From: Nitrosarchaeum sp.
Lineage (GTDB): Archaea > Thermoproteota > Nitrososphaeria > Nitrososphaerales > Nitrosopumilaceae
NCBI GenBank assembly: GCA_023265135.1
Contig: JAHFUM010000001.1
Coordinates: 437,632-501,631, forward strand
Reading direction: 5' to 3'
DNA length: 64,000 bases
Positions 1 through 64,000 of this stretch are shown here, in pieces. The first letter of the stretch is position 1. Each line of letters starts with the position of its first letter. The position numbers and the translations under genes are program-made. The notes beneath the pieces were generated by a model. The model was not told the origin of the DNA. It searched no databases and worked only from the letters and a program-made list of their open reading frames with translations.

Positions 1-658
1 AATCAAAATAATTAATTTTGAATATTTTTTTTGTATTTCCGACTTGATTTAATGAATTTAGCATCAAACTATCATCCGTTCTTTTAAGATGATACATTGC
101 AGATCTTTTTGAATCTATAATATGTCTACCTCCTGGAGAAAGAATCCATTCACCATAGTCATTTTTTCTAACAATACCCGTTATTATCACTGAAGAACCA
201 CACTCACTTCCAATAGACGAAAGTAACATTAATGATGCATTAACAAATCTCCCAGATTCTTTTTCATCAAATAGGCTGTAAAAGCCATTAAACGAATCAA
301 TTATCACCAAAAATTTTCCAGCCGATATTTTTTTTGCTACTTCAGATACAATTTTTTCCCAGTTTGTCTTACTTGGACAATGAACCTCAACTTTGTCATT
401 TTTTTCAATCATTTCTGAAATGATATAACCACTATAAAGTAAGTCAAAATCTAAAAAAATTACTGGATAGTTTATGGAATCAATTAATTCATTTAAAAAT
501 TCAGCTTTAAGAAAAGGTTCAGAACATAAAATTATGTTTGGATTTTTATTTGAAAATTCTTCTTTTACATATATTAAATCATCATCTAAAATCTGTTCAG
601 GATTTTTATCCAACAATCTCTTAGCATCTAACAGATATAATAATGAATTTGACTTCAA
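1..658 (-). CDS. RecA/KaiC-like protein with degenerate P-loop (partial, runs off left edge)
   Basis: An open frame of about 219 codons reads leftward from a TTG at 658-656 and leaves the window, so only the N-terminal part is visible. There is no in-frame ATG before about residue 80, and an in-frame TAG lies just upstream of the TTG, so TTG is the only reasonable start. The fold looks like a RecA/KaiC ATPase: a strand NIILCSEPFLKAEF sits where Walker A should be but lacks GxxxxGKT, followed by a Walker-B-like KFLVIIDSFNGF and a strand SSVIITGIVRKNDYG. I infer a RadA/KaiC paralogue that has lost ATP binding. It overlaps the divergent aminotransferase start by 16 bases. Function unknown. Confidence 0.6.
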   Translation of the reverse strand, partial: MKSNSLLYLLDAKRLLDKNPEQILDDDLIYVKEEFSNKNPNIILCSEPFLKAEFLNELIDSINYPVIFLDFDLLYSGYIISEMIEKNDKVEVHCPSKTNWEKIVSEVAKKISAGKFLVIIDSFNGFYSLFDEKESGRFVNASLMLLSSIGSECGSSVIITGIVRKNDYGEWILSPGGRHIIDSKRSAMYHLKRTDDSLMLNSLNQVGNTKKIFKINYFD

Positions 659-1793
659 AAGATATATCGGAAGATTTTCCTAACTCCGGTAAAATTTATC
701 TGAATAACGCTTCTGTTTCTTTGATGCCTTTACAAAGCATTGAAGCAATGAAAGATTTTCTAATTTCCTATAATTCTAGAGGACCTGATTCAATAAATTC
801 TGACCTGTTTGTTACTGAAAAATTATGGAATACTAGAAAAATTATTGCAAAAATTATCAATTATAATCCAGAAGAAGTTATCTTGACTCAAAGTACTACT
901 GATGGAATTAACATAGTGGCAAACGGTCTATCTTTTAAACAAAATTCTAATATTATAATTCGAGGATTATCACATGAACATCATGCAAATTTTTATCCTT
1001 GGCTTCGATTACAAAATAAAACTAAAATCAAAAATTTATCTATAGATAAAAATGGGTTTTTTGATTTTAACGAACTTAAAACATTTCTTGATAATAATAC
1101 AAAACTAATATCTATTAGTCATGCATTGTACAATACTGGTTCCATATTACCAGTAGAAAAAATTGGTAACATGCTTGAAAATTTTACTTCATTTTTCATA
1201 GATAGTGCACAGACTGTTGGATGTATAGGTAATTTTGATGTGACAAAGATTAAATGTAATTTTATGTCTTTTAACGGATCTAAGTGGTTATGCGGACCTA
1301 TGGGAACAGGATTATTTTATTGTAACAACAAATCACAGGAATTACTAGAACCTATGACCATTGGTGGAGAATCAGCAATGATCTATGATAATACCAATCT
1401 AGCATTCAAAAATATTCCCGATAAATTTCAAACAGGATTTCGTAATTATGTTGGAATGGTAGGTTTAGAATCATCAGTAAATTATCTTCTTAAGTTTGGT
1501 ATGGAAAATATCCGTAAAAAAATCTTTATCTTTCAACTCTTTTAAGAGATGAATTATCTAAAATTAAAAATATTATTCTATATGGTTCGGAGATCCCTGA
1601 GGAAAGAACTAGTATAATTTCTTTCAATATTGAAGGTCATGATCCAGAAGCAATAGTAGAAAAATTGGAAAAACAAAACATCATATTGGCTGTTAGAGAA
1701 ATTTTAGAAAAAAAGATCGTACGAGCATCTCCTCATTTTTTTAATACTGAATCTGAAATACTTCAAGTTATTGATGCAATAAAAAACCTATAG
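643..1793 (+). pseudogene. Class V aminotransferase / cysteine desulfurase-like, with a one-base frameshift
   Basis: PLP-dependent class V (NifS/isopenicillin-epimerase-like) protein. Frame one covers about 291 residues, including the PLP lysine in MSFNGSKWLCGPMGTG and the PLP aspartate in FIDSAQTVG, then stops at 1543-1545. The missing C-terminal domain continues in the -1 frame from about 1518 to a TAG at 1791-1793 (for example LSTLLRDELSKIKN and KKIVRASPHFFNTE). The switch lies at a run of seven A at 1516-1522; one extra A would restore a protein of about 383 residues. It may be a sequencing or assembly error in a homopolymer, a recent inactivation, or ribosomal slippage on AAA codons. Both halves look under coding constraint, so decay would have to be recent. 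Confidence 0.8.
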
Positions 1794-2063
1794 ATTTTCT
1801 TGTTCTTCTATTACCATCATTGTTAAAGTTGATTGTATTTTACCAATTTTTCTAACTTTGTTTGTGATAATTGTACGCAATTTTTCAGCGTCTTTAGATG
1901 ATAATTTTAAGACTATATCATATACTCCATAAACACCTTGAACCTCATAATCCACTTCCTCATTTGAAAGAATGCGTTTAACATCAGCTATTATTGATTC
2001 ATCAGATCCTAGATCAGAATTCAATAAAACATATGCTGTAGGCACATTGCAGATTTTCATCAA
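1788..2063 (-). CDS. Stand-alone Lrp/AsnC ligand-binding (RAM) domain protein
   Basis: A 91-residue protein consisting only of the alpha-beta sandwich ligand-binding domain of Lrp/AsnC regulators (AsnC_trans_reg family), with no helix-turn-helix. The beta-alpha-beta-beta-alpha-beta pattern is clear: AYVLLNSDLG, VQGVYGVYDIVLKL, then IGKIQSTLTMMVIEE. Such stand-alone RAM proteins are common in archaea; they form dimers or larger rings, may bind amino acids, and can assemble with full-length Lrp proteins. Starts are ATG at 2063 or the next ATG at 2060. It converges on the aminotransferase and their ends overlap by a few bases. The ligand cannot be told from sequence. Confidence 0.85.
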   Translation of the reverse strand: MMKICNVPTAYVLLNSDLGSDESIIADVKRILSNEEVDYEVQGVYGVYDIVLKLSSKDAEKLRTIITNKVRKIGKIQSTLTMMVIEEQENL

Positions 2064-2123
2064 ACAGTATTTAACCTTTCACAGATCTCAAAAATTGATT
2101 AATCCCTATCATAATTAATCGAT

Positions 2124-2768
2124 GTGAAACCAATAGATCTTACACTAACAATATCTAAATCCATTCCTACTTTTCCAGGTTCCCCAAAACCACAATTCAT
2201 TCTTTGGTCAACGCTAAAAGACGATGGATACAACCTTGAATTATTATTTCTTAGTTCTCATACAGGAACTCATCTTGATGCACCATATCATTTTGATAAA
2301 AATGGAGCAAAAATTCATCAAATACCTCTTGAAAGATTACTAAGAAATGGCATAATGATAAAAATAAAAAAGGGGAAAGATCAAGCGATTACCAAAAATG
2401 ACTTGGTTTCATTTGAAAAAAAAAATGGAAATATACCAAAACACTCATCAATAATCTTTCATACTGAATGGCAAAAACATTTGAATGATGATTTTTATTT
2501 TATTAATAACCCTGGTCTATCTGAATCAGCTGCTAAATACCTTGTATCAAAAGAGATCAATTTAGTTGGAATTGATTCACCTAGCATAGATTTAGGGAAA
2601 GATAAAACGTTCAGCGTTCATAAAATACTTGCAAAAAATAATATCTTAATTGTTGAAAACCTATCAAATCTAAATAAAATATCTTCAAAACAATTTGATT
2701 TTATAATTTTACCTTTAAAATTGAAAGATGCAACAGGTTCTCCAGTAAGAGCAATAGCTATTCAATGA
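2124..2768 (+). CDS. Cyclase / kynurenine formamidase family metal hydrolase
   Basis: A 214-residue member of the putative cyclase family (PF04199), which includes the kynurenine formamidase KynB and related metal-dependent amidohydrolases. The diagnostic HxGTHxDxPxH signature is present as SSHTGTHLDAPYHF (His46, His50, Asp52, His56), which binds the catalytic divalent metal. A later VGIDSPSIDLG matches the second conserved block. It begins with GTG at 2124 and ends by running 7 bases into the convergent radical SAM gene. No tryptophan-degradation genes are nearby, so the substrate is unknown; formamidase activity is only one possibility. Confidence 0.85.
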   Translation: MKPIDLTLTISKSIPTFPGSPKPQFILWSTLKDDGYNLELLFLSSHTGTHLDAPYHFDKNGAKIHQIPLERLLRNGIMIKIKKGKDQAITKNDLVSFEKKNGNIPKHSSIIFHTEWQKHLNDDFYFINNPGLSESAAKYLVSKEINLVGIDSPSIDLGKDKTFSVHKILAKNNILIVENLSNLNKISSKQFDFIILPLKLKDATGSPVRAIAIQ

Positions 2769-3820
2769 ACAAAATGAAATCTGTTTTTTTTATAATTTTT
2801 TGATAATTTACCAACAATTGGAATTTGATTTCCACAAAACCTGCATTTATTTCTCTCATCAAGATTCCAACCCTCAATATCAAAACCATATCTCTTGATT
2901 ACAATATTGTTACATTCAGGGCAGTAAGTATGCTCTAGAGTATGACCTGGTACATTTCCAACATATGCATATTTTAATCCAACTTTTTTTGCAATTTCAT
3001 GATGTTTTTCTAGAGTTTTTACAGGTGTAGAATCAAATTCCATCATTTTATAATCTGGATGAAAACGCAAAAAATGAATAGGCATCTCAGGACCAAACTG
3101 ATCATAAACAAATTTACATAATTTTTCTGCATGTTCTAAACTGTCTCCAACTTGTGGAACAATAAGATCTGTTATCTCTACATGAATTTTTGTTTTATCA
3201 TGAATTTCTGATAATGTATCGAAAATAGGCTGAGGATCAGGAATCCCAATAAATTTTCTTGTGAAATTAGGTTCTGCATTGCCTTTAAAATCAACCGTTA
3301 TAGAATCTAAAAATTCCCCCATCATTTTTACTGATTCTGGAGTATCATATCCATTTGAGACAAATACATTGTAAAGATTTTTTTGATGAGCTACTACTCC
3401 ACAATCTCTTGCAAATTCAATGAATATAGATGGTTCATTGTATGTGTACGCAATTCCATCCGCACCATTATCTAATGCCATTTTTACTACTTGTTCAGGA
3501 GTCATATCTGAACCCTCAACCTTTCTTCTTTGACTTATATCGTAATTCTGACAATATTTACAAAGCCAATTACATCCAGTTGTGGCAATAGAAAATACCT
3601 TAGATCCAGGATTATAATGAGTAACTGGCTTTTTTTCTATCGGATCAATATGTCCAGCTATTACTTTACCATATACAAATAAGTCCAACTTTCCATTTTC
3701 ATTGCCACGTACTCCACATAATCCAATTTGTCCATCTGCCATCTCACAGTATCTTGCACAGGCAGTACAACGAATTTTTTTGTTAGGTAATTTTTCATAA
3801 AGAATTGCCTCTTTATTCAT
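2762..3820 (-). CDS. amrS: AmmeMemoRadiSam system radical SAM enzyme
   Basis: A 352-residue radical SAM protein of the pyruvate-formate-lyase-activase-like family that co-occurs with AMMECR1 and MEMO1 homologues. The [4Fe-4S] motif CX3CX2C is visible in TTGCNWLCKYCQNY at about residue 82. An N-terminal cysteine-rich block (IRCTACARYCEMADG, then GLCGVRGN) is typical of the family, and the C-terminus carries a zinc-ribbon-like pair of CxxC motifs (YCPECNN and CRFCGNQ). The family is widespread in archaea, but its substrate is not firmly established. It is a single gene, diverging from the phosphatase at 3883 across about 60 bases that must hold both promoters. Confidence 0.88.
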   Translation of the reverse strand: MNKEAILYEKLPNKKIRCTACARYCEMADGQIGLCGVRGNENGKLDLFVYGKVIAGHIDPIEKKPVTHYNPGSKVFSIATTGCNWLCKYCQNYDISQRRKVEGSDMTPEQVVKMALDNGADGIAYTYNEPSIFIEFARDCGVVAHQKNLYNVFVSNGYDTPESVKMMGEFLDSITVDFKGNAEPNFTRKFIGIPDPQPIFDTLSEIHDKTKIHVEITDLIVPQVGDSLEHAEKLCKFVYDQFGPEMPIHFLRFHPDYKMMEFDSTPVKTLEKHHEIAKKVGLKYAYVGNVPGHTLEHTYCPECNNIVIKRYGFDIEGWNLDERNKCRFCGNQIPIVGKLSKNYKKNRFHFVH

Positions 3821-3882
3821 TTCAGATAATTATACACGTTTTTCCCATATAAGGCACATCTATTTTTCGTAATCCTAAAAAT

Positions 3883-4401
3883 ATGGAAAGTTCAATAGTT
3901 ATCATGAGTAAACCTGGAAATATTTGGAGAAAAGTGCACGGTAAAATTACTAAAAAACCAACCAATTTCTCATGGTTAATCGAAAACAAACTTGCAGGTT
4001 CAGGAATACCTACAAGTTTTGATGAACTAGATTGGATTCTAAAACAAGGTGTTAAATCTATTGTAACCATGACTGAAAATGCATTACCTGAAGAATGGGT
4101 AAGTGATGTTGGATACTTGCATGTACCTACACCAGATCTCACTGCTCCTGATATGGATAGAATAGATATTGCAGTTGATTTTATTCATAAAGAAATTTCT
4201 AATGATCAAGCCGTTATGGTTCACTGCGCAGCTGGAATGGGACGAGCGGGAACTATACTAGCTTGCTACTTGGTGAAATATCAAAAATATTCTGCAAAAG
4301 ATGCAATTAAAAAAATCAGAAAAGAAAGACCAGGTTCAATTCAGTCTGAAATACAAGAATTAGCAATTACTTTCTATGAAAAACATATAGAAAATCAATA
4401 A
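3883..4401 (+). CDS. Dual-specificity / tyrosine phosphatase family protein
   Basis: A 172-residue cysteine phosphatase. The P-loop HCX5R is intact as VHCAAGMGRAG (Cys115, Arg121), and a candidate general-acid aspartate lies in VPTPDLTAPD about 30 residues earlier, as in the compact dual-specificity phosphatases (DUSP23-like). It should hydrolyse phosphotyrosine, phosphoserine/threonine or a related phosphoester through a phosphocysteine intermediate. The ATG at 3883 is used; an internal ATG at 3904 would give a protein seven residues shorter. The substrate is unknown. Its end lies one base from the end of the convergent microprotein gene. Confidence 0.85.
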   Translation: MESSIVIMSKPGNIWRKVHGKITKKPTNFSWLIENKLAGSGIPTSFDELDWILKQGVKSIVTMTENALPEEWVSDVGYLHVPTPDLTAPDMDRIDIAVDFIHKEISNDQAVMVHCAAGMGRAGTILACYLVKYQKYSAKDAIKKIRKERPGSIQSEIQELAITFYEKHIENQ

Positions 4402-4402
4402 T

Positions 4403-4549
4403 TTACATAAATTGTGATACTAGTTTTCCATTCACAATTTTGATCTTTAGTACTTTATTTTCTTGAAACACTAAAGTAATTCCACCATCAGAATCAGGAT
4501 CTTCTACCTTTACTAGTTCTATCATTTTAATTTGTTCAAATTTATCCAT
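4403..4549 (-). CDS. Conserved-looking microprotein, tandem paralogue B (48 aa)
   Basis: A 48-codon frame from ATG (4549) to TAA (4403). It aligns along nearly its whole length with the neighbouring 50-residue protein upstream: VEDPDSDGGITLVFQENK against VEEPDKEGGITFIFKDNR, then KIVNGKL against KVVDGKL. The shared pattern of acidic turn, Gly-Gly-Ile-Thr strand and Asn/Asp-Gly-Lys-Leu turn suggests a small beta-hairpin or beta-meander. The paralogy is itself good evidence that both are translated. The gap to the upstream copy is only 6 bases, so they probably share one mRNA. Function unknown. Confidence 0.7.
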   Translation of the reverse strand: MDKFEQIKMIELVKVEDPDSDGGITLVFQENKVLKIKIVNGKLVSQFM

Positions 4550-4555
4550 ATTTTT

Positions 4556-4708
4556 TCACTCTGGAATTGATACAGCATCTAATTTTCCATCAACTACTTT
4601 AATAAACAAAAATCTATTGTCTTTAAAGATAAAGGTAATTCCTCCTTCCTTATCCGGTTCTTCAACTTCAAGTATTGGTTGTCCTAACAGACCATCATAT
4701 TTTGCCAT
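4556..4708 (-). CDS. Conserved-looking microprotein, tandem paralogue A (50 aa)
   Basis: A 50-codon frame from ATG (4708) to TGA (4556), upstream copy of a tandem pair. Key features are ILEVEEPDKEGGITFIF, DNRFLFIKVVDGKLD and a short charged end. Its partner at 4403-4549 shares the same spacing of acidic, Gly-Gly-Ile-Thr and Gly-Lys-Leu elements, with differences mostly conservative, as expected from an old duplication kept by selection. It starts about 30 bases after the end of the 178-residue gene at 4739-5275 on the same strand, so all three may be co-transcribed. No known domain is recognised. Confidence 0.7.
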   Translation of the reverse strand: MAKYDGLLGQPILEVEEPDKEGGITFIFKDNRFLFIKVVDGKLDAVSIPE

Positions 4709-4738
4709 GTTGATTAACTCAAAAAGTTCCTTATATCC

Positions 4739-5275
4739 CTAATTGATCGTGATCTCAATTTCCTTAGAACTGTTTTTAACATTTCCTGGTTCTGTATAAT
4801 CATGTTTTTGCCAAGAAGCAAAGACATCAGCTCCAATCTTGTGCTTACCTTTTCCTAAATCTGAAGCCTTGAAGACAAATTTTTCATTAAAATCAAATAA
4901 TTCCTGTCTTACTTCTTCTTCAGATAATCTAATAAATGGCTCAAAATTTTTGGCTACTTGAACCCAAATTCTTCTATCCTTATGAGGATTAACCAATTTA
5001 GGATTTCTTGTCCAAAAAATTGCTGCCTTTCTATAGGTATCAATGGTTTTACCAATCTCCTTTTTCCTAAACCCTCCAGAAATCAATTTTATACCGTATT
5101 TCAATTTGAATGACACATCATTATTGTTGTATGCCTTTGTCCAATTTGTCTCATTGAACGCATCTCTTAGTCCTCCATCCACTTTAAAACTGACATTAAC
5201 TTCTATATCGTCATTTAATGCGTATTTGTCCCTGTTTTTTACTATTCCAATATCTGAAATTTTACTTTCTACCAT
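4739..5275 (-). CDS. Hypothetical beta-rich protein (178 aa)
   Basis: No family recognised. The protein opens MVESKISDIGIVKN and contains regularly spaced hydrophobic strands (DIEVNVSFKV, VSFKLKYGIKLISGG, RRIWVQVAKNF, FNEKFVFKASDLG, HKIGADVFASWQKHDY, KEIEITIN), a pattern suggestive of an immunoglobulin-like beta sandwich. There is no signal peptide or membrane segment, so it is probably cytoplasmic. It diverges from rpoL across about 50 bases. The small paralogous microproteins follow on the same strand and could form an operon with it. Confidence 0.75.
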   Translation of the reverse strand: MVESKISDIGIVKNRDKYALNDDIEVNVSFKVDGGLRDAFNETNWTKAYNNNDVSFKLKYGIKLISGGFRKKEIGKTIDTYRKAAIFWTRNPKLVNPHKDRRIWVQVAKNFEPFIRLSEEEVRQELFDFNEKFVFKASDLGKGKHKIGADVFASWQKHDYTEPGNVKNSSKEIEITIN

Positions 5276-5326
5276 TCCAACCGCTCATAATGATTTATAT
5301 CCACAATAAGTGCTTTTTCCGAATAC

Positions 5327-5605
5327 ATGAATGCTCAAATTATCAGCTCAGAACCTAAAGAAATTAGCCTTTCTATCACAGAAACTGATATAGGAATTTT
5401 ATACATAATTCAACATGAGCTTCTCAAGGAATCAAACATCGATTTTGCAGGCGTTATTGTAAAACATCCTCTTACTAATGAATGCTGGATGAGAATCAAT
5501 TCAAATACTAAACCAATGCAAGAAATCAAAAAAGCTACAGATTCAGCAATAAAAATGGCTAATGACTTTAAGCAATTATTTAATTCTAAAATTAAGGTAA
5601 ATTAG
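5327..5605 (+). CDS. rpoL: DNA-directed RNA polymerase subunit L (Rpb11-like)
   Basis: A 92-residue protein matching archaeal RpoL / eukaryotic Rpb11, which pairs with subunit D to form the alpha-like assembly platform of RNA polymerase. Typical blocks are the N-terminal strand EPKEISLSITETDIG, the helix TIGNLL-type segment ILYIIQHELLKES, and the strand VIVKHPLTNECWMRI followed by the long C-terminal helix. Length is normal. The stop codon TAG (5603-5605) abuts the ATG of tfs, so the two are surely co-transcribed, with pcn and lysC following: a transcription and replication cluster. Confidence 0.93.
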   Translation: MNAQIISSEPKEISLSITETDIGILYIIQHELLKESNIDFAGVIVKHPLTNECWMRINSNTKPMQEIKKATDSAIKMANDFKQLFNSKIKVN

Positions 5606-5917
5606 ATGAAATTTTGCCCCAGTTGTGAGGTCAAATTAAAAAAAGGTGACTTGGGTCTCCAATGCCCAAAATGTGATTATGTTGAGGGAAAAGAAACTAA
5701 ACAAACTCAAAAGACAATTCATGAACATGAATCACAGTTTAATGTATTATCTCAAAATGAAACAGTAGAGGCATTACCTACAATTAAAATTGAATGTGAA
5801 AAATGCGGAAATGATGAAGCAGTTTGGTGGATGTTACAAACTAGAAGTGCAGATGAACCTACAACTCAATTCTATCGATGTTCAAAATGTAGATACACTT
5901 GGCGTAATTACGCATAA
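5606..5917 (+). CDS. tfs: Transcription factor S (TFIIS-like cleavage factor)
   Basis: A 103-residue archaeal TFS with two zinc ribbons. The N-terminal ribbon has CPSC and CPKC; the C-terminal TFIIS-type ribbon has CEKCGN and CSKC. The acidic hairpin that reaches the polymerase active centre and stimulates cleavage of backtracked RNA is intact: the Asp-Glu pair is seen in RSADEPTTQFYRC, so this should be an active cleavage factor rather than an inhibitory paralogue. The start ATG directly follows the rpoL stop. pcn begins 36 bases downstream. Confidence 0.93.
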   Translation: MKFCPSCEVKLKKGDLGLQCPKCDYVEGKETKQTQKTIHEHESQFNVLSQNETVEALPTIKIECEKCGNDEAVWWMLQTRSADEPTTQFYRCSKCRYTWRNYA

Positions 5918-5952
5918 CGTTTAACTGGAACATAAAACTCAAAAGAATTAGT

Positions 5953-6699
5953 TTGACTTTCGAAGCAAAAACAAGTGGTTCAGATGATCTTAAAGCTATC
6001 ATCTCTGCTATATCCACACTTGTAGAGGAAGCTACTTTTGTTGCAACAGCAGAAGGAATTACTTTTAGAGGAATGGATCCTTCTCACGTAGCTCTAATTG
6101 ATATATCTTGGCCTAACTCTGCATTTGAAAAATATGAATGTGATAGTGATATAAAATTTGGAGTTAGAATAGACGAATTTTCTAAACTCATCAAAAGAGC
6201 CGATAAAAAAGATAGTATTGAAATTAGTATTTCTGAACAAAACATGTTACTTGTAACAATTGGTAAAAATAAAAAATATAAAATGCGTTTAATTGAAAGC
6301 TCTGCAACCGATACACCATTACCAAAAATTCCATATGATTCTAAAATCACTTTATCATCTTCTAGATTTGACAAGATTCTCGGTGATGTCCAAGTTGTAT
6401 CTGATTATCTTACTATTCATACATCTGATTCTAAGGCAGATTTTTCCGGAAAAGGTGATTCGGGAGAAGTTGTTATTGATCTTGAAAAGGGTGCGGACGA
6501 AATAGGTGAAATCTCTTCAAAGGAGGACAGTATTGGCACGTATAGCCTTGAATACCTTAACCCCGTAGTTAAAGCGGTAGGTACAACTGCAGGTCAAATC
6601 ACATGCGAATTTTCTAGTGCAAAACCACTAAGAATTGAATTTAAGGTAGCCAATATAGGCAGAATCCACTTTTATTTGGCTCCAAGAGTAGAAAGTTAA
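5953..6699 (+). CDS. pcn: DNA polymerase sliding clamp PCNA
   Basis: A 248-residue PCNA, the ring-shaped processivity factor that holds DNA polymerase, ligase and Fen1 on DNA. Visible hallmarks are the N-terminal TFEAKTSGSDDLKAI, the FRGMDPSHVALIDI block, the interdomain connector region around residues 118-135, and the C-terminal LRIEFKVANIGRIHFYLAPR, which contributes to the PIP-box pocket. Length is typical of the homotrimeric form. It starts at TTG (5953); the next in-frame Met is too far downstream. It lies in the rpoL-tfs-pcn-lysC cluster. Confidence 0.95.
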   Translation: MTFEAKTSGSDDLKAIISAISTLVEEATFVATAEGITFRGMDPSHVALIDISWPNSAFEKYECDSDIKFGVRIDEFSKLIKRADKKDSIEISISEQNMLLVTIGKNKKYKMRLIESSATDTPLPKIPYDSKITLSSSRFDKILGDVQVVSDYLTIHTSDSKADFSGKGDSGEVVIDLEKGADEIGEISSKEDSIGTYSLEYLNPVVKAVGTTAGQITCEFSSAKPLRIEFKVANIGRIHFYLAPRVES

Positions 6700-6734
6700 A
6701 GCATTTAAAGATTAAATGATTCAGGTACTTTGAA

Positions 6735-8138
6735 TTGAGACTTGTTCTAAAATATGGCGGGACATCAATTTCATCCGCTAAAGATATCCAAGCAATTGCA
6801 AACTACATTAATTCATTATCTAAACATAACGAAGTAGCGATAGTCTGTTCTGCAATTAGTGGTACTACTGATGATCTAATAGAAATATCACAATCCATAA
6901 AAAAAGAAAACAAAGACAAAGCTGAACAGATTGCATCCAAAATTATCAACAGACATAAAGAACTTGTCAAACAAACAATCAAAAAATTAACAATTAGAAA
7001 AAAATTATTAGAAAAACTAGATATAGATTTTCGGGAACTCGTTGCATTAATTGAAGGCATGGTTCTATTGGGTGAAGTAACCCCTAGATCAATGGACTAT
7101 TTGATTTCATTCGGAGAACGTCTTTCAATAAAATTAATTTCTTTTGCACTTAATGATGTAGGTAAAAAATCAGTATTTCTAACTGGTAAAGAAGTTGGAA
7201 TTGTCACTGATTCGAATTTTGGAGAATCTAAACCATTAATGGATACTACAAAACTAAGAGTTTCTAAAACAATTGACTTGCAATTTTCCAAGAAAACAAT
7301 CCCGATAATAGGTGGATTTACAGGGGCAGATCAACATGGACATGTTACTACATTTGGTAGAGGAGGTTCAGATTATACAGCTACCATTATTGGTTCTTGC
7401 ATAAAGGCTGATGAAATTTGGTTAATGAGTGATATAGATGGATTAATGACTGCAGATCCGAAAATTGTGAAAAATGCCAAATTACTCAAAGAGGTGTCTT
7501 ATGTAGAAGCAATTGAAATGGCATTATTTGGAGCTAAACAAATTCATCCACGAACATTTGAACCATTATTAGCAAAAAAAATTCCAATGAAGATAAGAAA
7601 CTCCTTTAATGTAAAAAATGAAGGAACATTGGTAACTGACTCACCATCTATTTCCACTAAAAATACTGTAAAATGTGTGAGCAGTATTCGTCACAATGGA
7701 CTAATCGATATACGTGGTGGCAGTATGGTTGGTACTCCTGGTACTGCTGCAAAGATCTTTGCAACTCTTGCTAAATCTGGTATTAATGTAATGATGATCT
7801 CTCAAAACCCATCCGAATCTAGTATTACTATTGTAGTCAAGAATACAGATCTCGATAAAGCTGTTAATGCATTAGAAATGGAACTTTTAGGAAAAATTAT
7901 TAAAAAACTTGAAGTAACTACCGATGTTGCAATTATTGCACTTATCGGTTTAGGCATGCGTGGTACAGTTGGTGTTGCATCCAAAGTCTTTGGGGCTATA
8001 GAGAAAAACAAAGTTAACGTTGCAATGATTACTCAAGGTTCATCCGAACTAAATCTTGCATTTGTTGTCAAAGATTCAGATTCTCATGTAGCAGTTCAAG
8101 CTCTGCATAACGCATTTGAACTTGATAAAATTAACTAA
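6735..8138 (+). CDS. lysC: Aspartate kinase
   Basis: A 467-residue aspartokinase, which phosphorylates L-aspartate in the first step toward threonine, methionine and lysine. The N-terminal kinase signature KYGGTSISS follows the TTG start (6735); the amino-acid-kinase loop GRGGSDYTATIIG lies at about residue 210. Two ACT regulatory domains occupy the C-terminus (VGTPGTAAKIFATLAKSGIN and later MRGTVGVASKVFGAIEKNKVN), so allosteric feedback by threonine or lysine is likely. It follows pcn by 35 bases. No other amino-acid genes are adjacent. Confidence 0.93.
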   Translation: MRLVLKYGGTSISSAKDIQAIANYINSLSKHNEVAIVCSAISGTTDDLIEISQSIKKENKDKAEQIASKIINRHKELVKQTIKKLTIRKKLLEKLDIDFRELVALIEGMVLLGEVTPRSMDYLISFGERLSIKLISFALNDVGKKSVFLTGKEVGIVTDSNFGESKPLMDTTKLRVSKTIDLQFSKKTIPIIGGFTGADQHGHVTTFGRGGSDYTATIIGSCIKADEIWLMSDIDGLMTADPKIVKNAKLLKEVSYVEAIEMALFGAKQIHPRTFEPLLAKKIPMKIRNSFNVKNEGTLVTDSPSISTKNTVKCVSSIRHNGLIDIRGGSMVGTPGTAAKIFATLAKSGINVMMISQNPSESSITIVVKNTDLDKAVNALEMELLGKIIKKLEVTTDVAIIALIGLGMRGTVGVASKVFGAIEKNKVNVAMITQGSSELNLAFVVKDSDSHVAVQALHNAFELDKIN

Positions 8139-8178
8139 AAATAAAATCATTTAAAGGAAACAATTTCAAAGAATTTCA

Positions 8179-9639
8179 TTGAATCGATTAATCATTATCG
8201 TAATTTTGGGTATTTTTATTACAGGAATTCTTACAATCTCATTTATTTCTAATAATTTTGTTGACGCAAATTCTACAAAAAAAATTAATTTTACTAAAAC
8301 AATTACTTCTTCTCAAGATCCTGGGCAGGGACATGAAAATCAACAATTCGCACTAATTCTTTCTCCAAATGAGGGTACTCTTTATGACGGTTCAATTACA
8401 TTTACATCAAGTGAGCCTGTAGAAATTGTTGTTTTACACGAAATTAATAGTAATGATGTAAAAGGACAACCAACATGGACTATTGACGGAAATACCATTT
8501 ATGCAATATCTGTAATTGATCTTAAAACCAAATCTAATTCCTTCGAATTTACAGGAGCTGCTTTGGCATTACATTCTCTTAATTCAAAAGAGTTTACTGC
8601 CACCGTCAGTGTTGATGGTTGGATTAGGGGACAACCAATTGAAATAGCCTTACAAAAAATTGAATTACAAAAAGAATCATCACTTTTATTATCAAGAACA
8701 AATGTTGCAGCAATAATTCCAATGCATGAAGGATTCTATAATGGCAACTCCACTTTTTATATTATAACAGATTCTAGTCGACAAGAATATGCAGAAATAA
8801 TTACCAAAAAACAAGGGTGGAAAGTCGAGATTGCTCCACCAATTGAAAAAATATCAGAAAATACTCTACAGAAAATATTCATTTTTAAAAGCGGAGTTAA
8901 AGGCGATGGAATATTTGGACATCAAAAAGAAATATTTTCTAGTACTCCACAACAAGAATCAGAATACAGTGCATTAAATTCTGTTATTGAAGTAACATGG
9001 AAAAAAGGTCAAAATGCAATAACTCTTGAATCATCCGAGGAAGTCATTAAAGCAGAAAAAGATGGAAGAGTTGAATTTAATAAAACTGGCGTAGTTATCA
9101 ATGTCCCTCAAATAATCTGGCCTGGTGGGCAAATGTTAGTAAGAGATGATAAAAAAATCACAGATGATTTGACTTTTGGAGGAGGTCAAATAATTGAAAT
9201 TAACAAAGATAAGATGAAAGTAACATTTGTTGCTCATCGTGGTTGGGGACCAGATGGAAAAACGATCTACTACATTATAACTGATGCAACACCTTCAGGT
9301 CCTGCTAAAATGATGGGTGTCCCATTTTCTCCTCAAACTGAAAACCTAATTACAAATTCTTCAGCAGTTGATTTATTTCAATTCCAAAATGGAATTAAGG
9401 GTTCAGGACCTTTGGGATTTCAACCAGTAATAGCTAAAGTGGTTCCTGGCAATGAAAATTACAGTCCTATTTGGCGTATCAATAATATTGAATGGAACAA
9501 ACCTGAAAATGCAACAATTCTTGAAACAATATCTGATATCAATTCATCAAAAGCAAATGACCTGATTTTAGTCAGTTTAGCCAACCCCATGAATAATCAT
9601 TATATGATAAATAGTCCCTTCATAGATCCATTCCAATAA
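8179..9639 (+). CDS. Secreted protein with two internal repeats (486 aa)
   Basis: No named function. It starts with TTG (8179) and an N-terminal hydrophobic segment (IIVILGIFITGILTISFI, residues 5-22) that should act as a signal peptide or anchor. The mature part holds a clear internal duplication: residues about 175-305 and 350-475 share STFYIITD / TIYYIITD, SGVKGDGIFG / NGIKGSGPLG, and VTWKKGQNAITLES / IEWNKPENATILET. The first 170 residues form a separate beta-rich domain. It has no C-terminal anchor. It may be a cell-surface or extracytoplasmic protein; its position 40 bases after lysC says little. Confidence 0.8.
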   Translation: MNRLIIIVILGIFITGILTISFISNNFVDANSTKKINFTKTITSSQDPGQGHENQQFALILSPNEGTLYDGSITFTSSEPVEIVVLHEINSNDVKGQPTWTIDGNTIYAISVIDLKTKSNSFEFTGAALALHSLNSKEFTATVSVDGWIRGQPIEIALQKIELQKESSLLLSRTNVAAIIPMHEGFYNGNSTFYIITDSSRQEYAEIITKKQGWKVEIAPPIEKISENTLQKIFIFKSGVKGDGIFGHQKEIFSSTPQQESEYSALNSVIEVTWKKGQNAITLESSEEVIKAEKDGRVEFNKTGVVINVPQIIWPGGQMLVRDDKKITDDLTFGGGQIIEINKDKMKVTFVAHRGWGPDGKTIYYIITDATPSGPAKMMGVPFSPQTENLITNSSAVDLFQFQNGIKGSGPLGFQPVIAKVVPGNENYSPIWRINNIEWNKPENATILETISDINSSKANDLILVSLANPMNNHYMINSPFIDPFQ

Positions 9640-9691
9640 AAAATAAAATCACTAAACGGATAAATTACTTGAAAGAAAATTTATTGTCAGA

Positions 9692-10486
9692 TTGACTGGT
9701 AAACTCTACATTGTTGGTGTTGGTCCTGGACATCATGATCATATGACATTCCGAGCTAAAAAAGTAATTGAGGAAAGCGATACAATTGTAGGATATGAAA
9801 CTTATGTAAATTTAGTCCAAGATCTTATTGAAGGTAAAACAGTTCATCGTTACGCCATGACACAAGAAGTTGAACGTGCTCATCAATGTATTGATCTAGC
9901 AAAATCTGGAAAAATAGTCTCGCTTGTTTCAAGTGGTGATCCGGGAATTTATGGGATGGCAGGACTAATCTATGAAACACTTGCTACATCTAATTGGAAT
10001 CCCAAAGATGGTTTACAAGTTGAAATAGTTCCAGGTGTTTCTGCTTTAAACTCATGTGCATCTATAATCGGTTCACCATTAATGACAGATTTTGCAGTTG
10101 TGAGTATGAGCGACTTACTAGTACCATGGGAAATAATAACAAAAAGAGTTGAAGCTGCAGCGCAAGGAGATTTTGTAATTGTGATTTATAATCCAGCAAG
10201 CAAAAAAAGAATACATCAACTAATAGATACAAGAAAAATTCTTTTAAAATACAGAAAATCTACAACTCCTGTAGCAATAATTAAAGGCGCATTCAGAGAT
10301 TCACAAACAATTGTTATGACTGATTTAGAAAATCTCCCAAACCATTCAGATCAATTAGGAATGATTAGTACAGTTATTATTGGAAATTCGTCAACTTATA
10401 CCTACAAAGATTTGATGATTAACCCTCGTGGGTATAAATCCAAATATAATTTAGAAGAACAAACAAACCCAAATCTCAAAGTTTAA
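9692..10486 (+). CDS. cobJ: Precorrin-3B / cobalt-factor III C17-methyltransferase
   Basis: A 264-residue tetrapyrrole methylase that transfers a methyl group from SAM to C17 with ring contraction in corrin synthesis. Family motifs are evident: GKLYIVGVGPGHHDHMTFRA at the N-terminus, SSGDPGIYGMAG in the SAM pocket, and EIVPGVSALNSCASIIG. TTG at 9692 is the start. Group I.1a ammonia oxidisers make cobalamin themselves, and bluB plus an MtrA-like corrinoid-type protein lie within 13 kb, though not in one operon. Its end overlaps the convergent tyrS by 4 bases. Confidence 0.92.
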   Translation: MTGKLYIVGVGPGHHDHMTFRAKKVIEESDTIVGYETYVNLVQDLIEGKTVHRYAMTQEVERAHQCIDLAKSGKIVSLVSSGDPGIYGMAGLIYETLATSNWNPKDGLQVEIVPGVSALNSCASIIGSPLMTDFAVVSMSDLLVPWEIITKRVEAAAQGDFVIVIYNPASKKRIHQLIDTRKILLKYRKSTTPVAIIKGAFRDSQTIVMTDLENLPNHSDQLGMISTVIIGNSSTYTYKDLMINPRGYKSKYNLEEQTNPNLKV

Positions 10487-11529
10487 TAGCTTTTCTTAAT
10501 CGCTTCAAATAATTCTTCGCTCAAGTTCAACTTTTCACGAATTGGGGAGATTATCTTAACTAAATATTCCCCAACTGTTTGTTTAAGATCAGTTGGGTGT
10601 AATTTTTTTTCAGCAAAATCAGATTCCAGTTGATTATAATCTGTATATGTTCTATTCCCACCAAATTTCTCTGGTCTCTCTACTTTGACTTCATTAAATT
10701 TATGAAAGATAACATGTTTTGAAATTTCTAATAATGGATTATTCTGAATATTTGCTTCTTCACACCATGCTTTTTTGATCTTTATCCTTATTTCATCATC
10801 TGAATTATGAATAAAAACTCCAGAATTTGGATCTGATTTACTCATCTTTCCTAAAATTTGTGAGTCTTTTACCTCTGCTGGTTTTGAGAGACCTGGTAAT
10901 AATCTATGATGAACTGCAACTGGAACTTTCCATTTCATTTTTGGGAAAATCTCTCTAACTAACATGTGAATCTTTCTCTGATCCATGCCAGCATGAGCTA
11001 TGTCAACATCTAAAAAATGAATATCAACTGCTTGCATCGGTGGATACAATAATTTTGCTAGATCTATTTTTTCTTCATTTTCAGAACGTCCCATTATAGT
11101 GAGTGTTCTCATCGTTCTTGCGAGCGATACATGTTTAGCAAATTTCACAAGTTCAGCCCAATACTCAGTTTTTTCTTGATAAAGATCTGAACCTAAAACT
11201 ATCTTAGCTTCAGGACATACTAACTTGAAAGCATCTTGATAATATTTTGAAACTTTGGAGATCATCTCCCAATCCCCTCCTAATTTATCATTGATCAGAG
11301 TATGCCAATCTGCAAGAAATACAGTACATTTTACACCTGCCTTGACAAAATCATTAATCTTGAATCCTGTACTGATTAAACTCCCTAAATGTAAAAACCC
11401 TGAAATTTCTAAACCTATGTAGTGTTTTGGGGAGGAGTTTGTTTTGAATAATTCAATTAATTCATCATGTGTGACTATCTCTTCTGTAGGAGGTCTTTCA
11501 ATAAGTTCAACTTTTTCAGTTATATCCAA
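10483..11529 (-). CDS. tyrS: Tyrosyl-tRNA synthetase
   Basis: A 348-residue class Ic synthetase of the archaeal/eukaryotic TyrRS type. The HIGH-like signature is in HYIGLEISGFLHLGSL and the KMSKS loop is exact in KMSKSDPNSGVF. The block TVFLADWHTLINDKLGGD distinguishes TyrRS from TrpRS. Length is normal for an archaeal enzyme without an additional C-terminal EMAP-type domain. It charges tRNA-Tyr with tyrosine in the cytoplasm. It diverges from the short protein at 11585 across about 55 bases. Confidence 0.93.
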   Translation of the reverse strand: MDITEKVELIERPPTEEIVTHDELIELFKTNSSPKHYIGLEISGFLHLGSLISTGFKINDFVKAGVKCTVFLADWHTLINDKLGGDWEMISKVSKYYQDAFKLVCPEAKIVLGSDLYQEKTEYWAELVKFAKHVSLARTMRTLTIMGRSENEEKIDLAKLLYPPMQAVDIHFLDVDIAHAGMDQRKIHMLVREIFPKMKWKVPVAVHHRLLPGLSKPAEVKDSQILGKMSKSDPNSGVFIHNSDDEIRIKIKKAWCEEANIQNNPLLEISKHVIFHKFNEVKVERPEKFGGNRTYTDYNQLESDFAEKKLHPTDLKQTVGEYLVKIISPIREKLNLSEELFEAIKKSY

Positions 11530-11552
11530 ATCAAAACATCTTCTAAGATGTA

Positions 11553-11563
11553 GGTCTATAAAG
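11553..11563 (+). promoter_or_regulatory. Candidate TATA box for the gene at 11585
   Basis: GTCTATAAAG resembles an archaeal TATA element. It lies 22-32 bases before the TTG at 11585, the spacing expected for a leaderless transcript starting at that codon. This spacing is the main reason for preferring TTG 11585 over the ATG at 11630. Confidence 0.4.
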
Positions 11564-11584
11564 TTATTTGAAATAATAGTTTAA

Positions 11585-11839
11585 TTGGAATTTACAAGAT
11601 TTGAAATAGTCAATCAATTAATCATTGTTATGACACTTAAAGAAGGATTAGAACTAATTGAAAACTACAAGAAAGGTTTACAAAAATTTTTAGATGTGTT
11701 ACCTGAACAAGCAGTGCAGATAGGCTCCGAAATGATCAAAACCATAACAATGAGCACAAAAAATGAGATTGCAAATTTGGAAGCAATAGAAGAAGCATTA
11801 AAACGTTCACCAAAAGATGAATTAGGTATATCTGAGTGA
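11585..11839 (+). CDS. Small helical hypothetical protein (84 or 69 aa)
   Basis: A short protein rich in charged residues and predicted to be nearly all alpha-helical: LKEGLELIENYKKGLQKF, EQAVQIGSEMIKTI and NEIANLEAIEEALKRSP. The reading can begin at TTG 11585 (84 residues), supported by a TATA-like CTATAAAG about 25 bases upstream, or at ATG 11630 (69 residues), which removes a less convincing hydrophobic N-terminus. No domain is recognised. The following gene at 11895 encodes a winged-helix-like protein on the same strand, 55 bases later, but there is no proof that they work together. Confidence 0.65.
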   Translation: MEFTRFEIVNQLIIVMTLKEGLELIENYKKGLQKFLDVLPEQAVQIGSEMIKTITMSTKNEIANLEAIEEALKRSPKDELGISE

Positions 11840-11894
11840 TTGGAAATAATTTTTATTATTCAATGATAAATCAAATACAAGAATTGGTTGAATT

Positions 11895-12245
11895 ATGATT
11901 GAAGATAAATGGCAGCGTGGAGAACGAAGAATAATTACAATAATAGAAAAATTTACAACTTATAAAAACTGGATTTCTTTCATGCAATTATCAATAGAAG
12001 CAAAAATTGAACATCAAACATTAACTAATTACATTGATCTATTAATTAAAAGAGGTATTATTACAGAATATAGAGGAAAAAATAAGTCAAGATTATTTTG
12101 TATATCTGGACATCATGATGATATTGAATATAATGAAAAATTTCGAACTTTTACCCAAAAGGATTCAATGAGTAAAGAAGAAGCATATGAAGAACTTGCT
12201 AAAACATATCAATTGGGAACAGATGATCTTTTTCACAAATGTTGA
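11895..12245 (+). CDS. Winged-helix DNA-binding-like protein (116 aa)
   Basis: A 116-residue protein with a probable winged helix-turn-helix in its first 80 residues: IITIIEKFTTYKNWISF, then LSIEAKIEHQTLTNYIDLLIKRGIITEY with a wing at RGKNKSRLFCIS. The recognition helix would be EHQTLTNYIDLLIKRG. The C-terminal 35 residues are charged and unassigned. The architecture resembles archaeal MarR/ArsR-like regulators of small size. Targets are unknown. It starts with ATG at 11895. Confidence 0.7.
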   Translation: MIEDKWQRGERRIITIIEKFTTYKNWISFMQLSIEAKIEHQTLTNYIDLLIKRGIITEYRGKNKSRLFCISGHHDDIEYNEKFRTFTQKDSMSKEEAYEELAKTYQLGTDDLFHKC

Positions 12246-12334
12246 CTAGTGAATAAACCAAATTTCTAAAATAAGTTTCTCATAAAATATTTCATTTTTG
12301 TTGTTTTTGGAAAATAAAATACTGTAAAATATTT

Positions 12335-12520
12335 TTACTTGCAATTTTTTTTATGCTTTCTTAGATCTTCTGAAGTATCAAATTCTGTACCACAAGCTCT
12401 GCATTTTTCTTTTTTCTTACTATGTGCAATTTCTTGATGTTTTTTTAGTCTATCTGGATCAGAAAGTACTGTTCCACACTTTTTACATTTTGTTTCATTT
12501 GAGCTGCCAAATAATCCCAT
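12335..12520 (-). CDS. Small two-finger C2H2-like zinc protein
   Basis: Starting at ATG 12520, a 61-residue protein beginning MGLFGSSNETKCKKCG carries two zinc-finger-like units: CKKCGTVLSDPDRLKKHQEIAH and CRACGTEFDTSEDLRKHKKNC. The first ends in two histidines (H..H, classical C2H2), the second in His and Cys (C2HC). An upstream ATG at 12562 would add 14 mostly hydrophobic residues that do not look natural. Such fingers may bind nucleic acid or protein. Small C2H2 proteins recur in thaumarchaeal genomes, but no role is established here. Confidence 0.75.
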   Translation of the reverse strand: MGLFGSSNETKCKKCGTVLSDPDRLKKHQEIAHSKKKEKCRACGTEFDTSEDLRKHKKNCK

Positions 12521-12667
12521 GTTTAGTATAGTATTACCTAGTAGAAAAACTAATTTTTTCACTAAAAATCACTCGATTCTAAAAAACCGTCTAAATAAAC
12601 AACAAATAATTAATTTAACGGATTTCTTTTGCGAATACTTTCATAGGTGAAAATATGAGTAAAATTA

Positions 12668-13045
12668 ATGGTTTCTAAACAATTTGAGGAACAATTTTAT
12701 AAATTTTGTACTGATAATGATGTAAAATGGGATGAGAAAAAAAGACGATGGAATAAACCATTTCATCCTAAAATAAAAAACATTTGGGTTCAATCTGATA
12801 ATGGAGATTTTCTAAATTCTATACGTCCAAAAGAAAGAGGATACTACGACTCAAAATTTTTAGGATGGGAACTTGGCGCCATAAAGAAAGAATATTGTTT
12901 TTGGTGTGGTAGAATCATAGAGGAAACAAGAAAGCATGATCCACGTTCAGAAACGGTAAAATTTTGTAATCCTACTCATAGAAAGGCATTTGGTAAAGTA
13001 AAGGCAGATCAAGAAAAACTTGGAAAAATGTTTGCATATCAATGA
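12668..13045 (+). CDS. Hypothetical protein with zinc-knuckle-like C-terminus (125 aa)
   Basis: Not recognised. The basic, aromatic-rich N-terminal half (KWDEKKRRWNKPFHPKIKN, then FLGWELGAIKKEY) is followed by a likely metal site: CFWCGRIIEETRKHDP, then VKFCNPTHRKAFG, giving C-x2-C-x22-C-x3-H. This spacing resembles small treble-clef or HNH-like zinc folds, but the catalytic His-Asn-His of an HNH nuclease cannot be made out. Cytoplasmic; ATG start at 12668. It converges with the membrane protein at 13057, leaving 11 bases between the two. Confidence 0.7.
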   Translation: MVSKQFEEQFYKFCTDNDVKWDEKKRRWNKPFHPKIKNIWVQSDNGDFLNSIRPKERGYYDSKFLGWELGAIKKEYCFWCGRIIEETRKHDPRSETVKFCNPTHRKAFGKVKADQEKLGKMFAYQ

Positions 13046-13056
13046 ACATTTTTAAT

Positions 13057-13632
13057 CTATGATTCTAATTTTTCTAAACTTTTTCTTGGTTTGGTACTAA
13101 GATAAAATGCATGAGTACTAATTATGAATGCAGCAAGGAAAACTTTTGTTGCAAAAACTAAATTCCATGGTCTATCTGGATCAGGATAAGCAATTGATAA
13201 CATATCAATGTTAGGAATATTGCCTTTAATCATTCCTACAGTGATCTCTGCATTTAAAACAATAAAATTGTATAATACCTCATATAATGTAATAATTGCA
13301 AATCCTAACAACATTACTTGAAGCAATGCCATCCTCCAACCAACAATTTTATTTCCTGCAGTTCGTCTCCATCCTATTCTAGAGACACAATACCATCCAA
13401 TAATCGTTGAAAAAAATATCCATGTTGAAACCCTTAAAAAATTTTCAAATGGTACGAAAGTATTTTGAATTGCTTCTCCCATAACATACGTTCCATTTCT
13501 CATCCATTCTATCATAGTGATGTAAATTCCAAAAACAAGACTCGAAACCATAATGAATCCACAAATATAGAAAATGTATAGGAAAACCTTGTAACCTGGA
13601 TCTGACTTTTCAAGATGACGCTGATTCATCAT
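13057..13632 (-). CDS. Four-helix integral membrane protein (191 aa)
   Basis: A 191-residue membrane protein with four hydrophobic segments: about residues 16-36 (VFLYIFYICGFIMVSSLVFG), 65-82 (FLRVSTWIFFSTIIGWY), 100-122 (MALLQVMLLGFAIITLYEVL) and 160-180 (VFATKVFLAAFIISTHAFYL). The loop between helices 3 and 4 contains YPDPDRPW. No enzyme motif is visible and I do not recognise the family. It starts with ATG at 13632 or 13629 and diverges from the DegT aminotransferase. Confidence 0.8.
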   Translation of the reverse strand: MMNQRHLEKSDPGYKVFLYIFYICGFIMVSSLVFGIYITMIEWMRNGTYVMGEAIQNTFVPFENFLRVSTWIFFSTIIGWYCVSRIGWRRTAGNKIVGWRMALLQVMLLGFAIITLYEVLYNFIVLNAEITVGMIKGNIPNIDMLSIAYPDPDRPWNLVFATKVFLAAFIISTHAFYLSTKPRKSLEKLES

Positions 13633-13711
13633 GCGAATTTCCTAATTTTGAAATATAAAAATTCATGCCTATTTCATGAGATTTATAGACTAGTTTTAAA
13701 GAGAATATCTA

Positions 13712-14800
13712 TTGAAAATTTCAATTAACGTTCCATTTGTAGGTAAAGACGAAATCGCTGCAGTTACTTCCATTCTTAAAAATGGTTCACTTACATCAGC
13801 AGCTAATCAGGGAGGACCACACGTCCAAGCATTTGAAAAATCAGCATCAAATTTTATAAAATCAAAATATGTTATCGCCGTAAATTCCGGCACGGCTGCA
13901 TTACAAGCAGCACTTCATGCTTTAGATGTAAAAAAAGGAGATGAAGTACTCGTCCCATCATTTACATTTGTTGCAACAGCTAATTCAGTTATATCTACTG
14001 GTGCTAAACCTGTTTTTGTTGATATTCTAAAAGAAAATTACACTATGGATCCTGATGATCTGCAAAAAAAAATTACAAAAAAAACTAAAGCAATAATGCC
14101 TGTTCATCTTTATGGAAATGTAGCGTTTATTGACAGAATTTCAGAAATTGCTAAGAAATATAATTTACCGATAATAGAAGATTCTGCACAGTCATTAGGT
14201 TCTACCTATAAAGGAAGACACGCTGGAACTTTTTTTGATTTAGGCTGTTGGAGTATGTATCCTGCAAAAGTAATGACTTCAGGAGAAGGAGGATTTATTG
14301 CAACAAATAATAAAAAATTGCGAGATAAATTACTGATGATTAGAAATCATGGAATGGTTCATGGATATGATACTAGAGTATTTGGATTAAATCTAAGATT
14401 ACCAGAAATTAGTGCTGCAATTGCAACAGTACAAATGAAAAAACTATCTAGTTTTCTTAAGACAAGACAAAAGAATGCAAACATCTTATCAAAATTAATT
14501 TCTGATTTAGATATCACAATTCCACATCAACGAAATTATGAAAATGTAAATTGGTATCTTTACACTATAGCTGCATCAAAAAGGGATAAAATTCTAAAAA
14601 AACTAAATGCTAAAGGAATTGGGGCAGCTTCTTACTACCCTATTCCAGTTCATAAAACACCATTTTACAAACAAAAAATCAAACTTCCAATAACTGATTG
14701 GGCTTCATCTCACGTTCTATCTCTTCCAATACATCCTAAAGTTACTAGTAAAAATATTGAATTTATCGCAAAAACCCTTCGTGATATACTTAATGAATAG
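13712..14800 (+). CDS. DegT/DnrJ/EryC1/StrS family aminotransferase
   Basis: A 362-residue PLP enzyme of the sugar-nucleotide aminotransferase family. The PLP lysine is Lys186 in MYPAKVMTSGEGGF, and the upstream aspartate is in IIEDSAQSLGS. The N-terminal NVPFVGKDEIAAVTSILKNG and the NSGTAALQAALHAL cofactor loop are typical. Members transfer an amino group to keto-sugars for surface polysaccharides or glycoprotein glycans. TTG at 13712 is the start. The downstream MtrA-like gene overlaps by 8 bases, so the two are translationally linked, an odd pairing in function. Confidence 0.9.
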   Translation: MKISINVPFVGKDEIAAVTSILKNGSLTSAANQGGPHVQAFEKSASNFIKSKYVIAVNSGTAALQAALHALDVKKGDEVLVPSFTFVATANSVISTGAKPVFVDILKENYTMDPDDLQKKITKKTKAIMPVHLYGNVAFIDRISEIAKKYNLPIIEDSAQSLGSTYKGRHAGTFFDLGCWSMYPAKVMTSGEGGFIATNNKKLRDKLLMIRNHGMVHGYDTRVFGLNLRLPEISAAIATVQMKKLSSFLKTRQKNANILSKLISDLDITIPHQRNYENVNWYLYTIAASKRDKILKKLNAKGIGAASYYPIPVHKTPFYKQKIKLPITDWASSHVLSLPIHPKVTSKNIEFIAKTLRDILNE

Positions 14801-15263
14801 CCTTGGAAATTTAATTGGAGAATTATGCAAAGTCATATTGCCAATTTCTGAAGAATCATACCTAGGAAATACTGATTCTTCTATAGCAATTTGTACACTT
14901 TCAAGTATGGACTTACTGAAAAAAATTTCAAATTCTGAAATTTTGAACCACATTTCAATTGCTGGAAGACTACTTTCTGAAAATAAAGGAATTGATTCTA
15001 TCATTAAATATATTAATCAAAATAAAAAAATTAAAACCATTATAGTTTGTGGTAAAGAAATTTGGGGCCATAAAGCCGGTCATTCATTAATTGAATTACA
15101 TAAAAATGGAATTGATGATTATGGAAGAATAATTAATTCTACTAGTCCTGATCCCTTTCTTACTGTAAATAAATCAGAGGTATATTATTTTCAAAATGAA
15201 ATTAAACTTGTAAATATAATCAATGAAACAAATTTTGACACAATCAAAAAATTTGTACTCTAA
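14793..15263 (+). CDS. MtrA-like protein (tetrahydromethanopterin S-methyltransferase subunit A family)
   Basis: A 156-residue soluble protein matching the cytoplasmic domain of MtrA, the corrinoid-carrying subunit of the methanogen methyltransferase complex. The segment VCGKEIWGHKAGHSLIEL contains His93, equivalent in position to the MtrA histidine next to the cobalt, followed by NGIDDYGRII and the C-terminal EVYYFQNEIKLVNII. The membrane helix of methanogen MtrA is absent. ATG 14793 lies inside the end of the DegT gene. This organism type is not methanogenic, so a stand-alone corrinoid-binding or methyl-transfer role is inferred only. Confidence 0.8.
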   Translation: MNSLGNLIGELCKVILPISEESYLGNTDSSIAICTLSSMDLLKKISNSEILNHISIAGRLLSENKGIDSIIKYINQNKKIKTIIVCGKEIWGHKAGHSLIELHKNGIDDYGRIINSTSPDPFLTVNKSEVYYFQNEIKLVNIINETNFDTIKKFVL

Positions 15264-15604
15264 TACCCAGATCGCTGTCTTTCACGATTGATCTCATTTT
15301 TCTTTTTATATTCTTCTAAAATATCATCTGGAGTCAAATTTAGCTCTAATGATGCCTGAATTACAAAATGCCATATGTCGATCAACTCTTCTCTTGCTTC
15401 AGATATATTAAATGAAGTTGGAGTTTTCCACCATTTCCAATTTGTGGTTCTTTGCAGTTCTACTGCTTCATGCATAATTGCAGTACATAACGCAGAAATT
15501 CTCCCTTCAGAATCTTTGGGATATCTATCTAATTTCATCATTTCTGATAGATCTTTTTGAAGTTTGAATATGGTTTCTAAATGGTCTTCAACTTTTTCAG
15601 ACAT
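15260..15604 (-). CDS. MazG/dUTPase-like all-alpha NTP pyrophosphohydrolase
   Basis: A 114-residue protein of the all-alpha NTP pyrophosphatase superfamily. The metal-binding ExxE...ExxD pattern is visible: HEAVELQR (about residues 45-52) and REELIDIWHFVIQASLEL (about 70-87). The WKWWKT segment between them and the overall size fit the dimeric dUTPase/MazG-like group (dUTP, dCTP or other nucleotide clean-up). The substrate cannot be decided from sequence. It ends 4 bases inside the convergent MtrA-like gene. Confidence 0.82.
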   Translation of the reverse strand: MSEKVEDHLETIFKLQKDLSEMMKLDRYPKDSEGRISALCTAIMHEAVELQRTTNWKWWKTPTSFNISEAREELIDIWHFVIQASLELNLTPDDILEEYKKKNEINRERQRSGY

Positions 15605-15654
15605 ATCTTACAAGTATTCAATTTATCTGAGAAAACAATTAAACTTAAATCTTT

Positions 15655-16548
15655 TTAGAAACGGATCATTTTCTCATATAATTTGACTCGTTTTGTAATA
15701 TCTGATTTTTTTATTTGAAGTAATCCGTCTAATCCATATTTCTCAACAGCAAAAGAACCCAAAACATTTCCATATACTACAGCTTTTTTAATCTCTGATA
15801 AATTAGTTGAATTTTTACTTGCTAAATATCCTATCATTGCACCTGCAAAAGAATCTCCTGCTCCAGTAGGATCCACTACGTCTTCTAATGAAAATCCCGT
15901 AGATGGAAATATTACATCATCAAAAAACATCATTGATCCATGCTCACCTTTTTTGATGATTACATATTTTGCACCCCAATTCATCATCTTTTTTGCACAT
16001 TTGATCAAATTGAATTCTTTTGTTAACAGTTTAGCTTCTTCATCGTTTATCACTACTGCATCCACAGTTTTAATCATTTTAATTACTGATTCACGCTTAG
16101 TAGATATCCAAAATTCAATAGTATCACACATTGAAAATTTTACTTTATCAAATTCTTTGATAAGAGTAAAATTTTGATCGGGATCATTATTTGCTAAATA
16201 TACAAATTGTGATTTCCTATATTCTTCAGGAACAGTTGGCTTAAAATCTGCAAGTACATTAAGTTCAGTTTTCAAAGTTTTTCTTGAACTAAGTGTTTTA
16301 TCATAACTTCCATCATAACGAAAAGTTTTCCCTTCTTTTATGGTCAATCCTTGTAAATCAAGATGTTTTGATAAAATTTTATAATATTCATTAGGAAAAT
16401 CTTTTCCTACCACAGCTATTAGCCCGGTATTCACAAAATTACTAGCCGATATAGCTGCAAATGTTGCAGCTCCACCTAAAACATCTTTCAAAGTTTTTTT
16501 TGGAGTCCTAATAGTATCTAATGCAGTTGAACCAAATACGGTTAACAT
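15655..16548 (-). CDS. PfkB-family (ribokinase-like) carbohydrate or nucleoside kinase
   Basis: A 297-residue ribokinase-fold kinase. The PfkB C-terminal signature with the catalytic base is clear in DPTGAGDSFAGAMIGYL, and the N-terminal GGAATFAAISASNFV substrate block is present. VVINDEEAKLL matches the conserved middle region. Archaeal members phosphorylate sugars, nucleosides (adenosine, inosine, cytidine) or ADP-linked substrates; the exact one is unknown. Start ATG at 16548, directly downstream of the secreted LEA14-like gene (11 bases), so they may share an mRNA. Confidence 0.88.
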   Translation of the reverse strand: MLTVFGSTALDTIRTPKKTLKDVLGGAATFAAISASNFVNTGLIAVVGKDFPNEYYKILSKHLDLQGLTIKEGKTFRYDGSYDKTLSSRKTLKTELNVLADFKPTVPEEYRKSQFVYLANNDPDQNFTLIKEFDKVKFSMCDTIEFWISTKRESVIKMIKTVDAVVINDEEAKLLTKEFNLIKCAKKMMNWGAKYVIIKKGEHGSMMFFDDVIFPSTGFSLEDVVDPTGAGDSFAGAMIGYLASKNSTNLSEIKKAVVYGNVLGSFAVEKYGLDGLLQIKKSDITKRVKLYEKMIRF

Positions 16549-16559
16549 TCTTTAAAAAA

Positions 16560-17012
16560 CTAATTTTGATGTATAAATTCTCTTGCCTGTTCTTCTGATG
16601 GATAAAATACAAAAGGCACATCAATAGATGTAAAAATCACATTATACTTTGTCGTTCCACTAATCTTTACTGAAGAATCTTCTTGGGAATCTGCAATGGA
16701 ATCCCTTACAAAAGTACCGCTTACTGAACTGCTTCCCAATGCTGGAAGTACAAACGACTCTAGTTCTCCTTTTCCAATTACTTCATCATTTGTTATTACA
16801 AAAAATTCTGTCGTTCCTGCGGTCAAAACTAACAATGAAGGATTGTTAAATTCCAATTCAACATTATATTTTGAGCTCTTTTCGTTCTTCTCAAGTAGAT
16901 GGCTTTGCATTATTGATACGCCTATTTGTGAAGCTAACGCATATTGAGAATACCCAAAAAGACTTATTCCTATAACAAATGCTATGATAATTCCCTTAAC
17001 TAAGGATCTCAT
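16560..17012 (-). CDS. Exported LEA14/WHy-like domain protein
   Basis: From ATG 17012 the protein has a normal signal peptide (SLVKGIIIAFVIGISLFG, cleavage likely after YALA). The mature part is a beta-sandwich resembling the LEA14/WHy fold: YNVELEFNNPSLLVLTAG, then strands ending in VIFTSIDVPF. The signature of conserved Asn-Pro after the second strand (FNNPS) is also seen in the two similar proteins at 22654-23148 and 51267-51833. A TATA-like GTTAAAAAG lies 21-29 bases upstream, supporting this start; ATG 17060 would give a longer, less normal leader. Role unknown, probably stress or envelope. Confidence 0.7.
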   Translation of the reverse strand: MRSLVKGIIIAFVIGISLFGYSQYALASQIGVSIMQSHLLEKNEKSSKYNVELEFNNPSLLVLTAGTTEFFVITNDEVIGKGELESFVLPALGSSSVSGTFVRDSIADSQEDSSVKISGTTKYNVIFTSIDVPFVFYPSEEQAREFIHQN

Positions 17013-17141
17013 ACCATTTATTACAAAATTGCTTTTTAACCCCATTGGGAAAAAATCCAATTTACATGTGTAAAAGTTTTGATCTAATCTTAAAGCTCAT
17101 TAGAGCTAGTAGAATAAATCAAAACCTTTTGATTAATGATT

Positions 17142-17630
17142 ATGGCTAGAATAAAACTCAAGCTTGGTGAGAATGAAATTGAGGTTGATTCTAGAGATTT
17201 CTACGTAGATAATCAAACTTTAGGTGAAATTATAACAAATATGTCAAATCACATACATGCAAATCAAGCAAAAATTGTCTATGAAAATAAAAATCAGGTT
17301 CTAAAATCAAGCGAGATAATACAATCTGACAAATATGGCCTAGAGTATTTGGATGATGCAGAAGCATATGAACCAGAATTCAATGAGCCAAAACCAATTA
17401 ACTCTGACGAAATTAAAGTAAAATTGAGAATCTTGGAAACCAGTAAATTCTTTGATTCCCCAAGAACAGTAACAGAAACCGTTCAACAATTAAGAGAATA
17501 TGGTTGGGGTGCTAGTCCTTTGGATGTATCAAAGGCTCTAGCAAAGATGGCATCTAATCGAGAAATTTTAAAAAATTCAATAGAAAGTAGAGCACATTAT
17601 TTTGTTCAAAATGCATTAATATCTAATTAA
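17142..17630 (+). CDS. Hypothetical protein with C-terminal winged-helix-like region
   Basis: A 162-residue cytoplasmic protein beginning MARIKLKLGENEIEVDSRDF; an ATG two codons upstream (17136) is also possible. The N-terminal half looks like a small beta-alpha domain (IEVDSRDFYVDNQTLGEII, QAKIVYENKNQVLKSSE). The C-terminal half (KVKLRILETSKFFDSPR, TVTETVQQLREYGWGASPLD, VSKALAKMASNREILKNS) resembles a winged helix. I know no function for it. It converges with the small zinc-ribbon gene and overlaps its end by 8 bases. Confidence 0.75.
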   Translation: MARIKLKLGENEIEVDSRDFYVDNQTLGEIITNMSNHIHANQAKIVYENKNQVLKSSEIIQSDKYGLEYLDDAEAYEPEFNEPKPINSDEIKVKLRILETSKFFDSPRTVTETVQQLREYGWGASPLDVSKALAKMASNREILKNSIESRAHYFVQNALISN

Positions 17631-17814
17631 CCTCATACTGACATTTTTTACAATTATTAAAGACATCACCCTCCAAATGATCAAAATGTGTATTACACTG
17701 ATTGCATGTATGATGCATATCAAAATATCCGTCTTTCTCAATTTGTCCTATTCTATTTGATTCAAGATTTGTACTTCCACATTTGATACAATGACATCCA
17801 CATTCAATTTTCAT
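17623..17814 (-). CDS. Small zinc-ribbon protein (63 aa)
   Basis: A 63-residue protein with four or more metal-binding Cys pairs: CGCHCIKCGS near the start, HTCNQCNTHFDH in the middle and NNCKKCQYE at the end. The arrangement could hold two zinc ions. The rest is polar with no membrane segment. Such zinc-ribbon microproteins often act as adaptors for RNA polymerase or other machinery, but there is no direct clue here. It diverges from another small Cys-containing protein at 17865. Confidence 0.7.
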   Translation of the reverse strand: MKIECGCHCIKCGSTNLESNRIGQIEKDGYFDMHHTCNQCNTHFDHLEGDVFNNCKKCQYEVN

Positions 17815-17833
17815 AATATAATCTCCAATAATC

Positions 17834-17842
17834 TATGTATAG
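17834..17842 (+). promoter_or_regulatory. Candidate TATA box for the gene at 17865
   Basis: The stretch TATGTATAG lies 23-31 bases before the TTG at 17865, the distance expected for a leaderless archaeal transcript. It supports TTG 17865 over the upstream ATG at 17835, which would fall within the promoter itself. Confidence 0.4.
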
Positions 17843-17864
17843 TTGTTTTTACATATACAAATCA

Positions 17865-18020
17865 TTGGGAAAGAAACGTGAAATCCCACTTGAGATTGAT
17901 GATCATTTCAAACTTTATGGAAAAGAACCTTGGGAAGTAGATTATGGAGAAAAATGTACTGTCTGCAATGCTCGAATTGATGAATATGGTTTGTGTTCTT
18001 GTGGTTCAGGTGGAGAATAA
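17865..18020 (+). CDS. Small zinc-binding-like protein (51 aa)
   Basis: From TTG 17865 the protein reads MGKKREIPLEIDDHFKLYG and ends with a four-cysteine site, CTVCNARIDEYGLCSCG (C-x2-C-x9-C-x-C), typical of a zinc ribbon or knuckle. An ATG at 17835 would add ten hydrophobic residues but overlaps the likely TATA box. The sequence YGKEPWEVDYGEKC between is conserved-looking. No known function; it may belong to the set of small zinc proteins clustered around 17.6-20.7 kb. Confidence 0.65.
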   Translation: MGKKREIPLEIDDHFKLYGKEPWEVDYGEKCTVCNARIDEYGLCSCGSGGE

Positions 18021-18100
18021 TCTTCCAATTATTTAATTAAAAAAGATTAAAAATTAATTTTGATACTTGCATTTTTGAGACATTAAATTATCTTAATATT

Positions 18101-19090
18101 TTACTTTTTATTATTTTGTGTTTCTCTAAAAATTACTGATGGTCTCTTTTTTCTTATAATAATTACTGTAATTACAAGTCCAATTAATACAATTACTCCA
18201 AGCAAGATATAGATAATAATATTTTGATTTAAATTCGGAAACAAAGGATTGTTTAGGTTATCAAGTTTTTCAGTACCATTAATTGTTGCATCGATGATTG
18301 ATATATTACCTGAATTCTCGGGTCTTATGTTAAGCCAAACATGTGTTCCATTATTGATGTATGAATGAAAAGGTATTTTCTTATCTCCCATGAATACATT
18401 GTATTTTTCTGGTAATAGTTGTACAGGAATTATTGCTGTTACAAATTGATTTTTTCCATTAACTTCAAAACTAAAACTTTTAGTTGATTGTTCAAAATTA
18501 AACTGATTTATTTCTGCAAATGTTCTTATTTCAATTGGAAATTCTTTATTCTCTAATTTTATATTTTTCAATATTCTTGGTTCATTAATGAAATACTCTA
18601 AAGTCATTTGACAACCATGGCATGTAATTCCATTTTTTTCACCTAAATATACCGGTTTATTATTTATAAAAATCAAATCTACTTCTTTAGGAATTATGAA
18701 AGATGTTGTTTCAAGATATCTAAAATCCCAAGTCCATACATTATCTTTTAGAAAAATAACATCTCCAAGATCATATTCTACAACTGTATTTTTTGGAGAT
18801 GGGTAAATCACAAGACTATCATTATTTCCAATAGTTCCAAATTGTTCCTCTTTTCCCACCTCATCTGTAACTTTTAGATTAGTTTTGGTTCCATTAATCA
18901 ATTCTATTTGTGTGGGTGAACTTGAGGAGACTATTACGTGCTTTACATGAATTTTATCTGATGAATTTATTATAACACTGACTGATTTTTGTACTGCTTT
19001 TTCCCCAATAGAAATTGCTTGAGCATTAACTATAGGAATTATTATCATAAATACTAAAATTGTATAAATAATAACTTGTTTTGAATTCAT
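18101..19090 (-). CDS. Secreted, C-terminally membrane-anchored protein (329 aa)
   Basis: An N-terminal signal peptide (VIIYTILVFMIIIPIVNAQA, residues 5-24) is followed by a beta-rich extracellular region and one C-terminal transmembrane helix (IIIYILLGVIVLIGLVITVI, about 288-310) with a basic cytoplasmic tail (RKKRP). The topology is that of a cell-surface protein. A lone CHGC motif (ITCHGCQM, about residue 157) could form a disulfide or bind metal. No domain is recognised. The cyclophilin gene ends one base upstream, so the pair is probably one operon, with folding help a possible link. Confidence 0.78.
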   Translation of the reverse strand: MNSKQVIIYTILVFMIIIPIVNAQAISIGEKAVQKSVSVIINSSDKIHVKHVIVSSSSPTQIELINGTKTNLKVTDEVGKEEQFGTIGNNDSLVIYPSPKNTVVEYDLGDVIFLKDNVWTWDFRYLETTSFIIPKEVDLIFINNKPVYLGEKNGITCHGCQMTLEYFINEPRILKNIKLENKEFPIEIRTFAEINQFNFEQSTKSFSFEVNGKNQFVTAIIPVQLLPEKYNVFMGDKKIPFHSYINNGTHVWLNIRPENSGNISIIDATINGTEKLDNLNNPLFPNLNQNIIIYILLGVIVLIGLVITVIIIRKKRPSVIFRETQNNKK

Positions 19091-19567
19091 TTATTCCACT
19101 TTAATATTAAGCATTTTTGTATCAACAAGGGGACAATCATTACGATCTCTTTGCAAATTTACAATTTTATCTGCTACATCCATTCCTTCTATTACCTCTC
19201 CAAATACAGTGTACTGTCTATCAAGAAATGTACTATCTGTTGTAACAATGAAAAATTGTGAGCCTGCACTATTTGGATCTTGTGCTCTAGCCATAGAAAC
19301 AATACCTCTATGATGAGATCTTGAACTAAATTCAGCCTTTATTGTATAACCTGGTCCTCCCATTCCCCAAGTATTCTTATTTCCACTTTTTGTATTTGGA
19401 TCACCACCCTGAATCATAAATCCAGGAATAACTCTATGAAAAAGTGTATCGTTATAGAACCCATCTCTTGCTAATTTCTCAAAATTTCTAACCGTTTCGG
19501 GTGCCAAATCAGGAAGCAATTTAAATACAATCTTTCCTAGATTAGTTTCAATAACTGCCGTACTCAA
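19091..19567 (-). CDS. Cyclophilin-type peptidyl-prolyl cis-trans isomerase
   Basis: A 158-residue single-domain cyclophilin that catalyses proline isomerisation during folding. The catalytic arginine is in FHRVIPGFMIQGGDP, followed by MARAQDPNSAGSQFFI and LDRQYTVFGEVIEGMD, all family signatures. No signal peptide, so it acts in the cytoplasm. Length is typical for prokaryotic cyclophilins. The surface-protein gene follows immediately on the same strand. Confidence 0.93.
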   Translation of the reverse strand: MSTAVIETNLGKIVFKLLPDLAPETVRNFEKLARDGFYNDTLFHRVIPGFMIQGGDPNTKSGNKNTWGMGGPGYTIKAEFSSRSHHRGIVSMARAQDPNSAGSQFFIVTTDSTFLDRQYTVFGEVIEGMDVADKIVNLQRDRNDCPLVDTKMLNIKVE

Positions 19568-19684
19568 CAGGGCTTATCAACCGTCTTATCATAAGAGTCT
19601 TTTTGTAATAAATATTCAAAATTTTTACGGTTAGTTATTCTAATTCGAAAAATTCATAATAATAAGTACGTTTTTCGTTAATAA

Positions 19685-19719
19685 AATAATTATTTAATTA
19701 CTGAATAATTATTTAATTA
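19685..19719. repeat. Tandem 16-bp direct repeat upstream of an HTH gene
   Basis: AATAATTATTTAATTA occurs twice, at 19685-19700 and 19704-19719, separated by CTG. Each copy is itself nearly palindromic (TAATTATTTAATTA). It lies about 95-130 bases before the start of the helix-turn-helix gene at 19813, within the 245-base intergenic region. It could be an operator pair, but low-complexity A+T DNA can produce such repeats by chance. Confidence 0.45.
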
Positions 19720-19782
19720 TAAAATATTCTCTAATTATTAACCATTAAACTAAAAATTAAACTATTTCAAAAAGTTATAGTC

Positions 19783-19789
19783 TTATATA
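19783..19789 (+). promoter_or_regulatory. TATA box for the HTH gene at 19813
   Basis: TTATATA lies 24-30 bases upstream of TTG 19813, the distance expected for an archaeal TATA box driving a leaderless mRNA. It sits downstream of the tandem 16-bp repeat, so a protein on those repeats would be positioned to act from upstream. Confidence 0.5.
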
Positions 19790-19812
19790 GAACAACTAAA
19801 ATTTAGTAATCG

Positions 19813-20037
19813 TTGAATCGTACAAACCAAAGCACGATCATTAAAGAAGCAATTAATTCTTATCTTGACAAAGGGGTAACTGACAAACAGGACATCTATA
19901 CCAAAGTCGTAGATGAACTGGGTGTTCCAAGACCTACTGTTAGAAGGGTCGCAAGAGATCTGAGAACTGAATTACTGCAAAAAATCCAGATCCTGCAATC
20001 AGATATGCCTAAAACATCTTCTGAAGAAGACGAATAA
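19813..20037 (+). CDS. Small helix-turn-helix protein (74 aa)
   Basis: A 74-residue protein starting with TTG 19813. The central part is a helix-turn-helix: DIYTKVVDELGVPRPTVRRVARDLRTELLQK, where VPRPTVRRVARDL is the likely recognition helix. The N-terminal helix STIIKEAINSYLDKG and an acidic tail (TSSEEDE) complete it. It resembles small archaeal DNA-binding regulators with one HTH. The long A+T-rich promoter region with a 16-bp tandem repeat may mean autoregulation. Targets unknown. Confidence 0.78.
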   Translation: MNRTNQSTIIKEAINSYLDKGVTDKQDIYTKVVDELGVPRPTVRRVARDLRTELLQKIQILQSDMPKTSSEEDE

Positions 20038-20121
20038 ACTAGCCTCTTTTTTCCTTTTTACTTAATATCGATTTTTAATATCAGCATTACTGTTATAAAC
20101 AATGAATTTTTCAAATAATTT

Positions 20122-20607
20122 ATGGGATATCTTGGAAACCATCTAGCAACTGTGGTTACTGGAGTCTTTGCGGCTGTACTTACAGGACTATGGCCTTATT
20201 TTGTAAATTTTGCACCTATTCTAAATTTTGTATTTGTAATAACTGTACCAATAACTTGGTTCCTAACTTTTATCTGTTGGATTTCTCAAAAGAGTACTGA
20301 TTACATGCATAAATCTGAAACCCATACAAGTCATAGTGAAAAAAAAAGCTTGAATAATTCACAAACAACTCAAATTTACACATCAGATGGAAAACAAGTT
20401 AGTTTAACTGAAATTAAAGTAGCACAAAACGAATTATTCGGAGAATTAAACAAACTCAAAGAAACAGTAAAACTAAAAGATAGTGAAATTGAAAGATTGA
20501 ATCAAAAAATTTCAAATTTACAAACTTTAGTTCAAATTGAATCATTAAAAACGGAACTTGCTAATCTTAAGATATTAGCATATGGAAATAAAACAAAAGA
20601 CAAATAG
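20122..20607 (+). CDS. Membrane-anchored coiled-coil protein (161 aa)
   Basis: Two hydrophobic segments at the N-terminus (LATVVTGVFAAVLTGLWPYF, residues 8-27, and FVFVITVPITWFLTFICWI, about 36-54) are followed by a Ser/His-rich linker and a long heptad-containing region (about 95-155: ELFGELNKLKETVKLKDSE, IERLNQKISNLQTLVQIES) predicted as a coiled coil. It is therefore probably a membrane-tethered oligomerising protein facing the cytoplasm. No family recognised; start ATG 20122. Confidence 0.7.
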   Translation: MGYLGNHLATVVTGVFAAVLTGLWPYFVNFAPILNFVFVITVPITWFLTFICWISQKSTDYMHKSETHTSHSEKKSLNNSQTTQIYTSDGKQVSLTEIKVAQNELFGELNKLKETVKLKDSEIERLNQKISNLQTLVQIESLKTELANLKILAYGNKTKDK

Positions 20608-20609
20608 AA

Positions 20610-20729
20610 TTAATCACTACAATGACAACATTCTATACCATGATTATTTTTACAACTTGGACAGCTAACGGCACCACCGTAATGACATTTACATGAACAT
20701 AGTTCTGTTGGATCTTTCCTCATATTCAT
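20610..20729 (-). CDS. Cysteine-rich microprotein (39 aa)
   Basis: A 39-codon frame from ATG 20729 (or the in-frame ATG 20723) to TAA 20610. It contains eight cysteines in three clusters: ELCSCKCHYGG, CPSCKNN and ECCHCSD, plus several histidines. The density and spacing (CxCxC, CxxC, CCxC) point to a compact zinc- or copper-binding fold, metallothionein-like or a tiny zinc ribbon. It is the convergent partner of the coiled-coil membrane gene, with 2 bases between stops. Being so short, only the non-random cysteine pattern argues for translation. Confidence 0.6.
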   Translation of the reverse strand: MNMRKDPTELCSCKCHYGGAVSCPSCKNNHGIECCHCSD

Positions 20730-20826
20730 TACTATGACTTCTACGTCATCTTAATATTTGACTCTTACAGTATTAACCTAAATGAACTGGAACAAATCTT
20801 TTAAACTAAATAAGGAAATTCCTACA

Positions 20827-21276
20827 ATGTTTAGAAACATTATGTTTTCTAGTCTTTTTGCATCAATATTATTCACTACAGCTTTAGCAAACACAAATTC
20901 TTTTGCTGAACCAATTGCATCACAAACAGAAATTACTCCAATTAACAGTTCAATGGGAATTGAAAAAACAATTCTTCAAATGTATATATCTAAAGATAAT
21001 AAACTACCGTGGGGGTTTGTTGAAGGGAAAATATCGAACCATGTTGCTGGGTATCCTGTAATTATTCAGATTTTTGATAATGATAAAATCATTACAGGAA
21101 ACAATGTAGGCGCTGTACACTTTGCACAAACTCCAGTAAATGAAGATGGCTCCTACGAATACAGATTTAGAGTACTTGATGCAAATCAAGGACAAATAAC
21201 GAAAATTTTTGATGGCAGTTATACTGTTAAAATATTCAAGGTAGTGTATCTACATCCTAATCTCAATGTAATTTAG
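20827..21276 (+). CDS. Exported protein with a beta-sandwich domain (149 aa)
   Basis: From ATG 20827 the protein has a signal peptide (IMFSSLFASILFTTALANTN, cleavage probably near SFA-EP). The mature part contains VEGKISNHVAGYPVIIQIFD, VGAVHFAQTPVNEDGSYEYRF and GSYTVKIFKV, a pattern of an immunoglobulin-like or carboxypeptidase-regulatory-like domain common in thaumarchaeal surface proteins. An upstream ATG at 20782 would add 15 residues; both starts have TATA-like sequences about 26 bases before. It ends after a single domain, so it is probably released or loosely attached. Confidence 0.7.
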   Translation: MFRNIMFSSLFASILFTTALANTNSFAEPIASQTEITPINSSMGIEKTILQMYISKDNKLPWGFVEGKISNHVAGYPVIIQIFDNDKIITGNNVGAVHFAQTPVNEDGSYEYRFRVLDANQGQITKIFDGSYTVKIFKVVYLHPNLNVI

Positions 21277-21659
21277 AAGCCATTTTCAATCTCTACTAAT
21301 CCTATTAATCTTTCCATGTCTTCATTTAAAATAGTAATTATCCTGAAATATTATTATAATTTAATGATTAATGTTTGTAAGTCAATAAATCTAATATTAG
21401 TTGTAACCAAAATCACCTTATTAGATACTTTACGTTTAGTTTTTTTATAATTGATATATTCAAACAGATTTTTCAGTGCTATTCTAAAAACCAAACAATT
21501 CAGTATAAGCATTTTTAAATTTAGTATATTAAAAAATATATTTCATTATTACTAGATACTTCCATTTTTTCATGTACTTTAAAATTATTGCAACTTACAT
21601 AATTCTGAACAGCAACTTTGAATTTAAGCTAAAATAATATTTTTTCAAAAATTAAAAAC
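21277..21659. other. A+T-rich intergenic region without a secure gene
   Basis: This stretch of 383 bases between the exported protein and tRNA-Arg holds no convincing gene. A 52-codon frame on the minus strand (21354-21512, opening MLILNCLVF) is the longest candidate, but it has no recognisable features and could be chance. Several oligo-T and oligo-A runs may act as terminators for the flanking genes. Confidence 0.5.
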
Positions 21660-21752
21660 GGGCTTGGAGGGCTTCGATCCCTCGACCTGTAACTTAGGAG
21701 GCTACTGCGCTATCCAAGTTTCGCGTCTAAAATGACTCTGCGCCACAAGCCC
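21660..21752 (-). tRNA. tRNA-Arg (anticodon CCT) with probable D-loop intron
   Basis: A 93-base tRNA gene on the minus strand. The acceptor stem is GGGCTTG/CAAGCCC, T-arm GAGGG-ATCGAAG-CCCTC, anticodon arm GTAGC-CTCCTAA-GTTAC giving anticodon CCT (Arg, AGG codon), and D-stem GCGC/GCGC. The D-loop would be 29 bases instead of about 11. Removing an 18-base intron (about 21720-21737) leaves a normal AGACTTGGATA loop. A relaxed bulge-helix arrangement is visible: CGC/GCG and GTC/GAC helices with AGA and AAA bulges. The exact splice sites are inferred. No CCA is encoded. Confidence 0.85.
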
Positions 21753-21776
21753 AGCAAAAAAAATGCTTGTAATTAT

Positions 21777-22517
21777 TTAAGCGTAATCAAGATTAGTTTT
21801 GATCATTTCTTGTATTTGATTCCATCCTGAATTCTTCGTATCTTGCCATTTCTCAAAATATACTACATCCTTAAGATCTAGTCTTGGAAGCCACCCTGCT
21901 GTTTCGAGATCTGGTCTTTGAGCAAATTCATCTACATAACCTAAACAAAGATATGCTATTGGAACCACATGTTCTGGTAATTCTAAAACTTCTTTGAGAG
22001 TATCATTTGAAAGAATACTTACCCAACCAAGTCCAATACCTTCTATTCTTGCAGAAAGCCACAGATTCTGAATAGCACAACATACACTGTACAATCCTGC
22101 CTCAGGAATACTTGATCTACCAATTACAAATGGACCGAACTTTGAAGGATCATACGTTACACACAGATTGACAGGAGACTCTAAAATTCCTTCGAGTTTA
22201 AATGCAAGATATTTTGTTCTCTTTGGTTCTTCAACTAATTTTGATGAACGATTCTTTTCTTCCTCAAAAGAATCTTTGATTTTCTGTTTTGTAATGATGT
22301 CTTTTATCAAAATAAAATTCCATGGTTGAGAAAAACCAACAGACGGAGCATGATGTGCAGCATTTAAAATTCTAGATAAAATATCATCTTTGATAGATCT
22401 TGAGGTAAAATGAGATCTGACATCTCTTCTTGAGTAAATTGCTTTATAGAAACCCTTTTTTTCTTCATCAGTAAATTCTTCTGTCAACCCTAAGATGTCT
22501 TTTTTCTTTTTATTCAA
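21777..22517 (-). CDS. bluB: 5,6-dimethylbenzimidazole synthase (nitroreductase family)
   Basis: A 246-residue flavin enzyme of the nitroreductase fold matching BluB, which cannibalises reduced FMN with oxygen to make the lower ligand of cobalamin. Family-specific blocks are FYKAIYSRRDVRSHF, ILNAAHHAPSVGFSQPWNFI and SIPEAGLYSVCCAIQNLWLSA, closely resembling BluB rather than general nitroreductases. The N-terminal 15 residues are lysine-rich and variable. With cobJ at 9.7 kb it supports cobalamin synthesis by this organism. It lies between two tRNA genes. Confidence 0.85.
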   Translation of the reverse strand: MNKKKKDILGLTEEFTDEEKKGFYKAIYSRRDVRSHFTSRSIKDDILSRILNAAHHAPSVGFSQPWNFILIKDIITKQKIKDSFEEEKNRSSKLVEEPKRTKYLAFKLEGILESPVNLCVTYDPSKFGPFVIGRSSIPEAGLYSVCCAIQNLWLSARIEGIGLGWVSILSNDTLKEVLELPEHVVPIAYLCLGYVDEFAQRPDLETAGWLPRLDLKDVVYFEKWQDTKNSGWNQIQEMIKTNLDYA

Positions 22518-22570
22518 TCCTTTCTATTCTTAAACATTAATAATGCCTGCACCTAATCTTTTACTTCAAC

Positions 22571-22644
22571 GGGCCGGTAGTCTAGCCGGTTAGGATACTG
22601 CCCCGACATGGCAGTGATCGTGAGTTCGAATCTCACTCGGCCCA
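22571..22644 (+). tRNA. tRNA-Val (anticodon GAC)
   Basis: A 74-base tRNA without intron. Acceptor GGGCCGG pairs with TCGGCCC plus discriminator A; D-arm GTCT-AGCCGGTTA-GGAT; anticodon arm CTGCC-CCGACAT-GGCAG, giving anticodon GAC (Val); T-arm GTGAG-TTCGAAT-CTCAC. Position 33 is C rather than the near-universal U. CCA is not encoded. An oligo-T run follows at once (22646-22650), a likely terminator. Confidence 0.93.
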
Positions 22645-22653
22645 CTTTTTAAC

Positions 22654-23148
22654 TTAAGTTGAAGACTTGAATTGTTTTTCAATTATACTCCAAGAAGTTT
22701 CTGTTGTTATGCTTCCCTCAGCACTAAAACTATTGATATTACCATTCAAAACTGCTTGATATGTTTCAGAATTAACATCTGCCTCTTTTAGAATGAATGT
22801 ATTTTTTAAAGGAATTTCAACTCCTGAATAAAACACTGCTCTACCAGGCATTGAAATATCTTCCGTGGAATACTGACCAGAACCTAATAACTTACCATCT
22901 CCATAAAGTTGATAACCAATAACTGGAACCGTGAATGTTTTCTCACTTGGATTCTTTACAAGAAAAGTAACTTCCAATTTAGCAACACTTTCAATTTTAT
23001 TAACATCTTTAACTTCGACTTTTAATAATTTAACTTCAACTTGTTGTAATTGTGGATTATCAAGACTAGCATACCATACAATTACACCCATCATTCCAAA
23101 TAACCCTGCAATTGCAACATAGACTATAGTTTTCTTTTGTAATCCCAA
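22654..23148 (-). CDS. Membrane-anchored LEA14/WHy-like protein
   Basis: Read from TTG 23148 (MGLQKKTIVYVAIAGLFGMM), the protein has one N-terminal transmembrane helix, residues about 7-26, then a beta-sandwich: VEVKLLKVEVKDVNKIES, AKLEVTFLVKNPSEKTFTV, VIGYQLYGDGKLLGSGQYS. The VTFLVKNPS motif and the following Y-Q-L-Y strand match the LEA14/WHy domain and recur in the protein at 51267 (VTFKLNNPNPS, MDYQLFETG). ATG 23232 would give a longer protein containing a CRRC motif and overlapping the divergent CopD-like gene. Role unknown. Confidence 0.72.
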   Translation of the reverse strand: MGLQKKTIVYVAIAGLFGMMGVIVWYASLDNPQLQQVEVKLLKVEVKDVNKIESVAKLEVTFLVKNPSEKTFTVPVIGYQLYGDGKLLGSGQYSTEDISMPGRAVFYSGVEIPLKNTFILKEADVNSETYQAVLNGNINSFSAEGSITTETSWSIIEKQFKSST

Positions 23149-23230
23149 TTCAATGATACCACATCGTCTACATCTAAAAAAGGTTGTCAAGATCCAAATA
23201 CATAATATTTGATCTGAAATATGAAATCTC

Positions 23231-23728
23231 ATGACTCCATTAGAACAAGCAATAATTTTATGGATTCATCTTCTTTCAGCTGCTATTTGGGTAGGTGGAT
23301 CCCTTTTTATTGGAATTATTTTTTCACCTCTTCTAAAATCAATGTTTGATTCTGTTGAACAAAGATTACAAATTATGATTAAAGTTGGTAAAAGATTCAA
23401 TAAAATTGCAGTTCCTTCATTAATAATTCTCATAAGCACTGGTTTATACAATTCACAAGCACTATTGAATAAACCTGATTTGTTATTTGCCACAAGTTAT
23501 GGTAATTTTCTTATCGTTAAGATCATTTTGGTCATTGCATTAATAATTACATATGTAATACATGTTAGAATCATCAGAAAAGATGTAGAAGACAAGATAA
23601 TATCCAAACAATTATCTCCTCATCAAATTCAAAAGTTAAGAAAAAAAATTATTATTCTTGGAGAAATTACAGTAGTTTTATCTGTGGCAATTCTATTTTT
23701 TGCATCTTTACTTGATGCTGGTGTTTGA
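23231..23728 (+). CDS. CopD-like four-helix membrane protein
   Basis: A 165-residue integral membrane protein with four helices: about residues 7-30 (IILWIHLLSAAIWVGGSLFI), 55-75, 88-112 (FLIVKIILVIALIITYVIHV) and 140-160. The first helix with WIHLLSAAIWVGG contains the histidine and the small-residue pattern of the CopD/DUF2269-like family of putative copper-resistance or haem-binding membrane proteins. Copper handling is plausible because ammonia oxidisers depend on copper enzymes, but the assignment stays at family level. Its end overlaps convergent rtcA by 21 bases. Confidence 0.72.
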   Translation: MTPLEQAIILWIHLLSAAIWVGGSLFIGIIFSPLLKSMFDSVEQRLQIMIKVGKRFNKIAVPSLIILISTGLYNSQALLNKPDLLFATSYGNFLIVKIILVIALIITYVIHVRIIRKDVEDKIISKQLSPHQIQKLRKKIIILGEITVVLSVAILFFASLLDAGV

Positions 23729-24733
23729 TACTCCTTCTATCCTAATCTCAAAACCATCACTTAATTTGCCTACACCATATTTACAGCCAGTAATTTTTGA
23801 AGTTACAAACAAATTTGTTTCTAAATGTTTTGAAATATTGTTAACTCTAAAAATTGTCATTTCATTAGTAAGACTTGCTGGTAAAACAAGCATATCTGCA
23901 AGACGTTCATCAACACCAAGATTATTTTCAGTAAATCTTTCTAGTTCTAAATTAAATTTCTCTGTTTTTTTATCAAAAATTGAATCAATTCCGATTATTG
24001 ATTCATCATCAATACTAAAAATCAATAAAGATGCCCCTGAATCTATTGCATTTTCTTCATTTATTTGTGTTTGAACAACAAATTTTCTTTCAATTAATTT
24101 TCTTTCAATATCTTTGACATGTTTTTTTATCAATTCATCTGGTAAATTAGAAAACGAACAAATTAGTTTTATATTATTTGTTTTTCTTTGTATCAAAGAA
24201 ATTGACTTTACATTTGATGGTAAAACATCTAGATTTACCTCTCCACCACCTTTTGGATAATAACCGCGTTTGATTAATTTGATTGAAAATTTAATTCCCA
24301 TTCTTGCATATGCTTCTCTTAAAACATATTGAGTATAATCAATTGTTGGGCTCCATAAAGTATCTGTACCGCCTTTGATTGTTAAATTTAATTTTTTTTG
24401 ACATATTGCTACTACTGGAATCAATACTTGTAGTATTAGAGATATACTTCCTGCCGTTCCAACATCTTCTATTAGATTACAACTTTTTACATTTCCTGGA
24501 ACAAATTTTAAACTTGTTGATCCTATTTTTGCTCCTTCTACGTCTGCATCACAAATTTTTTGTAGAATTTTTATCGCTGTAATATGTTGCTGTCTTAATC
24601 CTGAAATCTTTCTGTTTTTTCTAATATTTTCTATAATTATAGGCTGTTTTGTAATACATGATAATGTTATTGCGCTACGAATTATTTGGCCTCCCCCTTC
24701 ACCAAATTCCCCATTAATTTTTAGAAAATCCAT
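23708..24733 (-). CDS. rtcA: RNA 3'-terminal phosphate cyclase
   Basis: A 341-residue RtcA-type enzyme, converting RNA 3'-phosphate to a 2',3'-cyclic phosphate with ATP through an adenylylated histidine. The N-terminal GEFGEGGGQIIRSAITLSC is the family signature, GLRQQHITAIKIL follows, and KRGYYPKGGGEVNLDV plus VGVDERLADMLVLPASLTNE mark the C-terminal half with the candidate nucleophilic region. It is cytoplasmic and acts in RNA repair or processing. Start ATG 24733, divergent from nadM. Confidence 0.93.
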   Translation of the reverse strand: MDFLKINGEFGEGGGQIIRSAITLSCITKQPIIIENIRKNRKISGLRQQHITAIKILQKICDADVEGAKIGSTSLKFVPGNVKSCNLIEDVGTAGSISLILQVLIPVVAICQKKLNLTIKGGTDTLWSPTIDYTQYVLREAYARMGIKFSIKLIKRGYYPKGGGEVNLDVLPSNVKSISLIQRKTNNIKLICSFSNLPDELIKKHVKDIERKLIERKFVVQTQINEENAIDSGASLLIFSIDDESIIGIDSIFDKKTEKFNLELERFTENNLGVDERLADMLVLPASLTNEMTIFRVNNISKHLETNLFVTSKITGCKYGVGKLSDGFEIRIEGVSNTSIK

Positions 24734-24798
24734 CTGTTTCTTCTCATATTCAACACTTTATGATAGTTTTTTAAAAAGAAATTCTATTATCTTTTTGT

Positions 24799-25293
24799 AT
24801 GAATGGACTATTAATAGGAAGATTTCAACCGTTTCATTTTGGCCATCTTAATGCTTTATGTTTTGCATTATCTAAAGTTGATAAATTATGGATAGGATTA
24901 GGTAGCTCCAACAAACCCTTACAAAAAAACAACCCTTTTTCAGCCGAGGAACGAAATGAAATGATCCTATCTTCAATCGATGAATCTATGAAACAAAGAA
25001 TTCAAATCTATTTTATTCCAGATTTACAAAACCACATAAAATGGATTCAACTTATTGATACGCTAGTCCCAAAATTTGATATTGTTTTCACTAATGATGA
25101 ATTAACTAGACATCTTTATTCAAAACGCGATGTGGAAGTTTTGTCAATACCGTTTGTTAAAAGAGATATTCTTTCTGGAACAAATATTCGAGATATGATA
25201 ATAAGCGATCAAAAATGGGAGGATCTCGTACCTGAAGGAACCAAAAATTTTTTGTATAAAACTAGTGCCAAGCAACGTTTGAAAAATCTCTAA
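24799..25293 (+). CDS. nadM: Archaeal nicotinamide-nucleotide adenylyltransferase
   Basis: A 164-residue nucleotidyl transferase that joins NMN and ATP to form NAD. The (H/T)xGH nucleotide motif is present in GRFQPFHFGHLNAL at the N-terminus and the ISGTxxR-like motif as LSGTNIRDMI at about residue 130. Length and layout match archaeal NadM. Start is ATG 24799. NAD supply might be relevant to the NAD-dependent SIR2 cargo elsewhere in the window, but that is coincidence at this distance. Confidence 0.92.
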   Translation: MNGLLIGRFQPFHFGHLNALCFALSKVDKLWIGLGSSNKPLQKNNPFSAEERNEMILSSIDESMKQRIQIYFIPDLQNHIKWIQLIDTLVPKFDIVFTNDELTRHLYSKRDVEVLSIPFVKRDILSGTNIRDMIISDQKWEDLVPEGTKNFLYKTSAKQRLKNL

Positions 25294-25334
25294 TTATAAA
25301 TAAACCCATTAGAAACTTACGTTGGCGATAAAAA

Positions 25335-26480
25335 TTGGAATATTTATCAATGCTTCCTGGTCCTACAAATGTACCTAATAGAGTAATGAGGGCAATGCTT
25401 GCTCCTATAATTAATCATAGAAGTGATGACTTCGTTGAATTATACACAGATGTAGTTGAAAAAACACAACAGGTTTTTCAAACACAAAATGATATAGTGG
25501 CACTATCTGCATCAGGAACTGGAGCAGTTGAAGCAAGTGTAGTAAATATTGTAAAAAAAGGTGATAAAATTATAATTCCTGTTAATGGAGAATTTAGTAG
25601 TAGACTTGCAGAACTAATTGAAGCTCAAGGAGCCCATGTAGTAAAGCTTCAAACTCCTCCCGGAGAAAATGCAACTTTTGATCAGGTAAAAGAAGCATTT
25701 GATAATAATAAAGATGTTAAAGCTTTCTACGTAGTTCACAATGAAACTTCTACAGGAACTATGGTAAATTATCTGGATAGGGTATCTAATTTAACCTCAC
25801 GTAATGATGCAATGTATATTGTAGATTCTGTTTCTTTACTTGGTGGTGTTCAACTTCCAGTTGATAAATGGAATATTGATGTATGTATGACAGGAGCACA
25901 AAAAGCAATTGCTGCTCCACCTGGAATTTCTCCAATATCTGTTAGTCCTAAAGCAAAAAAATACATGATTGCAAATCAACCCACAACAATGTACTTCAAT
26001 TTAGCAAGATATTTCAAATATTATGAAGAATCAAAGCACACTCCATTTACTCCAGCATTGCCTTTACTTTATGCATACCGAGAAGCATTAACCATTATGT
26101 TGGAAGAAGGACTTGAAAATGTATACAAACGCCACAAGGTTTGTTCCGATGCTCTATATTCTAGTTTAACTGCAATTGGTTTTACACCATTTGCAAAAAA
26201 AGAAGATCGTTCAATCTCAATTATTGCATTAAACTACTTAGATGGTTTACAAGATAAAACTTTCAGAGATACATTAGCTGAAAAATTCAAAGTATTAGTA
26301 GCAGGAGGATTTGGAAATCTTAAAGGTAAAGTATTCAGAGTTGGATGCATGGGCGAAGTTAACAAATATCATGTAATGAGAACAGTCTCTGCAATTTCAT
26401 CAACATTAGCTATGATGGGATATGATACAGATGCCCAAGCTGGTCTCAAAACAGCCGAAGAAAAACTCAAAGCTCTCTAA
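25335..26480 (+). CDS. Class V aminotransferase (serine-pyruvate / alanine-glyoxylate type)
   Basis: A 381-residue PLP aminotransferase. The opening LSMLPGPTNVPNRVMRAML is typical of serine-glyoxylate/alanine-glyoxylate aminotransferases. The PLP lysine lies in CMTGAQKAIAAPPGISPIS (about residue 195), the aspartate in MYIVDSVSLLGG. TTG at 25335 is the start. In archaea members work in glycine/serine metabolism or in phosphonoacetaldehyde chemistry; the substrate is not settled. An FKBP gene follows after about 40 bases. Confidence 0.9.
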   Translation: MEYLSMLPGPTNVPNRVMRAMLAPIINHRSDDFVELYTDVVEKTQQVFQTQNDIVALSASGTGAVEASVVNIVKKGDKIIIPVNGEFSSRLAELIEAQGAHVVKLQTPPGENATFDQVKEAFDNNKDVKAFYVVHNETSTGTMVNYLDRVSNLTSRNDAMYIVDSVSLLGGVQLPVDKWNIDVCMTGAQKAIAAPPGISPISVSPKAKKYMIANQPTTMYFNLARYFKYYEESKHTPFTPALPLLYAYREALTIMLEEGLENVYKRHKVCSDALYSSLTAIGFTPFAKKEDRSISIIALNYLDGLQDKTFRDTLAEKFKVLVAGGFGNLKGKVFRVGCMGEVNKYHVMRTVSAISSTLAMMGYDTDAQAGLKTAEEKLKAL

Positions 26481-26521
26481 TTCATGTTAACTTAATATAA
26501 GGAAATTCGAGACCGATCACA

Positions 26522-27271
26522 TTGACTTTCAATAAAGGCTCATTGATCCTAATAGATTATACTGCTAAAGTTAAAGACAGTGACGAAATTTTTGATACCA
26601 CTATTGAAGAAGATGCAAAAAAACATTCTATTCATGAACCAAATGTAAAATATCAACCAAAACTTGTTTCAATTGGAGAAGTGTCTTATCCAGTTCTTAA
26701 AGGATTAGATGAAGCACTAACTAAAACAACTGTTGGAGACAAACTTACAGTTGAGGTTACGCCAGACAAGGGATTTGGTGAAAGAGATTCTGCCAAAGTT
26801 AGAATGATTCCTATTAGAAAACTTGGTGAAGATGCAGAAAAAGTTTCTGTAGGAGATACAATTGAAGTTGATAATAAAAGAGGCATTATAAGATTTATTG
26901 GTTCAGGAAGAGTTCAAATTGACTACAACCACAGATATGCAGGCAAAACAATTCTTTACGACGTAAATGTAATAAAATCACTTGATTCTACAAATGATAA
27001 AGTCGATGGAATTCTTAAAAATAGACTACCGTTAGAAGATTCTAAGATTACATTTGAATTAAAGGACAAAGAAGTAAACATTACAATTCCTGAAGAAATA
27101 TTGCGAGCAGATGGGCTCCAAATAATGAAACATTTTATTCAATTAGATATTTTCAAGTTTGTTCCTTCTTTAGAAAAAGTTAACTTTATTGAAACACATC
27201 TAAACAAACAAACTCAAGCAAAGAAAACTGAAACCAAAGAAGAAAAAACACCTGAACCAAAAATAGTTTAA
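26522..27271 (+). CDS. FKBP-type peptidyl-prolyl isomerase, SlyD-like with extension
   Basis: A 249-residue archaeal long-type FKBP. FKBP core strands appear in IDYTAKVKDSDEIFDTT, LKGLDEALTKTTVGDKLTV and GFGERD, with an inserted-in-flap chaperone region (residues about 85-140, including INYNHRYAGKTILY-type segment IDYNHRYAGK) typical of SlyD. The C-terminal 90 residues form an additional domain seen in archaeal homologues, ending in a charged Lys/Glu tail. Cytoplasmic. It starts with TTG at 26522 and converges with egsA one base later. Confidence 0.88.
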   Translation: MTFNKGSLILIDYTAKVKDSDEIFDTTIEEDAKKHSIHEPNVKYQPKLVSIGEVSYPVLKGLDEALTKTTVGDKLTVEVTPDKGFGERDSAKVRMIPIRKLGEDAEKVSVGDTIEVDNKRGIIRFIGSGRVQIDYNHRYAGKTILYDVNVIKSLDSTNDKVDGILKNRLPLEDSKITFELKDKEVNITIPEEILRADGLQIMKHFIQLDIFKFVPSLEKVNFIETHLNKQTQAKKTETKEEKTPEPKIV

Positions 27272-27272
27272 A

Positions 27273-28337
27273 TCAAATTACATTTGTAGTCTTTGCAAGA
27301 TTCAACGCTTTTCTTTCTGTCATCTCAATTTCTTTTAAAATGGTGTACCTTTCAGGTCTTAGTTCCTGTGCAATCATAAGAGCAGTAATAACTTCATCTG
27401 ATTTTAAACCAACTTGTTTAGCTGAAGTAGGTGCACCAACATCTTTCAAAGTTTTTGCAATTTTTTTCCAATTCTGACCTTGTAACTTTGCCATCATAAT
27501 AGATCCAATACCGCATTTCTCTCCATGAAGTCCTTTTCCTGGTGCAATCTTATCTAAAGCATGAGAGAAAAGATGTTCTGCTCCTGAACATGGTCTACTA
27601 CTACCCGCAATACACGATGCAACTCCTGCACTAATCAACGCTTCAACAATTATCCTTGCATCAAGTCCATTTTTGGCATAATAACTTGAGTTTTCCATAA
27701 CTATTTTGGCACTCATCAACGCCAAATCTGCAGAATATCTACCATAATATTCACCAGTTTTTTCATGTCCCAATTGCCAATCTTTAACCGCTATGATATT
27801 TGCAATTAGATCTCCACAACCACTTGCTAGAAGTTTTGCAGGAGCTTTACGTATGATGTCAATATCTACAAACACTCCTAATGGTGCTGATGCAACAATT
27901 GAATGTGGTTTATCACTTACAATAGAAACAAATGGACTTGCCATTCCATCATGCGATGCAGCTGTTGGCATGCTCACAAATGGCTTGTTTAGATTATATG
28001 CGATCATTTTTGCAGTATCTACAGAACGACCTCCTCCAATGCCTGCAATCAGATCACATCTATCTCCTTTTACGTCTTTTTGAATCTGATTAATAGCTGT
28101 AATTGTATTATCACCAGATGTATGCCAAACAAACTTTATTTTATTAGATTTTAGTGAATCTTCTATTTTTTTCTTAATGATCTTCTTTACATTAGTTCCA
28201 CTGATTAATGAAATTCTTTTTGGTTTATTGAGCGAATTCACAAATCTTCCAAAATCACCTATGTTTTTCTCCCCTATCTCAATGAGCCTAGGTAATTCCA
28301 TCGTATGCGACTGCATGCGATCATGACTTTTTGTCAT
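27273..28337 (-). CDS. egsA: Glycerol-1-phosphate dehydrogenase (NAD(P)+)
   Basis: A 354-residue enzyme making sn-glycerol-1-phosphate from dihydroxyacetone phosphate, the backbone of archaeal membrane lipids. Signature blocks: IGGGRSVDTAKMIAYNL (NAD loop), PTAASHDGMASPFVSI and the zinc histidines in SGAEHLFSHALD and GLHGEKCGIG. The true start may be ATG 28316 or 28301 (MELPRLIEIGEKN), since the first 12 residues look unlike the family. Its 5' end faces psmB across about 75 bases. Confidence 0.95.
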   Translation of the reverse strand: MTKSHDRMQSHTMELPRLIEIGEKNIGDFGRFVNSLNKPKRISLISGTNVKKIIKKKIEDSLKSNKIKFVWHTSGDNTITAINQIQKDVKGDRCDLIAGIGGGRSVDTAKMIAYNLNKPFVSMPTAASHDGMASPFVSIVSDKPHSIVASAPLGVFVDIDIIRKAPAKLLASGCGDLIANIIAVKDWQLGHEKTGEYYGRYSADLALMSAKIVMENSSYYAKNGLDARIIVEALISAGVASCIAGSSRPCSGAEHLFSHALDKIAPGKGLHGEKCGIGSIMMAKLQGQNWKKIAKTLKDVGAPTSAKQVGLKSDEVITALMIAQELRPERYTILKEIEMTERKALNLAKTTNVI

Positions 28338-28389
28338 TATTTATCATTTCAATGGAACAAAAAGTTATTTAAAAGGGTGTCATGCATTT

Positions 28390-28407
28390 CCTATTATCTC
28401 TAATAGG
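28390..28407. promoter_or_regulatory. Inverted repeat just before psmB
   Basis: CCTATTA-TCTC-TAATAGG is a perfect 7-bp inverted repeat with a 4-base spacer, ending 7 bases before the TTG of psmB at 28414. It could be an operator overlapping the transcription start, or a small 5' hairpin. No partner protein is known. Confidence 0.35.
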
Positions 28408-28413
28408 TGTATT

Positions 28414-29046
28414 TTGTCAAATAATGTTGAAGAAAAAATTCTGCACGGGACTACCACTGTAGGTATCAAGGCTAAAGACGGTGTCGTATTATGTGCCGAT
28501 ATGAGGGCTAGCGCTGGATATTTTATTGCAAACAATAATACTATGAAAATTCAAAAAATAGATGAACATGCAGGCTTAACTTTAGCTGGTGGAGTAGCAG
28601 ATGCACAGAATATTGTAGATATACTTCGTTACCATTCAAATCTTCACAGAGTAGAAAAACAAGAACCAATATCCATTCATTCACTAGCTAGACTATGTTC
28701 TCTCATATTTCATCAAAATCGCGGTTATCCGTTTATGGCAGATATTCTAGTTGCTGGTTATGATGCAAATGGACCTGCACTGTTTAATATCGACATGTTT
28801 GGTTCAGTTGAAGAAAAATCTTATGTAACAACAGGTAGTGGCTCTCCTGTAGCATATGGTTTGTTAGAAGAAGAATACAGATCTGATCTAACAATAGAAG
28901 AAGTAAAAAAAATAGCTCTAAGAGCAGTTAAAGCTGCAATAGTTAGAAACATTGGTACTGGCGATGGAATTAACATCGCAGTTATGGATAAAGACGGATT
29001 CCGTCTGTTGACCGATGAACAAAAGAAAGCAGTCATCGAACTTTAG
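28414..29046 (+). CDS. psmB: Proteasome beta subunit
   Basis: A 210-residue proteasome beta subunit. The short propeptide MSNNVEEKILHG should be cleaved to expose the catalytic Thr at TTTVGIKAKDGVVLCADMR; the supporting Asp and Lys positions (ADMR region and the downstream MKIQKI lysine) are present, as is GSGSPVAYGLLEEEY. It forms the inner rings of the 20S proteasome. TTG at 28414 is the start. The fttA gene follows 7 bases after its stop, so they may be one operon. Confidence 0.95.
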   Translation: MSNNVEEKILHGTTTVGIKAKDGVVLCADMRASAGYFIANNNTMKIQKIDEHAGLTLAGGVADAQNIVDILRYHSNLHRVEKQEPISIHSLARLCSLIFHQNRGYPFMADILVAGYDANGPALFNIDMFGSVEEKSYVTTGSGSPVAYGLLEEEYRSDLTIEEVKKIALRAVKAAIVRNIGTGDGINIAVMDKDGFRLLTDEQKKAVIEL

Positions 29047-29053
29047 TGATTTA

Positions 29054-30991
29054 ATGCAAAAAAAACAGCAACAAAAAGAATTACCTCCTAGCCAAAATAT
29101 GATGGCCACTATACTGCAAAGTATACCTAAAGAAGCTAAGGTAACTAAAATAGAATATGAAGGACCAAGAATTGCTCTGTATACAAACGCACCACGCTAT
29201 TTGATGGAAAACAATGAAACAATTTCAAATCTTGTTAATATAATAAAAAAAAGAATTGTTGTAAGAACTGATGAATCTATAAGAAAATCAGAAGAAGATG
29301 CAAGAAAAATTTTAGCAGAATGTATTCCAAAAGAAGCAAATTTTCAGGGAGCATTCTTTGACACTGCAACAGGTGAAGTCTCAATTGAAGCTAAAAGACC
29401 TTGGTTATTACAAAGAGATGCAAAAGAATTCAATCATGCTGAAATAACTGAAAAAATAGGTTGGAAATTACGTATAAGAAAAGCGACTACAATACCGTCA
29501 CGAACTATTCAAACAATAAATGCAAATCTCAAACTTACAGCTACTGAACGAAGTAAACAATTCAAGCAAATTGGAGATGAGATATTTAGACCTCGATTAG
29601 CACAAAAATCTGAGGTATCTCTCATAACTCTTGGGGGATTTAGTCAAGTAGGAAGATCTTGTATGTTATTATCTACCCCTGAAAGTAAAATCCTCGTAGA
29701 CTGTGGCATTAACCCTGGTGCAAAACACCCAATGGATTCATTTCCTCGATTAGATTTTCTTGATATTACATTAGATGAACTTGATGCAATAGTAATTGGA
29801 CATGCACATTTAGATCATACTGGATTCTTGCCAGCTTTATGTAAATTTGGTTACAAAGGACCGATTTATTGTACTGAACCCACACTTCCAATGATGAATC
29901 TTATCCAATTAGATGCAATCAAAGTTGCTTCTGCACAGGGTAGAACACCAATGTATTCTGAAAGAGATGTAAAACAAATCATGAAACAGGCAATAACTCT
30001 ACCATATGGTACTGTTACAGATATTTCACCAGACATTAAACTGGTTCTCGCAAATGCAGGACATATTCTAGGCTCTGCTTTATGTCATTTCCATATTGGA
30101 AATGGTGATCACAATTTTGTTTATTCTGGAGATATTAAATTCGGAAAAAGTATTTTGTTTGAAGCAGCAAGTTGGAATTTTCCCAGAGTAGAAACTTTGT
30201 TAATTGAAAGCACATATGGTGCAAAAGAAGATATTCAACCAACTAGACAAGAAGTAGAATCTGCTTTCATTAACGCAGTAAACAACACTCTTGCCGATGG
30301 GGGAAAAGTCTTAATTCCTATTCCTGCTGTTGGTCGTGCTCAAGAAATTATGATGGTAATTGATCATTACATGAAATCTGGTGAAATGGTTGAAGCACCT
30401 GTTTTTACAGAAGGTATGATTTCAGAAGCTTCAGCAATTCATGAAGCATATCCTGAATATCTAGCCAGAGAATTAAAACAAAAAATCTTAGAAACTGATG
30501 ATAATCCATTTGATTCAGAATACTTTACAAATATTGAGCATAGTGATACCAGAGAGGAACCAATGAGAGATAACTCACCTTGTATTATCTTGGCAACATC
30601 TGGAATGTTAGAAGGTGGACCAGTTTTAGAATATTTCAAAAATATTGCACCTGATAAGAAGAATAAGGTATTGTTTGTTTCATATCAAGTTAACGGAACT
30701 ATGGGAAGAAGAGTTTTGGATGGTTCAAAACAAGTTACTATGTTAGGTAAAGAAGGAAAAGTTGAAGTTGTTACAATAAATTGTAGCGTTGAAAAACTTG
30801 ACGGATTCAGCGGACACAGTGATTATAACCAACTTATGTCTTTTGTTCAAAGACTAAGACCAAAACTTCGTAGAGTACTTGTTAATCATGGAGAAAGAAG
30901 AAAATCTGAAAACTTGGCAATGAATATCAGAAGAATGTTTAGAGTTCCTGCTCATTATCCTCAAGTTCAAGAAGCAATAAAACTATTTTAG
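29054..30991 (+). CDS. fttA: Beta-CASP ribonuclease / transcription termination factor aCPSF1
   Basis: A 645-residue archaeal CPSF-like metallo-beta-lactamase nuclease. Two KH-like domains occupy the first 180 residues, then the metal motif HAHLDHTG (HxHxDH), the GHILGSALCHFHIG block, SGDIKFG, and beta-CASP motifs including LIESTYGA and SGHSDYNQL. In archaea FttA/aCPSF1 cleaves nascent RNA and terminates transcription. ATG 29054 is preferred; an in-frame ATG at 29015 lies inside psmB. The last bases overlap convergent sepF by 9. Confidence 0.95.
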   Translation: MQKKQQQKELPPSQNMMATILQSIPKEAKVTKIEYEGPRIALYTNAPRYLMENNETISNLVNIIKKRIVVRTDESIRKSEEDARKILAECIPKEANFQGAFFDTATGEVSIEAKRPWLLQRDAKEFNHAEITEKIGWKLRIRKATTIPSRTIQTINANLKLTATERSKQFKQIGDEIFRPRLAQKSEVSLITLGGFSQVGRSCMLLSTPESKILVDCGINPGAKHPMDSFPRLDFLDITLDELDAIVIGHAHLDHTGFLPALCKFGYKGPIYCTEPTLPMMNLIQLDAIKVASAQGRTPMYSERDVKQIMKQAITLPYGTVTDISPDIKLVLANAGHILGSALCHFHIGNGDHNFVYSGDIKFGKSILFEAASWNFPRVETLLIESTYGAKEDIQPTRQEVESAFINAVNNTLADGGKVLIPIPAVGRAQEIMMVIDHYMKSGEMVEAPVFTEGMISEASAIHEAYPEYLARELKQKILETDDNPFDSEYFTNIEHSDTREEPMRDNSPCIILATSGMLEGGPVLEYFKNIAPDKKNKVLFVSYQVNGTMGRRVLDGSKQVTMLGKEGKVEVVTINCSVEKLDGFSGHSDYNQLMSFVQRLRPKLRRVLVNHGERRKSENLAMNIRRMFRVPAHYPQVQEAIKLF

Positions 30992-31261
30992 ATCATACTC
31001 TGGTTTCCAGATTTTGATACTAGACGGTGCTACAATGATTCTTTCTTCACCTAGTCTTGCAATATCTGCTCCTTCAGTTTTTGCAATAGAATACAATTCC
31101 TCAACTACTTTTCGAAGTTGTTCCACATCTTTTTGTGCCAATGGTGTGACTCTAAGAATCAAAATCATTTCTTTTTTGATGTCTTCTTTTATTGAATGAA
31201 CATCACTAATATCTCTGATAGTAATGGCTTTCAAATAAGTGGGATTTTCTTGTTTTTGCAT
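30983..31261 (-). CDS. sepF: SepF-like cell-division/membrane-associated protein
   Basis: A 92-residue archaeal SepF (DUF552) protein: TYLKAITIRDISDVHSIKED, LILRVTPLAQKDVEQLRKVV, then GADIARLGEERIIVAPSSIKIW, the last block nearly identical in kind to other archaeal SepF. In FtsZ-dividing archaea, SepF tethers FtsZ to the membrane; in bacteria it does likewise. Ammonia-oxidising archaea also possess the Cdv (ESCRT-like) machinery, so its job here is uncertain. The N-terminal amphipathic membrane helix is short or lacking. Confidence 0.85.
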   Translation of the reverse strand: MQKQENPTYLKAITIRDISDVHSIKEDIKKEMILILRVTPLAQKDVEQLRKVVEELYSIAKTEGADIARLGEERIIVAPSSIKIWKPEYDLK

Positions 31262-31334
31262 CCTTGATGAAAATGCGATCTACTCCTTCAAAAACTCTTC
31301 CTTAGTTTTAACTAATTTTAAAAAATTTCCATGC

Positions 31335-32348
31335 CTAAATTCTAAATTTAATGTAAGATTCTTCTTCAGCATGCAGTGTAATAATTTCTTCTTTTGTATT
31401 ATCTTTATTGATAATGACTGATGCCTGTTCTCCTTTTGGCGCATCTGAATATCTTAAGGTAATAGAAGATGCAAATTTCACATAGGAGTCTGCATTTTTT
31501 CCACGTAAAATTGAAACTGGTCCCATATGATCACGAGCCTGAAACAAAATATCTCCTGGTAATGCAATTGCTTTTATCATTTCATTTTCATCTTTATTTC
31601 TTCCAACAACAAATTTAGTTTGTTCATCAAATCTGAAATGTCTTCCAATCTTTAACAAATCAATATCGTTTATTGTAGGAGTTTCAGTGTGTGTAAACAA
31701 ATCTTTTGCACGTAATCCAAATGTTGGATCAGTTAAAAGACATCCACCACCTGCATTTGGTGGATTTTCAATTCCATATTTTTTTGCCATATCTAACTGT
31801 GCCCTTCTAGTTCTACCTTTAATCATTCCAAGATTTTCTCTTTTGATCAACCCATTTTTCTCAGGATCTGTCTCTGGAAGTAATGCAGCAGATAATGGTC
31901 TAACAATTTTTCCCACAAGACCTGATTCTTTTTCAATAATTCTTAGTGCAGGACCATGTTGACTCATTGGTCTTTGTCCCAACACTTCTCCTGAAATTAT
32001 AAATTCAGCTCCAATCTCATCCATATGTTTTTTTGCAGCATTAAACATCATAGCTCTACAATCTATACATGGATTAAATCCAGAACCAATTCCATGTTTT
32101 GGATGTTTTAGCATCTCAATGTATTCATCACCAAGATATACTGTTTTTAGATTTACATTAAGATCGTCAGCTCTCTCTCTAATCTCAAAACCACAACCTC
32201 TCCCACAATCAAAATCACAAAAAGGAGTTTTTATTGCAACAGCTGAAACTTCAAAGCCTTGTTCTTGCATCATTCGTACTGCCAGCTGACTATCTAGACC
32301 ACCAGATAACAGAGCAACTACTTTCTTTTTTTCTTCTGTCACAATCAT
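31335..32348 (-). CDS. PP-loop ATPase, tRNA thiouridylase-like (MnmA/ThiI-like)
   Basis: From ATG 32348 a 337-residue protein. The PP-loop ALLSGGLDSQLAVRMM binds ATP as in tRNA sulfur-insertion enzymes. Several cysteines are placed in possible catalytic or Fe-S positions: CDFDCGRGCGFEIRE, FNPCIDCRAMM and NAGGGCLLTDP. The C-terminal 100 residues look like an RNA-binding beta domain. It probably adds sulfur or makes a related modification to a tRNA uridine; the exact position is not decided. An upstream ATG at 32402 would add an unlikely hydrophobic leader. Confidence 0.82.
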   Translation of the reverse strand: MIVTEEKKKVVALLSGGLDSQLAVRMMQEQGFEVSAVAIKTPFCDFDCGRGCGFEIRERADDLNVNLKTVYLGDEYIEMLKHPKHGIGSGFNPCIDCRAMMFNAAKKHMDEIGAEFIISGEVLGQRPMSQHGPALRIIEKESGLVGKIVRPLSAALLPETDPEKNGLIKRENLGMIKGRTRRAQLDMAKKYGIENPPNAGGGCLLTDPTFGLRAKDLFTHTETPTINDIDLLKIGRHFRFDEQTKFVVGRNKDENEMIKAIALPGDILFQARDHMGPVSILRGKNADSYVKFASSITLRYSDAPKGEQASVIINKDNTKEEIITLHAEEESYIKFRI

Positions 32349-32416
32349 AAAAATCAAAATTCCAATATACAAACTTTGCATCATACATAAATTAAGAAAC
32401 AATATGATATTTTTTT

Positions 32417-33481
32417 GTGAAGGAACGAAGAAAAAATCTTCTTAAATTCGCTCAAAAGATTGACTGTGACACCCTAGTCACATTTGAGCCTGAAAATTTA
32501 TTCTACATGACTGGATTTTGGGGGGAAGCTATTGGAATATTGGAAAAAGGAGAAAAAACTACCATAATTGCTCCTGAACTTGAAGTTGGTCGTGTCAAAG
32601 CAGAAACAGAAAACTGTGATATAATTACAGCCGAACGAGGAATTGGTCTAGTTTCTTCTCTAATTAATAAAATCAAAAAAAAGAAAGTTTGTACTGATTG
32701 CCAAAATTATTCTACAATGACATTTCTCAAAAAATCTATTCCAACAATAAAATCATCTACTGAACCATTTTATAATTCCCGTATCATCAAAGATGAAAAA
32801 GAGATCAATATTCTAAAAAAAGCTTCAAAAATAATTGATGAAATGTATGATATTTGTTTTAAAAAAATGAAAATTAATCAGAAAGAATCTGAACTACAAA
32901 CAATTTTGATGTCATATGCAATGGGACAAAATATGTTCGATACTGGATACAAGTCTACTCTTAATCCTCTTATTATAGCTGGAGGATCAAATGGATCTTT
33001 ACCTCACGCACAAGTAACTGATAGAAAATTCAAAAAAGGAGATCTTGTAGTAGTTGATCTTACATTAAGATACAAAGGATATGTCTCAGATGCAACTAGA
33101 ACATTTGCAATTGGAAAAATATCTCCTCAAGAAAAACAAGTTTATGAAATTGTAAAAGAGTCACAACAAATTGGATTAAAATCTGTTAAACCAAATACAG
33201 ATTGTAAAGATGTAGATTTTGCATGTAGAAAATACATTGAAGATCAAAATTATGGAAAATACTTTATTCATTCCACTGGTCATGGTATAGGATTAGAAGT
33301 TCATGAATTACCTACTATTTCATACAGAAGTGATACTAAATTAAAAGAAAATATGGCAATTACAGTAGAACCTGGAATTTATATACCAAACAAATTTGGA
33401 GTTAGAATTGAAGATTCTTTAATAGTAAAAGATAAACCAATTATTTTACATAAATTTACAAAAGATCTAATTACCATCTAA
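32417..33481 (+). CDS. Xaa-Pro aminopeptidase-like M24 metallopeptidase
   Basis: A 354-residue pita-bread-fold peptidase. The five metal ligands are all visible: the two aspartates in VVDLTLRYKGYVSDATRTF, His in HSTGHGIGLEVHE, Glu in VEPGIYIP and Glu in RIEDSLIV. The N-terminal 120 residues form the creatinase-like domain. It probably removes N-terminal residues before proline in the cytoplasm. The start is GTG at 32417. It converges with the membrane protein at 33484, leaving 2 bases. Confidence 0.9.
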   Translation: MKERRKNLLKFAQKIDCDTLVTFEPENLFYMTGFWGEAIGILEKGEKTTIIAPELEVGRVKAETENCDIITAERGIGLVSSLINKIKKKKVCTDCQNYSTMTFLKKSIPTIKSSTEPFYNSRIIKDEKEINILKKASKIIDEMYDICFKKMKINQKESELQTILMSYAMGQNMFDTGYKSTLNPLIIAGGSNGSLPHAQVTDRKFKKGDLVVVDLTLRYKGYVSDATRTFAIGKISPQEKQVYEIVKESQQIGLKSVKPNTDCKDVDFACRKYIEDQNYGKYFIHSTGHGIGLEVHELPTISYRSDTKLKENMAITVEPGIYIPNKFGVRIEDSLIVKDKPIILHKFTKDLITI

Positions 33482-33483
33482 CT

Positions 33484-33978
33484 TTAGTCATAATAATTTA
33501 CAATATCAATCACATGTTTTGCACTTGAATTTTTAGCCTCAATTTCTTTCGTATCAGAGTTTACATTCCAAACAAATTCAATTTTTCCTTTATATGATTC
33601 AAATGTTAAAATTATTTTGTAAATATTTTTGGTTGATTCATCTGCATTAGAAACAACAAGATCTACTTTTGTTTTTTTATTATCATAAATTTTTTCATTA
33701 GGATATTCTGCAGCAATTTGATCCGTTATGGCATTCATTATAGTTAATCCTTTTTCGTTTGGACCGTTATATGACATTAAAATTTTAACAATTTGTTTTT
33801 GCTCATCCGTCAAATTATCTGGAAAGCTACCTTGTAGATCATTTTTTGTTAATTCTGGAAATACAAAAATAACAAATATTGCTATTATGCCTAGATAAAT
33901 TGGAGCTCTTTTCTTTAGAAATGCCTTGAAATCTGATTTTTTTGGCTTGTCTTCTTTCTTTTTACTATCTTTGTCCAT
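33484..33978 (-). CDS. Single-pass membrane protein (164 aa)
   Basis: A 164-residue protein with a lysine-rich cytoplasmic N-terminus (residues 1-27), one transmembrane helix (YLGIIAIFVIFVFPELT, about 28-45), and a soluble domain of about 120 residues outside. No family recognised. The soluble part has alternating strands and helices (DEQKQIVKILMSYNG, KTKVDLVVSNADES, YKIILTFESYKGKIEFVW). The methyltransferase gene upstream ends about 20 bases before its ATG, so both may be co-transcribed. Confidence 0.75.
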   Translation of the reverse strand: MDKDSKKKEDKPKKSDFKAFLKKRAPIYLGIIAIFVIFVFPELTKNDLQGSFPDNLTDEQKQIVKILMSYNGPNEKGLTIMNAITDQIAAEYPNEKIYDNKKTKVDLVVSNADESTKNIYKIILTFESYKGKIEFVWNVNSDTKEIEAKNSSAKHVIDIVNYYD

Positions 33979-33998
33979 TTTGTTACCTTATTACCAAT

Positions 33999-34841
33999 CT
34001 AGTATTTTGCAGTTAAAATTAAAACTTGCCAAGGAAATACAATCACTCCATTTTTTTTAGTATGTGGAATGGTATTTTGTTTAACTGTCTGTTTCAATTC
34101 TTTTCTTGTAGATATGTCTAGCGAATTTAATTTTTCCTTGAGTGGTTTAGCAATATATTTTAGATAATTTCTCCAATAATCATCAAATTTTCCTGGACTA
34201 TAACTAAAAGTAAAATCTTTTATTGAAATTTTTGAGAATCCTGCAGTTCTAATTTCATTGTCCAATGCACTCTTTGTTCCAAATCTATCCATATTAGGTG
34301 ACCCAGGTGGAACATAATCTGGAATAAACTCCAATACAGCATCTAAGATATTACTAAAAAATGGAACTTTATCTTTATGTCCGTGAACAGATATCCCAAG
34401 CGTTCCTGTTTTTTTGAGGCTATTTCTAATGTTTTTTAATGCTTTTTGTGCATTAGGAAAAAAGAATAATCCATACTGACATGTTACAATATCAAATTTT
34501 CGAGCAAAACTAAATTTTTCAGCATCAATATTTACAAAATCTAAATTAGATTTTACACTATTCCATTTTTTGGCAATTTTAATTGCAGTAATTGAAGCAT
34601 CTGCTCCTACAACATATCCTGAATCCCCAACTTTATCAGTGATTTTTTTTGTAACTACTCCAGTACCACATGCAAGATCTAATACACTATTACCTTTAGT
34701 TACATTAACTAGCTTGACTAATTTAGAAGTGCTTTGAAATGGACCTTCACTAACACTTGCCCATCTTTTATGGTACCGTGGTGCAATCTCATTCCATATT
34801 TTTATATTACTTTGTTTATATGCTGTGTCGCTGATTTTCAT
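33999..34841 (-). CDS. Class I SAM-dependent methyltransferase
   Basis: A 280-residue Rossmann-fold methyltransferase. Motif I is VLDLACGTGVVTKKI (about residues 51-65), then VVGADASITAIKIAKKW and the acidic loop LDFVNIDAEKF, with FDIVTCQYGLFFFPNAQKAL after it. It resembles the UbiE/Coq5-type family, so quinone or small-molecule methylation is possible. No substrate clue from neighbours. Start ATG 34841. Confidence 0.87.
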   Translation of the reverse strand: MKISDTAYKQSNIKIWNEIAPRYHKRWASVSEGPFQSTSKLVKLVNVTKGNSVLDLACGTGVVTKKITDKVGDSGYVVGADASITAIKIAKKWNSVKSNLDFVNIDAEKFSFARKFDIVTCQYGLFFFPNAQKALKNIRNSLKKTGTLGISVHGHKDKVPFFSNILDAVLEFIPDYVPPGSPNMDRFGTKSALDNEIRTAGFSKISIKDFTFSYSPGKFDDYWRNYLKYIAKPLKEKLNSLDISTRKELKQTVKQNTIPHTKKNGVIVFPWQVLILTAKY

Positions 34842-34868
34842 TATATCTTTGTTAATTCATGTTATATT

Positions 34869-35036
34869 TTATGTAACCTCTTTTAAATCCAATTGAAGCG
34901 TTCTTCCCGTTTCGTGGAAATACTCATGTTCAATTTCTTTTAGTTTCTCTAATATTTTTTCATTTTGAATTTTTTGTGTCTTCAACTTAATTTCTTTATA
35001 TTTAGCAATAAGTTTTCTGATTTCAGATTTTTTCAT
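34869..35036 (-). CDS. Small coiled-coil protein at the end of the CoA operon (55 aa)
   Basis: A 55-codon frame from ATG 35036 to TAA 34869, beginning one base after the coaBC stop, which strongly suggests co-translation. The sequence is highly charged and helical: IRKLIAKYKEIKLKTQKIQ, KILEKLKEIEHEY, then TGRTLQLDLKEVT. Heptad spacing of I and L suggests a coiled coil or helical hairpin. It has no resemblance to CoA enzymes that I know. It may be a regulator or structural adaptor; function unknown. Confidence 0.65.
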   Translation of the reverse strand: MKKSEIRKLIAKYKEIKLKTQKIQNEKILEKLKEIEHEYFHETGRTLQLDLKEVT

Positions 35037-35037
35037 T

Positions 35038-36327
35038 TTAAGTTTTTAATCGTTGTTCAATTTCTTTTCTAATAAATTTAGCAATTTTTTCTTTTTTTAT
35101 CCATCCTGAAGAAATTACTTTATGTGAATCTATAATTAATACTTCATTACTTCCAGGATTCTTTCTATATCTAATTGAACCTACATCGTTTGCCACGATC
35201 ATATCTGCAGCTGAATTCTTCAATTTTTCCTTAGCTGATGAGATCAATTCACTTTTTGAAATATTTGCTTCAGCTTTGAAACCAACCAAAAAAACATTTT
35301 TTTGATATTTTTTAATATGATCTATGATTTTTGGTGCCTTTTTGAGGCTAATTTTTATTTCATTTTTTGTGCTCTTTATTTTATTTTTACTAGGATTCTC
35401 TAAAGTATAATCTGATACGGCAGCAGCCATTATCACTATGTCGAATTTTTTACTCATTTCTTTTTTAACAACATTAAACATTTCTTCACTTGTAGAAATT
35501 TTAATTATTTTTGCACCGTTTGGTGGTTTTTCAATACCATGACCATAAATCAAAGTTACATTAGCCCCTGAAGAAATTAATTCTGAAGCTAATAATACAC
35601 CAGTTTTTCCTGAACTTTGATTTGTTATTATACGAATGGGATCTATATATTCAATTGTAGGTCCTGCTGTCATTAACACTTTTTTATTTTTTAAAATAGA
35701 TGAAAATCCAAATTTTCTTAGTATGTATTCTAAAACATCTTCCGGTTCAGGCGCTTTTGCTTTTCCTTCAATCATCTGTGGTGTTAGAAATTCAATTTTA
35801 TTTTTTAAAAATTCTATATTTTTTTTAACAGCTACATTATCATACATTGACGCATGCATAGCAAGACATATTAAAATTGGAATCTTTGAACCAAATCCTA
35901 CTGTAAGAACCGTTGATATTGGTGTATCATCAATTCCATTAGCTAATTTTCCAAGTGTATTTGCAGTTGCTGGATAAACTATGATAAGATCTGATTGATT
36001 ATAATCTGCTAATCTAATATGTTCTAATTCTCCTGTTAATTTTGTTATAACTTTATTTCCAGTTGCCCACTTAAAATAATCTGGCTGTATTAATTTTGTT
36101 ACTGCCTCACTTGTAACACATGTAACATCAGCACCATGTCTCATCAGTAATCTTGATAACTCAATTGCTTTGTATGCTGCAACACTTCCTGCAACACAAA
36201 GAACAATTTTTTTTCCTGAGAGTTCAACACCATGAGAACATACAATATCTAATGAAGGATGATTCTTTTTCTTAAAAATCTTCTTAGCTGCCAATTTGCT
36301 CTCGTAATTTTTTAAATTCATTATCAT
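35038..36327 (-). CDS. coaBC: Bifunctional phosphopantothenoylcysteine decarboxylase / phosphopantothenate-cysteine ligase
   Basis: A 429-residue Dfp protein. The N-terminal flavin decarboxylase domain (about 37-205) has VLCVAGSVAAYKAIELSRLL, the active-site His in LEHIRLADYN, PATANTLGKLANGIDD and the LAMHASMYDN lid. The C-terminal CTP-dependent ligase (CoaB) has KVLMTAGPTIEYIDPIR, ITNQSSGKTGVLLA, and the AAVSDYTL block. It converts 4'-phosphopantothenate to phosphopantetheine. Its first 15 codons overlap the panB end by 44 bases; alternative starts lie within those codons. Confidence 0.93.
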   Translation of the reverse strand: MIMNLKNYESKLAAKKIFKKKNHPSLDIVCSHGVELSGKKIVLCVAGSVAAYKAIELSRLLMRHGADVTCVTSEAVTKLIQPDYFKWATGNKVITKLTGELEHIRLADYNQSDLIIVYPATANTLGKLANGIDDTPISTVLTVGFGSKIPILICLAMHASMYDNVAVKKNIEFLKNKIEFLTPQMIEGKAKAPEPEDVLEYILRKFGFSSILKNKKVLMTAGPTIEYIDPIRIITNQSSGKTGVLLASELISSGANVTLIYGHGIEKPPNGAKIIKISTSEEMFNVVKKEMSKKFDIVIMAAAVSDYTLENPSKNKIKSTKNEIKISLKKAPKIIDHIKKYQKNVFLVGFKAEANISKSELISSAKEKLKNSAADMIVANDVGSIRYRKNPGSNEVLIIDSHKVISSGWIKKEKIAKFIRKEIEQRLKT

Positions 36328-37123
36328 CCATTGAAAACCAGTTATCTTGAGCAGGAAACTTGCCTGATTCTACATCGTCTTTATAGTTTTCAAGTGCTTT
36401 TACAATAACCTCAGATAAATTCAAATATCTTTTTGCAAATCTTGGCTTGATTTTTTCAAACATACCTAACAAATCTTGTACTACTAACACTTGACCATTA
36501 CAACCTACACCAGAACCAATTCCAATAGTAGGCACACTAACAGTTTCAGAAATTATTTGCGCAACTTCATTACTCGTCATTTCTAATACTATGCTGAATA
36601 CCCCTGCTTCTTCAAGCTCTTTTGCATCTTCAATTAGTTTTAATGCTGTATCTTTTGTTCTTCCTTGTACTTTGTATCCTTCTGATAACATTGTTGTTTG
36701 TGGTTGTAAACCAATATGACCCATTACTGGAATTCCGATATCTACAATAGCACTGATTGTTTCTGACATAGAAACCCCCCCCTCAAGTTTTACTGCATCT
36801 GCTCCTGCTTTTATTAATTTTCCTGAATTTTTTATTGCATCCTCAATACTTGCTTGATATGACATAAATGGTAAATCTGCAACCAACAAAGCATTTTTTC
36901 TAGCTCTGCTAACTGCTTCTGTAAACATACACATTTGATCCATTGTTACAGGAATAGTATTTTCATAACCAAGCATTACCATTCCTGCACTATCTCCAAC
37001 AAGTAGTATGTCTATTCCAGATTTATCACATAATGAAGCAAGTGTATAATCATAGCTTGTAATAGCTGATATCTTTTTTCCATCTTTTTTCATTTTAATT
37101 ATATCGTAAACTGATTTATGCAA
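36284..37123 (-). CDS. panB: 3-methyl-2-oxobutanoate hydroxymethyltransferase
   Basis: A 279-residue PanB, which makes ketopantoate from alpha-ketoisovalerate and a methylene-folate or methylene-tetrahydromethanopterin donor. Signature segments: KKISAITSYDYTLASLCDKSG, ILLVGDSAGMVMLGYENT (metal-binding Asp), ADAVKLEGG and the catalytic region MGHIGLQPQTTML. Length is normal. The gene overlaps coaBC downstream by 44 bases and phosphopantothenate synthetase upstream by 8, tight coupling of the CoA operon. No panE reductase is in the window. Confidence 0.93.
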   Translation of the reverse strand: MHKSVYDIIKMKKDGKKISAITSYDYTLASLCDKSGIDILLVGDSAGMVMLGYENTIPVTMDQMCMFTEAVSRARKNALLVADLPFMSYQASIEDAIKNSGKLIKAGADAVKLEGGVSMSETISAIVDIGIPVMGHIGLQPQTTMLSEGYKVQGRTKDTALKLIEDAKELEEAGVFSIVLEMTSNEVAQIISETVSVPTIGIGSGVGCNGQVLVVQDLLGMFEKIKPRFAKRYLNLSEVIVKALENYKDDVESGKFPAQDNWFSMDDNEFKKLREQIGS

Positions 37124-37886
37124 TATGTAATCTCCTTGTTAAATTATCTCTAATTTCAATAATATTATCTGAGAGATTTTTTTTGTTATTAAAATCCTTA
37201 ACAATTTTTTCAAGTGATTTCTTGGGATTTTTTGATAGTCTTTTACATGTTATACTTAACAAATCAATTGCTCGTGTAACATTATCTACTATTGTTATAT
37301 TGGCAGTTTGTGAAGTTCTTGAAAGTGGATTTAGATCAAAAGTTATGACTATTTTTCCAGCTTTTCTTAATGCCATAGTTCTATCACCGTCTTCTAATGG
37401 AACAATCACCACATCAGCTGCAAAAATCCCGTTTTTATCAACTATTCTTCTTGCTGAATCCAATCCTGATAATTTAGTTGATGAGTTGTAATTCATACCT
37501 AAAACATCCTTTGCTCCACTCTTTTTGAGAGTTTTTATAATATTCTGCTTTCGTTTTTTATTGGTATAAAATAGGTTTACTTCAATTTTTGCTCCTGATG
37601 TATTGGCAAGTCTAACTATTTCTTTTGGACATAATGCAGCAATATTTCCATTGACAGAGATCACAGGTAAATCTGCTAAAAGAATTTGTGCAGCAGCTGC
37701 CTTGATTGCCAATTTTGCGGTCTTACTTGTTTTTTCACCAAGTAAATAATCAAAAGCTTCACCTCTACCATGTGCAAAGAGACCTTCTTTAGCTACTAAT
37801 CCATGATCAAATCCAGTAACAAGTTTTTCTCTAATTAAAAGAGACTTCACTCTAGGATGCGATTTTGGAATTAAAGACATTAACAT
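37116..37886 (-). CDS. 4-phosphopantoate-beta-alanine ligase (phosphopantothenate synthetase)
   Basis: A 256-residue member of the archaeal phosphopantothenate synthetase family (DUF137), which replaces bacterial PanC: it joins 4-phosphopantoate and beta-alanine with ATP. Recognisable parts are IPKSHPRVKSLLIREKLVTG, GLFAHGRGEAFDYLLGE and VVIVPLEDGDRTMALRKAGK, with DLNPLSRTSQTANITIVD near the C-terminus. ATG 37886 and 37880 are both possible. It follows pantoate kinase directly (4 bases), consistent with the archaeal order of reactions. Confidence 0.9.
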   Translation of the reverse strand: MLMSLIPKSHPRVKSLLIREKLVTGFDHGLVAKEGLFAHGRGEAFDYLLGEKTSKTAKLAIKAAAAQILLADLPVISVNGNIAALCPKEIVRLANTSGAKIEVNLFYTNKKRKQNIIKTLKKSGAKDVLGMNYNSSTKLSGLDSARRIVDKNGIFAADVVIVPLEDGDRTMALRKAGKIVITFDLNPLSRTSQTANITIVDNVTRAIDLLSITCKRLSKNPKKSLEKIVKDFNNKKNLSDNIIEIRDNLTRRLHIA

Positions 37887-37890
37887 TCAA

Positions 37891-38805
37891 TTAATTATTG
37901 AGTACTCTTGCTCCTTGATCATCTAATTCTGATCTTATAATTATTCCTTCAGGATATTTTTCTAAAATTTGTAGAACATGATTTTCTTTTTCTTTTGGTA
38001 TCATTGTAAAAATAGTTTCACCAAATAGTGCTACGCCACATTTTATACCATTTGAAGCCAATTCTTTAATTAAATTTTCCATTCTCAAAGTCATTACTTG
38101 TACATATTTTGCAAATTCTAAAGACATATCCTGAAAATGTTCATAATTCTTTGATTCTAATAATTTATTTACCATTTTTCCACCAAGACCATTAATTTGA
38201 GAAAGACGTTCTTTGATGAACTTGTTTGTTGAAATTGGTGAAAAACAAATCATAATTATAGACATATCTTTTGTCTTGATCTTTTCTACCTGACCAATTC
38301 CTGGTGCTCCTGCTTTGACTCTTATTTCAAAACCACCATAATATGACGCCAAAACATCACCTAATCCTGTCTTACAATTTATTTCTGCATTATGTGCAAT
38401 CTGACCAATAATTGTATGATCTAATCTTGTTTTAAGAGCATAATCTAGTGCATATGATAATGACAATGCAACAGCACTGCTAGACCCTAAGCCATATCCA
38501 ACAGGTACAGTAATCTCATGTCGAATATCAAAAAATATATTTTCAAAATTTCCCAGTTTCAAAAATTCATTTAATACATATTCTGAAACATCTGTCTTAT
38601 CTGATTGATAACCTATAGTAGTAATTTGAAAGTTAGAATTTTGATTAATTCTAGGTAAAATATTGACATGTGTAGTAACTCCTTCTTTAATTGAAAATCC
38701 TGCCCCCATAGAACCTAATTTTTCAGGATCTTTTTGACTATCATTCTCTAAGTAAGCTTTGAAAAAACCTGTAATATGCGCTGGACAAAATGCAGTTGCC
38801 TTCAT
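37891..38805 (-). CDS. Pantoate kinase (GHMP kinase superfamily)
   Basis: A 304-residue archaeal pantoate kinase, phosphorylating pantoate before condensation with beta-alanine. The opening ATAFCPAHITGFFKAYLEN and GSMGAGFSIKEGVTTHV are typical. The GHMP ATP loop is VPVGYGLGSSSAVALSLSY (about residue 98-116), and GLGDVLASYYGGFEIRVKAG follows. It is the first gene of the CoA operon (kinase-ligase-panB-coaBC). Start ATG 38805; about 65 bases separate it from the divergent PhoU-like gene. Confidence 0.9.
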   Translation of the reverse strand: MKATAFCPAHITGFFKAYLENDSQKDPEKLGSMGAGFSIKEGVTTHVNILPRINQNSNFQITTIGYQSDKTDVSEYVLNEFLKLGNFENIFFDIRHEITVPVGYGLGSSSAVALSLSYALDYALKTRLDHTIIGQIAHNAEINCKTGLGDVLASYYGGFEIRVKAGAPGIGQVEKIKTKDMSIIMICFSPISTNKFIKERLSQINGLGGKMVNKLLESKNYEHFQDMSLEFAKYVQVMTLRMENLIKELASNGIKCGVALFGETIFTMIPKEKENHVLQILEKYPEGIIIRSELDDQGARVLNN

Positions 38806-38870
38806 TGATCTCAGTTTAAATTATTCATAAAATATAAGAATATGGCTTAAATTAATTAAATTAGTATAAA

Positions 38871-39851
38871 TTGACTAAATTCATTCGACGCTTGCAAAGA
38901 ATTGGTAGCAGTATTCTAGTTTCACTACCTAAAGAATGGGTAGTTACCAATAATTTGGATAAAGGTAGCCAAGTTGAGCTGGAAACTGGCCAAGACACCA
39001 TCTCAATTTCTGCAAACAAAGAAATGCGTCCTACAAAAGAACTTGTAATTTCGTATCCACTTCCTAAAGATGAAAATATTGTAGCAGATCTAACTGGAGC
39101 TTATCTTTTAGGATATGACATTATACACATAACTTCAAAATCAATCATACCGGGTGAGGATAGAGAAAAAATTCGTAACTCTATGAGACGATTAGTTGGA
39201 ATGGAAATTATTGAAGAAGATGCTTCAAATATTAACATGCAGTTTCTTTTAGATGCCACTACACTAAATCCAGAAAAAATTCTAAAAAGAATGAGTTCTA
39301 TCGCACTAGGAATGTATGATGATGTATCAAATGGCTTAATTTTAGATGATAAATCTAATTTACAAACATTATCAAAAAGAGATGTTGAGGTCAATAGGCA
39401 ATATTTTCTTCTAGTACGATTAATCAGAAGTACACTTGTTGATAAAAGATTAGCTAATGTATTTAATTTAGAAAATATTGATATTTTAGATTATAGAGTA
39501 GCTGCTAATCTTTTAGAAAATGCAGGTGATACAATAGTGGAACTTGCTGATTTTATTTATAATTCTTCTTTATCAAATGAACATTTGAAGAAAATTTTTG
39601 ATGTAGTACAAAATTTTAATGTTCTAGCAGAAAAATCTATCGATGCTTTTACAAAACCTGATAGACGTTTAGCCATAGAGGCTATATCATTACACAAAAA
39701 ATATCAAGAAAATCTTTCTAAACTTAGAAGTACCATAGGAAATAAAAAACAAATTCCTATTGACCTTCTTGATCTTGTTTATATGTTTGAACGAATTGCA
39801 AAATCTTGGGCTGATGTTGCAGATCTTGTAAAGCCTATATACAATAAATAA
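38871..39851 (+). CDS. PhoU-like regulator with N-terminal AbrB domain
   Basis: A 326-residue protein starting with TTG 38871. Residues about 1-45 form a SpoVT/AbrB-like DNA-binding hairpin (FIRRLQRIGSSILVSLPKEW, then SQVELETGQDTISIS). The remainder contains two PhoU-like three-helix units (about 115-215 and 220-320), for example RDVEVNRQYFLLVRLIRS. This fusion is typical of archaeal phosphate-uptake regulators. Target operator unknown; no phosphate transporter lies in the window. It meets the Nudix gene end-to-end. Confidence 0.88.
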   Translation: MTKFIRRLQRIGSSILVSLPKEWVVTNNLDKGSQVELETGQDTISISANKEMRPTKELVISYPLPKDENIVADLTGAYLLGYDIIHITSKSIIPGEDREKIRNSMRRLVGMEIIEEDASNINMQFLLDATTLNPEKILKRMSSIALGMYDDVSNGLILDDKSNLQTLSKRDVEVNRQYFLLVRLIRSTLVDKRLANVFNLENIDILDYRVAANLLENAGDTIVELADFIYNSSLSNEHLKKIFDVVQNFNVLAEKSIDAFTKPDRRLAIEAISLHKKYQENLSKLRSTIGNKKQIPIDLLDLVYMFERIAKSWADVADLVKPIYNK

Positions 39852-40376
39852 TTAAAATAATTTCTTTTTAGCTGCATATGTCAATACTGCACAAATTGTT
39901 TTTGAATCTTTAATTTTCCCATTTTTTATCATTGAAATTATTTTTTTAAGATCTATCTTTATGACAGATAATATCTCGTCTTCATCAAGCTTCAAATCTG
40001 AAATTTTCTTTAATCCTGATGCCACAAAACAATGAATAGCTTCAGTATTGTAGCCTATGGATGGGTAATAGGTAATTAGCGGTGTCATTTTTTTAGCTGT
40101 ATATCCAGTCTCTTCTTCAAATTCTCTAAATGCGCACTTCTTAGGATCTTCTCTTTTCTCTAGAGTTCCTGCAGGAATCTCAATGACATATCCATGAGGA
40201 AATCTATGTTGTTTTACAAGAATTACTTTATTATTTTCATCAATTGCCAACATTGCAGCAGCTCCTCTATGCTCTATCATTTCTCTTTTTACTTTTCTTC
40301 CTTCAATTACTAAATCATAAACACTAAGACCTAAAATTTTACCCTCATAGATCTTTTTCTTTTTCACATTAACCAT
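39852..40376 (-). CDS. Nudix hydrolase, ADP-ribose pyrophosphatase-like
   Basis: A 174-residue Nudix protein. The box GX5EX7REUXEEXGU is intact as GTLEKREDPKKCAFREFEEE followed by TGY, giving the Mg-binding catalytic helix. Substrate loops (HRFPHGYVIEIPAG, SIGYNTEAIHCFVASGL) resemble ADP-ribose or NDP-sugar pyrophosphatases. It should cleave a nucleoside diphosphate linked to another moiety, clearing toxic metabolites. ATG 40376; the Lrp-like regulator ends 15 bases upstream on the same strand. Confidence 0.9.
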   Translation of the reverse strand: MVNVKKKKIYEGKILGLSVYDLVIEGRKVKREMIEHRGAAAMLAIDENNKVILVKQHRFPHGYVIEIPAGTLEKREDPKKCAFREFEEETGYTAKKMTPLITYYPSIGYNTEAIHCFVASGLKKISDLKLDEDEILSVIKIDLKKIISMIKNGKIKDSKTICAVLTYAAKKKLF

Positions 40377-40391
40377 AATTTTTCTTATTAT

Positions 40392-41294
40392 TTAATTTGT
40401 TTGATATGCAAGATGAAGTGTAGGTGATTTATTGGCATCTTTAATAGCTTGTTTTAACCATTTTAATGGAAAAGATATCTTTTTTGGAATAAATAGATCT
40501 GCAGATACTACATTATCCATATTTCTAACCATTTGAGTCAGTTCATCCATTTCAAATATATCATGACTGTACAGAAATAACACAATTTGATTTTTTGCAA
40601 TAAACGGCATCTGCATAAATGATTCATAAAATTTATGATTCATTTTTTCTAATGTTTCTCTAAGATCTCCATCGATCCAAGCAAGTATTGCGTGTGGAAT
40701 AAAATTTTCAATTTTTGTCGGGTCGTAAATTGCTGTAAATTGAATACCATCATTTTCTTGTAGTTTATCAATACATCTTGTTACAGTTTTTGTAGATAAA
40801 CCTGTATCTTTTGAAATGTTTTCAATTTTTTCTGTTGGGTTTTTTAATAATTGCTCTAAAATTTCTAAATCTGTTTTAGTTAAATTGGAATTAAATCCTG
40901 GATTCTCTGCTTCAAAGATAGATAATATTCTAACATCTTTCATTGATTTATTTATAAGCGTAATTTTTTGCTGCAAATTTTCTTTTACTACAATACTACA
41001 AACTGTAATCCCACCAATACATGGCACAATAAAAAATGGTTCTCCAACTAAACTAATTTGCTCTAAAATTTCTTTAATATTTTGACCTGAAACTACTATG
41101 TACAAAACACCAAGTCCTAAAATTGGAGGTTCAACTTTAATGGAAAATTTTTCAATTATTCTTAATTTTTGCATTTTTTTAATTCGTGCCCTAACAGCTC
41201 CTCCTGAAATTCCTAATTCTTTCCCAATCTGCCTATCTGATTCTCTACAATTATTCAAGAGACTACTTAGAATTTTGATATCTATTTTGTCCAA
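40392..41294 (-). CDS. Lrp/AsnC-family regulator with two HTH domains
   Basis: A 300-residue double-domain regulator. The first HTH (residues 3-50: KIDIKILSSLLNNCRESDRQ, IGKELGISGGAVRARIKKMQ) is followed by a RAM-like beta region, then a second HTH (about 140-190: LTKTDLEILEQLLKNPTEK, ISKDTGLSTKTVTRCIDKLQ) and a C-terminal ligand-type domain. The tandem arrangement is characteristic of archaeal regulators. It stands divergent from the ABC exporter genes, across about 115 A+T-rich bases, and may control them. Start ATG 41294. Confidence 0.87.
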   Translation of the reverse strand: MDKIDIKILSSLLNNCRESDRQIGKELGISGGAVRARIKKMQKLRIIEKFSIKVEPPILGLGVLYIVVSGQNIKEILEQISLVGEPFFIVPCIGGITVCSIVVKENLQQKITLINKSMKDVRILSIFEAENPGFNSNLTKTDLEILEQLLKNPTEKIENISKDTGLSTKTVTRCIDKLQENDGIQFTAIYDPTKIENFIPHAILAWIDGDLRETLEKMNHKFYESFMQMPFIAKNQIVLFLYSHDIFEMDELTQMVRNMDNVVSADLFIPKKISFPLKWLKQAIKDANKSPTLHLAYQTN

Positions 41295-41410
41295 TTCCTC
41301 ACCTAAATTAACCTCATAATCTTTGTAAGTAGCTAATAAAATATAAAATTGTCTATAATATTACTAATATACATAAAATACATTAAATATTAGACTATTT
41401 TTAATCTTGT

Positions 41411-42598
41411 ATGGAATACAGATTCCGTTTAGCAAAAAGAATGTTATTCAACAAAAGAGGTAGCCTCATTGGCGCAGTTTTAGCTGTAACCATTGGAATT
41501 TTGGTAATTCATGTTAATTTTGTAATTTTTCAGGGATTGTTTGATGCTATAGTTAGAGATATCTCAAATTATAGAAATGGCAATGTTCTAGTTACAGATG
41601 AGAAAGATTACATCACAAAGTCTGATAAAGCATTAGTTAATTGGTTTGAAAGGATCCCATATGTAGAAGCTGCTACTCCGCGGTTGTCATCGACGGCCGA
41701 TATTAACATGACAAAATTTGGCGTATTACATGAAAAGACAAGAGTTCCTATCGTTGGAGTTGATCCATTACGAGATATTCGAGCTTCCACTGTTCATGAA
41801 ACTGTGTCTGATGGAGAATATGTTTTTTCAAGAAATTCTATTGTATTAGGTTCTAATGTTGCAAAAGATCTTGGAGGTGCTGAAGTAGGTGATAGTCTCA
41901 AATTAATGATTGTTGACCGATATGGGCAAGATCAATTCAAAAGATTTGTAGTGACTGGAATTGCAAAATCTCCTGGCGGTCAAGGTTTTGATTATAGTGC
42001 AGTTATTCATATTGATACTTTGCGTGATTTAATGAATAGAAAAGGTGATACAGGCTCTATCATAGTAAAATTAAACGATCCTTCCAAAGCAATCGAAGTA
42101 AAAAATTTCTTTTTAACTTCTTTTCCTAATGATGATTTTATTGCAGAAACAATAGAAGAATCTGCTGAACAGCAACTTGCAGGATTTAGATCTGGTATAG
42201 CAATGATAAATTTGATTGGATATTTTGGAATGATGTCATCAGCATTTGCTATTGTCACAATTCAGATGATGTTAGTTAATGGGAAAACTAGAGAAATAGG
42301 TGTAATGAGATCTATAGGTGCAACAAGAAAAGATATTTTGATTATTTTTATCTTTCAGGGAATGATAATTGGTGCAATTGGTGCTGGAGTTGGAACTGCA
42401 GCAGGATTAGGCTATACATTTTATGCAAAGGAAACAAAAATGTCATTCAATAATAGTCTCCCATTAGAAGTGACCTATAATTGGGAAAAAGTTATTCAAA
42501 CTGCAGTATTATCATTTATTTTAGCAATAGTTGCTTCATTATATCCATCATATAGAGCAACTAAATTATTACCAGTGGAGGCGATGAGAAATGTCTAA
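41411..42598 (+). CDS. MacB/FtsX-type ABC exporter permease
   Basis: A 395-residue permease with one N-terminal transmembrane helix (about 17-40), a large extracellular domain (about 45-265) and three C-terminal helices (about 272-296, 315-345, 362-382), ending in the typical LLPVEAMRN. The MRSIGATRKDILIIF segment before helix 3 is the coupling motif. This Type VII ABC layout uses mechanotransmission to move substrates or signal across the envelope. Its ATPase partner overlaps by 8 bases. Confidence 0.88.
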   Translation: MEYRFRLAKRMLFNKRGSLIGAVLAVTIGILVIHVNFVIFQGLFDAIVRDISNYRNGNVLVTDEKDYITKSDKALVNWFERIPYVEAATPRLSSTADINMTKFGVLHEKTRVPIVGVDPLRDIRASTVHETVSDGEYVFSRNSIVLGSNVAKDLGGAEVGDSLKLMIVDRYGQDQFKRFVVTGIAKSPGGQGFDYSAVIHIDTLRDLMNRKGDTGSIIVKLNDPSKAIEVKNFFLTSFPNDDFIAETIEESAEQQLAGFRSGIAMINLIGYFGMMSSAFAIVTIQMMLVNGKTREIGVMRSIGATRKDILIIFIFQGMIIGAIGAGVGTAAGLGYTFYAKETKMSFNNSLPLEVTYNWEKVIQTAVLSFILAIVASLYPSYRATKLLPVEAMRNV

Positions 42599-43295
42599 AG
42601 TACTTGAAATTAATAACGTGAGTAAAATTTATGGGACAGGAGAAAATAGTGTAAAAGCATTAGATAATGTGTCTTTTTCCATTGAAAAAGGTGAATTTGT
42701 ATTAATTGTAGGTAGCTCTGGTTCAGGTAAATCCACTTTACTTAACATGATAGGATTACTAGATCGTCCAACAAACGGCTCTGTCTTTATTGATGGAATA
42801 GATACAACACATCTTTCAGACAACAAAATTTCATCATTTAGAAATAGAAAATTAGGATTCATTTTTCAATTCTCAAATCTTTTGAGTGACTTAACTGTTC
42901 TTGAAAATGTATTGTTACCCAGAGAAATTGCTGGAACCAATGATTCATCAGAAAAAAATGCCATGGAATTATTGAAAGCAGTTGGATTACATGATCAAAT
43001 TAACAAAAGAGCAAATAAAATTTCAGGAGGACAAGCACAAAGAGCTGCAATTGCTAGAGGATTGATAAATAATCCTTCTGTTGTTTTAGCTGATGAACCA
43101 ACTGGTAATTTGGATTCTGCTACATCAGACAAAATAGTTCAATTGATGAAATCAATGGCAAAAAAACTAAATCAAACATTCATTGTTGTTACTCATGACC
43201 GAGAACATTTTGGAAATGTTGATAGAGTGATTACAATTAAAGATGGAAAAGCATTCGAAGGAAATCTACCGTCTGAAATAGAGGTTTTAACATGA
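42591..43295 (+). CDS. ABC transporter ATP-binding protein, LolD/MacB-type
   Basis: A 234-residue ATPase: Walker A GSSGSGKSTLLNM (about residue 38-50), signature KISGGQAQRAAIARG, Walker B VVLADEPTGNLD, and the switch His in VVTHDREH. The FQFSNLLSDLTVLENV Q-loop region is typical of the MacB/LolD class that pairs with FtsX-like permeases. It begins inside the permease end (8 bases) and its TGA overlaps the ATG of the surface protein at 43292, showing a three-gene operon. Confidence 0.93.
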   Translation: MSKVLEINNVSKIYGTGENSVKALDNVSFSIEKGEFVLIVGSSGSGKSTLLNMIGLLDRPTNGSVFIDGIDTTHLSDNKISSFRNRKLGFIFQFSNLLSDLTVLENVLLPREIAGTNDSSEKNAMELLKAVGLHDQINKRANKISGGQAQRAAIARGLINNPSVVLADEPTGNLDSATSDKIVQLMKSMAKKLNQTFIVVTHDREHFGNVDRVITIKDGKAFEGNLPSEIEVLT

Positions 43296-44593
43296 TAAAT
43301 TATAAAATTCTATTTTTATTTGCAGTGTTATTTCTTATTCCATTAGTTGTTGATAATTCATTTGCTCAAATAAAATCTGGAGGATTTGGTCAGTCTCCAT
43401 TTGAAAGAGAATTTGGTGATGTAAAATTACTTGACGCCTATTTTGGAACTGCCGATGAGAAAATTGAGGTTGAGCCTGGTGATGAAACTGTACCATTTAC
43501 GGTAGTATTTGCTAATGTTGGTACACAAGATATCACTGGAATCAAAGGACAACTATCTCTTCCTATTGGGTTTTCTTCAGCAGATGGTCCTGGATCACTA
43601 ATAATTGCTGATAGTGGTTCTAATTCTTTGGCAGGGGAAAACTTTCACCTAACATTTTATGTCGATATTGATAAAAATATTAGAATTACACAATATCCTG
43701 GTACTGTTAAAGTAGATTATTCTAGATTAAGAGAATCTGGAGTACGAACTAACTTTTCTGATTTTATTTTCAAAGTTACTGGAAACAGTGTAATCAATGT
43801 TAAGGCATTAGAACCATTTCTTACATCTTTGAAATCAAATAATGTAATAATTGAGATTTCAAATGATGGAACTGCTCCTCTCTCTAGTGTAAGTATAGTA
43901 GCATCCAATACTCAGACAGACCTTTCAACAACTTCATCTACTACCAATGTTGAACATGTAGTAATTTTAGAATCTAATTGGAATGTTGGAAATATTGCTC
44001 CAAAATCTTCTAAATCTCTCACTGCTACTGTATACATACCAGCAAATCTTAAAGAAGAAACTTTACGAGTTCCATTATCTATTAAATATTATAATGCACA
44101 TGGTGATCTACAAACTGTTTCTAAAATGGTTGATTTTTACATTAAAGGATTAATCAATCTTAACATGTATGATGTTGAAGTAATTGAATTATCTGGTAAA
44201 CCAATGGTTATTGGAGATATAATTAACGAAGGAAATGAAAATGCTTTATTTGGTTTTGTAACTCTTGAACCATTAGGTGATTCAAACATTAAAAACCAAA
44301 CTCAATTTATTGATGAAATAGAAATTAATTCTCCTGTCCCATTTAACATTCCTCTAGAATTTGACGGTAAACCACGATATGGAGAACATGATATCAAACT
44401 TACTGTAAGATACAAAGACAGTGTTAGAGATGAACTATTTCTTACACAAAATGCTACAATATTTGTAAAAGAGCCACCAAAAATTGAATCTATGAATTAT
44501 TCACAACTAATTATTATCCCAATAGTAATAGCGATAGCAATAGGAATCTATATGATTCGTAGACGTAAAAAATCAAAAATTCAGGCAGTATAG
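43292..44593 (+). CDS. Surface-exposed CARDB-like protein of the ABC operon
   Basis: A 433-residue protein with a signal peptide (ILFLFAVLFLIPLVVDNSFA, residues 5-24) and a C-terminal transmembrane helix (LIIIPIVIAIAIGIYMI, about 408-425) with a basic tail. Between them are several immunoglobulin-like repeats of the type found in archaeal S-layer-associated proteins (for example TVVFANVGTQDITGIKG, EISNDGTAPLSSVSIVA). It belongs to the same operon as the MacB-like exporter (ATGA overlap), so it may be its extracytoplasmic partner. Confidence 0.8.
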   Translation: MINYKILFLFAVLFLIPLVVDNSFAQIKSGGFGQSPFEREFGDVKLLDAYFGTADEKIEVEPGDETVPFTVVFANVGTQDITGIKGQLSLPIGFSSADGPGSLIIADSGSNSLAGENFHLTFYVDIDKNIRITQYPGTVKVDYSRLRESGVRTNFSDFIFKVTGNSVINVKALEPFLTSLKSNNVIIEISNDGTAPLSSVSIVASNTQTDLSTTSSTTNVEHVVILESNWNVGNIAPKSSKSLTATVYIPANLKEETLRVPLSIKYYNAHGDLQTVSKMVDFYIKGLINLNMYDVEVIELSGKPMVIGDIINEGNENALFGFVTLEPLGDSNIKNQTQFIDEIEINSPVPFNIPLEFDGKPRYGEHDIKLTVRYKDSVRDELFLTQNATIFVKEPPKIESMNYSQLIIIPIVIAIAIGIYMIRRRKKSKIQAV

Positions 44594-44682
44594 AATTAAA
44601 ATCAAAAAATAAATTCTTATCTGACAAGCGTAAAAAGACGATGATCTTCTGTTTTTATTATGGCTAAGGTTATAAACAAATA

Positions 44683-45081
44683 ATGGATCTTGCGTTCATG
44701 CCAAGAGATGAAATTGAAGTCCCAAAGGAATTACGAGAATTTATGCTTGAAGAAGCAGAAGAAACTCATCTTGGACAAAAAAATGGTGCAAAAAGACAAT
44801 TTCGATACGGTAATCTACACATTAGAGAATATGATGATAAATTTCTGGTTCATACTGATAAAATTGATCCTAGAAAAGATCCACTCGGTCATTTAATTTA
44901 CGATGCTCCAGAAATTCTTATTGGATTAACATTTTCAATTATTTGTGGTTCGGAGATTACAAAAAAATTTCTAAATAGTCAAACAAAGAAATTACCTGTA
45001 AAATCTACCATAATCACTTCAATTATAGCAGGATATGTTGGGTATACCGCAGCTAAAAAAATTAAAAATTATTTACAATAA
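44683..45081 (+). CDS. Hypothetical protein with C-terminal membrane segments (132 aa)
   Basis: A 132-residue protein; the first 75 residues are soluble and acidic (DEIEVPKELREFMLEEAEET, then FRYGNLHIREYDDKFLVHTD, KIDPRKDPLGHLIYDAPE). Two hydrophobic segments follow (EILIGLTFSIICGSEITK, about 77-94, and TIITSIIAGYVGYTAAKK, about 108-126). I do not recognise a domain. It is just upstream of the UbiB-like kinase gene (1 base), so it is likely to be co-expressed with it. Confidence 0.75.
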   Translation: MDLAFMPRDEIEVPKELREFMLEEAEETHLGQKNGAKRQFRYGNLHIREYDDKFLVHTDKIDPRKDPLGHLIYDAPEILIGLTFSIICGSEITKKFLNSQTKKLPVKSTIITSIIAGYVGYTAAKKIKNYLQ

Positions 45082-45082
45082 A

Positions 45083-46630
45083 ATGTCTACAAGAACAATT
45101 CGTGTATTCATTAAATTGCTTCCTTCAATTATGGCATTACGAAAAGACAGAAGAAAATGGGTAAAAAATAAAGGTAAAGATGTAGATTTAGAAAAATATC
45201 GTAAGAATGCACATAAAGTTCTAAACACCTTCATTTCATTAGGACCGGTCTACATAAAATTAGGACAGTGGCTTTCATCGAGAGCTGATATCTTGCCACA
45301 ACCATACTTGGAAGAACTTGCCAAGCTACAAGACAATGTTCCCGCAGCTCCATTTGATCAGGTAAAACCCATAATTGAAAGTGATATAGGACCAATTAAT
45401 GAAAAATTTGATGACATAGATCCAAATCCTATTTCTGGTGCATCTTTAGGTCAGGTTTATCGTGGAAGACTTGCTGGTCAAGAAATTGTTGTTAAAGTAA
45501 AAAGACCTGGAATCGAAAAAGTTGTTGAAGAGGATCTCAAAATCTTGAAAAAAATTCTTCCAATGGCATTAAGATTTGTAGATCCAAACTTGCGATTTTC
45601 TGCAAGAGCTATGCTTTCTCAATTTATTGAAACAATTCATGAGGAAATGGATTACACAATAGAATCATCAAATCTCAAAAAAATTAAACATAATATGAAA
45701 AAAAGCAACATAGTTGTTCCTTCAGTTTATGATGATTATTCTTCAAAAAATGTGCTTACTATGGAATACATCCCTGGTATCAAAATAACCAATATTGAGG
45801 CACTTGATGAGAAGGGAATTGACAGGCAGAAACTAGTAGTTGATGTTCACAAAGTTTTTTTTACCATGCTTCTACGCCATTCATTATTCCATGCAGATCC
45901 TCATCCTGGAAACATTTCTGTAACTGATGATGGAAAACTCATTCTTTATGACTATGGAATGGTTGGACGATTAGATAATGAAACTAGATTAAGGCTGATT
46001 AGACTTTATCTTGCTTTAGTTGAGAAAGATCCTCCAAGAACAGTGAATGCTATGGCTGATCTTGGAATGTTAACTCCTGATTTTAATCGATCTGTAATTG
46101 AGAAAGGAATAGAATTAGCTGTTGGTGCAATGCATGGAAAAAAACCCGATGAAATGGAAGTACAAAGTTTAATGGAACTTGCAAATAAAACAATGAGTAA
46201 ATTCCCATTTATTCTTCCAAAGAATCTGGCGTTATACATGAGAATGGCATCAATCATAGAAGGAATTTATAAAACACATAAAGTTGATTTTAAATTTGTT
46301 AAAGTATTGAGAGAAATTTTAGAAGAAGAACATTTGATCAAAGATGCATATATCGAAGAAATAAAATACTCTTTTCAAAGATTTGCAAAATCAATTGATG
46401 CTACTATTTCAATTGCGCCAGAACTGAAAAAATTTATTGATGAAAACAGATCAATTCAACTTTTACATACTAAACATAAATCTAATATTTTACTTTCTGG
46501 AAGTATTTTATCATCTGCAATATTTGTAGGTTCATCTGTTTTGTATACATCAAATGAATCTCTAGGAATTTCTGGAATGATATGTTCTATTATAATAATG
46601 AGTATTTCTACAATATTCAGAAATCATTGA
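45083..46630 (+). CDS. ABC1/AarF/UbiB-family atypical kinase
   Basis: From ATG 45083 a 515-residue protein. Family motifs: the N-terminal KxGQ-containing segment YIKLGQWLSSRADILPQPY, the Ala-rich loop in GASLGQVYRGRL, the ATP lysine in IVVKVKRPG, the catalytic block HADPHPGNISV, and the metal aspartate in LYDYGMVGRLD. A probable membrane hairpin is at the C-terminus (about 465-510). In bacteria and mitochondria UbiB/ADCK proteins support quinone biosynthesis; archaeal roles may be analogous. A longer start at 45035 would overlap the previous gene. Confidence 0.9.
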   Translation: MSTRTIRVFIKLLPSIMALRKDRRKWVKNKGKDVDLEKYRKNAHKVLNTFISLGPVYIKLGQWLSSRADILPQPYLEELAKLQDNVPAAPFDQVKPIIESDIGPINEKFDDIDPNPISGASLGQVYRGRLAGQEIVVKVKRPGIEKVVEEDLKILKKILPMALRFVDPNLRFSARAMLSQFIETIHEEMDYTIESSNLKKIKHNMKKSNIVVPSVYDDYSSKNVLTMEYIPGIKITNIEALDEKGIDRQKLVVDVHKVFFTMLLRHSLFHADPHPGNISVTDDGKLILYDYGMVGRLDNETRLRLIRLYLALVEKDPPRTVNAMADLGMLTPDFNRSVIEKGIELAVGAMHGKKPDEMEVQSLMELANKTMSKFPFILPKNLALYMRMASIIEGIYKTHKVDFKFVKVLREILEEEHLIKDAYIEEIKYSFQRFAKSIDATISIAPELKKFIDENRSIQLLHTKHKSNILLSGSILSSAIFVGSSVLYTSNESLGISGMICSIIIMSISTIFRNH

Positions 46631-47023
46631 TTATTCTATTGAAATATTTTTTCCATGTTTTTTAACTGGAATTGTAATTGTTAATACACCTTGTTCATAT
46701 TTTGCAGAACTTACTTCTTCTTCCGCCTCACTAAGATCAATAGGTAGCTTCATTTTTTTATCTATGATATTGGGTCTTTGTTTGCAAATTATACTGTGAT
46801 TTTTTTCATCAGAAACTTCTTTACTTGCTTGAATAGAGAGAATATTTCCTTCAAGTGATAATTTAATGTCTTTTTTTGCAAATCCTGGTAAGTCAATTAA
46901 TAATGTTAATTTTTCATTATCTAGATACATATCTACAGGAGGTAAAACAAATTCATAAAATTCTCTTGATTTATTTCCTATTTCTTTCATCATTTCTTTT
47001 GCCATGGATTTTACTAGTCCCAT
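46631..47023 (-). CDS. Hsp20-family small heat-shock protein
   Basis: A 130-residue alpha-crystallin-domain protein. The domain spans about residues 30-125: LTLLIDLPGFAKKDIKLSLE, ILSIQASKEVSDE, KMKLPIDLSEAEEEVSSAKY, GVLTITIPVKKHGK. The GVL motif and the final I-x-I-like end are usual. It is an ATP-independent chaperone that binds unfolding proteins. A hydrophobic N-terminal helix precedes it. Promoter lies between this gene and tmk (about 77 bases). Confidence 0.92.
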   Translation of the reverse strand: MGLVKSMAKEMMKEIGNKSREFYEFVLPPVDMYLDNEKLTLLIDLPGFAKKDIKLSLEGNILSIQASKEVSDEKNHSIICKQRPNIIDKKMKLPIDLSEAEEEVSSAKYEQGVLTITIPVKKHGKNISIE

Positions 47024-47100
47024 TTTGAGATACCTGCTTAATTTTTGGTTATAAACTTTGATAGATTTTTAATGAATTAATTTCCCTAAACTTGTAACTT

Positions 47101-47682
47101 ATGATAATTGTAATTGAGGGTGGAGATCAAGCAGGAAAAAAAACTCAAACCGCATTATTAGCAAAAGCTTTAAAAAAAAGAAAAATCAAAACTACTACCT
47201 TTAGCTTTCCTGATTATAAAACACCAATTGGAAAAGAAATTGCAAAATATCTTAATGGTAAGAGAAAATTTCCTCCACAAGTAATTCACTGTCTTTTAGC
47301 TGCAAATAGGTGGGAAAAATTAAATGAAATTTTAGAAGCAAAATCAAAAAATTCTGTTTTGATAATGAACCGCTACTATCAATCTAATCTAATTTATGGT
47401 CTAGCAAATGGAATGAAACGTGAATGGTTAGAAAATTTAGATGCTGGACTTCCAAAGGCTGATCTCATAATTTTACTAGATGTAACTCAAAGAGAATCAT
47501 TTAGTAGAAAAAAAACTAATAGAGATAAATTTGAAAAAAATGGAGAATTCTTGAGAAAAATATCTAAAACTTATAGAACTATTGCAAAGAAGGAACATTG
47601 GACAATTATTAATGCATCAAAACCAAAACATGAAGTTCATAAAGATATTTTGAAAGTATTTACAAAGAAAATAGGCATATGA
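47101..47682 (+). CDS. tmk: Thymidylate kinase
   Basis: A 193-residue dTMP kinase making dTDP. The P-loop is VIEGGDQAGKKTQTALLAKA, with a Lys in place of the usual Ser after GK; the DR(Y/F) motif is NRYYQSNLIYG and the LID/aspartate region is KADLIILLDVTQRESFSRKK. Length is normal. It overlaps the HD-domain gene by 4 bases and pyrH follows, a nucleotide-metabolism operon. Confidence 0.9.
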   Translation: MIIVIEGGDQAGKKTQTALLAKALKKRKIKTTTFSFPDYKTPIGKEIAKYLNGKRKFPPQVIHCLLAANRWEKLNEILEAKSKNSVLIMNRYYQSNLIYGLANGMKREWLENLDAGLPKADLIILLDVTQRESFSRKKTNRDKFEKNGEFLRKISKTYRTIAKKEHWTIINASKPKHEVHKDILKVFTKKIGI

Positions 47683-48914
47683 AAAAAAATTATCTAGACA
47701 TAATTGATCCAATACATGATTTTATTCGCGTTTATGATCACGAACTAAAAATAATTGATAATCCTATATTTCAAAGATTAAGACGAATACGACAGCTTTC
47801 AGGTGCTCATTTAACTTATCCAGCAGCACAACATACTAGATTTGAACATTCTTTAGGTGTCATGCATATTGCAAGTCAAGCTGGTCAGGCTTTAAAAGAA
47901 AAAGAAATATTGAAATCAGACGATATAGACGTTTTAAGACTCGCAGGGCTTTTACATGATATAGGTCATGGACCTTTTTCACATCTTTTTGAAGAAGTTC
48001 TACAACAAAAAAATTTTTCACATGAAGATTTTGGTAAAGAAATTATTTTAAAATCTGAAATTGGTGACAGCTTATCAAAAAATGGATATGATAAAAAACT
48101 TATCACAAAAGTTGCTTTTGGTGATTCAAAATTATGCTACATGAATGAAATTATTTCAGGAGCATTAAGCGCTGATATCATGGATTATTTGTTAAGAGAC
48201 GGTTATTTTACTGGAGCAGAACATGCACAAATTGATCACAAAAGAATAACACAATCTCTAGATATCTATAAGAAAAAACTTGCCCTAGAAAGATCAGCGC
48301 TATACTCTTTTGAATCTATGATGCATTCTAGATATCAAATGTTCAAAGCGGTATATTTTCATAAAACAGTAAGAGCTGCTGAAGTTATGCTTTTAGAGGC
48401 ATTACGATTATCTGATGATGAGTTTGGTTTTACATCTTTTAACATTAATGAATATGTAAAACTCACAGATGAATACGTGTTATCAAATCTCATCTCATCA
48501 AAATCATCTAAATTAAAACGTGCTAGACAGTTTGCAGAAGACTATCAAAACAGAAAATTGTTAAAATGTGTATTTGAACGAATTTTAACAAGCAGAACTA
48601 ATTTGGAAAAAACTAGAACTAATGAGTTAAGAACATCCATATCAAAAAAATCCAAAGTTGAGGAAAATGAAATTTTTGTTGATAGCTCTTTTACTCCATC
48701 AATTCCACTTTCACCATCAAAAAATGAATCAAAATACATCATTTTGATCACAAATGAAAATGGAAAATCTACTGCCCAAGAAATTCCTATCTCAGAAATT
48801 CCGGTAGTTTCAGCAATATCTGGTTTTATGAATATTCTTAGAGTATATACACATCAAAAGAACAGAAAAAAAGTTGAAATTGCTGCAAAATCAATACTCG
48901 GTGATTTAAAATAA
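47679..48914 (+). CDS. HD-domain phosphohydrolase, dGTPase/SAMHD1-like
   Basis: A 411-residue HD-superfamily protein. The metal motif is in [18 protein letters not shown], then [18 protein letters not shown] and the later aspartate in [19 protein letters not shown]. This resembles the SAMHD1/dGTPase type dNTP triphosphohydrolases and YdhJ-like proteins. Between tmk and pyrH, with 4-base and 1-base overlaps, it probably controls deoxynucleotide levels. The C-terminal 120 residues are variable and charged. Substrate inferred. Confidence 0.88.
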
Positions 48915-49597
48915 TGAAAAAAAGAATTGTTATCAAACTCTCAGGACGAATTTTTGGTATGGATAACGCTAAAGTGCTAAAAGATTATGCCTCGTTTTTA
49001 GTAAAAATTAGTAAAATATGTCAACCAATTGTTATTGCTGGTGGTGGAAATATTGCTAGACATTACATTACTCATGCAAGATCATCAGGAGCTGATGAAT
49101 CTACATTGGATGAACTTGGAATAGAAATATCTAGATTAAATGCAAAACTTTTGATTTATGCACTAAAAAATAAAGCATATTCCCATCCTCCAACAACATT
49201 ACAAGAAGTAAGACATGCAGTAGATGATGGTTTGATTGTAGTTACAGGCGGTTTACATCCTGGTCAAAGTACCAATGGAACTGCAGCTCTCATAGCCGAA
49301 AAAATCAATGCAGAACAATTTCTTAATGCTACAGATGTTGATGGTGTTTATGACCTGGATCCTAATAAATTTAAAAATGCAAAAAAATTCAAACGAATTG
49401 AACTCAAGAATTTAAGGAACATGCTTGTTCGTGAAGATTCTCTTGCAGGGGGTTATGATTTGATGGATATTGTAGCTCTCAAAATTATTGAACGTTCTAA
49501 AATAAGAACAAGAATACTAAAAGCTGATATCAAAACACTTGAAAAAGCAATTAAAGGTGCCGATGTAGGAACTGAAATTGTTCTATCATCAAGATAA
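48914..49597 (+). CDS. pyrH: UMP kinase
   Basis: A 227-residue amino-acid-kinase-fold UMP kinase of the archaeal type, forming UDP. Motifs: [54 protein letters not shown] and [16 protein letters not shown]. The ATG 48914 shares one base with the preceding stop, so it is part of the tmk-HD-pyrH operon. It ends against the convergent small gene at 49598. Confidence 0.93.
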
Positions 49598-49954
49598 TCA
49601 TTCAGAAATTTCATTTTGTACAGTTAGCCGTTGTTCTGACCAAATCTGAATCTTATTTTCAACATATTCTGGAATTCCTGACTCTCTTAATTTCTTATAA
49701 ATTGATAACGCTTCTTTTTTTTCTAGTGATTTTGATTGCGCCTTTGTAAATCCATCCTTGTCTACTAATATGACAACATATCCATCAGGTGAATTAATTA
49801 CTGCAACAAAATCCTCTTCTCCCACAGGATAAAATTCGCCACCAATTTTTTTTGTAGTTAAAGTTAACATTCCAAATCCTGCAACTTCAAAAATCTTCAT
49901 TTGTGATTTACCGGATCTTTGTTTTCCTTCTTGTACAGCCTGAAAATATTGCAT
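49598..49954 (-). CDS. Hypothetical protein (118 aa), upstream region altered by element insertion
   Basis: From ATG 49954 a 118-residue protein opening MQYFQAVQEGKQRSGKSQM, then strands MLTLTTKKIGGEFYPVGEE, DFVAVINSPDGYVVILVDKD and a helical C-terminus (KSLEKKEALSIYKKLRESG). It may be a small beta-barrel or roadblock-like domain; no family recognised. A longer reading to 50098 runs into the inverted-repeat element and is not natural. The element at 50001 begins only 47 bases before this start, so it may have replaced or moved its promoter. Confidence 0.75.
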   Translation of the reverse strand: MQYFQAVQEGKQRSGKSQMKIFEVAGFGMLTLTTKKIGGEFYPVGEEDFVAVINSPDGYVVILVDKDGFTKAQSKSLEKKEALSIYKKLRESGIPEYVENKIQIWSEQRLTVQNEISE

Positions 49955-49987
49955 GATTAATTTACTCTTTAATATTATAATAACTAT

Positions 49988-50000
49988 CTCAACATTTAAG
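49988..50000. repeat. Left target-site duplication of the SIR2 element
   Basis: CTCAACATTTAAG is repeated exactly at 51230-51242 on the other side of the element. Because the terminal repeats end in a run of G/C, the duplicated length can be read as 11 to 13 bases. Such direct flanking copies are the mark of integration by staggered cutting. Confidence 0.85.
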
Positions 50001-50056
50001 GGGGATATAGACAACAGTATTTTTGTAGCCCATACTACCACTCTTACGAAAGTAAT
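50001..50056 (+). repeat. Left terminal inverted repeat (TIR)
   Basis: Begins GGGGATATAGACAACAG and matches the right repeat in reverse for 51 bases without mismatch, then 4 of the next 5. Inside is a small hairpin, GTAG (50025-50028) pairing with CTAC (50035-50038) around a 6-base loop. The near-identity of both ends argues for recent activity. Confidence 0.88.
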
Positions 50057-50091
50057 TCCTAAATTGATCAGATTACAAACATAACTAACGT

Positions 50092-51027
50092 ATGACAAGT
50101 TTTTTTAGAGAACCTGATAAATCATATAAAATTATTATTCTATTAGGTGCAGGTGCCTCAAGACCAGCTGGTATTTTGACAGTATCTGAAATGACAGATG
50201 TATTTCTTAACAATCCAATGATTCTAAGACGTATTTTTGCTGGAAAAGAATTACAACAAAAAGAGCGAGATGAAATAAGTCAAGTTTTAAAAAAGCTGTC
50301 AGAAATTACTCAGGAACATCATGGAAAAAATGATTTAGAATACATTATGACTTTTTTGGGTCAGCTTGATGATTTAAAATATAGAGAATTTCTTAAATCA
50401 AAATATCCAACCTTGGAAGATGTACTAACTTTCAATGGAGCATCAGAAGATCAAGCCATAGAAGATTATAAAAATATGATACAAGAAAATATTCGTCATT
50501 TTTGCGAAAATATCACTGAAATGAAATATCTTTGGACTTTGGATGGATTAGTGTCAAAACCAATAAACATTTTCACTCTAAATTATGATGGAATAATAGA
50601 ATCCTATTGTGAAAAAAACAACTTGACATACACAGATGGATTTGATCCATTTTGGAATCCAGCAAAATTCAATGATAACAACGATGTCAATTTGTTTAAG
50701 ATTCATGGTTCATTGTATTGGATAAGACCAAAATTTGGAAAACCATTCAGAGTTCCACTAAGAGGCTTAAAAATTTCTCAAGTTCACTCAATTGATGGAT
50801 ATTTAGTTAATGAAATGATGCTTTATCCAAAACTCCAAAAAGACAAACAATCAGAAGTATTTTCATGGTTAGATCGTAAATTCAAAGATAGCCTAAACAA
50901 TGCAAACATCTGTATAATTATAGGATATAGTTTTCGTGATGATGAAATTAGAAATAGTATAATCGAGGCGCTTTCTGCAAAATACCTATCCTCATCATTT
51001 CCTAACCAAAGCCAGCAGATCTTGTGA
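50092..51027 (+). CDS. SIR2-like (SIR2_2 family) protein, probably C-terminally truncated
   Basis: A 311-residue SIR2-fold protein. The NAD-binding Rossmann motifs are intact: IIILLGAGASRPAGI near the N-terminus, FTLNYDGIIESYCE (the T-x-N-Y-D motif, about residue 187), FKIHGSLYWIRP (the catalytic-type His-Gly) and IIIGYSFRDDEIRNSI near the end. Prokaryotic SIR2-like proteins often are NADases in anti-phage or abortive systems. The usual last beta strand after the GYSFRDD helix is missing, replaced by a polar tail SSSFPNQSQQIL. It is the cargo of the inverted-repeat element. Confidence 0.85.
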   Translation: MTSFFREPDKSYKIIILLGAGASRPAGILTVSEMTDVFLNNPMILRRIFAGKELQQKERDEISQVLKKLSEITQEHHGKNDLEYIMTFLGQLDDLKYREFLKSKYPTLEDVLTFNGASEDQAIEDYKNMIQENIRHFCENITEMKYLWTLDGLVSKPINIFTLNYDGIIESYCEKNNLTYTDGFDPFWNPAKFNDNNDVNLFKIHGSLYWIRPKFGKPFRVPLRGLKISQVHSIDGYLVNEMMLYPKLQKDKQSEVFSWLDRKFKDSLNNANICIIIGYSFRDDEIRNSIIEALSAKYLSSSFPNQSQQIL

Positions 51028-51134
51028 ATCAATACTTTTTTCATCAAGTCAGAGACTGACAGACCACTAGCATTTGCATACTCTGTAATTGCTTTGAGCT
51101 CTCCTTGTGTTACTCGAGTCGATAACGTTGGCAT
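50823..51134 (-). CDS. Ribbon-helix-helix (CopG/Arc-like) protein, probably fused or truncated
   Basis: The N-terminal 38 residues (MPTLSTRVTQGELKAITEY, then ANASGLSVSDLMKKVLI) are a convincing ribbon-helix-helix DNA-binding domain. The rest, about 65 residues, is read antisense to the SIR2 gene and looks non-natural (rich in Leu, Phe and Ser), so the original C-terminus was probably lost by a deletion near 51000-51030. It starts at ATG 51134, just inside the right inverted repeat, with two direct repeats upstream that could be its operator. It could regulate the SIR2 gene or itself. Confidence 0.6.
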   Translation of the reverse strand: MPTLSTRVTQGELKAITEYANASGLSVSDLMKKVLIHKICWLWLGNDEDRYFAESASIILFLISSSRKLYPIIIQMFALFRLSLNLRSNHENTSDCLSFWSFG

Positions 51135-51140
51135 CTACAA

Positions 51141-51158
51141 TTGTTTACACTTGTTTAC
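51141..51158. promoter_or_regulatory. Direct repeats upstream of the RHH gene (candidate operator)
   Basis: TTGTTTAC occurs at 51141-51148 and again at 51151-51158, a 10-base period that puts both copies on the same DNA face. RHH proteins bind tandem or inverted 6-8 bp repeats in this way. They lie 7-24 bases upstream of the RHH start codon. Confidence 0.45.
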
Positions 51159-51173
51159 TCATAAGGTGTAGTG

Positions 51174-51229
51174 ATTATTTTCGTAAGAGTGGTAGTATGG
51201 GCTACAAAAATACTGTTGTCTATATCCCC
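51174..51229 (-). repeat. Right terminal inverted repeat (TIR)
   Basis: Reverse complement of the left repeat, ending CTGTTGTCTATATCCCC. It directly borders the right copy of the target duplication. It differs from the left end at one inner base within the 56-base match. Confidence 0.88.
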
Positions 51230-51242
51230 CTCAACATTTAAG
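51230..51242. repeat. Right target-site duplication of the SIR2 element
   Basis: CTCAACATTTAAG, identical to 49988-50000. The TTTAAG part, about 25-30 bases before GTG 51267, may serve as the TATA box of the LEA14-like gene, so insertion has landed exactly at its promoter, keeping a copy of the element next to the gene. Confidence 0.85.
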
Positions 51243-51266
51243 ATATCTAAAAAATGAGATAATTTA

Positions 51267-51833
51267 GTGAATTCAAAAATCTTTGTTTTTGTGGCTGTTA
51301 TAGGATTAGCTGCAGCTTTAGGTATGATTCTTTTATCTGGGTCATCTTTTGTTAGTCCTATATCAGAAAAAGACGTCACTCAAAAAACACAACAAAAAGT
51401 TTCCCAAAAAACACAACCAATATCTGTCGAATTAGATAATGTTTCAATAATTGAAGTTACTAAGAGAGATGCTAGAATCGAAGTAACATTCAAACTTAAT
51501 AATCCTAATCCTAGCTCGGTAATTGTACAAGTCATGGATTATCAACTATTTGAAACTGGATATTCTAACGACAAACAAATTTCCGGCGGTCAAATTGGTA
51601 GTAGGCCAGAAGGAATGGTAGAGTTTGGTTCTGACTATTATACACTTCTTGGTAAAAACTCTATTCTCTTGACAGACAAAATAGTATTGAAAAATACCGG
51701 TAATACTCCAGAATTATGGTCAGCACTTGAAAACAATAATACAAAATGGCGAGTTAGTGGAACAGTTTTCTTTAATCAAAGCTCAATGACCAGTGGGCAA
51801 GAAAATGAAGTTCATTTTGACTTTACAAAATAG
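51267..51833 (+). CDS. Exported LEA14/WHy-like protein
   Basis: A 188-residue protein starting with GTG 51267. A hydrophobic signal/anchor (IFVFVAVIGLAAALGMILLS, residues 5-24) is followed by a Thr/Gln/Lys-rich linker with two KTQ repeats and then a LEA14/WHy-like beta sandwich: VELDNVSIIEVTKRDARIE, VTFKLNNPNPSSVIVQVMD, YQLFETGYSNDKQ. The FKLNNPNPS motif matches the two other LEA14-like proteins in the window (16560-17012, 22654-23148). Its upstream region now carries the mobile element. Confidence 0.78.
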   Translation: MNSKIFVFVAVIGLAAALGMILLSGSSFVSPISEKDVTQKTQQKVSQKTQPISVELDNVSIIEVTKRDARIEVTFKLNNPNPSSVIVQVMDYQLFETGYSNDKQISGGQIGSRPEGMVEFGSDYYTLLGKNSILLTDKIVLKNTGNTPELWSALENNNTKWRVSGTVFFNQSSMTSGQENEVHFDFTK

Positions 51834-51915
51834 ATAAAACAAAACAATTTGATTATAGTATCATAAAAATTAAAAATTATGATAATATGTTTTTAGAAAA
51901 AAAATATTGGCAAAA

Positions 51916-51923
51916 TTATAAAA
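51916..51923 (+). promoter_or_regulatory. Strong TATA box for the 36-aa membrane microprotein
   Basis: TTATAAAA, a near-consensus archaeal TATA box, 25-32 bases before the ATG at 51948. A transcript starting at the usual distance would have almost no 5' leader. With the terminator at 52061 it defines a very short monocistronic unit. Confidence 0.55.
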
Positions 51924-51947
51924 GCCCGTTAAGTGAATTTTTATCAA

Positions 51948-52058
51948 ATGGCAGAAGCAGGAATAGCAGCATATGGATCAGCAGTGGGAGTAGCAATTGC
52001 ACTTGCAGTTGTATGTTTTGCACTCCGTGGTAAAGGACATCCTGAACCACTAGATTAA
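51948..52058 (+). CDS. Single-pass membrane microprotein (36 aa)
   Basis: ATG 51948 to TAA 52056-52058 encodes 36 residues: a short N-terminus, a transmembrane helix (GSAVGVAIALAVVCFAL, about residues 10-26) and a basic-then-polar tail (RGKGHPEPLD). A strong TATA box upstream and a clean hairpin terminator just after the stop enclose it, and the sequence is less A+T-rich than the surroundings, suggesting a highly expressed real gene. It may be a small subunit of a membrane complex, but no partner can be named. Confidence 0.7.
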   Translation: MAEAGIAAYGSAVGVAIALAVVCFALRGKGHPEPLD

Positions 52059-52060
52059 TC

Positions 52061-52078
52061 AAAGGAAATTATTCCTTT
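52061..52078 (+). terminator. Hairpin terminator after the microprotein
   Basis: AAAGGAA-ATTA-TTCCTTT forms a perfect 7-bp stem with a 4-base loop, followed shortly by a T-rich run (52085-52089 and beyond). It starts 2 bases after the stop codon at 52058. Confidence 0.55.
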
Positions 52079-52098
52079 ACAAAATTTTTCCTTTATCT

Positions 52099-52746
52099 TT
52101 ACTTATCTTTGCTTAGACCTAGCATTTCAGATAATGAGACTTGTTTGGCATTTTTCTTTGTGATAAAGCATCTTTGATAATATTGACAATCTGTACAATC
52201 ATTAGAAGGCTCTAAAATTGGTGTTTTTTGTTCTTTAAGAAGTTCACTTAGGACTCTAACTCTCCTAATAACTTCTTCAAACATTTTTTTATCTCGCGTT
52301 AATGAAAAAATAGACTCATTCTTATCTCCAGTAATATAGACAATTATTCCATCTGTTTTATCATAAATCCACATACATGCATTAAGGTAAAGTAGATCAT
52401 TTGCTTGAGGTGTTTCTAGAATAGCATTGGCAGGTCTAAACAAAATAATTGAATCATCTGCAATCATATCTGCATGTCCTCTTAATTTGATATCATCAAT
52501 GGCAAATTCTTTTGGACTACTACTGTATTGCAATTTTCGAAGCAGGCCAGAAAGAAGATCATTGAAACCTCTTCTTTCAACTTCTTTAGAATCAACTCTA
52601 TCATAATAAGATCGTCTTAGGCATTGGACTGCTTCTTTTAGATGAATAGTTTTGATGTCCTTTACATCAATTTCAATTTCTAATTCTCTTCCAATAGAAT
52701 CTATTGCATTTTTTACTATATTTCGAAAATCTCTATCACCCATCAT
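52099..52746 (-). CDS. Cas4/RecB-like PD-(D/E)XK family protein, catalytic residues apparently lost
   Basis: A 215-residue protein with Cas4-like layout: an N-terminal Cys in LKEAVQCLRRSYYDRVD, the DIKLRGHADMI block where the catalytic Asp normally sits, and a C-terminal cysteine cluster CTDCQYYQRC that with the N-terminal Cys would hold a [4Fe-4S] cluster. The usual ExK strand is replaced by SIILFRPANAILE, so the Glu and Lys are missing. It may be a non-catalytic DNA-binding or structural member. It lies downstream of the ATP synthase subunit C gene on the same strand, without CRISPR genes nearby. Confidence 0.65.
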   Translation of the reverse strand: MMGDRDFRNIVKNAIDSIGRELEIEIDVKDIKTIHLKEAVQCLRRSYYDRVDSKEVERRGFNDLLSGLLRKLQYSSSPKEFAIDDIKLRGHADMIADDSIILFRPANAILETPQANDLLYLNACMWIYDKTDGIIVYITGDKNESIFSLTRDKKMFEEVIRRVRVLSELLKEQKTPILEPSNDCTDCQYYQRCFITKKNAKQVSLSEMLGLSKDK

Positions 52747-52778
52747 GATAAATCGTTTAACAAATCCATCCTTATAGA

Positions 52779-53015
52779 TTAACTCATAAAATTAGTCAGA
52801 AATTTTGAAATTTTACTTGAAAATATTAATATGACAAAATGTACTCCAAACCCTACAATTGAACTTATTATGATATTTCCTGTTATAAAATAAATTCCAA
52901 GGAATAATCCTAATGGAGGCAATGATAAAATCATAGCCAAAAATGTACTAATCCAAATTGTATTAGTCACAACCTCTGTAGAAATCTTAATTTTTTTCTT
53001 TGAAAATCTGATCAT
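52779..53015 (-). CDS. Two-helix membrane protein (78 aa)
   Basis: A 78-residue protein with a basic N-terminus (RFSKKKIKIS) and two hydrophobic segments: about 20-44 (TIWISTFLAMILSLPPLGLF) and 48-68 (IIISSIVGFGVHFVILIF). It resembles no ATP synthase subunit I recognise; the proteolipid K would have a conserved Glu in a helix, which is absent here. It lies between subunit C and the Cas4-like gene, 10 bases after subunit C, so it is part of that transcript. Confidence 0.7.
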   Translation of the reverse strand: MIRFSKKKIKISTEVVTNTIWISTFLAMILSLPPLGLFLGIYFITGNIIISSIVGFGVHFVILIFSSKISKFLTNFMS

Positions 53016-53025
53016 TTTTAGAATT

Positions 53026-54063
53026 TTATATTTCTGCCAGAATTAACTTTGACATAGTGATTTCAGTAGGTATTTTTTGTTCAACTGCGAATGCGATAGC
53101 TGCCAAATTTCTGACTTCAAATGCAGTTAGTTTAGTAATTCCAACAATTGTTGCAAAACTAAACATTTTCGTGAAAGATCTTAATGCTGTTTGGTAAATT
53201 GCCATTTCAAAAGATCTTTCAAATTCAGCAATCGCAGCTAATTCATTTTCAATCTGAGGAATCAAATTTTTGTATTTAGTATTAGATAACTCATTGAATG
53301 CATCTCTTATTGTTGCAGCAGTTATCATTCTTCCAAGTAGTTCTTTTGCAGTTGGAGTTTGAGGAACAATCAAATCTTGAATTTGATCTTCTTGTAATCC
53401 CCAAAACTTTCCTCTAATCACACTTAAAATATTGTAAAAATCTACATCCATTCCAACCAACTTCGTTGCATCTTTATCTGCATAATTTTTCATAGCACTA
53501 GCTAAATGTTGAATTAAAATTTTATCAAAATATGTATCAAAAATTTGTATATTTTTCTTATCACTGTATAATGTTACAGCCTTTACAATTTCTTCACTAA
53601 ATTCTACTGAATTTAAGCTTGAAACTGCTTCTTCAAGATCTTTTGCCACTAATGCTTTAATGACAATATCTCTTTGTTTAATTAATTCCTCGGCATGAAG
53701 ATTTATGTGAGATTCAATTTCTTCTTGGGATTTTCCTAATGCTTTACCTTTTAGAATTGATTTCAAATTAGAAACAATAAATTTCATATAATATGCATCT
53801 AAAACTCCAGAATTTCCTACTGATTTTGCAATGGAATAATGTATATCTGCTAGATGATTTCTTAAAGCCGATTCAATACCCTGTGATGTATATGGTCTTT
53901 GTACATCTGCTACAGAATCAGCATAAATTGTATTTTTTATTCTAGTCATTAATTCATCAAGATCCCTTGATTCTGCTAGTATTTGAAAATCAGATCTTTT
54001 TAATAATTTACCTCGTTTACTATATGATTTTACAGAGGCATAGACATTTTTTGATCCACCCAT
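53026..54063 (-). CDS. atpC: A-type ATP synthase subunit C
   Basis: A 345-residue subunit C (V-type subunit d homologue), which links the central stalk to the membrane rotor. The family pattern is helical throughout with repeated KxxxxxAR-like motifs: NVYASVKSYSKRGKLLKRSD, ADIHYSIAKSVGNSGVLDAY, YMKFIVSNLKSILKGKALGK, and ILSVIRGKFWGLQEDQIQDL. It is separated from the other ATP synthase genes (57.5-64 kb) by the ammonium transporter, whereas in many archaea it lies in the same operon. Confidence 0.87.
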   Translation of the reverse strand: MGGSKNVYASVKSYSKRGKLLKRSDFQILAESRDLDELMTRIKNTIYADSVADVQRPYTSQGIESALRNHLADIHYSIAKSVGNSGVLDAYYMKFIVSNLKSILKGKALGKSQEEIESHINLHAEELIKQRDIVIKALVAKDLEEAVSSLNSVEFSEEIVKAVTLYSDKKNIQIFDTYFDKILIQHLASAMKNYADKDATKLVGMDVDFYNILSVIRGKFWGLQEDQIQDLIVPQTPTAKELLGRMITAATIRDAFNELSNTKYKNLIPQIENELAAIAEFERSFEMAIYQTALRSFTKMFSFATIVGITKLTAFEVRNLAAIAFAVEQKIPTEITMSKLILAEI

Positions 54064-54126
54064 TTAGATAAATCTCAACAGATAACCGATTTTAATGTTT
54101 GGTGCTCTCTCCTAAAAACATGATTT

Positions 54127-54792
54127 TTAAGTAATCTCATTAAGAAATCTCATGGCTTCATCTTTATCTTGCTTTGATAATTTTAAAAAAGCCTCTAAAA
54201 TCTCCTTCTGAATTATCAAAGACTCATCAGAAATATCCTTAAGCTTTGAGAGATCAAATGGAAGTAAATCTTTAATTTTATTATTACAAAATGCTTTTAC
54301 ATATTTTTGAAAAATTGAATATGTAAAATTCGGACTAGTATCTGATAAATTTATAATGATTCTTTCATATTCTTTTTCCTTTGAATCTGATTGTGAAAAA
54401 AATTCTTTAAGTAGTTTCTCTCTATCTTTAACCTCATTAATGGACAACGCAACTAAAACCCCTTTTTTTGTCAAACGATAATATGGAATTCCTTTTTCTT
54501 GAAGTGCTTTAGGACCACGTCTCAAAGGTAATCTTCCACCTTCTACAGCAATTTCTAAAGGAATCAAAATTTCATCTAAATCTCGAAAAATTCCAGAATA
54601 GATATTTTTCCATGCAATGCCGTGAACTTTAGCAATTCTCTGAGAAATTCCGGTTCTTGTTCTTTCAGTAGGATTAGCATTACTTGCCAATATTGCAATA
54701 ATTGCTCGTTGTCTGTTGGCCTCTCCTGTAAGTTCTCCTTTAATCTTAAATGTATCAAAAATGGATAATTGAGTAAATGTTTTTGTCTTCAT
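54127..54792 (-). CDS. Hypothetical protein with N-terminal winged-helix-like domain (221 aa)
   Basis: A 221-residue cytoplasmic protein. Residues about 20-125 look like a winged helix regulator: RAIIAILASNANPTERTRTG, ISQRIAKVHGIAWKNIYSGI, then IPYYRLTKKGVLVALSINEV. The C-terminal half is helical and charged. It stands alone between ATP synthase subunit C and the ammonium transporter, divergent from the latter across about 125 bases. Ammonium-linked regulation is an idea only, from position. Confidence 0.7.
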   Translation of the reverse strand: MKTKTFTQLSIFDTFKIKGELTGEANRQRAIIAILASNANPTERTRTGISQRIAKVHGIAWKNIYSGIFRDLDEILIPLEIAVEGGRLPLRRGPKALQEKGIPYYRLTKKGVLVALSINEVKDREKLLKEFFSQSDSKEKEYERIIINLSDTSPNFTYSIFQKYVKAFCNNKIKDLLPFDLSKLKDISDESLIIQKEILEAFLKLSKQDKDEAMRFLNEIT

Positions 54793-54890
54793 TTAATCAC
54801 CATAAACATAATTTTCATTTTCTATGATATTATCAGAATAAACTAAAATATAATAATTTACATTTTTACAAGTTTTTACACCTTCAACCC

Positions 54891-54898
54891 TTAAATAA
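54891..54898 (+). promoter_or_regulatory. TATA box of the ammonium transporter gene
   Basis: TTAAATAA lies 22-29 bases before ATG 54920, the expected position for a leaderless archaeal transcript. A+T-rich tracts upstream (54840-54880) could hold BRE or regulator sites. Confidence 0.5.
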
Positions 54899-54919
54899 TT
54901 TTCCATTTCGATAAAATTA

Positions 54920-56464
54920 ATGAATTTTAGAAATCGCAAGTATGCTCTATTACTTGTGATCACAGTAGCCATTACAGCAACAAGTGCAATGTCACAGGCA
55001 TTTGCACAGAGTGTTAATGATGGTATGGATGGACATGTTAAAGGAACAAGTGGAATTTACACTGGTAATCCTAACGAATGTTGGTACAAAGATGCCGATG
55101 GCAAAATGTTAGCCTGTAAAATTGATACAGGTGCTTCTGCATGGATGCTCTCAGCTACTTCTTTGGTACTTCTCATGACACCTGGAGTCGGGTTCTTTTA
55201 TGGCGGTTTAGCCAGATCAAAGAACGTCGTAAACGTACTTGGTATGACCATAATAGTTATGGGTCTGATCTCAGTACAATGGGTTCTATGGGGATACTCT
55301 CTAGCATTTGGTCCAATTGATAATGACGCAAATAAATTCATGGGATCTCTCGAGTATGTTGGATTCAATGAAGTTTCACCTTGGGCTCCATTAGGACACC
55401 CAACTGCGTGTTCTGATACAAGATATACGGCGGCACCAGGTGAAGTATGTAGCGACAATTGGACAGGAGGAGTTCCACATCAGTTATTTGCAATGTTTCA
55501 AGCAACATTCGCAATTATTACACCAGCACTAATCATTGGTGGAATAATTGATAGAATAAAGTTCAGTGCCTTAATAATATTCATACTCCTATGGGCTACC
55601 TTCGTTTATGATCCAGTTGCACACTGGGTTTGGGGCGGTGGTTATATTGGAGGAGGCGCAATAGATCTTAATCCTGATCTATCTCCATCATTCGGATTAG
55701 ACTTTGCTGGTGGTACTGTAGTACACATTACTTCTGGATTCTCTGCATTAGCAGGTGCTTTAGTCCTTGGCAGAAGACTTGGATATGGTAAGGTACCTAT
55801 GGAACCACATAACATACCAATGGTAATACTAGGAGCAAGTTTGCTATGGTTTGGATGGTTTGGTTTTAACGCAGGAAGTGAAGTAGGTGTTGACGGCGTT
55901 ACTGTAAGTGCATGGACAGTTACAAATACCGCAACAGGCATGGCTGCCCTCACATGGGTCTTGATGTCATGGGCACATACAGGAAAACCAAGCATTGTTG
56001 GAGCTGCATCAGGTGCAGTAGCAGGATTGGTGGCAATCACTCCGGCTTCAGGTTTTGTTGGTCCAATGGCTTCGATTATAATCGGTATTGCATGTGGAAC
56101 AATTTGTTATGGATGTGTAGCATTCAAGAACGCACGCAAATGGGACGACGCATTAGATGTATGGGGAGTACACGGAATGGGTGGTCTTACAGGTGCAATT
56201 TTGACTGGTACATTAGCTAGTCCACACATCTGGGATAGTGATGTTGGTATTGGTGCATGGACTGGAACTCCAGAAGGAATGGAACAACAAGCAATTAACA
56301 TCATTGGTGCAGCTATATCAGTAGGCTATGCATTTGGTGTCACCATTGTAATCCTCAAAATAATGGATGTCGTTTGGCCTGGCGGAATCAGAGTCACTCC
56401 TAAAGAAGAGGAGATTGGTATTGATTTAGCACAGCACGGAGAAAGAGCATACGTTAACGAATAA
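54920..56464 (+). CDS. amt: Ammonium transporter (Amt/Rh family)
   Basis: A 514-residue Amt protein importing ammonium, the energy and nitrogen source of this organism. An N-terminal signal-like helix (LLVITVAITATSAMSQAFA, residues 10-28) and a short extracytoplasmic region with two Cys (NECWYKDADGKMLACKID) precede 11 helices. The core has GLDFAGGTVVHITSG with the first pore His and the binding Asp, and VWGVHGMGGLTGAI with the second His. Codon use is less A+T-biased than neighbours, as in highly expressed genes. A hairpin terminator follows at once. Confidence 0.95.
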   Translation: MNFRNRKYALLLVITVAITATSAMSQAFAQSVNDGMDGHVKGTSGIYTGNPNECWYKDADGKMLACKIDTGASAWMLSATSLVLLMTPGVGFFYGGLARSKNVVNVLGMTIIVMGLISVQWVLWGYSLAFGPIDNDANKFMGSLEYVGFNEVSPWAPLGHPTACSDTRYTAAPGEVCSDNWTGGVPHQLFAMFQATFAIITPALIIGGIIDRIKFSALIIFILLWATFVYDPVAHWVWGGGYIGGGAIDLNPDLSPSFGLDFAGGTVVHITSGFSALAGALVLGRRLGYGKVPMEPHNIPMVILGASLLWFGWFGFNAGSEVGVDGVTVSAWTVTNTATGMAALTWVLMSWAHTGKPSIVGAASGAVAGLVAITPASGFVGPMASIIIGIACGTICYGCVAFKNARKWDDALDVWGVHGMGGLTGAILTGTLASPHIWDSDVGIGAWTGTPEGMEQQAINIIGAAISVGYAFGVTIVILKIMDVVWPGGIRVTPKEEEIGIDLAQHGERAYVNE

Positions 56465-56487
56465 GGAAAAATTCCTTTTTCTTTTTA
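56463..56487 (+). terminator. Terminator of the ammonium transporter gene
   Basis: AAGGAA-AAA-TTCCTT forms a 6-bp stem directly at the stop codon, followed by TTTCTTTTT, a hairpin plus T-run. In archaea the T-run alone may suffice. Confidence 0.55.
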
Positions 56488-56526
56488 TTATTCAAACCAA
56501 ATAGATTTACATTTGTTGCATTTAAT

Positions 56527-57312
56527 TTGATTATGATAATTTCTACAACAAACCTCAATTCAATTCTTAATAGTTCAAATATTGTAATAATTGATACACG
56601 TTCTTTCAAGGAATACTCAGAAGGTCATATTCCCAGAGCTGTAAATTTAGATCTGTTTGCATTTCATTGGATTGATACTACTAAAGAAGGAATTGAAAAT
56701 TTTAATAAACAAACTGAAATGCTTTTTTCATTTGCTGGAATTACTTCTGAAAAAAAAGTTATATTTTATGACGACATCTCTGGCATGCTAGCTGCAAGAG
56801 GTGTCTGGATGCTCATGTATTTTTCACATCCAGATGTATCTATATTAGATGGAGGAATAAAAAAATGGAAACAAGAAAAACTTCAACTGGAAACAAAACC
56901 AAATGGATTCATACCAACCAAATTTTCTGGAAAAATTAATCCAGACATTATTTCTGGATTTGAATATCTAAATATTAATCTCAATCATCTCAAAATACTT
57001 GATGCAAGATCACAAGGGGAATTCAATGGAAGTATAATTAGAGCAGCTCAAACAGGACATATTCCAAACGCTATAAACATAGATTGGACTCTTAATCTGA
57101 ATGAAGATGGGACTTTTAAAAATGATGAAGAATTATCAAAATTATATGGCATCCCAAAAAACTCAGAAATTGTAACTTATTGTCAAGGAGCGTATCGTGC
57201 AGCTAATACGTTTCTTGTATTAAAAAAACTTGGTTTTACAAATGTTCGTGTCTATCTAGGTTCATGGGGAGAATGGGGAAATAAATTAGATCTACCCATA
57301 GAAAACAATTAA
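56527..57312 (+). CDS. Sulfurtransferase with two rhodanese domains (thiosulfate/3-mercaptopyruvate type)
   Basis: A 261-residue tandem rhodanese. The N-terminal domain (IVIIDTRSFKEYSEGHIPRA) lacks the cysteine and is structural; the C-terminal domain has the active Cys219 in VTYCQGAYRAANTFLVLKK, after ILDARSQGEFNG and AAQTGHIPNAINIDW. The CQGAYR loop suits thiosulfate or mercaptopyruvate sulfurtransferases. It transfers sulfane sulfur to cyanide or a thiol acceptor. Starts at ATG 56533 or 56527. Confidence 0.9.
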   Translation: MIMIISTTNLNSILNSSNIVIIDTRSFKEYSEGHIPRAVNLDLFAFHWIDTTKEGIENFNKQTEMLFSFAGITSEKKVIFYDDISGMLAARGVWMLMYFSHPDVSILDGGIKKWKQEKLQLETKPNGFIPTKFSGKINPDIISGFEYLNINLNHLKILDARSQGEFNGSIIRAAQTGHIPNAINIDWTLNLNEDGTFKNDEELSKLYGIPKNSEIVTYCQGAYRAANTFLVLKKLGFTNVRVYLGSWGEWGNKLDLPIENN

Positions 57313-57364
57313 TTTTATATTTCAAACTATGGTTAGATTTTTTGATTTCATAAAACTAGAAAAA

Positions 57365-57451
57365 CTAAGAACTGATTTTTATTATAGCAAAAATAGCAAA
57401 TCCAAGCATAATAAGCGCTGGAACAAGTGTTATAACAAATTCTTTCGACAT
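57365..57451 (-). CDS. Small single-pass membrane microprotein (28 aa)
   Basis: ATG 57451 to TAG 57365 encodes 28 residues, MSKEFVITLVPALIMLGFAI and a short IKISS tail, mostly one transmembrane helix. There is no strong supporting promoter or paralogue, so translation is uncertain, but the sequence is a regular membrane helix in the correct orientation ahead of no other gene. It lies in the 219-base space between the sulfurtransferase and ATP synthase subunit I. Confidence 0.35.
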   Translation of the reverse strand: MSKEFVITLVPALIMLGFAIFAIIKISS

Positions 57452-57531
57452 ATTCGGTCTAATTTACACTTAGTATTATTTGTTAACTTCTAATGTTTTT
57501 CTTAATGATTTTATTCGTTTAGAAAATTTCG

Positions 57532-59625
57532 TTATTTTTTATTTTTCCACGAAAATGAATTATAGACCATCTCTGGAACCAGTTGTTTGAATGACTGTGC
57601 ACCTCCATAATACCATTTTGTAAAGAATTCATAAAGGTGAAGTCTAAGTGACTGAATGTAAACAATCAAACCTTCGATCATCATAATTCCTATTTGTCCA
57701 CCAACAATAAGTACAAGTGCGGTTGGGGAATTTAATCCACCCAAGGATTCATAGGCTTTGTTAACAGTAAGTAATAATGCTGCATGAACTAATAGCATAA
57801 TTCCTATTCGAGCATAACTGATAGTATGTGCCAAACATTCAATTGATTTTCCAAGGAAAACTTCCATAATCACACTTACTATATCTCCCCCAGCATCTGG
57901 GTGTTTTTTATTATGTTTTAATCCACCAACTATCATCATCGCCATAGATGCAATTATAACAATCACTGCAATTCTAACAACCAACCAAACAACTGCCCAA
58001 TCTCCAACAATTACAGAAATCCATGGAACCGCCTCTGTATGAATTTTAGAATACATATTCATGACATCATATCCAGAACCTATTGCACCCATCATCACTG
58101 CAAACACACCTAACCACATGAATAAATTAGGAATTGCTTCAAAAATCATTGCGTCTTTGTCATGTGTTCTCCAATAATTATGAATACGTAGAATGAAAGC
58201 CCATCCTAAATGAATAACTCCTAAGAAAATTGACACTTTAAGAATCATAATTACTTGTTCAAATGTTAGTTCTGAAACACTGATAGCCCCAATCAACCAA
58301 TCAATTGAATGAAGTGGACCTCCTTCACGCAATAAGGATTCAAATACTGCAAAGTGTTCTAAATGAAAACCAAATGCTTCACCTTGAAAAACTCCCGCAA
58401 ACGCACCAGCACCACCAGATATAGCCAACAACATTCCCCATCTTGAAAGATTTCCCTGACCTTTGAACTTGAATAAGAGACCTAATCCCATTAGTAACAA
58501 CCCATGACCTAAATCTGCAAACATTAATCCATAAAAGATAGGCCACATAAGTGCAATCATCCATGTTGGATCAAATTCTCCTCGTTTAGGAATTCCTTGA
58601 CTATCAGTAATTACTTCAAATGTCTTAACCCATCTAGGATTATCTAAATGAACAGGCGGTTCTGTAGAAATTTCTTGAACTTCTTCAGTTATTGATGTCC
58701 ACTGGTTAGTTATTTGTTTGAATTTTTTTTCCATTTTTTTTGGAATAAATCCTTGTATAACTGCAAAATTTTTAGTACCTCCTGGCTTACGTAATGTTTC
58801 AAGAACTTCTTTTGCTACAAATGCATTTTCATGAAGTGCAAGAATTTCACCACGAATTTTATTTGTGATGGCAGAAATTTCTTTTGAAATTGATTTCTGT
58901 TTATCTGAAAGCTCTTTTATTTTTGATTCTGCCAAAGAATTTGCTTCACTTGGAATTTGTGGAAATTCTTTAGGAATACTAAAAGGATTATAATTAAGAG
59001 CTCGCATTACTTTGAGAATTTTAGCTGAATCATCTGAATCAGATATTATTATAATAGCTAATTTCTCTTTTGATTCTAAATCATACTTAAAAATTGGTAT
59101 GTTCTCTAATAGTCGTTCAATTTCACCATAATCAGAAGAATCAATAACAAATAGATTAGTATAAAAATGATTCATTAATCCAAAATTATTTAGATCTATT
59201 TTCAACTTGTTTGCAACTTTTAATGTCTCCTTTAACGTTCTGTATTCTTCTAAAGAGTGATCAATATCTGCACTTTCTTTCAACATTTTTGCTGCTTTAC
59301 TAATTATGTCTGGAGTTTTCTCCAGATCTGTAATCATATTCTCAATTTCATCAATCGCATATTTTTTCTTTTTAAATACTGTACCTTTGAAAAGGATCTC
59401 CATTATTCCTACCCGTAAAGGAATTTTCAATCCTTTAATTATTTCTTCAATGAATTGATGAACTTTTTGTGCTCTAAGAAGAAGATCATCAACTTCAGGA
59501 GTCATAGCTTCATTTTCCATATCCAATTTATGAAACCACTCAAATTCCGCAAGACGTGATATAGCTTTTGGCGATTCAGTTCTTGGAAGTATAACACTAC
59601 CAATTAGAAGTTCTGAAACAGTCAC
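57532..59625 (-). CDS. atpI: A-type ATP synthase subunit I
   Basis: A 697-residue membrane subunit a/I, which forms the ion half-channels next to the proteolipid ring. The N-terminal 340 residues are a cytoplasmic coiled-coil region (KIKELSDKQKSISKEISAIT); the C-terminal part has about seven helices, for example LMWPIFYGLMFADLGHGLL, and the conserved arginine-containing CLAHTISYARIGIMLLVHA. Divergent from E-A-B-D across about 145 bases, in the common thaumarchaeal order. Confidence 0.93.
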   Translation of the reverse strand: MTVSELLIGSVILPRTESPKAISRLAEFEWFHKLDMENEAMTPEVDDLLLRAQKVHQFIEEIIKGLKIPLRVGIMEILFKGTVFKKKKYAIDEIENMITDLEKTPDIISKAAKMLKESADIDHSLEEYRTLKETLKVANKLKIDLNNFGLMNHFYTNLFVIDSSDYGEIERLLENIPIFKYDLESKEKLAIIIISDSDDSAKILKVMRALNYNPFSIPKEFPQIPSEANSLAESKIKELSDKQKSISKEISAITNKIRGEILALHENAFVAKEVLETLRKPGGTKNFAVIQGFIPKKMEKKFKQITNQWTSITEEVQEISTEPPVHLDNPRWVKTFEVITDSQGIPKRGEFDPTWMIALMWPIFYGLMFADLGHGLLLMGLGLLFKFKGQGNLSRWGMLLAISGGAGAFAGVFQGEAFGFHLEHFAVFESLLREGGPLHSIDWLIGAISVSELTFEQVIMILKVSIFLGVIHLGWAFILRIHNYWRTHDKDAMIFEAIPNLFMWLGVFAVMMGAIGSGYDVMNMYSKIHTEAVPWISVIVGDWAVVWLVVRIAVIVIIASMAMMIVGGLKHNKKHPDAGGDIVSVIMEVFLGKSIECLAHTISYARIGIMLLVHAALLLTVNKAYESLGGLNSPTALVLIVGGQIGIMMIEGLIVYIQSLRLHLYEFFTKWYYGGAQSFKQLVPEMVYNSFSWKNKK

Positions 59626-59769
59626 AGTTTCTAGACTATTGCTACATTTTAATATCTTTCTACATTAAATCAATAAATCAAATAAATATTTTTGAATTAA
59701 TGCTATATTAAACAAGATAAATATTTCATTAACTTCACAACATTAAAATCTGTAATTAATTTACGGCTC

Positions 59770-60369
59770 ATGTTGAGTGACTCTTTATTAGCTAAATCTA
59801 TTGATAAAATTCTAGAAAAAACAGAAAAAGAAATTCTCATAAACCTAGAAAATTCATTTTCCACCGCTAAACAAACACTAGATGATTCAATTCCCAAACT
59901 TGAACAAGAATTTGAAAAAATTATTTCAGATGGTAAAAAAGAGGCAGAAAAGATCGAAAAACAGATTATTGGGAGTTCTGACCTTGAGGTAAGAAATAAA
60001 CAACTTTTAGCATTAGAAATGGCAATAGGTGAAGTTTTCACAAAGGCACTCGATCAAATTGCAAATACAAAGCATAATGAAGATTATTCTAATTTAATAA
60101 AAACTCTATTGGATGAATCTACTAAAATTTTAGGTACGACTAAAGTGATAGTTTATACAAATTCCAAAGATAAAGACCTCGTACAATCTTTATTATCTAA
60201 ATACACTGGCGCCGAATTATCTTCTCAATCAATTAATTGTCTAGGTGGTGTTATAGTAAAATCAAAAGATGGTGCAATGAAATTTGACAATACTATTGAT
60301 GCCAGAATTCAACGTTTGAAGCCTTTAATAAGGAAACAAATTTCATCAAAATTCGGGGTAGGTAATTGA
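59770..60369 (+). CDS. atpE: A-type ATP synthase subunit E
   Basis: A 199-residue peripheral-stalk subunit. The long N-terminal helix ([20 protein letters not shown], then [20 protein letters not shown]) and the C-terminal alpha-beta domain ([40 protein letters not shown]) are typical of archaeal AtpE. First gene of the forward cluster; subunit A follows after 1 base. The ATG at 59770 fits the family length. Confidence 0.85.
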
Positions 60370-60370
60370 T

Positions 60371-62149
60371 ATGGCAGCTAAAGGTAGAATTGTTTGGGTA
60401 AGCGGTCCAGCAGTTAAGGCTGATGGAATGTCTGATGCAAAAATGTATGAGACAGTAGTTGTTGGTAACTCAAAATTAGTGGGCGAAGTAATTCGTCTAA
60501 CTGGCGATGTTGCATTTATTCAAGTTTACGAATCTACAAGTGGTTTAAAACCTGGTGAACCCGTAATTGGTACAGGAAACCCACTAAGTGTTTTATTGGG
60601 TCCAGGTATTATTGGCCAAATTTACGATGGAATTCAAAGACCATTAAAAGAATTATCAAAAGCTTCTGGTTCATTCATTGGCAGAGGCATCACTACAACT
60701 CCTGTAGATATGATAAAAAAATATCATTTTGTTCCAACTGTTAGTAATGGCGATGTTGTTGCTGCAGGAAATGTCATTGGAACTGTTCAAGAGACTGACC
60801 TTATTGTTCACTCTATTTTGGTTCCCCCAGATCATACTGGAGGAAAAATCTCAAATATGGTAAGTGAAGGAGATTATAATCTAGAAACAGTACTAGCTAC
60901 TACTGAAAAAGATGGACAAAAAATCCCTCTTAAAATGTATCACAGATGGCCTGTTAGAAAACCCCGTCCATACAAGAACAGATACGATCCAACAGTTCCA
61001 CTTCTTACAGGACAACGTGTTATTGATACATTTTTCCCAATCGCAAAAGGTGGTACTGGTTCAATTCCAGGTGCATTTGGAACAGGAAAGACAGTTACAT
61101 TACATCAAATTGCAAAATGGGCTGATTCCCAAGTTGTAGTTTACATTGGATGTGGTGAAAGAGGAAACGAAATGACTGAAGTACTTGTTGAATTTCCACA
61201 TCTCAAAGATCCCCGCAGTGGTAAACCACTTATGGATAGAACAGTTTTGGTTGCAAACACAAGTAATATGCCAGTAGCTGCAAGAGAAGCAAGTATCTAC
61301 ACTGGTGTAACAATTGCTGAATATTATAGAGATATGGGTTATGATGTTGTACTTGTAGCAGATTCTACTAGTAGATGGGCAGAGTCACTTAGAGAAATGA
61401 GTGGAAGGTTAGAAGAAATGCCCGCAGAAGAAGGTTATCCATCATATCTTGCATCAAGATTAGCAGAGTTTTATGAAAGAGCCGGTCGTGTTAGAGCTAT
61501 TGGAAGTCCTGATCGTGATGGTTCAGTTACTTTGGTTGGTGCTGTTTCACCATCAGGTGGAGACTTTACTGAACCAGTAACAACACACACAATGAGATTT
61601 ATCAAAACTTTCTGGGCTTTGGATGCAAAACTTGCTTACTCTAGACACTATCCTTCAATTAATTGGATGAATAGCTATTCTGGCTATCTAGGTGATATTG
61701 CAAAATGGTGGGGTGAAAATATCAACCCTGATTGGTTGTCTCTTAGAAGTGAAGCTTATGGTGTTTTACAAAGAGAGGATACACTAAAAGAAATTGTCAG
61801 ATTGTTAGGTCCAGAAGCATTACCTGACGAAGAAAAACTAATTCTTGAAGTTGCAAGAATGTTAAAGATTGGTCTATTGCAACAAAATTCATTTGATGAT
61901 GTCGATACTTATTGTAGTCCGCAAAAACAATACAAATTATTAAAACTACTAGTCGAATTTTACAGACGAGGTCAACATGCACTAAAAGAAGGTGCATCAT
62001 TAGCTGATATTCGTGCAATGTCTATAGTTTCAACATTGCTCAAAGCAAGAATGGATATCAAAGATAATGAAATATCAAAACTTGATCAATTAGATATTGA
62101 TATGAAAGAACAATTCAAATCTATCATAGGAGTAAAAATTACAAATTGA
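60371..62149 (+). CDS. atpA: A-type ATP synthase catalytic subunit A
   Basis: A 592-residue catalytic subunit that makes ATP from the ion gradient. The P-loop is [19 protein letters not shown], the Walker B region [20 protein letters not shown], and the A-type-specific nonhomologous insertion (about residues 110-190) is present. No intein interrupts the P-loop. Its TGA overlaps the TTG of subunit B. Confidence 0.95.
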
Positions 62150-63531
62150 CAGCTGAAGGAGGAGTTCAATACAGCAAGATTGCAGAAATCAAAGGTCCTT
62201 TAGTAGTTGTTGATGATGTTGAAAATGCAGCATTTGATGAACTAGTAGAAATTGAAACTAAAGAAGGGGAAAGAAGATTAGGCAAAGTTCTTGAAGTTGG
62301 AAATGGCAAAGCAATAGTTCAGGTATTTGAGGGAACTACTGGATTATCTATCTCTGGCACTAGTGCAAAATTTGTAGGCAAACTCATGGAAATGCCAGTA
62401 TCAAAAGAAGTTCTTGGAAGAGTATTTGATGGATTAGGAAGACCAAAAGATGGACTACCAGATCCAATTGCTGATAAATTCATTGATATCAACGGAGAAC
62501 CAATGAATCCAGAACAACGGGAATATCCAAAAGATTTCATTCAAACAGGTGTTTCTGTTATAGATGGAATGATTACTTTAGTAAGAGGACAAAAACTACC
62601 TATATTTTCTGGTTCAGGTATGTCACATAACATTCTTGCAGCACAAATTGCAAGACAAGCAAATGTTGTTGGTACAAAAGATGATTTTGCAGTAGTATTT
62701 GCAGCAATTGGGGTGCAATATAGTGAAGCAGAATATTTTAGGAGAAGTCTTGAAGAATCAGGCGCACTAAAAAGAAGTGTTCTATTTCTAAATACAGCAG
62801 ACGATCCTGCAATTGAAAGAATCATCACTCCTCGTGTAGCATTAACTGTAGCAGAGTATTTGGCATTTGATCTTGGAATGCATGTTCTTGTAATACTAAC
62901 TGATATGACAAATTATGCAGAAGCACTTAGAGAAATCAGTGCTGCAAGAGAAGAAGTACCTGGAAGAAAAGGTTACCCCGGTTATCTCTACACTGATCTT
63001 TCAACAATTTATGAAAGAGCAGGAAAATTAAATGGAAGAAAAGGCAGTGTCACTCAAGTTCCAATTTTATCAATGCCATCTGATGATATTACTCATCCAA
63101 TTCCTGATCTCACTGGATACATTACAGAAGGTCAAGTTGTACTTGGGAGAGATTTATTCCGACAAGGTGTTTATCCACCAATTAATATCTTGATGAGTCT
63201 TAGTAGATTAATGAAAGATGGAATTGGTGCTGGAAGTACAAGAGAAGATCACAGTGAAGTCTCAAATCAAGTTTATGATGCATACTCTAGAGCGCAAGAA
63301 GTGAGAGCATTAGCTGGAATTGTAGGTAAAGCAGGATTGACAGATATTGATTTAAAATACATGGATGTCGGTGATGTCTTTGAAAAAGAATTTCTTACAC
63401 AGGCAACTGATGAAAATAGGACTATCGAAGAAACCCTTAATTTACTCTGGAAAATTGTTTCAAAACTTCCAAAGAATGAGATTACTAAAATTAAAGACAA
63501 ATACATAGACCAATACTATCGGGAAAATTAG
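62146..63531 (+). CDS. atpB: A-type ATP synthase regulatory subunit B
   Basis: A 461-residue non-catalytic B subunit. Family signatures: [40 protein letters not shown] (the degenerate P-loop) and [20 protein letters not shown]. It starts with TTG 62146 inside the A stop codon (TTGA), a tight translational coupling. Subunit D follows after 4 bases. Confidence 0.95.
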
Positions 63532-63535
63532 CAGC

Positions 63536-64000
63536 ATGTCATTTGGACAGAATGTAGCTGCAACAAAAATTGAACTCCTAAAATATAAAAAATCTAGTCA
63601 AGTCGCTAAAATGGTTCAGAAAATTTTAGACGATAAACGTAAAGTTCTTTTAAAAAATATCGAAGAAATGATTGAAGAAGCCTCAAAAGCCAGAGGTGGA
63701 ATTTGGGATCCATTACAAGATATTTACAAATCAGTCAATGAAGCATATCTTGCATTAGGAACTAACACTGTAGATTCTGTTGCTGAATCCACACCACCTG
63801 TAATGGAAGTAACTGTACACACAAGAAGAGTTGTAGATGTAAAAATACCAGCCCTTACAGTAACAGAAAAAGATACAAAATCAATGCCATACGGATTTGC
63901 TGATACAAATTCATCTATAGATAGAGCAGCAAAACAGATCAAAGAATTACTCCCAAAAATCTGTAAAGCTGCAGAATATGAAAATTCAATTTTCAGTCTT
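63536..64000 (+). CDS. atpD: A-type ATP synthase subunit D (partial, right edge)
   Basis: ATG 63536 opens SFGQNVAATKIELLKYKKSS, followed by a long helix (VAKMVQKILDDKRKVLLKNI) and a variable middle with PPVMEVTVHTRRVVDVKIP, as in subunit D, the central rotor shaft. The frame stays open to the window edge (155 codons), so the C-terminal helix is missing here. Confidence 0.9.
   Translation, partial: MSFGQNVAATKIELLKYKKSSQVAKMVQKILDDKRKVLLKNIEEMIEEASKARGGIWDPLQDIYKSVNEAYLALGTNTVDSVAESTPPVMEVTVHTRRVVDVKIPALTVTEKDTKSMPYGFADTNSSIDRAAKQIKELLPKICKAAEYENSIFSL

What the first reader, a model, noticed from the sequence alone, without database searches (positions are those of the whole stretch)
49988..51242. 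A 1.2-kb inverted-repeat element moving a SIR2-like gene without a transposase
Seen directly: perfect 51-bp terminal inverted repeats (56 bp with one mismatch), flanked by identical direct copies CTCAACATTTAAG, and only a SIR2-like plus an RHH gene inside. The near-identical ends indicate recent movement. SIR2-like proteins are often NAD-consuming anti-phage effectors, so this could be a minimal mobile defence cassette mobilised in trans. I know no described element of this make-up in ammonia-oxidising archaea, but could not search.
Basis: partly seen in the sequence, partly recalled or inferred. Interest (0 to 1): 0.8.

Follow-up and report, generated by a model that had tools for sequence, protein, structure and literature searches.

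The report
Mini-casposon carrying a truncated SIR2 gene
A 1.2-kb mobile DNA element without its own mobility enzyme has recently inserted into a gene promoter of an ammonia-oxidising archaeon; its ends and relatives show that it is a stripped-down casposon (a transposon moved by a relative of the CRISPR enzyme Cas1) carrying a cut-off SIR2 gene of the kind used in virus defence.

Summary
In detail: 51-bp perfect inverted repeats, 13-bp direct repeats and no transposase (50001-51229). Fourteen same-genus genomes carry the empty site with one CTCAACATTTAAG, so the insertion is real. Related ends bound a family of 1-2.5 kb (or truncated) elements in other Nitrososphaeria. All use 13-bp target duplications over the TATA-box position, 21-25 nt before a start codon. 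Longer members keep fragments of a Cas1 casposase, 59-79% identical to that of a ~17-kb family-1 casposon. That casposon sits at a promoter also used by these elements, has a 13-bp duplication, and starts GGGGTATAGACA. The window ends finish ...TATCCCC-3'; TCCCC is the end signal shown experimentally for a casposase. So this is a natural non-autonomous mini-casposon, presumably moved in trans. Its cargo is not an intact two-gene defence cassette: SIR2 lacks its C-terminal ~265 residues including the last Rossmann strand, and the RHH gene is cut after ~39 codons, both at one deletion junction. Related elements carry TIR-domain and OLD/GajA-like genes, so defence cargo is plausible for the family but unproven here. 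No published natural non-autonomous casposon was found in the held library.

The parts
49988..50000 (.). Target-site duplication, left copy (CTCAACATTTAAG), pseudo-palindrome of the form CTYAANNNTTRAG
   Evidence: single copy in the empty sites of same-genus genomes
50001..50051 (+). Left terminal inverted repeat, 51 bp, begins GGGGATATAGACA
   Evidence: family of ends
50092..51027 (+). SIR2-like gene, truncated: 311 aa; N164 and H205 kept, last Rossmann strand and C-terminal ~265 residues missing
50983..51017 (.). Deletion junction where the SIR2 and RHH coding sequences both end abnormally
   Evidence: alignment with the 563-aa homologue; RHH homology ends after about 39 codons
51018..51134 (-). 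5' part of an RHH gene (DUF6290/NikA-like) reading inward from the right repeat, 95 bp from the end, as in related elements G182 and G094
51179..51229 (-). Right terminal inverted repeat, 51 bp, identical to the left one
51230..51242 (.). Target-site duplication, right copy; ends 24 nt before the GTG start (51267) of the downstream gene, at the TATA-box position

Best explanation
The element is a natural non-autonomous mini-casposon: two casposon-type ends with 13-bp target duplications that have lost casposase and polymerase genes by internal deletion. Most likely a Cas1-family casposase supplied in trans recognised the ...TATCCCC-3' ends and inserted the element into the pseudo-palindromic promoter (TATA-box) site CTCAACATTTAAG; the staggered cut was filled in, which duplicated the site and so left a TATA box on each side. 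SHOWN here: ends, duplication, empty sites, family of related ends, casposase fragments in longer members, a casposon with PolB and Cas1 at a shared target. INFERRED: movement in trans, the identity of the helper, and the order of events (parent with full SIR2, RHH and casposase; deletion before or after insertion). The SIR2 remnant is probably a passenger, at most a compromised NAD-hydrolysing effector.
For: (1) Empty sites with a single 13-mer in 14 same-genus relatives. (2) Related 5' ends GGGGATATAGACA..TTTTGTAGCCCATAC abut 13-bp palindromes in about 10 other genomes; the reversed-pattern control gives 0. (3) Type-A elements G340, G182 and G094 contain casposase fragments 79/73/59% identical to the G212 casposase, against 32-42% for the other Cas1 proteins compared. 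(4) G212 holds a ~17-kb casposon (PolB 893 aa, HNH, HTH, Cas1) with ends GGGGTATAGACA and TSD CTTAAGTTTTGAG at the PRPP-synthase promoter, the same site used by type-A elements G094, G018 and G340. G182 has one end of each type. (5) Casposons of the own genome (C15), G179 and G180 start GGGGTAAAGACAG / GGGGTATAGATG / GGGGTATAGATG and have about 13-bp duplications. (6) The A. boonei casposase needs only the terminal TCCCC (PMC6614799); the M. mazei casposon TIR begins GGGATATAGGTAAC, and engineered mini-casposons move using casposase from the chromosome (PMC10359463). The window TIR start aligns with the G212 end better than shuffles (p=0.0002).
Against: No element with type-A ends and an intact casposase was found; the type-A members are deletion products or run off contigs. 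Beyond the first ~13 bp, type-A and casposon (type-B) ends differ. The G212 casposase lacks roughly 55-80 residues of its N-terminal domain and may itself be dead. The intact casposase of the own genome (C15) belongs to a different end type and a tRNA target. Empty sites could in principle be precise excisions, which casposons do make (PMC10359463).
Confidence: 0.83

Rival explanations
1. A miniature element of a DDE-transposase insertion sequence (MITE-like), mobilised by an IS transposase encoded elsewhere.
For: Short size, perfect TIRs and TSD are the usual MITE anatomy.
Against: The longer relatives contain casposase fragments; no DDE transposase was seen inside any of the related elements read; the shared 13-bp TSD, GGGG-type ends and shared target sites point to casposons.
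Confidence: 0.07
2. A site-specific integrated element: the 13-bp direct repeats are attachment-site cores of a tyrosine recombinase, because the same promoter sites are reused.
For: The same two loci are occupied in several genera (window locus in G181/G182/G183; PRPP-synthase promoter in G094, G177, G018, G212, G197, G340 and as a relic in the own genome).
Against: The 13-mers differ between loci and, at the window locus, match the host's empty site, so they come from the target; long TIRs are not expected; casposons are themselves target-specific (PMC6614799).
Confidence: 0.04
3. A dead deletion product of a casposon that inserted as a full-length element at this site and shrank in place, never moving as a mini-element.
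For: The interior is a deletion junction; related elements at the same locus in G181/G182 are larger.
Against: Same-genus genomes lack any longer version at the site; TIRs and TSD are still perfect, so insertion is recent and there was little time to shrink; G215 and G237 are similar 1.1-1.2-kb elements at other sites.
Confidence: 0.25
4. A functional minimal defence cassette (SIR2 NADase effector with RHH regulator) under selection on a mini-element.
For: The SIR2 ORF is open, N164 and H205 are kept, best PADLOC match Aga_SIR2; related elements carry TIR-domain and OLD/GajA-like genes.
Against: Last Rossmann strand and C-terminal domain missing, RHH truncated; no second copy of the cargo found, the nearest homologue is 47% identical and without these ends.
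Confidence: 0.12

Closest known systems
Family-1 casposons of Nitrososphaeria (thaumarchaea; NitAR1-C1 and others, PMC4046053, PMC6563490)
   Same: GGGG(A)TATAGAC-type ends (in the casposons read here), target duplications of about 13-15 bp, strong target preference, RHH genes; Sir2-like and OLD cargo known in casposons
   Different: No casposase, no polymerase, 1.2 kb instead of roughly 10-20 kb; promoter (TATA-box) target instead of tRNA or ef-2 3' ends
Engineered mini-casposon of Methanosarcina mazei (PMC10359463)
   Same: TIR-cargo-TIR flanked by TSD, casposase supplied from elsewhere
   Different: The window element is natural, with 51-bp ends of another sequence and a 13-bp TSD
SIR2 proteins of short-Argonaute and other SIR2 defence systems (PADLOC Aga_SIR2)
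   Same: N-terminal SIR2 fold with the TxNxD and HG motifs
   Different: No Argonaute or partner gene; C-terminus lost
MITEs and other non-autonomous insertion sequences
   Same: Life style: short, TIR-bounded, presumably moved in trans
   Different: Ends and probable helper belong to the Cas1 casposase class, not to DDE transposases

Membership tests
Casposon (mobile element using a Cas1-family casposase) | Terminal inverted repeats | tested here: met
   51 bp perfect
Casposon (mobile element using a Cas1-family casposase) | Target-site duplication of about 13-15 bp with empty site in relatives | tested here: met
   13 bp; empty sites in same-genus genomes; 13 bp also in the G212, G179 and G180 casposons
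Casposon (mobile element using a Cas1-family casposase) | Ends like casposon ends (3'-terminal TCCCC) | tested here: met
   GGGGATATAGACA, i.e. ...TATCCCC-3' (PMC6614799)
Casposon (mobile element using a Cas1-family casposase) | Encodes Cas1 casposase | tested here: not met
   No Cas1 in 50001-51229; fragments only in related G340, G182 and G094. Hence 'non-autonomous derivative', not a casposon proper
Casposon (mobile element using a Cas1-family casposase) | Encodes family B DNA polymerase | tested here: not met
   None inside the element
Casposon (mobile element using a Cas1-family casposase) | Integration catalysed by a casposase | not testable with these tools
   Needs biochemistry
SIR2 anti-phage defence system | Complete SIR2 domain with catalytic N and H | tested here: inconclusive
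   N164 and H205 present; last strand (LIIIxP) absent
SIR2 anti-phage defence system | Partner or sensor gene or domain | tested here: not met
   C-terminal domain missing, no partner gene in the element

The most novel reading that the evidence does not exclude
Nitrososphaeria host a family of natural mini-casposons that insert precisely over TATA boxes, duplicating the core promoter so that both neighbours stay transcribed, and that shuttle defence-type genes (SIR2, TIR, OLD) using casposases borrowed from full casposons, possibly guided by the basal transcription machinery (one member encodes TBP; TFB genes lie beside the G215 element and near the G018 end).
Probability: 0.35. Interest if true: 0.8.

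Novelty: new variant of a known kind. Interest (0 to 1): 0.62.

Why it matters
Casposons are the proposed source of the CRISPR adaptation module, and one scenario needs a casposon to be immobilised and to lose genes near an immunity locus (PMC6452270). Natural, gene-poor mini-casposons carrying immune-type genes make such intermediates concrete. They also point to a second, promoter-centred target class for casposases, with a defined 13-bp site that can be tested directly in vitro.

Tried and rejected
IMG/VR scans with the end pattern and with SIR2 found nothing. The one non-archaeal pattern hit (Clostridiales, L072) lacks the GGGG start and a palindromic 13-mer at its end and was treated as chance. 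AlphaFold2 of the SIR2 ORF without an alignment gave pLDDT 37 and was discarded. C2:101-104 kb of the own genome has two more Cas1 genes, but a search there found no ends of the GGGG(A)TATAGAC type. G208 encodes a casposon-like region with a gene resembling one beside the type-A end of G182, but no such ends.

Full report
OBSERVATION. The element lies at 50001-51229 (1,229 bp). Its ends are 51-bp perfect inverted repeats (56 bp with one mismatch), flanked by CTCAACATTTAAG at 49988-50000 and 51230-51242. An exact inverted repeat this long is far beyond chance (53 bp counting two palindromic target bases, against 14-17 bp in shuffles). Two ORFs lie inside: SIR2_2 on the + strand and an RHH of the DUF6290/NikA type on the - strand. 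No transposase is present.

IT INSERTED. A search of the 18 genomes of the genus gave matches to the flank ends in 14 relatives. In each of the 14, a contiguous site with one copy of the 13-mer and no element is read directly, for example ATAATAACTATCTCAACATTTAAGATATCTAAAAAATGAG. Casposons are known to excise precisely (PMC10359463), so an empty site alone does not exclude loss. The perfect repeats and the restriction to one species favour recent gain.

THE FAMILY OF ENDS. The left repeat found related ends in other genera, then by a pattern across 400 genomes of the order, with no hits for the reversed control pattern, and by a sequence-only profile. I call these ends type A. Complete elements with both target copies: G182 2,538 bp (CTTAAATGTTAAG, exact), G215 1,181 bp (CTTAAATTTTTAC, exact), G237 1,073 bp (two mismatches). 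Two more, G094 and G026, are split over contigs whose end sequences carry reverse-complementary copies of one 13-mer. The common start is GGGGATATAGACA and the common 13-bp target is CTYAANNNTTRAG. The IMG/VR viral collection has none.

THE PARENT IS A CASPOSON. The profile also hit G212 and G197. In G212 the end is followed by a family B polymerase (DNA_pol_B_2, 893 aa), HNH and HTH proteins, and Cas1. The two contigs overlap by 197 bp. The far end is a matching inverted repeat (about 65 of 70 positions) followed by the same 13-mer CTTAAGTTTTGAG, giving an element of about 17 kb. This has the gene content of a family-1 casposon; its ends (type B) read GGGGTATAGACA. Casposons in the own genome (C15:12073-25853) and in G179 and G180 start GGGGTAAAGACAG, GGGGTATAGATG and GGGGTATAGATG, with duplications of about 13 bp. 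Within the type-A elements G340, G182 and G094 are fragments of the G212-type casposase: 79, 73 and 59% identity, against 32-42% to the other Cas1 proteins compared. G182 has a type-A left end and a type-B right end. The own genome bears a casposon relic with a type-B end and a Cas1 C-terminus at a tRNA 3' end (C25).

FIT WITH EXPERIMENT. For the A. boonei casposase, the five terminal bases TCCCC are the only element-borne requirement, and a family-1 enzyme from Nitrosopumilus behaves similarly (PMC6614799). The window repeats end ...TATCCCC-3'. The M. mazei casposon repeat begins GGGATATAGGTAAC, and engineered mini-casposons moved with casposase supplied by the chromosome (PMC10359463). Aligned over 22 bases, the window end matches the G212 end better than shuffles (p=0.0002), and the C25, C15 and M. 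mazei ends less strongly (p=0.005-0.03); the G179 end alone is not significant (p=0.05).

TARGET SITES. Two loci are hit repeatedly. The window locus (beside an amino-acid-kinase-family gene, PF00696) is also occupied in G181, G182 and G183 of another genus. The PRPP-synthase promoter is occupied in G094, G177 (relic), G018, G212, G197 and G340, and in the own genome by a decayed end at C21:430900, 6.7 kb left of the window. At the sites measured the duplication ends 21-25 nt before a plausible start codon. In this genome TATA-like words peak at -25 to -34 (27 and 23 against about 11-14 in most neighbouring bins). So the duplication covers the TATA-box position, and insertion leaves one copy on each side. 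Start-codon choice is mine, so the spacing is approximate to one or two codons.

CARGO. The SIR2 ORF keeps GAGAS, TLNYD (N164) and IHGS (H205), but stops matching at ~residue 297. It lacks the final LIIIxP strand seen in the other relatives and the ~265-residue C-terminal part of its closest relative (47%, G027). RHH homology ends after about 39 codons. Both end at 50983-51017, so the element is an internal deletion of something larger. In G182 and G094 an RHH gene sits in the same place, reading inward about 100 bp from one end, in elements with casposase fragments. Sir2-like genes were noted in three casposons by the discoverers (PMC4046053), and a casposase-containing region of G222 carries one here. 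Other type-A elements carry a TIR-domain protein (G182), an OLD/GajA-like ATPase with HNH (G340), RusA (G094), TBP (G026), and secreted or repetitive proteins (G215, G237). Thus 3 of about 8 contents are defence-like, counting the window.

MECHANISM AND LIMITS. Best reading: a casposase supplied in trans used these ends. Not shown: the helper. No intact casposase with type-A ends was found, the G212 enzyme has a gap of 55-80 residues, and the own intact casposase (C15) belongs to another end type. Whether the element moved as a 1.2-kb unit or shrank after insertion is undecided; recency and similar small elements elsewhere favour the former.

NOVELTY. The held library returned no description of natural non-autonomous casposons; two key papers (PMC4779613, PMC5665730) were not held, so this is absence in what could be searched. 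Verdict: a new variant of a known kind.

Noticed in passing
G000:C15:12073-25853 (L161:4074-17853): Complete 13.8-kb family-1 casposon in the window's own genome at a tRNA 3' end: Cas1 404 aa, PolB 910 aa, HNH, and a 945-aa cargo protein.
   Followed up: partly
G000:C2 about 92.8-105 kb (L162): PolB gene and two Cas1 genes in opposite directions about 1.1 kb apart; element ends not found.
   Followed up: partly
G000:C21:430900, 6.7 kb left of the window: Decayed type-A end beside the PRPP-synthase gene of the own genome, the site used by casposons in other genera.
   Followed up: yes
G000:C15:165253 (L006:5253): Solitary type-A end (42 of 51 positions) upstream of a stomatin-like gene, without a partner end.
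   Followed up: partly
L062 (G181), element to 4.5 kb further: At the window-equivalent locus, 170 bp of the neighbouring gene are duplicated on the far side of the element, and no right-hand end is visible.
   Followed up: no
L059:1-978 (G026): An element with these ends encodes a TATA-binding protein, while all sites measured for the family lie at TATA-box positions.
   Followed up: no
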